NCBI GenBank assembly: GCA_024685775.1
Contig: JAIKVL010000035.1
Span: 1-35,973 of the forward strand
DNA: 35,973 bases
Direction: 5' to 3'
From: Clostridia bacterium
GTDB lineage: Bacteria; Bacillota; Clostridia; Christensenellales; CAG-1252
Shown: positions 1-35,973 of the stretch, piece after piece
How positions within the stretch are numbered: position 1 is the first letter of the stretch
Layout: each line of letters starts with the position of its first letter
Notes under the pieces: model-generated
What the model was told of the DNA's origin: nothing
Seen by the model: the letters and a program-made list of their open reading frames with translations, nothing else
The model's database searches: none
Program-made: the position numbers and the translations under genes

Positions 1-1
1 G

Positions 2-556
2 CATAGAAGAATTAAGGATAAAAAAGCAATCGCAGTATTGACGGAAACGATATTGAAATGGGATGATTGGGGAAAAGAAGCGGAACTGATCGGAGTGATC
101 GGGATTCGTGGGAACACAAATGCAACGGAAAAGATTATCCGTTCCTATGAAAGAATGCCTGAAAATGAGAAAAAGGGGGAAGCATTTTACGATAATGCTT
201 TGGCTCGAATTGCAGATAAACGATATAAAGACGTTTATTTAGGATGGGCAAAATCCTGGAAGGATTTGTCCCATTTTGGCTTGCTAATGGATTGCTTCAG
301 CAAATGGGGGTTTGAAGAAGGGAAGGATATCTTTCTTTATCAGCTGTTTTCAAAAGAGGATTATGAGTTATATGATCCTGTAAACTATTGCAATTATAGA
401 AACCAAGCATATATGAATGCTTTAACTGCGTTATCAAAGTATACTGACACTGATGGTAGAATTGAAAGTGCATTAAAAAAGGTTATTGCCGAAACAGATT
501 ACCAATACCTAAGAGAAGCTGCTGTCAGAGCGCTGAAAAAGTTGAAAAAAGCTTAA
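2..556 (+). CDS. HEAT-like helical protein, 5' end outside window
   Basis: The reading frame is open from the left edge of the window, and the only early start candidate inside it is a TTG at 38 without a clear ribosome binding site, so the gene almost certainly begins upstream. The visible ~184 residues are helical and charged. The C-terminus (ESALKKVIAETDYQYLREAAVRALKKL) has the pattern of a HEAT/ARM-type repeat, and the N-terminal part (around IGVIGIRGNTNATEKIIRSY) looks like another repeat. HEAT-like proteins of this size are common in immunity and accessory loci, and the downstream neighbours fit that context. The biochemical function cannot be named from the sequence. Confidence 0.6.
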   Translation, partial: HRRIKDKKAIAVLTETILKWDDWGKEAELIGVIGIRGNTNATEKIIRSYERMPENEKKGEAFYDNALARIADKRYKDVYLGWAKSWKDLSHFGLLMDCFSKWGFEEGKDIFLYQLFSKEDYELYDPVNYCNYRNQAYMNALTALSKYTDTDGRIESALKKVIAETDYQYLREAAVRALKKLKKA

Positions 557-581
557 CATTGGGAAGGTGTTGAATAAGAAA

Positions 582-950
582 ATGGGTACTTTTTTCGATC
601 ATTATAAAAACACGATAATTCAGTATTTGAATAAAAGCAAGACAGACGTGTTGATTAATAAAAAAGATTTATTGTATTTGATAAAGCGTCTGCAAGAGGA
701 AGGTGTCTTTATAGAGAGTGTTATGTGGTGGGAGCATAAACTGCGAAATCAAAGTAGCGCGATTTCTTATGGAGGCCCCATAGACTTGCAGAATAACAAA
801 TATATATGGGGAGAGTGTTGCGGGTTGGAAAAATGGTTTGATGGCGAAGATATAATAGAAAACAAAAGAGAGGTTTTGAATTATGTTCAAGACGTTGAAA
901 ACGATAAAAAATACGATGGGTTGTATCCTTCGATTTCGATAAGGAAATAG
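582..950 (+). CDS. Hypothetical small protein, immunity-like
   Basis: About 122 residues, AT-rich, not recognised. It has a helical N-terminal half and a Trp-rich middle (WWEHKL, YIWGE, LEKWFDGED), followed by an acidic tail. Start choice is uncertain: the AAGG at 564-567 is too close to the TTG at 570 and about 14 bases from the ATG at 582; I chose the ATG. It lies 25 bp after the preceding gene and ends one base before the next, so the three are probably co-transcribed. Size, composition and context resemble single-domain immunity proteins of polymorphic toxin systems, but no family could be assigned. Confidence 0.6.
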   Translation: MGTFFDHYKNTIIQYLNKSKTDVLINKKDLLYLIKRLQEEGVFIESVMWWEHKLRNQSSAISYGGPIDLQNNKYIWGECCGLEKWFDGEDIIENKREVLNYVQDVENDKKYDGLYPSISIRK

Positions 951-951
951 T

Positions 952-1869
952 ATGGATCGAGAAGAAAAGATTTTTGGATTTCTTGAAAGCCGGTACGGAT
1001 TGAAGCACGTTTATCAATGCTTTGAAAACTGCTATGACGGGCATTGGTTTGTCTATTCGCATAGTTATTACAATGAAAGCGGATGTTTTACCATTCAGGT
1101 GATACCGCAGCGCGGAGAGTATGACTTTTATTTCACGAAGAAATTTTTACAAACGAAGGAACCGCTTTGCAGCATAGGCTTAGAAGACTCGGCGGTGCAG
1201 AGCGTTGATATACGCTCCATCGGACGGGAGATATGGGAAAAGGCGGAAAAGAAGTATTGGTTTTGGACGTATAAAAGAGTTCTTAAAACCTTAGCTTCGG
1301 CGATCCGGGATCAAGTGGGAAAGGAAAGTTCATTCTTCGGAATAGAAGTTGAAGCGGGACAAAAATATCAGAGTAAGATGATGATGCCCGTTCCGGGCAA
1401 CAAGGCGGTGCCGATGACGAGCGAAGACTTTGCCAAACGCTTTATAGAAGTTTTCAGTAAAAACGTTTCGGAGGAAGAATTCGCCGAAAGTATCTCAAAG
1501 GCTTTCATTAGTATAAGTAAGAAAGGAATAAAAAGAAGTTACAAACAATACGTCACGCATAAAGAAGGGTACTTATGGATGCGGTTGAGTTATGGAATAA
1601 TCCCTTTTTTTGAGGGAGATGAGGCTCGCCGTGAATACGATAAGGCAGATAAGACGGATGCGTTTGAGATTTATTACTATTGCGAGGGTCTTTGTTACCC
1701 GGAAACTGCTACCATCAGCAACAATCACTTAACAGCAAAAATGATAGATGACGATGATGTTGGAGAATTCTATATAATCGGCAAGGATTTCGCTTGGTGC
1801 TATGTTGTAACGCACGCAGGTGATGGTGCAGGTCCTTATTTTTGCTACGCGCCAAAACAAGAAGAATAA
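952..1869 (+). CDS. Two-domain protein with C-terminal DUF4275-like domain
   Basis: A 305-residue protein. Residues 1 to about 155 form an unrecognised domain rich in aromatics (YDGHWFVYSHSYYNESG). Residues about 160-305 form a second domain homologous to the two complete small proteins at 4089-4490 and 4610-5014. The shared core is GYLWxxxSY...EGDEARxEYxxADKT...EFYIIGKDFxWCYVVTH...GPYFCYAPKQEE, which I match from memory to DUF4275, a family found near Bacillota toxin/immunity genes. The last ~28 residues are identical to those of the 4089 gene and are also nearly identical at the DNA level, indicating recent recombination. AAGGA lies 8 bases before the ATG. The protein may be a fusion of two immunity modules. 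Confidence 0.7.
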   Translation: MDREEKIFGFLESRYGLKHVYQCFENCYDGHWFVYSHSYYNESGCFTIQVIPQRGEYDFYFTKKFLQTKEPLCSIGLEDSAVQSVDIRSIGREIWEKAEKKYWFWTYKRVLKTLASAIRDQVGKESSFFGIEVEAGQKYQSKMMMPVPGNKAVPMTSEDFAKRFIEVFSKNVSEEEFAESISKAFISISKKGIKRSYKQYVTHKEGYLWMRLSYGIIPFFEGDEARREYDKADKTDAFEIYYYCEGLCYPETATISNNHLTAKMIDDDDVGEFYIIGKDFAWCYVVTHAGDGAGPYFCYAPKQEE

Positions 1870-2399
1870 GCCTTTCGCATAAACGGAAACAGGCGGGAAT
1901 CGAATATGAAAGTAAAATTTATAACCATAACGACGGATGAAACCTATTTAATAGACGGAGCAAACGTCTTTGACGGCGTTGACACGGGGAAGACTTGCAC
2001 CGTTTTCCATCCCGAGTACGGAACGCGCCGTAAAGCGGATATTTACGAGGTGCAAGGCAAGACCGAAACGTTCAGAGTGGCGATCGCGGAATTCGGTATG
2101 TGCGTTTACGGTATCTATTTGGTCGGAGGCAGGGGAAAAGGCTGGGAATCTCCCTTTGAGATGTGGTTTACTCCGCAAAAAGCGGGATATTCTGCGGTGA
2201 TCCTTTCGATTTTAACGGCGATCTCGGCGGTCGTCGTCCTCGAAACGGAAATGACGTTTTTGTTCTTTTTGCCCATTCTTTTTCTTCTGCCGTTTATCGC
2301 GGTAACCGTTTACTATTTGGTGAAAACGTTGGAGAAAAACCGCGCCGATTCTTTCGCACCCGCAAAAAAGATGGAGAAAGATCTCGATCAGGACGATTC
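1783..2399 (+). repeat. Direct repeat, copy A (DUF4275 tail + spacer + anchor N-terminus)
   Basis: This stretch covers the last codons of the 952-1869 gene, the 36-bp spacer and codons 1 to ~165 of the 1906 gene. It is collinear, without gaps, with 4928-5544 (copy C); the part from the stop codon onward is nearly identical. Its first ~133 bases also match 4404-4536 (copy B) with about three differences. Similarity ends abruptly at 2399/5544, where the two proteins diverge completely. It is a likely substrate for homologous recombination between neighbouring cassettes. Confidence 0.85.
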
Positions 2400-3333
2400 G
2401 AGCTTTTACCAAGTGGAATTTAATAATCATTACGGTTACTTCCAAAAAATGGGGCAAGTTGAGAAAGACGGACATGTTTCATATTTTAGAATCATATTTG
2501 AAAAGGTTTATTCTTCTCCTATAACCGATATTTCCGTATTACAAGAGTCTGCGAAATATATTGCACATTCCGATATGGGGATACAAGAAGAAGTTGAGTT
2601 CAACCAACAAAACTATTCATACAATATAAAAAAGTTGTTAAGCGAAAAAGAGAAGAAGCAACTTGGTTTAAATCAAATTTATTATGCCTCTTGGGATAAC
2701 AGTAAGAATACTGTTTGTCAAGGCTTCGCAAAAATATCAAGGATAGCTAAATGCAAACCCTTAGTCGAGTATGAGATCCCTCAAATGGTTCGTACAATAG
2801 ATTTTAATTTTATTACATACTCTTATAAATGGGTTGTGATGACGCCTTTTCGGAAGCTGGTAAAGGTTCAAAAAACGTGCAAAGGAATAGAGCATCTTCC
2901 CCCAATGGGACAATCGATTGCTTTGACGATTAATCGCTGGGCAGAGGGTATTGGCGAAAAGGATTGGAACGACGAGTATTGCAAGAGGGTCATTGAGAGG
3001 AATCGAAAAGAAGATCAAGCGTCGCAAGAGGTTTTATCCGTCTCGCCGATTGAAAAATGGATAGAAAAACACGATGAAAAGGAACCCTTCTATCTCAGAA
3101 TGAAAGAGTGCGTCGAAGGGTTCGAGAAGGTAGCGGAAAACTTAAAATCGAAAAAGAACGATGTAAGGAAAGAACTTGTCTGTCTTGTAAAAAACATTAA
3201 CGAATTGCAAACGGAAGAGGCATTCCTTGAAACGGAAGAAAGCGAAGCGATAATACGATATTTAACCTCTTTATTATCGAAAAGAAAATATGTCGATCTG
3301 ATGGACGTAGTGGACGATTTGCGCGATTGGTGA
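1906..3333 (+). CDS. Membrane-anchored protein with shared N-terminus and variable C-terminus (variant 1)
   Basis: A 475-residue protein. Residues 1-75 form a beta-rich domain (starting MKVKFITITTDETYLIDG). Two hydrophobic helices lie at about 95-111 and 115-137, followed by a charged linker (LEKNRADSFAPAKKMEKDLDQDD). This N-terminal ~165-residue block is almost identical to that of the 5051 gene. From residue ~166 the proteins are unrelated. Here the C-terminus is a soluble alpha/beta region (~166-360) encoded by AT-rich DNA, then a helical acidic segment (~375-475, with NELQTEEAFLETEESEAI). There is no signal peptide before the helices. A membrane-tethered immunity or effector protein with an exchangeable C-terminal module is my inference; no catalytic motif was recognised. 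Confidence 0.7.
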   Translation: MKVKFITITTDETYLIDGANVFDGVDTGKTCTVFHPEYGTRRKADIYEVQGKTETFRVAIAEFGMCVYGIYLVGGRGKGWESPFEMWFTPQKAGYSAVILSILTAISAVVVLETEMTFLFFLPILFLLPFIAVTVYYLVKTLEKNRADSFAPAKKMEKDLDQDDSSFYQVEFNNHYGYFQKMGQVEKDGHVSYFRIIFEKVYSSPITDISVLQESAKYIAHSDMGIQEEVEFNQQNYSYNIKKLLSEKEKKQLGLNQIYYASWDNSKNTVCQGFAKISRIAKCKPLVEYEIPQMVRTIDFNFITYSYKWVVMTPFRKLVKVQKTCKGIEHLPPMGQSIALTINRWAEGIGEKDWNDEYCKRVIERNRKEDQASQEVLSVSPIEKWIEKHDEKEPFYLRMKECVEGFEKVAENLKSKKNDVRKELVCLVKNINELQTEEAFLETEESEAIIRYLTSLLSKRKYVDLMDVVDDLRDW

Positions 3334-3347
3334 TATATAGAAATTTA
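3331..3347 (+). repeat. 17-bp direct repeat, copy 1
   Basis: TGATATATAGAAATTTA begins at the stop codon of the 1906 gene and recurs exactly at 3903-3919, after the end of the next gene. The pair brackets the 3362-3862 gene and may mark a past duplication or insertion of that gene. Confidence 0.6.
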
Positions 3348-3361
3348 TTTGGAGTGTTTAA

Positions 3362-3862
3362 ATGAAGAAGTTTGTTTTTGAGAATGAAGAAGCTAAAATT
3401 GTTATTGAAAAAGCGAAAGCCGCAGAGTTTACCCCGGATGATTTTGAGGTGAGTTTTACGCTTGGTTCAAAAAATTACTTTTTGTTTAAAGACTCTTTAT
3501 ATTATGAGATATTGCCTGCGTTGGAACAGTTTTTCGGCTATAACAAAATAGAAAGCAAACGGTCGTTAGATCGAAACGAATTATTGTCTAAAAGGCTGTT
3601 TGACAAAAAGGAAGATTGTTTTGATGATGTGTTATATCAAGAGTTTGTTCTATTCTTTGCTGAGTATATAATTGCTTTGCCCAAATATGATGATGAAATC
3701 TATCTTGAAATAGCAAAAATGAATGTTTTTGAAGATAAGGGGTTGTACTATAAGCTAATTCTTCTTGAAAAGATTCCATTTAACGTTTACCAAAAATGGA
3801 ACTCGGTTTTTGAAGAGCTTCGAGATTATTCGAAAAAATTGCATAAGGAATTGTTTGAATAA
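3362..3862 (+). CDS. Hypothetical AT-rich acidic protein, immunity-like
   Basis: A 166-residue protein with no recognised family. It is rich in Glu, Lys, Phe and Tyr, with predicted mixed strands and then helices (YYEILPALEQFF, LYQEFVLFFAEYIIALP, FEELRDYSKKLHKELFE). GGAG lies 9 bases before the ATG. It has neither signal peptide nor membrane segment. The DNA is clearly more AT-rich than the nitrogen genes downstream and than the neighbouring anchor domain, suggesting separate acquisition. It follows the membrane-anchored gene by 28 bp and is bracketed by a 17-bp direct repeat. Confidence 0.6.
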   Translation: MKKFVFENEEAKIVIEKAKAAEFTPDDFEVSFTLGSKNYFLFKDSLYYEILPALEQFFGYNKIESKRSLDRNELLSKRLFDKKEDCFDDVLYQEFVLFFAEYIIALPKYDDEIYLEIAKMNVFEDKGLYYKLILLEKIPFNVYQKWNSVFEELRDYSKKLHKELFE

Positions 3863-4088
3863 AAGCGGGATATGGTAATAGAATGCGGAATGTGCATGTC
3901 TATGATATATAGAAATTTAATCGGCTTTGAACGTACTATTGCGTACGCAACTTGCAAGGCGACGTGAAAAGATCATTGACGGAAGAGGCAACGTTGTTGT
4001 GCAACACGTTATGATAGTTGGTGCAAAGTTTTGTCCGTAACGGGCAGCCTTGGATCATTTAGAATGTGGCGTAAATAGGAGGATGAAA
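3863..4088. other. Intergenic stretch without supported gene; contains second 17-bp repeat
   Basis: The exact repeat TGATATATAGAAATTTA lies at 3903-3919. Downstream of it a frame reading ...DGRGNVVVQHVMIVGAKF, which ends in TAA, has no start or ribosome binding site and may be a remnant of a lost gene. AGGAGG at 4077-4082 belongs to the following gene. I see no promoter or RNA gene here. Confidence 0.4.
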
Positions 4089-4490
4089 ATGACGAAGAAA
4101 GAATTCGAGGAAAAATTTTTAAAAACTTTTGCTAAAAATATTACGGAAAAGCAACAGAAAAAGTTTAAGATTGCGGGAGAAGCGAAGGGGCTTTTGTGGA
4201 ATGTGTTTCAATTAGTGCCTTGTTATGAGGGGAACCAAGCTCGCATAGAATACGAAAAAGTCGATAAAACCGGAGCAGTTGAGGTTTTGTATGATAGTCC
4301 TTGCATGCGCGTCGGTGAGTTTTTTTGCGGCGAATTAGAGAAGGTCCATAATACGGCAGAAGGGATAGACAATTCCGGACTTGTTGAATTTTACATAATG
4401 GGGAAGGATTTCGCTTGGTGCTATGTTGTAACGCACGCAGGTGATGGTGCAGGTCCTTATTTTTGCTACGCGCCAAAACAAGAAGAATAA
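4089..4490 (+). CDS. DUF4275-like single-domain protein (copy 2)
   Basis: A 133-residue protein consisting only of the DUF4275-like domain that ends the 952-1869 protein. The start at 4089 is supported by AGGAGG six bases upstream and by alignment with the ATG of the 4610 paralogue (MTKKEFEEKFLKTF versus MTEKEFEENFLRVF); an in-frame ATG at 4083 directly abuts the AGGAGG. Conserved core features are LLWNVFQ, YEGNQARIEYEKVDKT, VEFYIMGKDFAWCYVVTH and GPYFCYAPKQEE. It is probably cytoplasmic. An immunity role is inferred from family and context only. The final 28 residues are identical to those of the first copy, while the rest is clearly diverged, which fits gene conversion at the 3' end. Confidence 0.7.
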   Translation: MTKKEFEEKFLKTFAKNITEKQQKKFKIAGEAKGLLWNVFQLVPCYEGNQARIEYEKVDKTGAVEVLYDSPCMRVGEFFCGELEKVHNTAEGIDNSGLVEFYIMGKDFAWCYVVTHAGDGAGPYFCYAPKQEE

Positions 4491-4536
4491 GTCTTTCGAA
4501 TAAACGGAAACGGGCGGGAATCGAATATGAAAGTAA
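4404..4536 (+). repeat. Direct repeat, copy B (truncated cassette junction)
   Basis: It matches 1783-1915 almost perfectly (about three differences, all in the spacer), through the stop codon, the spacer and the first ten bases of the anchor gene (ATGAAAGTAA). It then switches to unrelated sequence. The anchor coding region expected after it is missing, leaving only its first codons. Confidence 0.8.
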
Positions 4537-4610
4537 TTGGAAAATGTCTTAATACTTCGTGTAGGAGTAACATTATGAATAAATACAAAAAGCGAGGGGT
4601 AGATCGTTAA
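4527..4610 (+). pseudogene. Remnant start of the anchor gene (27-codon frame)
   Basis: The frame begins with the same ATG AAA GTA and the same upstream spacer as the genes at 1906 and 5051, but departs from them at codon 4 and ends after 27 codons at a TAA whose last base overlaps the ATG of the next gene. It is best read as a recombination scar. Translational coupling to the 4610 gene is possible because of the TAATG overlap, but an independent functional peptide is unlikely. Confidence 0.5.
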
Positions 4611-5014
4611 TGACTGAAAAAGAATTTGAAGAGAACTTTTTAAGAGTTTTTGCTAATGATATTACAGAAAAACAATTAAAAAAGTTTCGTCTCGGAAAGA
4701 AATATAAAGGTTATTTATGGCTTTTATTTAATCAAGGGTTAGTGTCTTGCTATGAGGGAGATGCAGCGCGTTTGGAATATAATAGTGCAAACAAGATAGG
4801 TGCGATGGAAATTTTGTATAATAGTTCTTGTGTACGCGGCGGATTTGATTGTAGCGTATTAGATACAGAGCACTTAATGTCGAAAGGCGTAGATGAGGCT
4901 CATTTGGATGAATTCTATATCATCGGCAAAGATTTTTCTTGGTGTTATGTCGTAACGCACGAAAGAGATTTGGCAGGTCCTTATTTTTGCTATGCGCCAA
5001 AACAAGAAGAATAA
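4610..5014 (+). CDS. DUF4275-like single-domain protein (copy 3)
   Basis: A 134-residue homologue of the proteins at 4089-4490 and of the C-terminal half of the 952-1869 protein. The ATG is preceded by GAGGGG about 12 bases upstream. It keeps the family core (GYLWLLFNQ, YEGDAARLEYNSANK, EFYIIGKDFSWCYVVTHERD, GPYFCYAPKQEE). It is the most divergent of the three copies within this window, even in the tail, where the DNA match to the other two is only partial. It sits immediately upstream of the second anchor gene, as copy 1 does, so the DUF4275-like gene followed by the anchor gene is a repeated two-gene unit. Confidence 0.7.
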   Translation: MTEKEFEENFLRVFANDITEKQLKKFRLGKKYKGYLWLLFNQGLVSCYEGDAARLEYNSANKIGAMEILYNSSCVRGGFDCSVLDTEHLMSKGVDEAHLDEFYIIGKDFSWCYVVTHERDLAGPYFCYAPKQEE

Positions 5015-5544
5015 GCCTTTCGCATAAACGGAAACGGGCGGGAATCGAATATGAAAGTAAAATTTATAACCATAACGACGGATGAAACCTATTTAATAGA
5101 CGGAGCAAACGTCTTTGAAGGCGTTGACACGGGGAAGACTTGCACCGTTTTTCATCCCGAGTACGGAACGCGCCGTAAAGCGGATATTTACGAGGTGCAA
5201 GGCAAGACCGAAACGTTCAAAGTGGCGATCGCGGAATTCAGCATGTGCGCCTACGGTATTTATTTGGTCGGAGGCGGGGGAAAAGGCCGGGAATCCCCCT
5301 TTGAGATGTGGTTTACTCCGCAAAAAGCGGGATATTCTGCGGTGATCCTTTCGATTTTAACGGCGATCTCGGCGCTCGTCGTCCTCGAAACGGAAATGAC
5401 GTTTTTGTTCTTTTTGCCCGCTCTTTTTCTTCTGTCGTTCATTGCGGTAACCGTTTACTATTTGGTGAAAACGTTGGAGAAAAACCGCGCCGATTTTTTC
5501 GCACCCGCAAAAAAGATGGAGAAAGATCTCGATCAAGACGATTC
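4928..5544 (+). repeat. Direct repeat, copy C
   Basis: Collinear and gap-free with copy A (1783-2399). From the stop codon at 5012-5014 to 5544 it differs at only a few percent of positions. The repeat ends precisely at the codons for DLDQDDS, the end of the linker after the membrane helices, where the protein sequences of the 1906 and 5051 genes part company. Confidence 0.85.
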
Positions 5545-6754
5545 TGACCGGTATTCCGACGTCGAAAACGAATTCGATACCGCGCTCGCGAAAATCGATT
5601 GGGAAACCGTCGACAAGATTCTGTCCAAAGAGAAAATCCCGATTGACGTCTACACGCTTAACGCTTATATCGAACGATTTAAGGAAATGGAGCTGTTCGG
5701 AGAACGCGAAATCAACCGAATCGACAAATGGTTGACGAAGAATTTCGACGCCTTAGAGGACGGTTTGAAGAATGCGGTTATCGAATTCTTTTTGGAAAAA
5801 AGCGATTTTTCTTGGCTGAACGCATCTTGCGTTGACGCTTCCCGAAGAGAGGAAGGAGTCAGAAAGGTGCGATTTGCGACCATAAAATATCTTTCGTGCT
5901 CTTTGCCTGCGGAAACGCTCCGCGATTACGTTGAATTAACGGACGGGTTCGGTTCGCGAATCGACGAAGCTCTCGACGTTCCCGTCGATCTCTATAATTT
6001 GATTTTGAACGGAAAAGAGAAAGCGGGGCAGGTAGTTGAAAATTGGCTGGCGGAAGAGAAAGCGGGGCTTTTGAAAAGAGCGGAGAACGAACCTGTCGGA
6101 AATAAAAAATATATTCTGAGTGTGATGACGAATAATCTCCGATATACCGACGCGATTGCAGCCGATCCTTATATCGTAAAGGAAGACGAGACTTCTTATT
6201 GTCCGAAATGCAAAAGGATGAGCTTCGGTTTGAATTGGTATCCGCCTTATAAAATAGAAGTTTATAAACGCAATATCGGGGATATCGTCTTAGGCGCGGG
6301 TTCTGTCATAGTGTCGAAAAAATTCAAAGACGTTTACGAACAAAACGGATTGACCGGGATCAAAGAGTTTTGCAGAATCGAATCCGTAAAATCGAAAGGC
6401 GTAGAAACAGACAGTGAACTGTACTATGTAAAACTAAACAGATATGAAGTGCCTATTGATTATGAAAAATCCAGAATGGAAGGGGATGATACGGATTGGC
6501 AATGTGATTTATGTAATCCCGATGGGAAAATAGATGTATATATAAATGGTATTTATTTCCAAAAGGATTTTCCTGCTGATATTTTTCATATGTTTGCTTT
6601 CGGGGATAGGATTTTTCTTTCTGAAAAATTTATATCTGTTATGGAAAACAATGGCATAACGAATCTAAATAAAAATTATACACAATGTGATGAGTATATT
6701 CAGCCTACTTGGCCGAAGGATTTTTTTGAAAAAGCCAAGGCGCTGCGAAAATAA
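5051..6754 (+). CDS. Membrane-anchored protein with shared N-terminus and variable C-terminus (variant 2, double CxxC)
   Basis: A 567-residue protein. Residues 1-165 are nearly identical to the 1906 protein: beta-rich domain, two membrane helices at about 95-137, charged linker. Residues ~166-370 are helical and unlike anything in variant 1. Residues ~375-567 contain two Cys pairs, YCPKCKRMSFG and CDLCNPDG, about 115 residues apart, then DIFHMFAFGDRIFLSEKF. This resembles the double-CxxC(G) proteins known from myxobacterial and other immunity-type families, and the Cys pairs could bind zinc. Codon use switches from GC-rich to AT-rich at about 6400 within the gene, suggesting that the last third was acquired separately. 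A membrane-tethered immunity role is inferred. Confidence 0.7.
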   Translation: MKVKFITITTDETYLIDGANVFEGVDTGKTCTVFHPEYGTRRKADIYEVQGKTETFKVAIAEFSMCAYGIYLVGGGGKGRESPFEMWFTPQKAGYSAVILSILTAISALVVLETEMTFLFFLPALFLLSFIAVTVYYLVKTLEKNRADFFAPAKKMEKDLDQDDSDRYSDVENEFDTALAKIDWETVDKILSKEKIPIDVYTLNAYIERFKEMELFGEREINRIDKWLTKNFDALEDGLKNAVIEFFLEKSDFSWLNASCVDASRREEGVRKVRFATIKYLSCSLPAETLRDYVELTDGFGSRIDEALDVPVDLYNLILNGKEKAGQVVENWLAEEKAGLLKRAENEPVGNKKYILSVMTNNLRYTDAIAADPYIVKEDETSYCPKCKRMSFGLNWYPPYKIEVYKRNIGDIVLGAGSVIVSKKFKDVYEQNGLTGIKEFCRIESVKSKGVETDSELYYVKLNRYEVPIDYEKSRMEGDDTDWQCDLCNPDGKIDVYINGIYFQKDFPADIFHMFAFGDRIFLSEKFISVMENNGITNLNKNYTQCDEYIQPTWPKDFFEKAKALRK

Positions 6755-6765
6755 GAGGAAAGGGA

Positions 6766-7248
6766 ATGCCGTTTTGCAAAAAGGATAAAAGAGATCCGTT
6801 TCTTTCGGGATTGACGATCGACGAGCCGTCCGCGTTTCTTCCGTGGAGCGCGACGGAAGCAGAGCTTCCGATCTTGCCGAACGGACGGGAGTATAAAAAA
6901 GTCGGCGAGCATTATTACACGTTGCCGATCGTGGCGTTCGATCGACTTTTCAGCGGATGTTTGGGTTTGCATTTTGACACCAACGGGAAGTGGGAAAGAG
7001 CGGAATTTTTCGAGCCGGATCGTAAGCCTTCGGAGAGCGAAGAGATCGTCGCTTCTTTCGAGAAAATGCAGCGAACGTTGGAATCGTATATGGGGAAGCC
7101 GTCGCGATCGTTCTCTGCGATTTTCGACCGAATGAAAAGAAATAAAAACGAAAAAAAATACACTTGGAATTTCAGGGACGTAAAAGTGATCCACGGTATA
7201 TGGGATCGGTTCGGGTTAGAGAATCGATTGGAGATCGTAATAAAGTAA
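6766..7248 (+). CDS. Hypothetical protein
   Basis: A 160-residue protein starting 11 bp after the anchor gene behind a good purine-rich site (AGAGGAAAGGGA). I do not recognise the family. It reads as a compact alpha/beta domain (GREYKKVGEHYYTLPIVAFDR, LGLHFDTNGKW, YTWNFRDVKVIHGIWDRFG, ending LENRLEIVIK), without signal peptide or membrane helix. The base composition is that of the host core, not the AT-rich patches. It is probably co-transcribed with the 5051 gene and could be its partner. Confidence 0.6.
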   Translation: MPFCKKDKRDPFLSGLTIDEPSAFLPWSATEAELPILPNGREYKKVGEHYYTLPIVAFDRLFSGCLGLHFDTNGKWERAEFFEPDRKPSESEEIVASFEKMQRTLESYMGKPSRSFSAIFDRMKRNKNEKKYTWNFRDVKVIHGIWDRFGLENRLEIVIK

Positions 7249-7339
7249 GCGGCGGTTTTCCGTCATATAAACATTTACAATATAGGAGTTCACAAGACAA
7301 GATTTGTTTTACGATTTCGGGAGCGCGGAAAACTCGGTC

Positions 7340-7368
7340 TTGACAAAGTATCATAAATTGTTTACACT
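7340..7368 (+). promoter_or_regulatory. Sigma-70-type promoter for the DUF975 gene
   Basis: TTGACA at 7340-7345 and TACACT at 7363-7368 are separated by 17 bases. The leader then carries a small hairpin (GGCGA-AAA-TCGCC, 7386-7398) and AAAGGAG before the ATG at 7428. Confidence 0.6.
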
Positions 7369-7427
7369 TTCTTTATATTGAAAAAGGCGAAAATCGCCCG
7401 CCCGCGAGGGAAAATAAAGGAGAAAAA

Positions 7428-8060
7428 ATGATTGAAATTCGCAAAGTAAAAGCCGACGCGCGCGACGCTTTGGAGCATAATCTGTTCGGCAACGTTTGGA
7501 TGTTCCTGCTTCTGATGACCCTGATTTGCTCGGTCGTTTCGGGCATTCCGTTCGTCTCGTTTTTCTTGATCGGCGTCGTCCAATACGCGTTGGCGCGTAT
7601 CTACGTTAAAGTCGCTCGCGGCGATAAGCAAGGCGATATTGCGGACCTTCTTTGCGGCGCGAAAGAGGAACTTACGCAGACGATCGTTCTCGGCATCCTC
7701 CGCAACGTCTTTATCTTCCTTTGGTCGCTGCTTTTCATCATTCCGGGCATCGTAAAGTCCTATGCGTACTCGATGGCGAGCTTTATTCAGCAGGATTCCG
7801 AGGATAAGAACTGGCGCAGCTGCCTCGATCGTTCGAACGAAATGACGAAGGGGTACAAGGGCAAACTTTTCCTTCTCGATCTCAGCTTTATCGGCTGGTA
7901 TATCGTCGGGTTCCTTTGCTTCGGTATCGGAACGCTTTGGGTCGGCGTCTACCACAATATGGCGAAAGCCCGCTTCTATGAAGAGCTCAAAGCCTTGAAA
8001 GAGCCTGCTTCCGCGCCCGAAGACAGCTCCGAGATCTTGATCGGAGAGGTCAAAGAATAA
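7428..8060 (+). CDS. DUF975 family integral membrane protein
   Basis: A 210-residue protein with the hallmarks of DUF975: an N-terminal amphipathic segment (KADARDALEHNLFGNVW), several membrane helices (about 24-45, 95-120, 145-170) and the family motifs LLFIIPGIVKSYAYSMA and a Cys-rich loop SCLDRSNEMTKGYKGKLFLLDLS. The family is widespread in Clostridia and has no established function; some members lie near secretion or envelope genes. A good promoter lies upstream and a strong terminator downstream, so it is probably monocistronic. Confidence 0.85.
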   Translation: MIEIRKVKADARDALEHNLFGNVWMFLLLMTLICSVVSGIPFVSFFLIGVVQYALARIYVKVARGDKQGDIADLLCGAKEELTQTIVLGILRNVFIFLWSLLFIIPGIVKSYAYSMASFIQQDSEDKNWRSCLDRSNEMTKGYKGKLFLLDLSFIGWYIVGFLCFGIGTLWVGVYHNMAKARFYEELKALKEPASAPEDSSEILIGEVKE

Positions 8061-8080
8061 GGATCGAAAAAAGTAAAAAG

Positions 8081-8111
8081 CGTCCGAGAACGTGCGTTCT
8101 CGGGCGTTTTT
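8081..8111 (+). terminator. Intrinsic terminator after the DUF975 gene
   Basis: The stem CGTCCGAGAA (8081-8090) pairs with TTCTCGGGCG (8097-8106), with one G-U pair and a short GC-containing loop, followed by TTTTT at 8107-8111. Confidence 0.85.
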
Positions 8112-8208
8112 CCTTTTTATGACGGAGTCGCATTCTTCTTGCGATTCGAGGCGCGGACTTAACCGTCGAAATCGTCGAAAACGCCTTGCCTTTAGCCGAA
8201 ATCGCGTA

Positions 8209-8237
8209 TTGATTTTTATTTTATCATAAAGTATAAT
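8209..8237 (+). promoter_or_regulatory. Promoter for the two-component gene set
   Basis: TTGATT (8209-8214) and a perfect TATAAT (8232-8237) are spaced by 17 bases, 47 bp before the first kinase gene. No other convincing promoter is visible until after the second regulator, so the four genes may be one transcript. Confidence 0.7.
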
Positions 8238-8284
8238 ATAAGACAGAGCTTTCTCGGAAGTAAAAGAAGACGGAGAGAACTGAA

Positions 8285-9544
8285 ATGTCTGATAAAACCA
8301 ATTTGATAATCTTGACGATCCTTCCTTTGGTCGTCGCGTTGACGGGACTTGCGGCATCCGTCCTATGCGATCAATTTATCAAAAGAGAGCAGAAGCGGAT
8401 CTTGCTGATCATCGTCGCGCTGCTTTTCAGTTTGGTTGCTCAGAATTTTATCGAATACAGGTTGATGATCCCGGAGAGGGCGTCCTATTGGAGGACGATC
8501 GTCTCGATCTACGGGTATGCCGCCCGCCCCTTCGTCATCATTTTGTTTATTCAACTGTACGGGAAGAGGGATGCTTTCTCCGTCGCGGCGCTCGGGCTCG
8601 GCGCGCTCAATGCGGTGCTCCATCTGACCGCGACCTTCTCGGGACTCGTCTTTACCATTGAGCGCGACAATCACTTTGTACGAGGTCCCTTGGGGTATAC
8701 CTGCCATATCGTCAGCGGGCTCCTGCTCGCGTATCTGTTTTATCTTTCGGTGCGCGAATGCTGTAAGGTCCGCAAGATCGAGTCCGCCATTCCGCTTTTG
8801 AACGTCGTTATCGTCGCGGTGACGATCTTCCTCGACATGTCCGTCCTGTCCGGAGATATTCCGGTTTCCAGCCTGACGGGCAGCATGGTGATCGGCAGCG
8901 TGTTTTATTACGTTTGGCTGCACTTGCGCTTCGTCCGCGATCACGAGGAAGCGATCGCGGAAGAGAACCGAGAGCGCATCGTCCTTTCGCAGATCCAACC
9001 GCATTTTATTTATAACACGCTTTTCTCCATTCAAAACATCGAGGGGAACCCCGAGGAGACTAAGCGCGCGATCACGGAATTTGCGAATTACATTCGCGGG
9101 AATCTTTCGGCTCTCGACGGAAAGGAATTGATCCCGTTCCGTTCGGAGATCAAGAACGTCAGAGACTATATGTCGCTGCAACAGCGCCGCTTCCCCGGCA
9201 AACTGAAAGTCGTCTACGAGACGGAGGATTTGGATTTCTCCATTCCGCCTTTGACGATCCAAATTTTGGTGGAGAACGCGATCAAACACGGGATCTCCGT
9301 CCGCTATGAAAGCGGGACGATCAAGATCCGCACGTATTGCGATAAAAAGAATCACGTTATCGAGGTCATTGACGACGGCGTCGGGTTCAACACGGAAAAA
9401 CTGAAAGAAGCAAACAGCGTCGGCATCCGCGCGGTAACGAACCGCTTGAAATACCATTTGAACGCAACGATCCAGTTTGAGAGTGAACTCGGAAAAGGAA
9501 CGCGCGTTACGATAAAGATCCCTTGCTCCCAAGACAGGGATTAA
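8285..9544 (+). CDS. LytS-type sensor histidine kinase (first pair)
   Basis: A 419-residue protein. The N-terminal ~215 residues are largely hydrophobic with about six or seven membrane helices and no large extracellular domain. The kinase part is of the PF06580/LytS type: LSQIQPHFIYNTLFSIQN with the likely phosphoacceptor His240, then a HATPase domain with the N box QILVENAIKHG (about residue 330) and the G-box DDGVGFN. It probably senses an intramembrane or cytoplasmic cue and phosphorylates the regulator encoded 20 bp downstream. It is paralogous to the kinase at 10454-11698, indicating tandem duplication of the system. The signal is unknown. Confidence 0.85.
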   Translation: MSDKTNLIILTILPLVVALTGLAASVLCDQFIKREQKRILLIIVALLFSLVAQNFIEYRLMIPERASYWRTIVSIYGYAARPFVIILFIQLYGKRDAFSVAALGLGALNAVLHLTATFSGLVFTIERDNHFVRGPLGYTCHIVSGLLLAYLFYLSVRECCKVRKIESAIPLLNVVIVAVTIFLDMSVLSGDIPVSSLTGSMVIGSVFYYVWLHLRFVRDHEEAIAEENRERIVLSQIQPHFIYNTLFSIQNIEGNPEETKRAITEFANYIRGNLSALDGKELIPFRSEIKNVRDYMSLQQRRFPGKLKVVYETEDLDFSIPPLTIQILVENAIKHGISVRYESGTIKIRTYCDKKNHVIEVIDDGVGFNTEKLKEANSVGIRAVTNRLKYHLNATIQFESELGKGTRVTIKIPCSQDRD

Positions 9545-9564
9545 GAAGAATCGGAGGAAACAAA

Positions 9565-10338
9565 ATGAAAATATTGATCGTTGACGATGAAGAACACGCT
9601 TTAAGGTCGCTGACGGATTGCGTGACCGAGCTTCGCCCGGGCGACGATATCCATCCGTTTTTGCGCAGCGACGAAGCGCTTTCGTTTGCGAAGACGGAGG
9701 GACTGACGCTCGACGTCGCTTTTTTGGATATCAATATGCCCGTCCTGAACGGGATCGAGCTTGCCAAAGAGCTGAAAAAGATCCATTCGCGCCTGAGCGT
9801 CATTTTCTGCACCGCCTATACCGAATTCGTCGTGGACGCGATTCGGCTCCGCGCTTCCGGCTATATCCATAAGCCGTACTCGATGCGAGATATCGAAAAA
9901 GAGCTGAACGACGTCTTGAATTATCCCGGCGGCGAAATGCCCAAGATCTTCGCGCGCACGTTCGGAGAATTCGAATTTTTCTACGAAGGCGTGCCGGTTT
10001 CTTTCAAGCGAGAGAAAAGCAAAGAACTCTTTGCGTATTTGATCTATAAAAACGGAGGTTCCGTCGATCGCAAAGACCTTGCCGCGCTCTTTTTCAAGGG
10101 GGATCGCGGTTTTAAGGCGCAGCGCGAAGTCGTGAAGATCTATAAAGACCTCGTGAAGGATTTGCAGGCGCACGACCTCGGAAAGATCGTGCAAAAGACG
10201 TTGAAGCAATACAGCTTGGACGTGATGCAATTCTCGTGTGATTTTTACGATTACGTGGCGGGGAAACCCCACGCGATCAACGCCTTTAACGGCGAATTTA
10301 TGACCCAGTACGGCTGGGCGGAATTGCCGAAAAACTGA
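9565..10338 (+). CDS. Response regulator with SARP-like winged-helix output domain (first pair)
   Basis: A 257-residue protein; GGAGG at 9553-9557 fixes the ATG at 9565. The receiver domain (1 to ~115) has the acidic pair Asp7/Asp8, phosphoacceptor Asp55 (AFLDINMP), Thr83 and Lys103 (HKP), so it should be phosphorylatable. The output region (about 130-257: FGEFEFFYEGVPVSFKRE, LFAYLIYKNGGSVDRKDLA, VVKIYKDLVKDLQ) matches the winged-helix plus helical layout of SARP/COG3947-type regulators and lacks a LytTR domain. It is unusual that a LytS-type kinase pairs with such an output domain. It is probably the cognate partner of the upstream kinase. Target genes are unknown. Confidence 0.85.
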   Translation: MKILIVDDEEHALRSLTDCVTELRPGDDIHPFLRSDEALSFAKTEGLTLDVAFLDINMPVLNGIELAKELKKIHSRLSVIFCTAYTEFVVDAIRLRASGYIHKPYSMRDIEKELNDVLNYPGGEMPKIFARTFGEFEFFYEGVPVSFKREKSKELFAYLIYKNGGSVDRKDLAALFFKGDRGFKAQREVVKIYKDLVKDLQAHDLGKIVQKTLKQYSLDVMQFSCDFYDYVAGKPHAINAFNGEFMTQYGWAELPKN

Positions 10339-10350
10339 GTTATGGGCTCT

Positions 10351-10374
10351 CGCTTGTGCGTTCGCGCGCGAGCG
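10351..10374 (+). other. Stable UUCG-loop hairpin between regulator and second kinase
   Basis: CGCTTGTGCG (10351-10360) pairs with CGCGCGAGCG (10365-10374) over 10 bp, including two G-U pairs, around a TTCG tetraloop. No U-run follows, so it is not a normal terminator. It may affect mRNA processing or the expression ratio between the two gene pairs. Confidence 0.55.
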
Positions 10375-10453
10375 CGTGAGAGAGCGGCAGAGCACTTTCG
10401 GCGCGGCGAAAAAGCTTTCGCAGATTCCCGTCGGGAAAGAGGAGGTCGCTGTT

Positions 10454-11698
10454 TTGAAGTATTACTATTTTATTTTGGTTTTGACGTGGGCGTCGCTCGT
10501 CCTGCTCAGCGTGCTCGTCTTCGAGAACGACAGAATGAGCGTAAGGGAAAAACGCATCCATTGGCTGACCTACTTGATCGTCGCGCTCGCGGCGCTTTCC
10601 GAAGGGCTCGGAGTGGCTTTCTCCGGCGATCCGACCAAACCGACTTGGGTGATCCGCCTCGTCAAATGTTTCGACTATATGCTGACGCCCATCGCGGGCG
10701 GCGCGCTGGTCAACCAGCTCCATAATAAAACCGTCGTTCGCAAGATCATTTTGGGAGTCCTCGCCGCGAACTTGGTTTTTCAGTTCGTCGCGGTCTTTAC
10801 GAATTGGATGATCGTCATCGACACCCAAAACGTCTATTCGCACGGACGCGCCTATTTCGTCTACGTCGGGTTTTATATCTCGATCATCATCCTCGCGCTC
10901 ATCGAATTCGTCCTTTACGGGCGCAAATTCCGCAATCAGAATAAGGTCTCTTTGTATCTTACGATTATCTTCGTCTTTTCGGGGATCGTCATGCAAGAAG
11001 CCGCGGGGGTCAGAGTGGCGTACGTCGCGATCGCCATCGGAATGGCGATGATGTATATCCATAACGCGGAGTTCGCGCAACTCTCCGCGGACGATTCGCT
11101 CCGCGAGCAGCGCATTCAGATCATGCTTTCGCAGATCCGCCCGCATTTTATCTATAACAGCCTTTCTTCGATCGCGTACCTTTGCGAGACCGATCCCAAG
11201 CGCGCGCGCAACTTGACGCACGATTTCGCGGAGTACCTTCGCGGGCAGCTCGACGCGATCGAGTCGGAGCGTTTAATGCCTTTCGAAAAGGTCTTGGAGC
11301 AGGTCGGTTTTTATACGGAGCTTGAGAAAGCTCGTTTCGGCGATCGCGTGAAGTTGGCGTACGATATTCGCGCGAATGATTTTTCGCTTCCGACGATGTC
11401 GCTGCAACCCCTCGTCGAGAACGCGATCCGATACGGGATCTGCAAAAAAGAAAAGGGCGGCACCATTCGGATCACGTCGTATGAGACGTTTGAGAATTTC
11501 GTCGTGGAAGTAAAAGACGACGGCGTCGGATTCGACGTGCAAAGCGTCCCCGCGGGCGGCAGAAGCCATATCGGGATTAAGAACGTCCGCGAAAGACTCG
11601 CCACCTACGGCGACAGACTCGAAATCGAAAGCAAGATCGGAGTCGGAACGACGGCTACGATCATCGTCCCGAAAAAGAATTCAGAGGAGAAGAAGTGA
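10454..11698 (+). CDS. LytS-type sensor histidine kinase (second pair)
   Basis: A 414-residue protein. I chose the TTG at 10454 because AGGAGG (10439-10444) lies 9 bases upstream and the length then matches the paralogue at 8285 (419 residues); the GTG at 10376 has no ribosome binding site. The N-terminal ~205 residues hold about six membrane helices. The kinase core has IMLSQIRPHFIYNSLSSIA with His231, the N box SLQPLVENAIRYGI and the G box KDDGVGFD. It is clearly homologous to the first kinase and similarly arranged. Its regulator, starting 6 bp downstream, is interrupted by stop codons, so this kinase may be orphaned or may cross-talk with the first regulator. Confidence 0.85.
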   Translation: MKYYYFILVLTWASLVLLSVLVFENDRMSVREKRIHWLTYLIVALAALSEGLGVAFSGDPTKPTWVIRLVKCFDYMLTPIAGGALVNQLHNKTVVRKIILGVLAANLVFQFVAVFTNWMIVIDTQNVYSHGRAYFVYVGFYISIIILALIEFVLYGRKFRNQNKVSLYLTIIFVFSGIVMQEAAGVRVAYVAIAIGMAMMYIHNAEFAQLSADDSLREQRIQIMLSQIRPHFIYNSLSSIAYLCETDPKRARNLTHDFAEYLRGQLDAIESERLMPFEKVLEQVGFYTELEKARFGDRVKLAYDIRANDFSLPTMSLQPLVENAIRYGICKKEKGGTIRITSYETFENFVVEVKDDGVGFDVQSVPAGGRSHIGIKNVRERLATYGDRLEIESKIGVGTTATIIVPKKNSEEKK

Positions 11699-11704
11699 CG
11701 GGTA

Positions 11705-12454
11705 ATGAAGATTCTTGCGGCAGACGATGAACTTATGCAACTGAATCAGCTGGAAAACTCGATTGCGGAAGCGATCCCGAAAGCGGAGATCGTCTCTTTT
11801 TCGCAACCTTCCAAGTTCATGGAATGGATCGAGAACGACGGTCAGGCGGATATCGCTTTTCTCGATATCGAAATGGGAAGTATGACGGGTATTCAGATCG
11901 CGGAAAAACTCCTCGAAGTAAAACCGCAACTGAATATCATCTTCGTGACGGGACACACGCATTACGCGGCGGACGCTTTTTAACTGCACGCAAGCGGTTA
12001 CGTCACCAAACCCGTTACCGCCGAAAAGATCCGAAAGGAAATGAAGATTTTGCGATTCGACGTTACGAACATCTTCGCGCGCACGTTCGGCGATTTCGAT
12101 TTGTTCGTGGACGGCGAGGCGGTTTTGTTCAAGAGATCGAAGAGCAAAGAGATGCTGGCGTATTTGATCTATAAAGCCGGAGGCATGGTCAACCGCAAAG
12201 AGATCGCCGCGATCCTCTTCGAGGACGATTACAGCGAGAAGACGCAGAATTATATCGCGTAGATCTATTCCGATCTCGTGAAAGATCTGCAAGCCGCCGG
12301 AATCGAACGCATTTTAAGAAAGGGATTTAACCAATACGGCGTGGATACCACGACTTTTTCCTGCGACCTGTACGATTACGAAGCGGGCGACCCTCACGCG
12401 TTCAGCGCGTATAAGGGCGAGTTTATGGCGCAGTACGAGTGGGCGGATTTTTGA
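11705..12454 (+). pseudogene. SARP-like response regulator interrupted by two in-frame stops
   Basis: One continuous frame from the ATG at 11705 to TGA at 12452-12454 aligns end to end with the intact regulator at 9565-10338, including the last residues (GEFMAQYEWADF versus GEFMTQYGWAEL). It is broken by TAA at 11981-11983, in the receiver between DAF and LHASGYVTKP, and by TAG at 12260-12262, between NYIA and IYSDLVKDL, where the paralogue has a Lys. There is no frameshift. The phosphoacceptor Asp (AFLDIEMG) and the KP motif remain. Both stops look like single-base substitutions. Interpretation: a recently inactivated gene, with a truncated receiver-only product of 92 residues still possible. 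Confidence 0.75.
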
Positions 12455-12614
12455 TTTTTCCGTTTTTTTCGTTCATAATCTTTTTTAAGGCGAAAACGCC
12501 TTCTCTTTCGGGTTTACACGGTAAAACCGATTTTTTTATCGTGGGTTCGCGGCTCTTCGGAAAAAATTTTTTGAAAAATTTATCATTTTTTTGAAAAAGT
12601 GCTTTTATGTGTCA

Positions 12615-12643
12615 CTGTTTTGTCCACAGTTGATTGCTATAAT
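12615..12643 (+). promoter_or_regulatory. Possible extended -10 promoter for the cohesin-like gene
   Basis: TATAAT at 12638-12643 is preceded by TGC (extended -10). A good -35 is absent; the best-placed hexamer is CTGTTT at 12615-12620. It lies ~72 bp upstream of the ATG at 12715. The 260 bp between the broken regulator and this gene otherwise hold only A/T runs and a small AAGGCG-AAAA-CGCCTT hairpin (12488-12503). Confidence 0.4.
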
Positions 12644-12714
12644 GACAACGTAGATTTGCGATTACGCTTCTCGGCGTCTGCGCAAAAAGAGTAAATCGAC
12701 GGGAGGATTCGAGG

Positions 12715-13662
12715 ATGAAAGGATTGCGGTTAATCATTTGTATAGCGGTAGCGATGATCCTTTTTGCGCGATGATTCCCGCGCAGGCTGCTTTCGCCGAG
12801 AGCACTCCGATTCTTTTGCTTTCCGGTAAAGCGGAGGGGGAGGAGATCGTGGTAACGGCGACGCTTCGGAATAACGAAGCCGTTTCGGCGATGGTCTTGC
12901 AACTCGAATATGACAGAGACAAGCTCGTTTTGATCGGTTGCGAGGAAGGGGAGGCCTTATCTTCGCTCGATTTTATCGCCAGCGGAAACTATGACGTCTA
13001 TCCTTTCTTGCTCAACTGGTCGGGCGACGAGAACGATTCGTCGAACGGGAAGCTCGTGACGCTGCGTTTCAGCGTCAAAGACGCGGCTTCCGGGAAAGCG
13101 TTCGTCAAACTGACTTATACCCGCGATCGCGATATCAATTATAATCAATTTATTTCCTATTTAGCTAGAAATTGCGGGAATGTATGGATTATACCGGATA
13201 ATTCTTTGAGCAAACCGCTAAGACTCGGTTGCTGTATGGAAATTTATCAAGGAATGGATTCTCGGAGAAGCCGATATCAAAGTACGCCTGAGAATAGGCA
13301 TTCTCTTGTCGTAAAGTTGAGTATAAACCGTAAAATTGCGGTAATTCCCGGAGATGCGTTGGAGGAAGAGTTTGATATAAACGAAAGCGAGATTTTCTAT
13401 ATCAGCATCCCGCACCATGGGTGGCTATCAAGGTAAAATGCCTTTTCGTGCTCGGAACGCTTTCTTGTTCGTTGCAGCCTCGGGGCATGGGCGCTATCAT
13501 CATCCGCAGGAAAATCATATTGATTTATATACGAAGAATAACACTCGGGTTTATAGATTCGGACATAATGCAAAAATGTATAAAGGAAAAAAAATCTTAA
13601 AGAACGATAGTTTGTCAATTCTTTTGCCTAACACAAGTGAGTACATTGATTTTAGTTTTTAA
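12715..13662 (+). pseudogene. Secreted cohesin-like protein joined to half a metallo-beta-lactamase-fold domain, two frame breaks
   Basis: The ATG at 12715, behind GGGAGG, starts a signal peptide (MKGLRLIICIAVAMILF) that runs into TGA at 12772. Adding one T to the T-run at 12761-12765 joins it to the long frame that continues PAQAAFAES, with a typical Ala-x-Ala cleavage site. Next comes a cohesin-like beta domain (LLLSGKAEGEEIVVTATLRN ... AVSAMVLQLEYDRDKL ... LVTLRFSVKD). After ~13140 the DNA turns AT-rich and the protein resembles the C-terminal half of a ComEC-type metallo-beta-lactamase fold (HSLVVKL, VIPGDALEEEF, ISIPHHG, then GHGRYHHPQENHIDLY). Removing one G from GGG at 13419-13421 joins these last two parts. 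The first metal-binding half of that fold is missing. Non-functional as it stands. Confidence 0.6.
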
Positions 13663-13738
13663 TTCAAGAAAATGTGTTCTAATTAAAAAATCGGAAAGAT
13701 CCGCTCGCTCGCGGTTTTCGTTCCTTGTTTGGACAAAT

Positions 13739-13769
13739 AAAAAATGTCGGGGAGATCCGACATTTTTTT
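13739..13769 (-). terminator. Bidirectional terminator after asnB
   Basis: AAAAAATGTCGG (13739-13750) pairs with CCGACATTTTTT around a 6-base loop. Flanking A and T runs allow it to work in both directions. It ends the leftward glnN-amtB-asnB operon about 24 bp after the asnB stop and also the rightward pseudogene. Confidence 0.8.
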
Positions 13770-13792
13770 GATAATTCCGACCCGATATCGGA

Positions 13793-15373
13793 TTATTCGC
13801 CGCTGGCGCCGTAGTTCGAGAGGACGCGGGCGGAAGGGTCGGTGACGTCGCAGCCTTTCCAAGCCTTGTTGGGCATCCAGAAATCTTTGATCATTTGTGC
13901 TTGCCCCGGGTAGTACTTCTCGAAAAGCTCGCGGTAGAGGAGCGATTCCTTGGTGAAAGGGGTGGCGTGCGCGTATTTCTTGCGCCGCATTTCGAAGTCT
14001 TCATCCGTGTAGGCGATCTCCGCGTAGGCTTTCAAATCGTCCACCATCGAGTGACCGACGGCGTCCGAGAACGCCGCTTTTTCGCGATAGAGGATATCGC
14101 GCGGCAGGTAGTCGCCCTCGAACGCGCGGCGCAGAAGATATTTCCCGATCCCGTAGGAGTTGAGTTTCAAGGAGGGATCGATCGCCATAACGTACCTTAC
14201 GAAATCGAGGTCGCCGAAGGGGACGCGCGCTTCGAGAGAGTTTACGCTGATGCATCGGTCGGCGCGCAGAACGTCGTACATATAGAGTTCCGAAACGCGC
14301 TTGACCGCTTCCTTTTGAAAAGCTTCGGCGGACGGGGCAAAATCGGTGTACTTATACCCGAAGAGTTCGTCGCTGATTTCGCCCGTCAAAAGGACGCGCA
14401 CGTCGGTTTTTTCGTGGATCGCTTTGCAGACGAGATACATTCCTATGCTTGCGCGGATCGTCGTGATATCGAAGGTCCCGAGGAGACGGACGACGGGTTC
14501 CAGCGCCGCGAGGACGTCCTTTTCCGAGATGATGACCTCGGTATGCTCGCTGCCGATATATTCCGCGACCTTTCTCGCGTATTTGAGGTCGATCGCGTCG
14601 ACGTCCATTCCGATCGAGAAGGTGCGGATCGGTTTATCCGAAAGTTTCGCCGCGACGGCGCAGACGAGGGAGCTGTCCAGCCCGCCCGACAAAAGGAATC
14701 CGACGGGCGCGTCCGCGTCGAGGCGTTTTTCGATCCCCCGAACGAGCTTCTCGCGGATCTTTCCGCAGATCTCGTCAAGGTCTCCCGAAACGTACTCTTT
14801 TACGGCGGTTACGTCCGCGTAACGCGTAAACGCGCCGTCTTTATAATAGAAACCCGGGGGAAAGGGCAGGATTTCTTCTGCGAGCCCGACGAGGTTTTTC
14901 GCTTCGCTCGCGAACGCGATCTCGCCGCTTGAAAGATAGCCGTAAAACAGCGGACGGATCCCGATCGGATCGCGGGCGGCGATGAAATCTTCCGTTTCTT
15001 CGTCGTAGATCAAAAGGGCGTATTCCGCATCCAGTTTCGCAAACATTTCCGTGCCGTACTCCTCGTAAAGCGGCAATAGGAGTTCGGAATCGCTGTCGCT
15101 CGTAAAAGAGTATCCTTTCTCGGAGAGCGCTTCTTTGATCGGGCGGAATCCGTAGATCTCGCCGTTACAGATCACTTTCTTTTTGCCGAGGGAAAAGGGT
15201 TGCATCCCTTCGGGGTGAAGCCCCATGATCGCGAGGCGGTGGAATCCGAGGATCCCGCCTTTGACCTCTTCGATCTTCGTCATATCGGGGCCGCGGCTGA
15301 CCGTCCGCCCGAAGCACTCTTTGAATCTTTCAAGGGAGATCGATTTTCCCTTGACGCCCATGATCGAACACAT
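13793..15373 (-). CDS. asnB: Asparagine synthase (glutamine-hydrolysing)
   Basis: A 526-residue protein that makes asparagine from aspartate with ATP and the amide of glutamine. The start was set so that Cys2 (MCSIMGVKG) becomes the N-terminal nucleophile of the class II glutaminase domain after Met removal; AAGGGAG precedes it. The glutaminase domain (about 1-195) has RLAIMG, ICNGEIYGF and SDSELLLPLYEEYG. The synthetase domain has the pyrophosphatase loop FLLSGGLDSSLV (about 245) and TGEISDELFGY. Length is close to the E. coli enzyme (554). It is the last gene of the leftward operon, 10 bp after amtB-glnK, and is followed by a terminator. Confidence 0.93.
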   Translation of the reverse strand: MCSIMGVKGKSISLERFKECFGRTVSRGPDMTKIEEVKGGILGFHRLAIMGLHPEGMQPFSLGKKKVICNGEIYGFRPIKEALSEKGYSFTSDSDSELLLPLYEEYGTEMFAKLDAEYALLIYDEETEDFIAARDPIGIRPLFYGYLSSGEIAFASEAKNLVGLAEEILPFPPGFYYKDGAFTRYADVTAVKEYVSGDLDEICGKIREKLVRGIEKRLDADAPVGFLLSGGLDSSLVCAVAAKLSDKPIRTFSIGMDVDAIDLKYARKVAEYIGSEHTEVIISEKDVLAALEPVVRLLGTFDITTIRASIGMYLVCKAIHEKTDVRVLLTGEISDELFGYKYTDFAPSAEAFQKEAVKRVSELYMYDVLRADRCISVNSLEARVPFGDLDFVRYVMAIDPSLKLNSYGIGKYLLRRAFEGDYLPRDILYREKAAFSDAVGHSMVDDLKAYAEIAYTDEDFEMRRKKYAHATPFTKESLLYRELFEKYYPGQAQMIKDFWMPNKAWKGCDVTDPSARVLSNYGASGE

Positions 15374-15383
15374 AACCGCTCCC

Positions 15384-17126
15384 TTATTCGACGTCTTGCA
15401 AAGCGTCGTAACCTTCTTCACCCGTGCGAACCTTGACGACGTTCTCCACGTCGTACACGAAGATCTTGCCGTCGCCGATATGCCCGGTGTACAAGGCTTT
15501 CTTCGCCGCGTCGATCACCGCGGAGACGGGGATCTTACTGACGACGACGTCCACCTGCACCTTGGGCAAAAGATTGACTTCGATCGGGACGCCTCTGTAA
15601 TACTCGGGCGTACCTTTCTGCATTCCGCAACCCATAACGTGGGAAACCGTCATGCCCGTTACGCCGAGCTCCATCAAAGCGTTTTTCAAGCCTTCGAAGC
15701 GGGATTCTTTGCAGACGATTTCAAGCTTCGTGAGTTTGACGCCCTGAACCGCTTTCTTGACTTTTACGGAGACGGGGACCGCCTCTTTTTCCACGGGGAT
15801 CGCTTCCGCGATCGGCGTATCGCCGGTCACGGCGGGTGCGGTCACGCCGCCGAAGGAATAGGTCGTCGCGACGGCGGGCGCAAAGTCTGCGTATGCGCTC
15901 GGAAGCCCGTGTTCGGATTTATCGAGGCCGACGATCTCTTCTTCCGCAGAGCAGCGCAATCCGTGCGTCTTTTTGATGATATAGAAGGTCAGGATCATCA
16001 TCGCGGTCGTCCACGCGGCGACTGCGATCACGCCGAGCGCTTGCAAACCGAGCTGACGGAAAGAACCCGTGTAGAAGAGTCCGCTGAGTCCTGCGGGCGC
16101 GTTCGGATTCGCCAGAAGTCCGACCGCGATCGTCCCCCAAACGCCGTTCGTCATATGGACGGCGACCGCGCCGACGGGATCGTCGATATGCAGTTTGAGG
16201 TCAAGGACTTCGACGACGACCACGACGAGGACGCCCGAGACTAAGCCGACGACCGTCGCGCCGACGGCGTCGAACGCGTCGCAACCCGCCGTTACCGCCA
16301 CAAGCCCCGCGAGGGAAGCGTTCAAACACATCGAGACGTCGGGCTTTTTATTCTTGATCCAAGTATAGATCATCGTCGTCACCGTCGCGACGGAAGGCGC
16401 GATCGTCGTCGTCAGGAAGATCGAAGCGAGTTCGCTTGCGGAAGTCGCCGCCGCGCCGTTAAAGCCGTACCAACCGAGCCACAGGATAAAGACGCCGAGG
16501 GCTCCGAGGGGGATGGAGTGTCCGGGGATCGCGTTTACCTTGATCACTTTACCGCTGAGGTCGCGCTCGTATTTTCCCGTCCTCGCACCGAGCATGATCG
16601 CGCCGATCAAAGCGGCGATGCCTCCGACCATATGGATCGCGCAGGAGCCTGCGTAATCGTGGAAGCCGAGCGCGGAGAGCCAGCCGCCGCCCCAGATCCA
16701 GTGCGCCTCGATCGGGTAGATAAAAAGGGAGATCACGGCGGAATAAATGCAGTAAGAAGAGAATTTCGTCCGTTCCGCCATCGCGCCCGAAACGATCGTC
16801 GCGGTCGTCGCGCAGAAGACGAGGTTAAACACGAAGAGCGACGCGTCCGTAAACCCTTCCGAGGGGCTTTCTATAAAGGCTTTGAAGTTGCCCCAAAGAT
16901 CCATGTTCGGGATCCCGACGAGACCCGCGAGCGCGTCTTCGCCCATCATCAGGGTGTAGCCGAGGAGGGAGAAGACCACCGTCCCGATACAAAAATCCAT
17001 TAAGTTCTTCATGATGATGTTTCCGGCGTTTTTCGCCCGCGTGAAACCGGTCTCCACCATCGCGAAACCGGCTTGCATCCAAAATACCAGCGCAGCGCCG
17101 ATCAAAAACCAAAATTCGACTGTCAT
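15384..17126 (-). CDS. amtB: Ammonium transporter fused to a PII signalling domain (AmtB-GlnK)
   Basis: A 580-residue fusion. Residues 1 to ~400 form the Amt channel, starting MTVEFWFLIGAALVFWMQAG without an obvious signal peptide. The pore twin-His pair is His165 (CAIHMVGG) and His324 (VAVHMTNG), with Asp157 before the first. After a Pro/Val/Glu-rich linker (~425-465), residues ~468-580 form a complete PII domain with MGCGMQKG, the T-loop EYYRGVPIEVNLLPK, GHIGDGKIF and VKVRTGEEG. The position of the uridylylated Tyr51 of GlnK is Ile, so control should depend on ligand binding (ATP/ADP, 2-oxoglutarate), not on uridylylation. Gln39, Lys58 and Lys90 equivalents are kept. AGGAGA precedes the ATG. 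Confidence 0.92.
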   Translation of the reverse strand: MTVEFWFLIGAALVFWMQAGFAMVETGFTRAKNAGNIIMKNLMDFCIGTVVFSLLGYTLMMGEDALAGLVGIPNMDLWGNFKAFIESPSEGFTDASLFVFNLVFCATTATIVSGAMAERTKFSSYCIYSAVISLFIYPIEAHWIWGGGWLSALGFHDYAGSCAIHMVGGIAALIGAIMLGARTGKYERDLSGKVIKVNAIPGHSIPLGALGVFILWLGWYGFNGAAATSASELASIFLTTTIAPSVATVTTMIYTWIKNKKPDVSMCLNASLAGLVAVTAGCDAFDAVGATVVGLVSGVLVVVVVEVLDLKLHIDDPVGAVAVHMTNGVWGTIAVGLLANPNAPAGLSGLFYTGSFRQLGLQALGVIAVAAWTTAMMILTFYIIKKTHGLRCSAEEEIVGLDKSEHGLPSAYADFAPAVATTYSFGGVTAPAVTGDTPIAEAIPVEKEAVPVSVKVKKAVQGVKLTKLEIVCKESRFEGLKNALMELGVTGMTVSHVMGCGMQKGTPEYYRGVPIEVNLLPKVQVDVVVSKIPVSAVIDAAKKALYTGHIGDGKIFVYDVENVVKVRTGEEGYDALQDVE

Positions 17127-17153
17127 AATCGTTTTCTCCTATTCAATCATTCG

Positions 17154-19241
17154 TTACTTTACGGAGAAGAGCAAATCTCCGTAAGAAGGGTAGGGCCATT
17201 TTTCCGAGGGAACGACCGTTTCGAGGTCGTCGGCGACCGCGCGCGCCGCCGCCATTTCCGGGATCAGGACATCTTTGCAGAAGAAGGAGATCTCGGAGTA
17301 ATCCGTCATCTTTTCCGCCTTTGCGAGGTCTTTTTCCAAAGCTTCGGTCGCTTCGAACAGTTCGTCCGTCTTTACGGACAATTTTTGAAGCATCGCTTTT
17401 TCGTACTTCGAACTCGCTTTGTACGCGCCTTTCGCCGTAAGGATATCCGCGACGTCCTTTTGATACGCGCTCACCGCGGGCAAGATGTCCGTTTTAAGCA
17501 TATTGAGCGCGGTCAAAGCCTCGATATGGATGACTTTGCAGTAGTTTTCGAGCGCGATCTCGTAGCGGGCGCGCGCTTCGGTCTCGGTAAACACGCCTTG
17601 CTTTTTGAAAAGCGCGAGGTTCTTTTCCGAAACGTAGTAGGGAAGCGCGTCCGGCGTGGTTTTAAGGTTCATCAGTCCGCGCGATTCCGCTTCCTTGATC
17701 CATTCGTCGTCATAGCCGTTTCCGTTGAAAATGATCCTCTTATGCTCGACGATGACTTTGCGAACGAGCGCGTTGAGCGCCGCCGTAAAGTCTTCCGCTT
17801 TTTCGAGTTCGTCCGCAAACTGTTCGAGCTCGTCCGCGACCGCCGTGTTCAGAATGATGTTCGCGCAGGCGATCGAAGCGTTCGACCCGAGCATACGGAA
17901 TTCGAACTTGTTGCCCGTAAAGGCGAAGGGAGACGTCCTGTTTCTGTCCGTCGTGTCGGTCGGGAATTTCGGAAGAACGTCCACGCCGATTTTCAGCTGT
18001 TTGCGTTGCTTTTTATCGTAATGCTTGCCTTGCTCGATCGCGTCTAAGACGCCTTGGAGCTCGTCGCCGAGGAAGATCGAGACGACGGCGGGCGGCGCTT
18101 CGTTCGCGCCCAAGCGGTGATCGTTGCCCGCGCTCGCCACCGATATGCGAAGGAGATCTTGATATTCGTCCACCGCTTTGATGACCGCCGCGAGGAACAG
18201 GAGGAACTGCGCGTTCTCATCCGGCGTGTCGCCCGGTTCCAAAAGGTTTACGCCCGTGTCGGTCGAGATCGACCAGTTGTTATGCTTGCCGCTGCCGTTT
18301 ACGCCCGCGAAAGGCTTTTCGTGCAGGAGACACGCCATTCCGTGTTTCGCGGCGATCTTGCGCATGAGTTCCATCGTAAGTTGGTTGTGATCGGTCGCGA
18401 TGTTCGTCGTGGCGAAGATCGGAGCGAGCTCGTGCTGCGCGGGAGCGACCTCGTTATGCTCGGTCTTCGCGAGGATCCCGAGCTTCCAAAGCTCTTCGTT
18501 CAGCTCGTTCATAAAGGCTTGCACGCGAGTCTTGATCGCGCCGAAATAATGATCTTCGAGTTCCTGACCCTTGGGAGGTTTCGCTCCGAAAAGCGTCCTG
18601 CCCGTGTAGACGAGGTCCTTCCTCTTTTCAAACATCGCCCGATCGATGAGGAAGTACTCCTGCTCGGGTCCGACCGTCGTCTTTACGCTTTCCGCGCTTT
18701 CGTTTCCGAAGAGCCTCAAAATGCGAAGCGCCTGCTTGTTGATCGCTTCCATGCTGCGAAGAAGCGGGGTCTTTTTGTCCAAAGCTTCGCCGCCGTAGGA
18801 GCAGAACGCAGTCGGGATGTACAGGCATTTATCTTTAATAAACGCGTAACTCGTCGGGTCCCAAGCGGTGTAGCCGCGCGCTTCGAAGGTGGCGCGAAGC
18901 CCACCCGACGGGAAAGAGGAAGCGTCCGGTTCGCCGCGAACGAGTTCTTTTCCCGAAAATTCCATAATGACCGAGCCGGTCTTGGTCGGGGAAATAAAGC
19001 TGTCGTGCTTCTCGGCGGTCACGCCCGTCATCGGCTGGAACCAATGGGTGAAATGGGTGACGCCTTGCTCGGTCGCCCAGTCCTTCATCGCGTTCGCGAC
19101 GACGTCCGCCACGCTTCTGTCGAGTTCGATCCCTTTTTGAATGGTTTTTTGGAGCGCCTTAAAAGTTTCCTTCGGCAAACGTTGACGCATCACCTCTTCG
19201 CCGAATACCGATGATCCGAAAGTTTCGGGTACGCTTTTCAT
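17154..19241 (-). CDS. glnN: Glutamine synthetase type III
   Basis: A 695-residue GSIII, the usual size for the family (~700), making glutamine from glutamate, ammonium and ATP. The start [18 protein letters not shown] is fixed by AAGGAGG 7 bases upstream. GSIII hallmarks are [40 protein letters not shown] and [10 protein letters not shown]. It is first in the leftward operon, followed by amtB-glnK after 27 bp and asnB. Unlike the glutamine-synthetase-like protein at 24591, its active-site motifs are intact, so it is probably the main ammonium-assimilating synthetase. Its leader contains a terminator/antiterminator with an ANTAR-type hexaloop, suggesting control by RNA antitermination. Confidence 0.94.
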
Positions 19242-19282
19242 ATTGATTTCCTCCTTGTTTTTATTCGAAACAGCCCTATAAA

Positions 19283-19323
19283 CGAAAAAGGGCGCCACGG
19301 ATTTCTCCGCAGCGCCTTTGCTG
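19283..19323 (-). promoter_or_regulatory. Terminator/antiterminator leader of glnN with AAAGGC hexaloop
   Basis: Read on the minus strand: CAGC-AAAGGC-GCTG (19323 to 19310) forms a hairpin with hexaloop AAAGGC, which has A at loop position 1 and G at position 4. Its 3' half is also the start of GGCGCTGCGGA (19316-19306), which pairs with TCCGTGGCGCC (19301-19291) around a GAAA loop, with two G-U pairs, followed by CTTTTTCG: a strong intrinsic terminator. The two structures exclude each other. The layout and loop match the leader of the divergent glt operon. ANTAR proteins are known to bind AxxGxx hexaloops and prevent such terminators; use by the ANTAR protein at 25836 is inferred. Confidence 0.75.
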
Positions 19324-19336
19324 TTTCTTTGCTCAT

Positions 19337-19365
19337 AATTTAGCACCGCCGAAAACGCTTGTCAA
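19337..19365 (-). promoter_or_regulatory. Promoter for glnN-amtB-asnB
   Basis: On the minus strand a consensus TTGACA (19365-19360) is followed after exactly 17 bases by TAAATT (19342-19337). Transcription should start near 19330, only a few bases before the antiterminator hairpin, which leaves no room for a second upstream hairpin. Confidence 0.8.
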
Positions 19366-19486
19366 GAGGTTTTTCAAACTTTTTTCCAAAATTTTTTCGG
19401 ACCCCCGCCTTTCGATAAAGAAAATTAAACACCCTTATAAATGCCCTTTATTTCGGAAGATTTTGCAAAAAATTTTACGGAAACCG

Positions 19487-19516
19487 TTGACAAAAGCGGC
19501 GGGATTTCTTTATAAT
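19487..19516 (+). promoter_or_regulatory. Promoter for the glt-...-carB operon
   Basis: TTGACA (19487-19492) and TATAAT (19511-19516) are separated by 18 bases. The predicted start near 19523 puts the AAAGGC hairpin at the very 5' end of the RNA. The two divergent promoters lie about 120 bp apart, and A/T-rich DNA with G-run patches fills the gap. Confidence 0.85.
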
Positions 19517-19523
19517 GCAACTA

Positions 19524-19578
19524 AACGAACAAAGGCGTTCGTTCCGAAGTGTTTTCATTTCGGGACGAGCGCTTTTTT
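19524..19578 (+). promoter_or_regulatory. Terminator/antiterminator leader of the glt operon with AAAGGC hexaloop
   Basis: AACGAAC (19524-19530) pairs with GTTCGTT (19537-19543) around the hexaloop AAAGGC (19531-19536). Overlapping it, GCGTTCGTTCCGAAGTG (19535-19551) pairs along its full 17 bases with 19556-19572 around a TTTT loop, three of the pairs being G-U, and is followed by TTTTTT: a very strong terminator. The first hairpin uses up the 5' arm of the second. The loop is identical to that in the glnN leader. Between the terminator and the ATG at 19619 there is a further small hairpin (CCGAG at 19585-19589 with CTCGG at 19598-19602). An ANTAR target function is inferred. Confidence 0.8.
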
Positions 19579-19618
19579 GTTTTTCCGAGGGAAAAATCTC
19601 GGGAAGAGAGGTGAAAGT

Positions 19619-20710
19619 ATGCTGTTAGAAGGTGAATTCAGAAACCCGTCCGGTTGCGCGATCTCGGCGGTCTTCGATAAAACCGGCGCGCGATTTTCGG
19701 GCAAAGACATCATCGATTCCATCGCGGTGATGCGCGACCGTTCCAACGGTCTCGGCGGCGGATTCGCGTGTTACGGAATCTATCCGGATAAAAAAGAGCT
19801 TTACGCGTTCCACGTCTTCTTTACGATCCACAGCGCGCGAAAAGATTTCGAGGAATATCTCGCCCGTTACTACGAGATCGATTCTTCCGAAGATATCCCG
19901 ACGAGGAAAATCCCCGAGATCGCGGACGAACCTGAGATCCGCCGCTATTTCGTCTATCCGAAACAAAATTTTATCGATTTCGTGAAGACGGGCGCGGATG
20001 AATGCGTCTTCCGCACGGTCTTCGCGGTGAACACCGAGATCAAAGGCGCGTATATCTTTTCTTCGGGAAAGAATATGGGGATCTTCAAAGCGGTCGGCTT
20101 CCCCGAGGACGTCGGCAGATTTTATAGGCTCGACGAGTACGAAGGCTATCTCTTCACCGCGCACGGCCGCTATCCGACCAACACGCCCGGATGGTGGGGC
20201 GGCGCGCACCCGTTCGGACTGCTCGGATTATCCGTCGTCCATAACGGAGAGATCAGTTCTTACGACGCGAACCGCCGCGCGATGGAAATGTACGGCTATA
20301 AATGCACGCTGCTCACCGATACCGAGGTCATAACTTATATCCTCGATTATCTGACGCGCAAAAAAGGATTGACCTTCGCGGAGAGCGCGGAAGTCATCGC
20401 CGCTCCGTTTTGGGAGAGGATCGACCGAATGAGCGAGGAAGACAAGGCGCGCGCGACCTATCTCCGCGACGTCTTTTCCGCTTGCCTCGTGACGGGGCCG
20501 TTCTCGATCATCGTCGGTTTCGACGGTGGCGTTATGGCTTTGAACGATCGCTTGAAGCTTCGGACGCTTGCGGTCGCGGAGAAAGGCGACAAGGTGTATA
20601 TGGCGTCGGAAGAGGCGGCGATCCGCAGGGTCTGCCCGTCGTTTGACAAAATGTTTTACGCGGAAGGCGGAAAGCCCATCGTGTACCGCGTGGAAGGAGG
20701 AAGAAAATGA
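19619..20710 (+). CDS. Glutamate synthase, glutaminase (GATase II) subunit
   Basis: A 363-residue stand-alone class II glutaminase domain of a split glutamate synthase; it releases ammonia from glutamine for the FMN subunit. The start at 19619 is preceded by AGAGAGG. The expected N-terminal nucleophile is Cys13 (NPSGCAISAVF), so a short 12-residue propeptide would have to be removed, as in other glutamate synthases. Further family features are MRDRSNGLGGGFACYGIYP, AHGRYPTNTPGWWGGAHPF, SVVHNGEISSYDANRRAMEMYG and LLTDTEVITYILDYL. It overlaps the next gene by four bases (ATGA), indicating translational coupling. Confidence 0.9.
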   Translation: MLLEGEFRNPSGCAISAVFDKTGARFSGKDIIDSIAVMRDRSNGLGGGFACYGIYPDKKELYAFHVFFTIHSARKDFEEYLARYYEIDSSEDIPTRKIPEIADEPEIRRYFVYPKQNFIDFVKTGADECVFRTVFAVNTEIKGAYIFSSGKNMGIFKAVGFPEDVGRFYRLDEYEGYLFTAHGRYPTNTPGWWGGAHPFGLLGLSVVHNGEISSYDANRRAMEMYGYKCTLLTDTEVITYILDYLTRKKGLTFAESAEVIAAPFWERIDRMSEEDKARATYLRDVFSACLVTGPFSIIVGFDGGVMALNDRLKLRTLAVAEKGDKVYMASEEAAIRRVCPSFDKMFYAEGGKPIVYRVEGGRK

Positions 20711-22212
20711 TCGATTTTAACGTGGCGCCTTTCGAAGTCGTGCGCGATTACGACAAGTGCGTGAATTGCCGCGTATGCGAAAGACAATGCGCGAATGAAG
20801 TGCATCGTTACGAGGAAGGGTTCGGCAAGATGATTTCGGACAGCACCAAGTGCGTGGATTGCCAACGCTGCGTCTGCCTGTGCCCGACCAAAGCCTTGAA
20901 GATCCTTCCCAATCAAAACGCCTTTCGCCCCAACGCGAATTGGCAGCAAAAATACCTGACCGAGATCTACAAGCAGGCGGAGTCGGGCGGCGTGCTTCTG
21001 TCCTCGATGGGCAATCCCGAGCCGTTCCCCGTCTATTTCGATAAGATCTTGATCAACGCGTCGCAGGTTACGCACCCTTCGATCGCTCCGCTGCGCGAGC
21101 CGATGGAGACGAGGGTCTTCCTCGGAGCGAAACCGCAAAGCGTCCAAAGGGGCGCGGACGGAAAGATCAAGCCCGTTTTGCCCCCTCGCTTAAAGCTTTC
21201 GATGCCCGTGATGTTTTCGGCGATGAGTTACGGATCCATATCCTATAACGCGCACGCGGCTCTTGCCCGCGCGGCGGAAAAGTTGGGGATTTATTACAAC
21301 ACCGGCGAGGGCGGTCTTCATAAGGATTTTTACAAGTATTCGGCAAATACCATCGTGCAGGTGGCGTCGGGTCGTTTCGGAGTCCATAAGGATTATCTCG
21401 AAGACGGCGCGGCGATCGAGATCAAGATCGGGCAGGGCGCGAAGCCCGGTATCGGCGGGCATCTTCCCGGCGCAAAGATCGTCGGGGACGTCTCCAAGAC
21501 GCGTATGATCCCCGAGGGCAGCGACGCCGTCTCGCCCGCGCCGCATCACGATATTTATTCGATCGAAGATCTGCGTCAGCTCGTCTATTCGATCAAGGAA
21601 GCGACAGAGTATAAAAAGCCCGTCATCGTCAAGATCGCGGCGGTGCATAACGTGGCGGCGATCGCCAGCGGAATCGCCAGAAGCGGCGCGGATATCATCG
21701 CGATCGACGGTTTCCGCGGCGGAACGGGCGCGGCGCCGACGAGGATCCGCGATAACGTCGGTATCCCCATCGAACTCGCGCTCGGCAGCGTGGATCAAAG
21801 ATTGCGCGAAGAGAATATCCGCGATAACGTTTCTTTGGTCGTGGCGGGATCGATCCGTTGCAGCGCGGACGTCGTTAAAGCGATCTGCCTCGGCGCGGAC
21901 GCGGTCTATATCGGTTCCGCGGCGCTTGCGGCGATGGGGTGCCACCTTTGCCGCACCTGCAACCTCGGCAAATGCAACTGGGGCATTGCGACGCAGCGCC
22001 CCGACCTCGTAAAACGGTTGAATCCCGATCTCGCGGCGGAACGCCTGATCAATATGCTGACGGGCTGGAATCACGAGATTCAGGAAATGATGGGCGGAAT
22101 GGGGATCAATTCCATCGAAGCGCTTCGCGGAAACCGCTTGATGCTTCGCGGCGTCGGGCTTAACGAACGCGAACTGGGCGTGCTCGGGATCAAGCACGCG
22201 GGAGAGGTGTGA
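20707..22212 (+). CDS. gltB: Glutamate synthase, FMN/ferredoxin central subunit
   Basis: A 501-residue archaeal/clostridial-type glutamate synthase large domain that converts 2-oxoglutarate plus ammonia to glutamate on FMN. Residues 1-75 form a bacterial ferredoxin module with two [4Fe-4S] motifs (CVNCRVCERQC and CVDCQRCVCLC). The FMN barrel follows, with MFSAMSYGSISYNAH, GQGAKPGIGGHLPG, IDGFRGGTGAAPTRI and the Fe-S motif CHLCRTCNLGKCNWG. The glutaminase and GXGXG domains, fused in bacterial GltB, are encoded separately on either side. The attached ferredoxin and the downstream Fe-S and flavin subunits provide the electron path. Confidence 0.93.
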   Translation: MIDFNVAPFEVVRDYDKCVNCRVCERQCANEVHRYEEGFGKMISDSTKCVDCQRCVCLCPTKALKILPNQNAFRPNANWQQKYLTEIYKQAESGGVLLSSMGNPEPFPVYFDKILINASQVTHPSIAPLREPMETRVFLGAKPQSVQRGADGKIKPVLPPRLKLSMPVMFSAMSYGSISYNAHAALARAAEKLGIYYNTGEGGLHKDFYKYSANTIVQVASGRFGVHKDYLEDGAAIEIKIGQGAKPGIGGHLPGAKIVGDVSKTRMIPEGSDAVSPAPHHDIYSIEDLRQLVYSIKEATEYKKPVIVKIAAVHNVAAIASGIARSGADIIAIDGFRGGTGAAPTRIRDNVGIPIELALGSVDQRLREENIRDNVSLVVAGSIRCSADVVKAICLGADAVYIGSAALAAMGCHLCRTCNLGKCNWGIATQRPDLVKRLNPDLAAERLINMLTGWNHEIQEMMGGMGINSIEALRGNRLMLRGVGLNERELGVLGIKHAGEV

Positions 22213-22213
22213 T

Positions 22214-22645
22214 ATGAAACGAATCTACGTCAAAGAAGAATGGTGCCTCGGCTGTCACCTTTGCGAATACGAATGCGCCTACGCAAACAGCGGGATCGGA
22301 AATATCGTCCTCGCTTTGAAGGATAAAGAGATCGATCCGAACGTCCGCGTCCAATCGGACGGAAAGATTACGTTCGCCGTTTCCTGCCGTCATTGCGACG
22401 AGCCTTTATGCGTTTCCGCTTGCATTTCGGGCGCGCTGACCAAAGAAGAGGGCGGCACCGTCACGGTGGACAGAAAGAAATGCGTCGGCTGCGGCAGCTG
22501 CGTGATGGTCTGCCCCTACGGCGCGGTCCGTCTGACGAAGGAAGGCTCCGCGAATAAGTGCCAACTCTGTATGAACAATTCTTTCGGCGAGCCGCTTTGC
22601 GTAAAAAAATGCCCGAACGGCGCGATCGTTTTTGAGGAGAAATGA
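22214..22645 (+). CDS. Four-cluster Fe-S electron-transfer protein of glutamate synthase
   Basis: A 143-residue protein with four Cys-rich motifs: CLGCHLCEYEC, CRHCDEPLCVSAC, CVGCGSCVMVC and CQLCMNN...CVKKC. It is thus a HycB/DmsB-like polyferredoxin with up to four [4Fe-4S] clusters. Starting one base after the FMN subunit and ending one base before the flavin subunit, it very probably carries electrons between them. It is cytoplasmic, with no signal peptide. A soluble role in some other oxidoreductase cannot be ruled out, but the context argues against it. Confidence 0.88.
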   Translation: MKRIYVKEEWCLGCHLCEYECAYANSGIGNIVLALKDKEIDPNVRVQSDGKITFAVSCRHCDEPLCVSACISGALTKEEGGTVTVDRKKCVGCGSCVMVCPYGAVRLTKEGSANKCQLCMNNSFGEPLCVKKCPNGAIVFEEK

Positions 22646-22646
22646 T

Positions 22647-23876
22647 ATGAAGAAATACGTTTTGATCGGCGGAAGCATCGCGACGCAAGGGGCGATCGAG
22701 GGGATCCTTTCCGTGGAAAAGAATGCGGATATCACCGTGATCTGCGGGGAAAAACGTCCCCTTTATTCCCGCCCTTTGATCTCCTACGTTTTGGAGAAAA
22801 AGACCCCGGACGAAGGGCTTTTCTTCCGCGGGAAAGATTACTATGAGAAAAAAGGCGTGAAAGCGGTCTACGAGACCGCGACCGCGATCGACCCCGCGAA
22901 AAAGACCGTCGCGGCGGGAGAAACCCTTTATCCCTATGACGAACTCCTCGTGGCGACGGGTTCCAAACCCTTCGTTCCCCCGATCAAAGGGCTGGAAGGT
23001 GTCTTGAAAAAGCACACCTTTTACACGATGGATGATATGCTCGGGCTTCGCGCCGACCTCGAACGAGGCGGCAAAGTCCTGATCGTCGGCGCGGGACTTA
23101 TCGGAATGAAATGCGCGGAAGGCGTTCGGGAGTACACGGATAAGATCGTGATCGCGGATATGGCGCCGCGTCCCCTTCCCGCGGCGACGACGCCCGAAGC
23201 GGGCGCGATCGTGCAGGAACGGCTTTCGGGGATCGTGGATTTCAGGCTGAACGCCGCCCTCGATCGATTCGAAGGAAATAAGGCGGTCTTCCAAAGCGGC
23301 GAAGAGATCGCGTTCGACGTCTTGGTTCTCGCGCTCGGCGTTCGCCCGCAAGTCGGACTTTTGAAAGAGATCGGCGCGGAGGTGAATCGCGGCGTAATCG
23401 TAAATGAAAAAATGCAAACGAACCTTCCGAGCGTCTACGCGGCGGGCGATCTCGTCGAATCTTACGAAGCGGTCGGAAAGGGTAAACGGCTGTTGCAACT
23501 CTTCCCGAGCGCGTACCTCGGCGGCAAGATCGCGGGAAAGAACATGGCGGGAGAAGAAACCGCGTTTTTGACCGACGTCCCGATGAACGCGACCAAGCTC
23601 TTCGGCGTTCGGATCACGTCCGCAGGGTTGTTTACGGGTGAAAAGACCGAGATCACCGTCGGCGAGGATTACCGCGCGATCTATGCGGAAGACGGGCGGA
23701 TCAACGGCTTTATTTTGATCGGCGATCCTTCGCGCGCGGGAATTTTGACCGACTTTATCCGCAAACGTCGCTCCGTCGAAGGGCTCGACGTTACGAAGCT
23801 TTTGACCGATCGCGATTTGTCGCTCTATCCCGAAGCGGAAAGGAAAGCGGCGATGGGAGGCACTTATGAAATTTAA
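22647..23876 (+). CDS. FAD-dependent NAD(P)H oxidoreductase subunit of glutamate synthase
   Basis: A 409-residue pyridine-nucleotide-disulphide-oxidoreductase-fold flavoprotein of the rubredoxin-reductase/NirB type. The ATG at 22647 follows GAGGAG by 7 bases. Features are an N-terminal FAD-binding Gly-rich turn (VLIGGSIATQGAIEG), LLVATGSKP, the NAD(P) Rossmann motif VLIVGAGLIGMKCAEG (about residue 145) and the FAD motif LPSVYAAGDLVE (about 265). It probably feeds electrons from NAD(P)H, through the polyferredoxin, to the FMN subunit, replacing the classical GltD. It overlaps the next gene by 11 bp. Nucleotide preference cannot be read from the sequence. Confidence 0.87.
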   Translation: MKKYVLIGGSIATQGAIEGILSVEKNADITVICGEKRPLYSRPLISYVLEKKTPDEGLFFRGKDYYEKKGVKAVYETATAIDPAKKTVAAGETLYPYDELLVATGSKPFVPPIKGLEGVLKKHTFYTMDDMLGLRADLERGGKVLIVGAGLIGMKCAEGVREYTDKIVIADMAPRPLPAATTPEAGAIVQERLSGIVDFRLNAALDRFEGNKAVFQSGEEIAFDVLVLALGVRPQVGLLKEIGAEVNRGVIVNEKMQTNLPSVYAAGDLVESYEAVGKGKRLLQLFPSAYLGGKIAGKNMAGEETAFLTDVPMNATKLFGVRITSAGLFTGEKTEITVGEDYRAIYAEDGRINGFILIGDPSRAGILTDFIRKRRSVEGLDVTKLLTDRDLSLYPEAERKAAMGGTYEI

Positions 23877-24579
23877 CGGAAAGACCTACGAGGCGAAAGA
23901 GATCAACGACGCGATCAAGGCGGCGGGCGACGCGACTTTGACCGAAGTCCTCGGCGAAAGATTCATCGCGTGCGGTTTGAAGACGGGCGTCGTCACGATC
24001 GAAGGAACGCCCGGAAACGCGCTCGGCGCCTATCTCGACGGAGCGAAGATCGTCGTCCGCGGCAACGGGCAAGACGCCGTCGGCGACACGATGAACGACG
24101 GCGCGATCGTCGTCCACGGTTCGGTCGGCGACACTTTGGGCTACGCGATGCGCGGCGGAAAGATTTTTATTCGGGATAACGTCTGCTATCGCGCGGGCGT
24201 CCATATTAAGGAGTACGGGGAAAAGAAACCCGTCATCGTGATCGGCGGGACGGCGGGCTGTTTTCTCGGCGAATATATGGCGGGAGGGCTTATCCTCGTC
24301 CTCAATAAAAAAAGCGAAAAAGACCCGATCGGCGACTATACGGGCGTCGGAATGTACGGCGGAAAAATCCTCGTCAAAGCGCAATCTCTTGACACGGTTC
24401 TCCCCGAGCAAATACAATGTAAAAAGATCGGAAAAGCGGAGCTTGCGGAATTTACTCCTTATATTAAGGAGTATGCCGCGGAGTTCGGCGCGGACTACGA
24501 AGCGCTTTCATCGGGAGATTTCTTTCTCTTGGAGCCGAACAGCGCGAATCCGTACAAGCGGCTTTACACGAATAATTAG
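23866..24579 (+). CDS. Glutamate synthase GXGXG (C-terminal) domain subunit
   Basis: A 237-residue stand-alone version of the C-terminal beta-helix domain of GltB. Its repeated Gly-rich turns are easy to see: EGTPGNALGAYLDGAKI, RGNGQDAVGDTMNDGAI, HGSVGDTLGYAMRGGKI and GGTAGCFLGEYMAGGLI. In fused enzymes this domain is structural and lines the ammonia tunnel. GGGAGG precedes the ATG, which lies inside the end of the flavoprotein gene. It is the fifth and last glt component; with 19619, 20707, 22214 and 22647 it completes a heteromeric glutamate synthase. Confidence 0.9.
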   Translation: MKFNGKTYEAKEINDAIKAAGDATLTEVLGERFIACGLKTGVVTIEGTPGNALGAYLDGAKIVVRGNGQDAVGDTMNDGAIVVHGSVGDTLGYAMRGGKIFIRDNVCYRAGVHIKEYGEKKPVIVIGGTAGCFLGEYMAGGLILVLNKKSEKDPIGDYTGVGMYGGKILVKAQSLDTVLPEQIQCKKIGKAELAEFTPYIKEYAAEFGADYEALSSGDFFLLEPNSANPYKRLYTNN

Positions 24580-24590
24580 GAGGCAATACT

Positions 24591-25832
24591 ATGGTTGATT
24601 TCGGCGATTTCGCAAATTTTATCCAAGAGGGCGACGTTAAATTCATTCGTTTGAGTTTCGTGGATCTCGAAGGGCGGCAAAAGAACGTCTCCGTTATGGC
24701 GGAAAGTTTCGAGAAGCATCTCTCGGAAGGCGTCGTCATCGAAGGAAAAGGCGCGGGATTCCCTTCCGAGACGGAGATACGGCTCGTCCCCGATATTGGG
24801 ACCGTCCATATCCTTCCGTGGCGCCCCCAACACGGCAGAGTCGCGAGGTTCCTTTCCTCGATCCGCTCGGTTTCGGGCGAAAGCCTTCCGTTCGACACGC
24901 GCAAGATCCTTTCGGACGCGGTCGCGCTCTTAAAAGAAAGCGGCTACACTTCCGAGATCGGAACGGACAGCGAGTTTTATCTTTTCTGCCTCGATTCGAA
25001 CGGCGATCCGACGCTCGTTACCCAAGATAACGCCGGCGCGTACGATATCGCGCCTTTGGATAAAGGCGAAAACGTTCGCCGCGAGATCTGCCTGACGATG
25101 GAAGAGATCGGGATCGATCCCCTTTCTTCGCATCACGAGCAGGGCCCCGGGCAAAACGAGATCACGTTCGTTAAAAAGTCGCCGCTCGAAGCCTGCGATA
25201 ATTACGTCATTTTCAAATCGGTCGTAAAAGCGATCGCCTCGCGCAACGGGCTGTACGCTTCCTTTATGCCCAAGCCGCTTTCGAACGAACACGGCAACGG
25301 CTTGACCATTCATTTCGACGTTCGGAAGGATAAGAAATCGATTTTCGCGGGAGAGGCTCCCGCGCTTGCGGAAGCTTTCGTAGCGGGGGTTCGGAGAAGG
25401 GCGAGAGCGTGCGCGCTCTTCGCGCATTCCGTCCCGAATTCTTTCGATCGTCTCGCGACCTATAAGCAGATCACCTCGATCGCGATCGAGGAAAAGCGCG
25501 ACAGCTTTATGCGCTTCACGAATACCTGCGGCGAAAAGAAACTTTCGCTGCGCGCGCCCGATAACGCCTGCAACTTATATTTGACCGTGGCGCTCGTTTT
25601 GCGCGCGGGTCTCGAAGGGATTAAGGACGGGTTGACCGCTTCTTCGGTCTCGCCCGAATCCCTCCCCGCGTCGCTTGAAGAAGCGATCCGCGAAGCGGAA
25701 GGAAGCGCGTTTCTCAAAGACGCGCTCGGCGAAGAATTGCTCGCGATGTACGTTTCCGCCAAAAAGAAAGCGGCGGAAGCCTTCGAAAAGGACCCCGCGG
25801 GCTACACGAAGAAGGATTTCGAAAGGTTATAA
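24591..25832 (+). CDS. Glutamine synthetase-like protein (type I fold) with altered catalytic residues
   Basis: A 413-residue GSI-type protein, shorter than typical GlnA (~440-470); AGGAGG precedes the ATG. Family features kept: DLEGRQKN, LPWRPQ, HHEQGPGQNEI (two metal Glu, 183 and 190), NSFDRL (Arg287) and RAPDNACNLYL. By-eye alignment shows changes: GNGLTIHF has Thr239 where GSI has the GSGMH histidine; the flap after NSFDRL (ATYKQIT) lacks the VPGYEAP glutamate; KLSLR has Ser319 where RIELR has the conserved Glu; the first metal Glu is Asp126. Activity is therefore doubtful, and glnN can supply the enzyme. It lies 3 bp upstream of the ANTAR gene, which suggests a role as glutamine/nitrogen sensor for that protein. 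A glutamylpolyamine-type ligase is an alternative. Confidence 0.8.
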   Translation: MVDFGDFANFIQEGDVKFIRLSFVDLEGRQKNVSVMAESFEKHLSEGVVIEGKGAGFPSETEIRLVPDIGTVHILPWRPQHGRVARFLSSIRSVSGESLPFDTRKILSDAVALLKESGYTSEIGTDSEFYLFCLDSNGDPTLVTQDNAGAYDIAPLDKGENVRREICLTMEEIGIDPLSSHHEQGPGQNEITFVKKSPLEACDNYVIFKSVVKAIASRNGLYASFMPKPLSNEHGNGLTIHFDVRKDKKSIFAGEAPALAEAFVAGVRRRARACALFAHSVPNSFDRLATYKQITSIAIEEKRDSFMRFTNTCGEKKLSLRAPDNACNLYLTVALVLRAGLEGIKDGLTASSVSPESLPASLEEAIREAEGSAFLKDALGEELLAMYVSAKKKAAEAFEKDPAGYTKKDFERL

Positions 25833-25835
25833 ACC

Positions 25836-26405
25836 GTGAGAACCGTTTTGGTGGTGACGCCGAACCTTCAAGACCTCGATTGGTTCAAGGAGGATCTGGC
25901 GAAGTTGAATATCGAGGAGATCTTCGGAGTGAAGACGTCTTCGGAAGCGCGGCGATATTTGATCGAACGCACTTGCGATCTTCTCGTTATCAACGCGCCG
26001 CTTTCGGATGAAAACGGGCTTCGCCTCGCGGTGGACGTCATCGGAAATAAAGCCAATCAAGTCATTTTGATGGTCAAGCGCGAATTTGCGGACGAAGTTT
26101 CCGCCAAGGTGGAAGATTACGGGATCTTTACGGTGGAAAAGCCCCTTTCTCACACGGCGTTTTGGCTTGCGCTCAAAATGACGAACGCCGCTTTCAATCG
26201 GACGCAAAGCTTTATCAGCGAGAACGATCGATTGAAAAAAAGCCTCGCGGACATCCGCTTGATCAATCGCGCGAAATGTCTGCTCATCGAGAAGATGGGG
26301 CTTTCGGAAGAGGCGGCGCATAGGGAAATGGAAAAACAGGCAATGGATCGCAGGCTCGAAAAAGTCGAACTTGCGAAAAAAATCATAGAAACGTTCGAGG
26401 ATTGA
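25836..26405 (+). CDS. ANTAR-domain antiterminator with pseudo-receiver
   Basis: A 189-residue AmiR/NasT/NitR-like RNA-binding regulator. It starts with GTG, AAAGG lies ~10 bases upstream, and the gene follows the GS-like gene by 3 bp. The receiver fold (1 to ~120) lacks the acidic pair (VVTPN) and has Asn53 where the phosphoacceptor Asp should be (LLVINAPL); the late Lys102-Pro is kept, so phosphorylation is not expected. A helix (~123-140) leads to the ANTAR domain (~138-186: RLINRAKCLLIEKMGLSEEAAHREMEKQAMDRR), with the conserved Ala, Glu, Ala and Arg pattern. It probably binds AxxGxx hexaloop hairpins and blocks termination; both AAAGGC leaders in this locus are candidate targets. Confidence 0.9.
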   Translation: MRTVLVVTPNLQDLDWFKEDLAKLNIEEIFGVKTSSEARRYLIERTCDLLVINAPLSDENGLRLAVDVIGNKANQVILMVKREFADEVSAKVEDYGIFTVEKPLSHTAFWLALKMTNAAFNRTQSFISENDRLKKSLADIRLINRAKCLLIEKMGLSEEAAHREMEKQAMDRRLEKVELAKKIIETFED

Positions 26406-26407
26406 GT

Positions 26408-27697
26408 ATGGAAAAAGATTGCGTGATCGTTGGGATCGATTGGGGCGACGAAGGCAAAGGCAGAATGGTGGATCTGATAACGTCGGATTACGACGTCGTC
26501 GTCCGCTATCAAGGCGGCGGCAACGCGGGACATACCGTCATAAACGAGCTCGGTAAGTTCGCGCTGCACCTGCTTCCGTCCGGTATTTTTCGAAAGGGGG
26601 TCGTCAATCTCCTCGGAAACGGCGTCGCGCTGGATCCCGAAAATCTCCTGAACGAGATCGAAAGCGTTCGCGCGAAAGGGATCGCGGTCACGCCCGAGAA
26701 TTTAAAAATCAGCGATCGCGCGTCGATCCTTTTCCCTTGGCACAGAAAGCTGGACGAGCTTGAAGAAGCGCGCTTGAAAGATAAGAAATTCGGTTCGACC
26801 AAGCAAGGGATCGCGCCTTTCTATTCGGATAAATATCAAAAGAAGACCGTTATGATCGGCGAGCTTTTCCACCTCGAAAAAGCCAAAGCGCATCTCGAAG
26901 GGATCCTCGAATGGAAAAACCTTCTCTTGAAAGAAGTCTACGGCGCGGAGCCTTATTCGATCGACGACGCGATGCGTTGGATCGAAGATTATGCGAAAAA
27001 GCTGTTGCCTTTCGTCTGCGACGCGGGCGCTTTCTTGAAGCAAGCAAAGAAAGCGAATAAACGCATTCTTTTCGAAGCGCAACTCGGCGCGCTGCGCGAT
27101 CTCGATTTCGGGATTTACCCCTACACGACTTCTTCCAATACCCTCGCGGCATACGCGCCCGTCGGCGCGGGGCTTCCCTCGATCCGCCCCGAAAGAGTCC
27201 TCGGCGTCATTAAAGCGTACTCGACGTGCGTCGGCGAAGGACCGTTCGTCTGCGAATGGTTCGGAGAAGAAGCGGACAAGCTCAGGGAAACGGGCGGCGA
27301 ATACGGCGCGAAGACGGGTCGCCCGAGAAGGGTCGGACCGCTCGATCTCGTCGCAACGCGTTACGGCGTGGAGCTTCAAGGCGCGACCGAGATCGCTCTT
27401 ACGAAGCTCGACGTTTTGAGCTATATGGACGAGATCCCCGTCTGCACGGCGTACGAAGTCGGCGGGAAGGTCACGAAGGAATTTCCGTTTCCTTCCGATC
27501 TCGATGAAGCGCGCCCCGTGACCGAATTCCTGAAAGGTTGGAAGACGGACGTTTCGAAAGCGAGAAAGTGGGAAGATCTCCCGAAGGAAGCGCGGGATTA
27601 CGTCCTCTTTATCGAAAAAGAGATCGGTTGCTTTATCAAATACGTTTCGGTCGGAGCCGAGCGCGAAAGCGTCGTGATTCGTTCGGAGAGAGCGTAA
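26408..27697 (+). CDS. purA: Adenylosuccinate synthetase
   Basis: A 429-residue PurA of normal length, catalysing IMP + aspartate + GTP to adenylosuccinate, the first committed step to AMP. The true start is the ATG at 26408 ([19 protein letters not shown]), 2 bp after the ANTAR gene. Motifs: P-loop-like GDEGKG, the NAGHTV signature with the catalytic His, [22 protein letters not shown] and [11 protein letters not shown]. It donates the aspartate nitrogen, so its place in a nitrogen-assimilation operon is plausible. No promoter or terminator separates it from its neighbours. Confidence 0.94.
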
Positions 27698-27708
27698 CGG
27701 AGGAAAAA

Positions 27709-29241
27709 ATGGACACGATTTTGGTTTTGGATTTCGGCGGACAATACGATATGCTGATCGCGCGGCGCGTCCGCGAACGCGGCGTCTATGCGGAAGTCGT
27801 CAACTTCGATAAGATCACGGCGGAAGAGATCAAACGACGCGGTTATGTCGGCGTCATTTTTACCGGCGGACCGAACAGCGTCTATAAAGAAGGCGCGCCT
27901 TCTTTCTCGAAGGAGATCCTTTCGCTTGGGATCCCGATCCTCGGCATTTGCTACGGAATGCAGCTGATGGGGCATCTCGCGGGCGGAACGATCGCTTCGG
28001 CGGAAGAGTCGGGCGAGTACGGAAAAGTTACGCTGACGGTCGAAGATTCTCCGCTGTTCAAAGGGGTTCCGAAAGAGAGCGTCGCTTGGATGAGCCACCG
28101 CGATTTCGTCCAAACCGTTCCGAGCGGATTTACTTTGATCGCGCGGACGGCGAAATGTCCGTCGGCGGCGATGGCGAACGAAGAGAAGAAGCTGTACGGC
28201 GTCCAATTCCATCCCGAAGTGACCCACACCGCTTTCGGCGGCAAGATGCTCGAAAACTTCCTTTTCGAGATCTGCGGTTGCAAAAAAGAATGGAATATGG
28301 AAGGGTTCATCGAATCCGCCGTGGAAAAGTTCAGAGAAAAGTGCGCGGGCAAAAAAGTCCTGCTCGCGCTCTCCGGCGGGGTGGACAGCTCGGTCGCGGC
28401 TGCGCTGATGCATAAAGCCGTCGGCGATTCGCTCGTCTGCGTCTTCGTCGATCACGGGCTTCTTCGGAAGGACGAAGGCGACCTCGTGGAGCGTACGTTC
28501 AAAGGGAAATTCGGGATGAACCTCATTCGCGTTAACGCGGAAGACCGCTTCCTTTCCCGCCTTGCGGGCGTAACCGAACCCGAAAAGAAAAGAAAGCTCA
28601 TAGGAGAGGAATTCATCCGCGTCTTCGAAGAGCAGGGGAGGATTCTCGGCAAGGTGGATTATCTTTGCCAAGGGACGATCTATCCCGACGTCATCGAAAG
28701 CGGAAAGGGCGACGCCTCGACGATCAAAAGTCATCACAACGTCGGCGGGCTTCCCTCGGTCATCGACTTCAAAGAGATCGTGGAGCCTTTGCGCGATTTG
28801 TTTAAGGACGAAGTCCGTCAAGTCGGCTTGAAGCTCGGGCTTCCTCCGGACCTCGTTTGGCGGCAGCCCTTCCCGGGCCCCGGGCTTGCGGTCCGCATCA
28901 TCGGCGCGATTACCAAAGAAAAAGCCGATCTTTTGAGAGAAGCGGACGCGATCTTCCGAGAGGAGATCGCCGCGGCGATGAAAGAAAACGCGCCCAACCA
29001 ATTCTTCGCGGTCTTGACCGACACGAGGAGCGTCGGCGTAATGGGCGATGAAAGAAGCTACGGCTACGTCCTCGCCCTGCGCGCGGTCACGACGGACGAC
29101 TTTATGACGGCGGATTGGACGAGGATCCCCTACGAAGCCCTCGAAAAAGCGTCGAGCCGCATTACGTCGGAAGTCAAAGGAATCAACAGAGTCGTTTATG
29201 ACGTTACGAGCAAGCCGCCCGCAACGGTTGAATGGGAATGA
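27709..29241 (+). CDS. guaA: GMP synthase (glutamine-hydrolysing)
   Basis: A 510-residue protein of standard length; GGAGG precedes the ATG at 27709. It converts XMP to GMP using ATP and glutamine. The class I glutaminase domain (1 to ~190) has the nucleophile Cys81 (GICYGMQL) and the QFHPEVTHT His/Glu pair. The synthetase domain has the PP-loop [27 protein letters not shown], and the dimerisation domain ending KPPATVEWE. It is the first of three consecutive glutamine-amidotransferase pathways (guaA, pyrG, carAB) in the operon, 11 bp after purA. No guanine or PRPP riboswitch is visible in front of it. Confidence 0.96.
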
Positions 29242-29259
29242 TCCCGAAGTGAGGTAAGT

Positions 29260-30858
29260 ATGAAATACATATTCGTTACGGGAGGCGTCGTGTCGGGTCT
29301 CGGCAAGGGGATCGTGGCGGCGTCTCTCGGCAGACTTTTGAAACTCAGAGGCTTGAAGGTCGCGGCGCAAAAGCTCGATCCTTATATGAACGTCGACCCC
29401 GGGACGATGAGCCCGTATCAACACGGCGAAGTCTTCGTCACGGAAGACGGCGCGGAGACCGATCTCGACCTCGGGCATTACGAGCGCTTTATCGACGAAA
29501 ATCTTACGAAGTATTCCAATTTGACTTCGGGAAAAGTGTATTGGAACGTTTTGAACAAAGAGCGGAGAGGGGAATACCTCGGAGAGACGGTGCAGATCAT
29601 TCCGCACGTTACGAACGAGATCAAGGCGTTCATTTTGAAAAACGCCGAAGTCACCGAAGCGGACGTCCTCATCACCGAGATCGGCGGCACGATCGGCGAT
29701 ATCGAATCGCAGCCCTTTTTGGAAGCGATCCGTCAGCTTTCTTTGGAAGTGGGCAGAAGAAACTGCCTGTTTATCCACGTTTGCCTGGTGCCGTATATTT
29801 CCGGTTCGGACGAGTTTAAGTCCAAGCCGACGCAACACTCGGTCAAAGAGTTGCAGGCGATGGGCATTCATCCCGATATCATCGTCGCGCGGTCGGATAA
29901 GGACGTAGGCAAAGAGATTCGCAAAAAGATCTCGATGTTCTGCAACGTGGCGGAAGACTGCGTGATCTCCAATACCACGCTCGACTGCTTGTACGAGGTC
30001 CCCGTTATGCTTCATAACGAGGGCACGGATGACGTCGTCTGCCGCGAACTCGGCATTTCTCTTCCCAAAGCGGATATGCGCGAGTGGCAAAATATGGTTG
30101 ATTCCGTGCGCGAACGGAGCGGCGAAGTTACCGTCGCGCTCGTCGGCAAGTACGTTAAACTGCACGACTCTTATCTCTCGATCGTCGAGGCGCTGAATCA
30201 CGCGAGTTTCGTGGTCGGGAAGAAAGTCAAGATCAAGTGGGTCGAAAGCGATAAGCTGACCGAAGAAAACGCCCCGGAGATCTTTGCCGATTGCGCGGGC
30301 ATCCTCGTCCCCGGAGGCTTCGGCGACAGAGGGATCGAGGGAATGATCACCGCTTGCAAATATGCGCGCGAACATAAACTTCCTTATTTCGGAATCTGTC
30401 TCGGAATGCAGATCTCGGTCATCGAGTACGCCCGCCACGTCCTCGGATTCAAGGACGCGAACAGCCGCGAATTCGATGAAAAGAGCGAGCATCTCGTCAT
30501 CGATCTGATGCCCGATCAACAAGGCGTGATCAAAGGCGGCACGATGCGCCTCGGCGCCTATCCCTGCAAGGTCAAGGAAGGCACGACGCTTTATTCCTGC
30601 TACGAAGAGCCCCTTATCAAGGAGCGCCATCGCCACAGATACGAATTCAATAACGAGTATAAGGAAGCGTTCGAGCGCGCCGGACTCACCGTCAGCGGGA
30701 CTTCGCCTTCGGGGCATATCGTGGAAACGGTGGAGCTTTCGGATCGCGATTTCTTCGTCGGCGTGCAGTTTCATCCCGAATTCAAATCCCGCCCGAACAA
30801 ACCGCATCCTCTTTTCGTTCGATTCGTTCAAGCGTCCGCCGATAAGAAACGCGCATAG
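29260..30858 (+). CDS. pyrG: CTP synthase (glutamine-hydrolysing)
   Basis: A 532-residue PyrG, making CTP from UTP, ATP and glutamine. The N-terminal synthetase domain begins [17 protein letters not shown] (the nucleotide loop) and contains [15 protein letters not shown] and [12 protein letters not shown]. The C-terminal glutaminase domain has GVPGGFG-like [13 protein letters not shown], the nucleophile in FGICLGMQ and [17 protein letters not shown] lies 7 bp before the ATG, and the gene follows guaA by 18 bp. The 5' G-run attenuator found in front of pyrG in some Bacillota is not visible, in keeping with control at the operon leader. Confidence 0.96.
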
Positions 30859-30884
30859 AGGATTATTATCGGAAAGGGTATCTT

Positions 30885-31979
30885 ATGAAAAACGTTCCCA
30901 ACAAAAAGATCATTACGGAAGACGGTCGGGAGTTTTACGGTTACGCTTTCGGCGCGGATTCCGACCGCATTCTCGAACTCGTCTTCAACACGTCGCCCGT
31001 CGGCTATCAAGAGATCCTGTCCGACCCGTCCTACACCGATCAAGCCGTCGTTATGACCTATCCTTTGATCGGGAATTACGGGATGGCGGAGGACGACTAC
31101 GAGACCGACGTTCCTTCGATCGGCGCTTTGATTGTTCGCGAGTATAACGACGAACCTTCGAATTTCCGCGCGAAAGAAACGCTCGGCGCGGTCATGCGCC
31201 GTTTCGGCATTCCGGGGGTCTTCGGCTTGGATACGAGGATGCTGACGCGATCCATTCGCGACCTCGGAAGCCGCAAGGTCCTCTTGACGGGGGCGAACAC
31301 ACCCCTCGCGGAAGGTCTCGAACGTCTGAAAACGTATTCCGCGCCCCGCGACGCGGTCTCACGCGTTTCCTCGAAAAAAGCGTGGGAGATCTCCGCGGAT
31401 CCCGCTCGCCGCCACGTCGTCGCGATCGATTGCGGAATGAAGAAAAACATCGTTCGTTCCCTCGTAAAACGGGGGTGCCGCGTAACGGTCGTGCCTTGGG
31501 ATACTTCGGCGGAGGAGATCCGAGCGCTTTCTCCGGACGGGGTCTTCCTCTCCAACGGTCCCGGCGATCCGACCGACGTCCCGCAAACCATTCAAACGGT
31601 ACGCGCGCTTCTCGGTAAATACCCGATCTTCGGGATCTGTCTCGGGCATCAGATCCTGTCGCTGGCGTACGGCGCGAAAACCTATAAACTCAAATTCGGG
31701 CATCGCGGCGGAAACCACCCCGTAAAAGATCTCTCGACGGGGAGAATCGAGATCACTTCGCAAAATCACTCCTATGCGGTCGATCCCGGCAGTTTGATCG
31801 GAACGCCGCTTTCCGTCACGCATTTGAATCTTTTGGACGAAACGGTCGAAGGCGTCGCGTGCGTAAAGGATCGGGCGTTCGGCGTGCAGTATCACCCCGA
31901 AAGCGCGCCGGGTCCGCAGGACAGCGCGCATCTTTTCGATCGTTTTCTTGCTTTTATGGAGGATAGACCCCATGCCTAA
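30885..31979 (+). CDS. carA: Carbamoyl-phosphate synthase small subunit
   Basis: A 364-residue glutaminase subunit that supplies ammonia to CarB for carbamoyl phosphate, feeding pyrimidines and arginine. The N-terminal domain has FNTSPVGYQEILSDPSY and GLDTRMLTR. The class I glutaminase domain has SNGPGDP, the nucleophile motif FGICLGHQ, HRGGNHPVKD and QYHPESAPGP. It lies 26 bp after pyrG with GGAAAGGG before the ATG, and overlaps carB by 8 bases. No pyrimidine biosynthesis genes other than pyrG and carAB are in the window, so the grouping is by glutamine use, not by pathway. Confidence 0.96.
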   Translation: MKNVPNKKIITEDGREFYGYAFGADSDRILELVFNTSPVGYQEILSDPSYTDQAVVMTYPLIGNYGMAEDDYETDVPSIGALIVREYNDEPSNFRAKETLGAVMRRFGIPGVFGLDTRMLTRSIRDLGSRKVLLTGANTPLAEGLERLKTYSAPRDAVSRVSSKKAWEISADPARRHVVAIDCGMKKNIVRSLVKRGCRVTVVPWDTSAEEIRALSPDGVFLSNGPGDPTDVPQTIQTVRALLGKYPIFGICLGHQILSLAYGAKTYKLKFGHRGGNHPVKDLSTGRIEITSQNHSYAVDPGSLIGTPLSVTHLNLLDETVEGVACVKDRAFGVQYHPESAPGPQDSAHLFDRFLAFMEDRPHA

Positions 31980-34900
31980 AAGAACGGATATAAAAAAAGT
32001 CCTCGTGATCGGATCGGGACCCATCGTCATCGGGCAAGCGGCGGAATTCGATTACGCGGGAACGCAAGCCTGTCTCGCGCTGAAAGAGGAAGGCTACGAG
32101 GTCATCCTCTGCAACTCCAACCCCGCGACCATAATGACCGACACCTCGATCGCGGATAAGGTCTATATGGAGCCTTTGACCTTGGAATATATCGCGAAGA
32201 TCATTCGTTTCGAGCGTCCCGACGCGATCCTGCCGGGGATCGGCGGGCAGACGGGATTGAACCTCGCGATGCAGCTCGAAAAGAAAGGCGTTTTGAAAGA
32301 ATGCAAAGCGGAATTGCTCGGGACGGCGAGCCGCTCGATCGAACAAGCGGAAGACCGCGAGGAATTTAAGAAGCTTTGCGAAAGTCTCGGCGAACCCATC
32401 CTCCCCTCCGAGACGGCGCAAACCGCGGAAGAAGGGCTTGCCGTCGCGCAAAAGATCGGTTTTCCCGTCGTCCTGCGCCCAGCCTTTACACTCGGCGGAA
32501 CGGGCGGCGGCTTCGCGAACGACGAAGAGGAATTTTTGCCTTTGATGAAGCGCGCTTTGGAGATCTCTCCCGTCGGGCAAGTGTTGATCGAAAAAAGCGT
32601 GAAAGGGTATAAAGAGATCGAGTACGAAGTCATTCGCGACAAAAACGACACGGCGATCACGATCTGTAATATGGAAAATCTCGACCCCGTCGGGATCCAT
32701 ACGGGGGATTCGATCGTGGTTTGTCCGTCGCAGACTCTGACGAATAAGGAATACCATATGCTTCGCGACAGCGCGCTGAAAATCATTCGCGCGCTCAAAA
32801 TCGAAGGCGGTTGCAACGTCCAATTCGCCTTGGATCCGAAGTCCTTTCAATACTATTTGATCGAAGTCAATCCGAGAGTTTCGCGCTCTTCCGCGCTCGC
32901 TTCCAAAGCAAGCGGTTATCCGATCGCCCGCGTCTCGGCGAAGATCGGCGTCGGAATGACGCTCGATGAGATCCGGATCGCGAACACGCCCGCTTCGTTT
33001 GAACCCGCGTTGGATTACGTCGTCACGAAATTGCCGCGTTTTCCTTTCGATAAATTCGCCGACGCGAATAACAGCCTTTCCACCCAAATGAAAGCGACGG
33101 GCGAAGCGATGAGCGTAGGCAGGACCTTTGAAGAAAGCCTTTTGAAAGGGATCCGCTCTTTGGAGATCGGGGCGTATCACCTGCATCTCAAAAAGTTTGA
33201 CGATAAAGAAACGGATTTCCTTTCGGACTACGTTCGCGAAGGGAAAGACGACCGTATTTTCGCGATTGCGGAGCTTCTTCGGAGAGGCGCTTCGGTCGAG
33301 TCGATCTCGAACGAGACGGGGATCGATCCTTTCTTCCTTCGAAAGATCCGCAATATCGTCCGAGAGGAAGAAGAGATCCGCTTGAATCCGAGCGATCTTT
33401 CCGTCCTCAAAGCGGCGAAAAGAATGGGCTTTTCGGATAAAGAGGTCGCCGCGCTTTGGGGCGTCTCCGAAAAAGAGATCTTCCGCATTCGGGAAAGAGA
33501 AGGGATCCTTCCCGTCTATAAAATGATCGACACCTGCTCCGCGGAGTTCGACAGTTATATCCCGTATTTTTATTCGACCTACGAGGAAGAGAACGAATCT
33601 GTCGTTTCGGATCGAAAGAAGATCGTCGTTTTGGGCTCGGGTCCGATCCGCATCGGGCAAGGCGTGGAATTCGACTACTCGACCGTTCACGCGGTGCAGA
33701 CCATTCGCAAGGCGGGTTACGAAGCGATCATCATAAACAATAATCCGGAGACGGTTTCCACGGATTACACTTGCTCGGATAAGCTGTACTTCGAGCCGCT
33801 TTGTATCGAAGACGTGATGAACGTCATTGCGCTTGAAAAGCCCGAGGGCGTAATCGCGACGCTCGGCGGGCAGACCGCGATCAATCTCGCGGATTCCCTG
33901 AAAGACCGCGGCGTCAAGATCCTCGGAACGGGCTGCGACGCGATCGACCGCGCGGAGAACCGCGATCTTTTCGAAAAACTGCTCCTATCCCTTTCGATCC
34001 CGCAACCCGAAGGGCGCGCGGTGACGAGCATCGAAGAGGGCGTTCGGGCGGCGAAAGAGATCGGATATCCCGTCCTCGTTCGTCCGAGTTTCGTTCTCGG
34101 AGGAAGGGCGATGCAGATCGTCGCGAAAGAAGCGTCGATGTGGGAGTATCTCAAAACCGCGGTGGAAGTGGATCAGGACAAACCCGTCCTCGTGGATAAA
34201 TACATTCGCGGAAAAGAAGTCGAGGTGGACGCCGTTTGCGACGGAACGAACGTCTTCGTTCCCGGCATTATGGAACTCGTCGAACGGACGGGCGTTCATT
34301 CGGGCGACTCGATCAGCGTCTATCCCTCGTACAGCCTTTCCGAAAAGGTCAAGGATACCATTTTGGATTACACCGAAAAACTCGGTCTCGGCATCGGCAT
34401 CGTGGGACTTTTTAATATCCAATTCATCGTGGATAAGGACGAGAAAGTCTATATTATCGAGGTAAATCCGCGTTCTTCCCGAACGGTTCCCTTCCTCTCC
34501 AAGGCGACGGGGTACAGCCTCGCGGATATCGGTACGCTCGCGATGCTCGGCGTTTCCTTGAAAGAGCAGGGGATCTTCGTGCGCTACCCCAAGGAGAAAA
34601 ACCGCTCCTACGTTAAAGTCCCGGCGTTCTCCTTCGCAAAACTCGGTGGTATGGACGCCTATCTTTCCCCCGAAATGAAGTCGACGGGCGAAGCGATCGG
34701 CTATGACGATAAACTGCACCGCGCCGTGTATAAGGCGATGATCGCCGCGGGGTTGAAACTCAAAAACTACGGCACCGTCTTGGTCAGCGTCGCGGACGAG
34801 GATAAAGAGGAGACCGTTCCCCTCGTCAAACGGTTTTACGATATGGGATTTAATATCGAAGCGACGACCTTGACCGGGGAGGTACTGCGCGAACACGGCA

Positions 34901-35154
34901 TCCATACGAGGATCAAACATAAACCGAGCGAGGGCAGCGATGAGGTTTTGAATTCTCTTCGCGCCGGCTACGTCAGCTACGTTATCAATACCCGCGCCGT
35001 CCTTTCCGGCGTGCACGAAGGCAACGGCATCAAGATCCGCGCGCTTGCCGCCGCGAACGGCATTACGATGCTCACCTCGCTGGATACCGTCCGTATGCTT
35101 TTGGACGTTCTGGACGAGATCACCCTCGGAGTCTCCACTATCGACGCGAAGTAA
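31972..35154 (+). CDS. carB: Carbamoyl-phosphate synthase large subunit
   Basis: A 1060-residue protein of normal length. The start [28 protein letters not shown] at 31972 is inside carA, with GGAGG ahead of it. It consists of two homologous ATP-grasp halves (first carboxyphosphate, then carbamoyl phosphate), each opening with a GSGPIxIGQxxEFDY motif (residue ~16 and ~560), a helical oligomerisation region between them, and a C-terminal MGS-like allosteric domain (~930-1060). Other motifs are [28 protein letters not shown] and [18 protein letters not shown]. It is the last gene of the rightward operon, followed by a terminator 20 bp downstream. Confidence 0.97.
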   Translation: [1060 protein letters not shown]

Positions 35155-35173
35155 CGGGGTCTTTCGATAAAAA

Positions 35174-35197
35174 ACGTCGGAGAAATCCGACTTTTTT
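35174..35197 (+). terminator. Intrinsic terminator after carB
   Basis: GTCGG (35176-35180) pairs with CCGAC (35187-35191) around AGAAAT and is followed by TTTTTT. The A-run upstream can extend the stem past one bulged C. The core CGGAGAAATCCG is the same as in the glnN leader terminator. Confidence 0.75.
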
Positions 35198-35248
35198 CAT
35201 TGGCGGAGACAGGAAAAACCAAATCGAACGATTCAAGAATCAGCCTAT

Positions 35249-35400
35249 CACGCAAACGCGTGTATATCATCAAGCGACAGCTTGTAAATCATTAGCGCAA
35301 AGTACCGCATAGCATCAACCCGAAGCGGATGCTTTTATACACGGCAGAGCCGTGATGATATGTAGGGGCGAGCTCTTGTTGATATGCCAAACCTCGCTCC
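35249..35400. repeat. Array of small palindromes with TGATAT/ATATCA spacers
   Basis: Short inverted repeats follow one another: CACGC-AAAC-GCGTG (35249-35262), CAAGC-GACA-GCTTG (35271-35284), AGCATC...GATGCT (35311-35333), CACGGC-AGA-GCCGTG (35340-35354) and a weaker one near 35364. They are separated by ATATCATC, ATCATT or TGATAT. I recall similar intergenic hairpin clusters in other Clostridia; their function is unknown. There is no gene in 35155-35482. Confidence 0.6.
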
Positions 35401-35414
35401 GCTTCGATTTGGAT

Positions 35415-35453
35415 AAAAAACAGTCTAAAGCAAATTCGCTTTAGACTGTTTTT
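35415..35453. terminator. Strong bidirectional terminator
   Basis: CAGTCTAAAGC (35421-35431) pairs perfectly with GCTTTAGACTG (35438-35448) around AAATTC, flanked by AAAAAA on the left and TTTTT on the right. It can end both the rightward carB transcript and the leftward gene at 35483-35701. Confidence 0.85.
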
Positions 35454-35482
35454 GGTGGAACGATAGCAACGTAAATCGAATT

Positions 35483-35701
35483 TCACTTAACCGAAAAGCC
35501 AACTATCAAGCCAACAATAGTCGCTGCTAATGATATTATAGCGATTACTAACATAAAAATGTTGAATCGCTTTGCTTTTCGCAACTCTTCTTTTTGCTCA
35601 GCATTTATTTGCTTTAAAAGGTCTAATTCACCATCGATTGCGTTCATCGTTTTTTTAATTCCATCAAACACACTTGAAAAATCTTTATCGAAGTTATCCA
35701 T
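35483..35701 (-). CDS. Small coiled-coil protein with C-terminal membrane helix
   Basis: A 72-residue protein, not recognised. The start MDNFDKDFSSVFDGIKK is chosen because AGAGG lies 9 bases upstream; an in-frame ATG at 35737 lacks such a site. Residues ~10-48 have a heptad-like charged pattern (DGELDLLKQINAEQKEELRKAK), followed by a single membrane helix at ~50-70 (FNIFMLVIAIISLAATIVGLIVGF). The protein is thus tail-anchored with its coiled coil in the cytoplasm. The DNA is AT-rich, unlike the carB side of the terminator. Similar small coiled-coil/TM proteins occur in accessory islands and phages. Confidence 0.65.
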   Translation of the reverse strand: MDNFDKDFSSVFDGIKKTMNAIDGELDLLKQINAEQKEELRKAKRFNIFMLVIAIISLAATIVGLIVGFSVK

Positions 35702-35759
35702 ATCATTTCCTCTTTTGTTTTGAAAAAGCATAGCCATTTTTCATAATATAAATCAAATT

Positions 35760-35972
35760 CTATTCCATATAATCGTTGAGGGATTTCATACTATTAAACC
35801 ATGATTCAATTTCGTCAAAAAGATTTTCTTGTACAAGCATATCTTTTGTTACGCCAGATAGAACTGTTTTACTCAAATAACACTTCAAGGCTTTTTCTCT
35901 GTCTTTAGAATCTGAAATGTTTTTTATATTATTAAACTGCTGTGCTGTTGTATTCCTTTGCGATAATAGAGT
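35760..35972 (-). CDS. C-terminal part of an unrecognised protein, 5' end outside window
   Basis: On the minus strand a frame is open from the right edge to TAG at 35760-35762, giving 70 residues (including FNNIKNISDSKDREKALKCY, VTKDMLVQENLFDEIESWF and ending SLNDYME). It is AT-rich and helical. It lies 58 bp upstream of the small membrane protein on the same strand and could share its transcript. No family is recognised, and the other two minus-strand frames contain stops. Confidence 0.5.
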   Translation of the reverse strand, partial: TLLSQRNTTAQQFNNIKNISDSKDREKALKCYLSKTVLSGVTKDMLVQENLFDEIESWFNSMKSLNDYME

Positions 35973-35973
35973 A

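Follow-up and report, generated by a model that had tools for sequence, protein, structure and literature searches.

The genes for type III glutamine synthetase (glnN) and glutamate synthase (glt) are transcribed divergently in the window, i.e., the whole stretch of 35,973 nucleotides of Clostridia bacterium DNA (contig JAIKVL010000035.1) analyzed here, and both leaders contain a hairpin with the same six-base loop, AAAGGC. The locus raises the question of whether these hairpins are targets of an ANTAR protein encoded nearby, and whether one hairpin per leader is sufficient for such a target. The characterized ANTAR targets (eut, nas, and ami) have two hexaloops with A at position 1 and G at position 4 (PMC3369931), and genome searches for ANTAR targets have demanded dual stem-loops (PMC3369931, PMC8164766). 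Deletion of the first hairpin abolished the induction of eutP (PMC3369931); thus one hexaloop might be insufficient, which counts against a single-hairpin reading. The structure of EutV with RNA revised the minimal binding site to a single hexaloop; its authors considered both hexaloops necessary for antitermination and asked for studies of single-hexaloop sites (PMC8934654). In the published literature, we found a single-hexaloop attenuator only as a proposal in that paper.

The glnN gene occupies positions 17154..19241 of the minus strand (Pfam GSIII_N, Gln-synt_C-ter, and Gln-synt_C). The plus strand encodes the class II glutamine amidotransferase subunit of glutamate synthase (19619..20710, GATase_2), the synthase subunit (20707..22212, Glu_synthase), and then the 4Fe-4S protein, pyridine nucleotide oxidoreductase, and GXGXG subunits of the same operon (22214..24579, assigned by Pfam). 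These are followed by a glutamine synthetase I-like (GS-I-like) protein (24591..25832, Gln-synt_N and Gln-synt_C), which is a candidate sensor partner, by the presumed antiterminator, a protein with a pseudo-receiver and an ANTAR domain (25836..26405, Pfam ANTAR 1.4e-14), and by purA and guaA. The divergent layout, with the type III glutamine synthetase (GSIII) gene on one side and the genes from the amidotransferase (GATase) through gltS to the GS-I-like and ANTAR genes on the other, is conserved across the order.

Both leaders, which are divergent and lie about 200 bp apart, have the same organization. The glnN promoter (19337..19365, minus strand) matches the consensus at 10 of 12 positions, with TTGACA at 19365-19360 and TAAATT at 19342-19337 separated by 17 nt. 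The putative antiterminator hairpin CAGC(AAAGGC)GCTG (19310..19323, minus strand, loop at 19319-19314), which is kept in relatives, is followed by an intrinsic terminator with an 11-bp stem and a GAAA loop (19291..19316, minus strand; terminator scan and folding). The last three loop bases (GGC) and the 3' arm of the hairpin form the start of this terminator; directly after it comes CTTTTTCGTT (minus strand), and its T tail extends to about 19283. The glt promoter (19487..19516, plus strand) matches all 12 consensus positions, with TTGACA at 19487-19492 and TATAAT at 19511-19516 separated by 18 nt. The putative antiterminator hairpin AACGAAC(AAAGGC)GTTCGTT (19524..19543, plus strand, loop at 19531-19536), also conserved, supplies its loop and 3' arm as the 5' side of an intrinsic terminator with a TTTT loop, which spans 19531/19532 to 19575/19576 of the plus strand (scan and folding) and precedes a T run. 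Promoters of this kind occur 0.6 times per region in shuffled sequence.

The initial annotation had described these elements largely correctly. The two stems, the identical loop, and the use of the 3' half of each hairpin as the 5' arm of a terminator can be read directly in the sequence, and the promoter scan places both hairpins next to a promoter. The distance of about ten bases does not apply to glnN, where 13 nt separate the -10 box from the core stem (7 nt in glt). The 11 bp and GAAA loop of the glnN terminator and the TTTT loop of the glt terminator were given accurately; for the latter, counting the A-U and G-U pairs at the base of the stem raises the length from the 17 bp given to 20-21 pairs.

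According to predicted folding, the terminator is more stable than the hairpin by about 14 kcal/mol in glt and about 12 kcal/mol in gln. Therefore, readthrough would require a bound factor that stabilizes the hairpin. In the glnN leader, the 5' arm GAAACAGC (19320-19327, minus strand) is complementary to GCTGTTTC (19267-19274, minus strand), located just 5' of the glnN ribosome-binding site; several species of the genus have the pair in their leaders as well, one of them with a mismatch. Since GCTGTTTC is transcribed after the terminator, this pairing could affect the readthrough RNA only. A search with Rfam at gathering thresholds gave no match in the window.

To see how far the element is conserved, we collected leaders 5' of GSIII and GATase genes from relatives; 80 loci in named records, including Ruminococcus albus AR67 and 8 and Defluviitalea phaphyphila, supplied more. 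An unconstrained scan, which accepted any six-base loop whose 3' arm lies inside a terminator, found 469 hexaloop-plus-terminator structures in 202 glnN and glt leaders of many species. A1 and G4 are combined in the loops of 172 of these structures, where composition predicts about 29; every other combination of loop positions accounts for at most 34. Chance is thus excluded. The initial annotation had taken the same loop on different stems for a sign of selected protein binding.

That annotation had also expected an alignment of relatives to show covarying stems around an invariant AAAGGC loop. We retained 158 hairpins that passed the filter A[AG]NG[AG]N with a C-G closing pair. Their stems do covary: six of seven pairs vary on both sides, and the covariation value is 0.591 compared with 0.287 in shuffled alignments and at most 0.176 in slid controls. 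Four inner pairs and the C-G closing pair are imposed by detection; the fifth pair, free of this requirement, is AU in 22 cases, UA in 22, and CG in 7. Strict identity of the loop did not hold. The consensus is AANGRY, with positions 1, 2, and 4 fixed as A, A, and G (1 and 4 partly due to the filter) and positions 3, 5, and 6 variable; position 2 is A in 99-100% of hairpins although the filter allowed A or G. Both the loop and its overlap with the intrinsic terminator are preserved in relatives that retain the ANTAR gene.

Some glnN leaders have two complete hexaloop-terminator units in tandem (loci L048, L190, L209, and L245, among others). One genus (L053, L153/L162; G032, G059) has the glt hairpin and terminator about 330-450 nt 5' of the gene, and in G059 an AT-rich repeated sequence lies between the attenuator and the gene.

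The hairpin alone is too short for a specific covariance model: at E<=1, matches occurred in 60 of 61 genomes. We therefore judged matches by the presence of an overlapping terminator. The genome under study contains 12 matches, with glt ranking best and glnN third, and in only three of them does an overlapping terminator adjoin the hairpin, namely in the glt and gln leaders and in one 5' of purF. A strict scan for promoter-hexaloop-terminator units in 1.76 Mb of loci returned 151 units, whereas five control loop classes gave 3-5 units each. The genes downstream are mostly GATase (57) and GSIII (56) genes; gdhA, amt, asnA, pyrG, carA, and purC are also found, and in one relative (G025) the switch lies 5' of purB and gdhA. 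A general role of the switch at purF was rejected: apart from the one in this genome, no purF leader examined has the attenuator. The contig of the nearest relative begins at the purF gene itself. The purF target thus rests on one species.

The ANTAR domain (PF03861) of the protein encoded at 25836..26405 scores 54.0 bits against a curated cut-off of 27.3, and no other ANTAR gene was found in the 1.7-Mb genome. Together with the conserved gene cluster, this supports the proposal of the initial annotation that one ANTAR protein would control both operons. ANTAR homologues were detected in 29 of the 61 genomes searched (the genome of the window included). Where a leader could be tested, the ANTAR gene and the hexaloop occur together in 26 genomes; 13 have neither, one has only the ANTAR gene, and two have only the hexaloop (Fisher p 5e-8, a value that ignores shared ancestry). 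The genus of the window itself includes four genomes with a leader suitable for the test that lack both. The two hexaloop-only genomes, in which no ANTAR gene was found, count against a role of ANTAR; the contig of one (G045) ends early, inside the GS-like gene, and nothing comparable explains the other (G059).

The predicted structure of the ANTAR protein (mean pLDDT 89.5) is closest to RNA-bound EutV (6ww6). The equivalents of the EutV residues K149, E160, and M172, which contact RNA, are conserved, and His occupies the position of Tyr164. A two-component regulator of the EutV type has a phospho-acceptor Asp in the receiver; the window protein has Asn at this position, as do 38 of 42 aligned homologues.

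How many hexaloops does each leader have? In the leaders compared, the core stem usually begins 10-13 nt after the end of the -10 box, and a properly spaced -35/-10 promoter is present in 121 of about 155 leaders versus 17 of 153 control windows. With such spacing, transcription is predicted to start at or just before the hairpin. Within 30, 45, or 60 nt upstream, a second A1/G4 hexaloop (with 3- or 4-bp stems) shows no excess over dinucleotide shuffles. Downstream, a second hexaloop was found in 10 of 158 cases, against 5.7 in shuffles, and several of these are the next unit of a tandem attenuator. A partner hexaloop with a linker of 3-20 nt was found in two of the 158. The same linker test found the textbook dual motif at one eut control locus; eut loci served as the positive control, a small set that yielded one clean dual under strict settings. 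Thus the leaders appear to carry a version of the ANTAR target with one hairpin in place of the usual two, located at the predicted extreme 5' end of the RNA, as the initial annotation had suggested. They share with the published dual-hexaloop family the A1 and G4 of the loop (AAAGGC twice), the covarying stem of at least 3 bp, and the overlap with an intrinsic terminator both here and in relatives; judged by sequence, they fall outside that family, for two tandem stem-loops with a short linker are not found.

The alternative that survives best is that these are dual targets after all: either a promoter yet to be mapped would yield a longer transcript with the second hexaloop upstream, or that hexaloop would be a weak hairpin missed by our scans. 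All characterized ANTAR antiterminators have two hexaloops (PMC3369931, PMC8164766), the start sites used here are predicted, and some gln leaders do contain two complete attenuators in tandem. However, each tandem unit has its own terminator, the promoter occupies the exact place that a first hairpin would need, and the upstream counts do not rise above those in shuffles. We rejected a hidden second hexaloop, and we regard a dual target as improbable.

The hairpins could also be a by-product of terminators that are constitutive or regulated in another way, the AAAGGC loop merely pairing with the GCCTTT end of the terminator without any role of ANTAR. It is true that the loop belongs to the terminator 5' arm. 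But pairing would permit compensated changes at every position, whereas A2 stays, G4 dominates, and positions 3, 5, and 6 vary, so we rejected terminator pairing alone as the source of loop identity. Moreover, the control loop classes are 30-50 times rarer, the presence of the element follows that of the ANTAR gene, and GSIII paralogues lack it. We consider this explanation very unlikely.

Least probable of all, with hardly any weight in our assessment, is that one ANTAR dimer bridges two nascent RNAs, e.g., the close and divergent glnN and glt leaders, each supplying the second hexaloop in trans: the two ANTAR domains in the EutV crystal do contact hexaloops of different RNA molecules, but the authors of the structure deemed trans binding unlikely on kinetic grounds (PMC8934654), and the same element also occurs 5' of amt, gdhA, pyrG, carA, and purF.

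The GSIII paralogues outside the cluster mostly have no hexaloop element. We accordingly rejected the idea that the element is a generic trait of all type III glutamine synthetase genes; several of the unlinked paralogues without it follow asnA. A second type III glutamine synthetase gene, directly 3' of an asnA-like gene and without a hexaloop leader, was observed at L123 (G000:C25) and L131.

We therefore return to the reading that we hold to be probably correct: the glnN and glt leaders are two ANTAR-responsive transcription attenuators with a single hexaloop each, and the ANTAR protein encoded at 25836 would act on them by antitermination. The function of the element as an ANTAR antiterminator is strongly supported by the comparative sequence data; the binding itself, the antitermination, the signal, and the partner we infer. 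By default, the leader RNA would fold as an intrinsic terminator, and transcription would halt before glnN or glt. When active, the ANTAR protein would bind the A1-A2-N3-G4 hexaloop, which emerges from RNA polymerase before any other structure. The terminator 5' arm would thereby stay within the antiterminator hairpin, resulting in readthrough. The switch probably responds to nitrogen or glutamine status.

The receiver without a phospho-acceptor Asp and the pairing of the ANTAR gene with the GS-like gene indicate that sensing probably proceeds by contact with a protein, possibly a GS-like partner, instead of phosphorylation. Among the loci examined, 61 of 64 GS-I-like homologues lie at most 800 nt 5' of the ANTAR gene on the same strand. 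Most of these homologues retain catalytic residues. The window protein departs from glutamine synthetases at several conserved positions of the active site: Glu of the I-E-L-R motif is replaced by Ser, His of N-G-S-G-M-H by Thr, and the neighboring Trp by Ile, and a minority of the homologues have similar changes; the protein may be a non-catalytic sensor in this lineage. In Bacillus, TnrA is bound by glutamine synthetase (PMC6316151), and the analogy suggests that the ANTAR protein could be controlled through contact with the GS-like protein in the same manner.

Systems of this kind are already known. NitR of Clostridium saccharobutylicum is an ANTAR protein that controls glutamine synthetase and GOGAT genes by antitermination under nitrogen limitation (PMC6316151), and ANTAR control of such genes has been suggested for C. 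thermocellum (PMC4676874). Predicted targets in Desulfotomaculum reducens likewise lie 5' of glutamate synthase genes; unlike ours, they were found by a dual-hairpin covariance model (PMC3369931). The eut leaders of Enterococcus faecalis have the same A1/G4 hexaloop on a short stem with the 3' arm overlapping an intrinsic terminator, but contain hairpins P1 and P2 in place of one hexaloop at the predicted RNA 5' end (PMC3369931, PMC8934654). Their regulator EutV has the overall fold and the RNA-contacting residues of the window protein and differs in the phospho-acceptor and Tyr164 positions. At these two positions, the window protein resembles AmiR, the regulator of the amiE leader in Pseudomonas aeruginosa, whose receiver is non-phosphorylatable, which has His at the Tyr164 position, and which is controlled by a partner. 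However, that partner, AmiC, is an amide receptor and is not GS-like, and the amiE target is dual. What we did not find in the searchable literature is the apparent use of a single 5'-terminal hexaloop as a rule, its spread, and the wider regulon.

A broader view is conceivable, though we advance it only tentatively: there may be a separate class of ANTAR systems in Clostridia in which one hexaloop at the RNA 5' end suffices and a GS-like protein reads glutamine and switches the pseudo-receiver, so that ammonium assimilation would be tied to the synthesis of purines, pyrimidines, and CTP.

The accepted model states that both hairpins are needed. More than 140 leaders have one hexaloop with an overlapping terminator, and in most of them the promoter leaves no room for a second; they make the sufficiency of one hairpin and the role of the first hairpin directly testable. 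The one-hairpin switch recurs in many gut and rumen Clostridia, including Ruminococcus albus and Defluviitalea phaphyphila. It outlines a nitrogen regulon around a pathway of central importance in gut and rumen bacteria, a group in which little has been described of nitrogen control.
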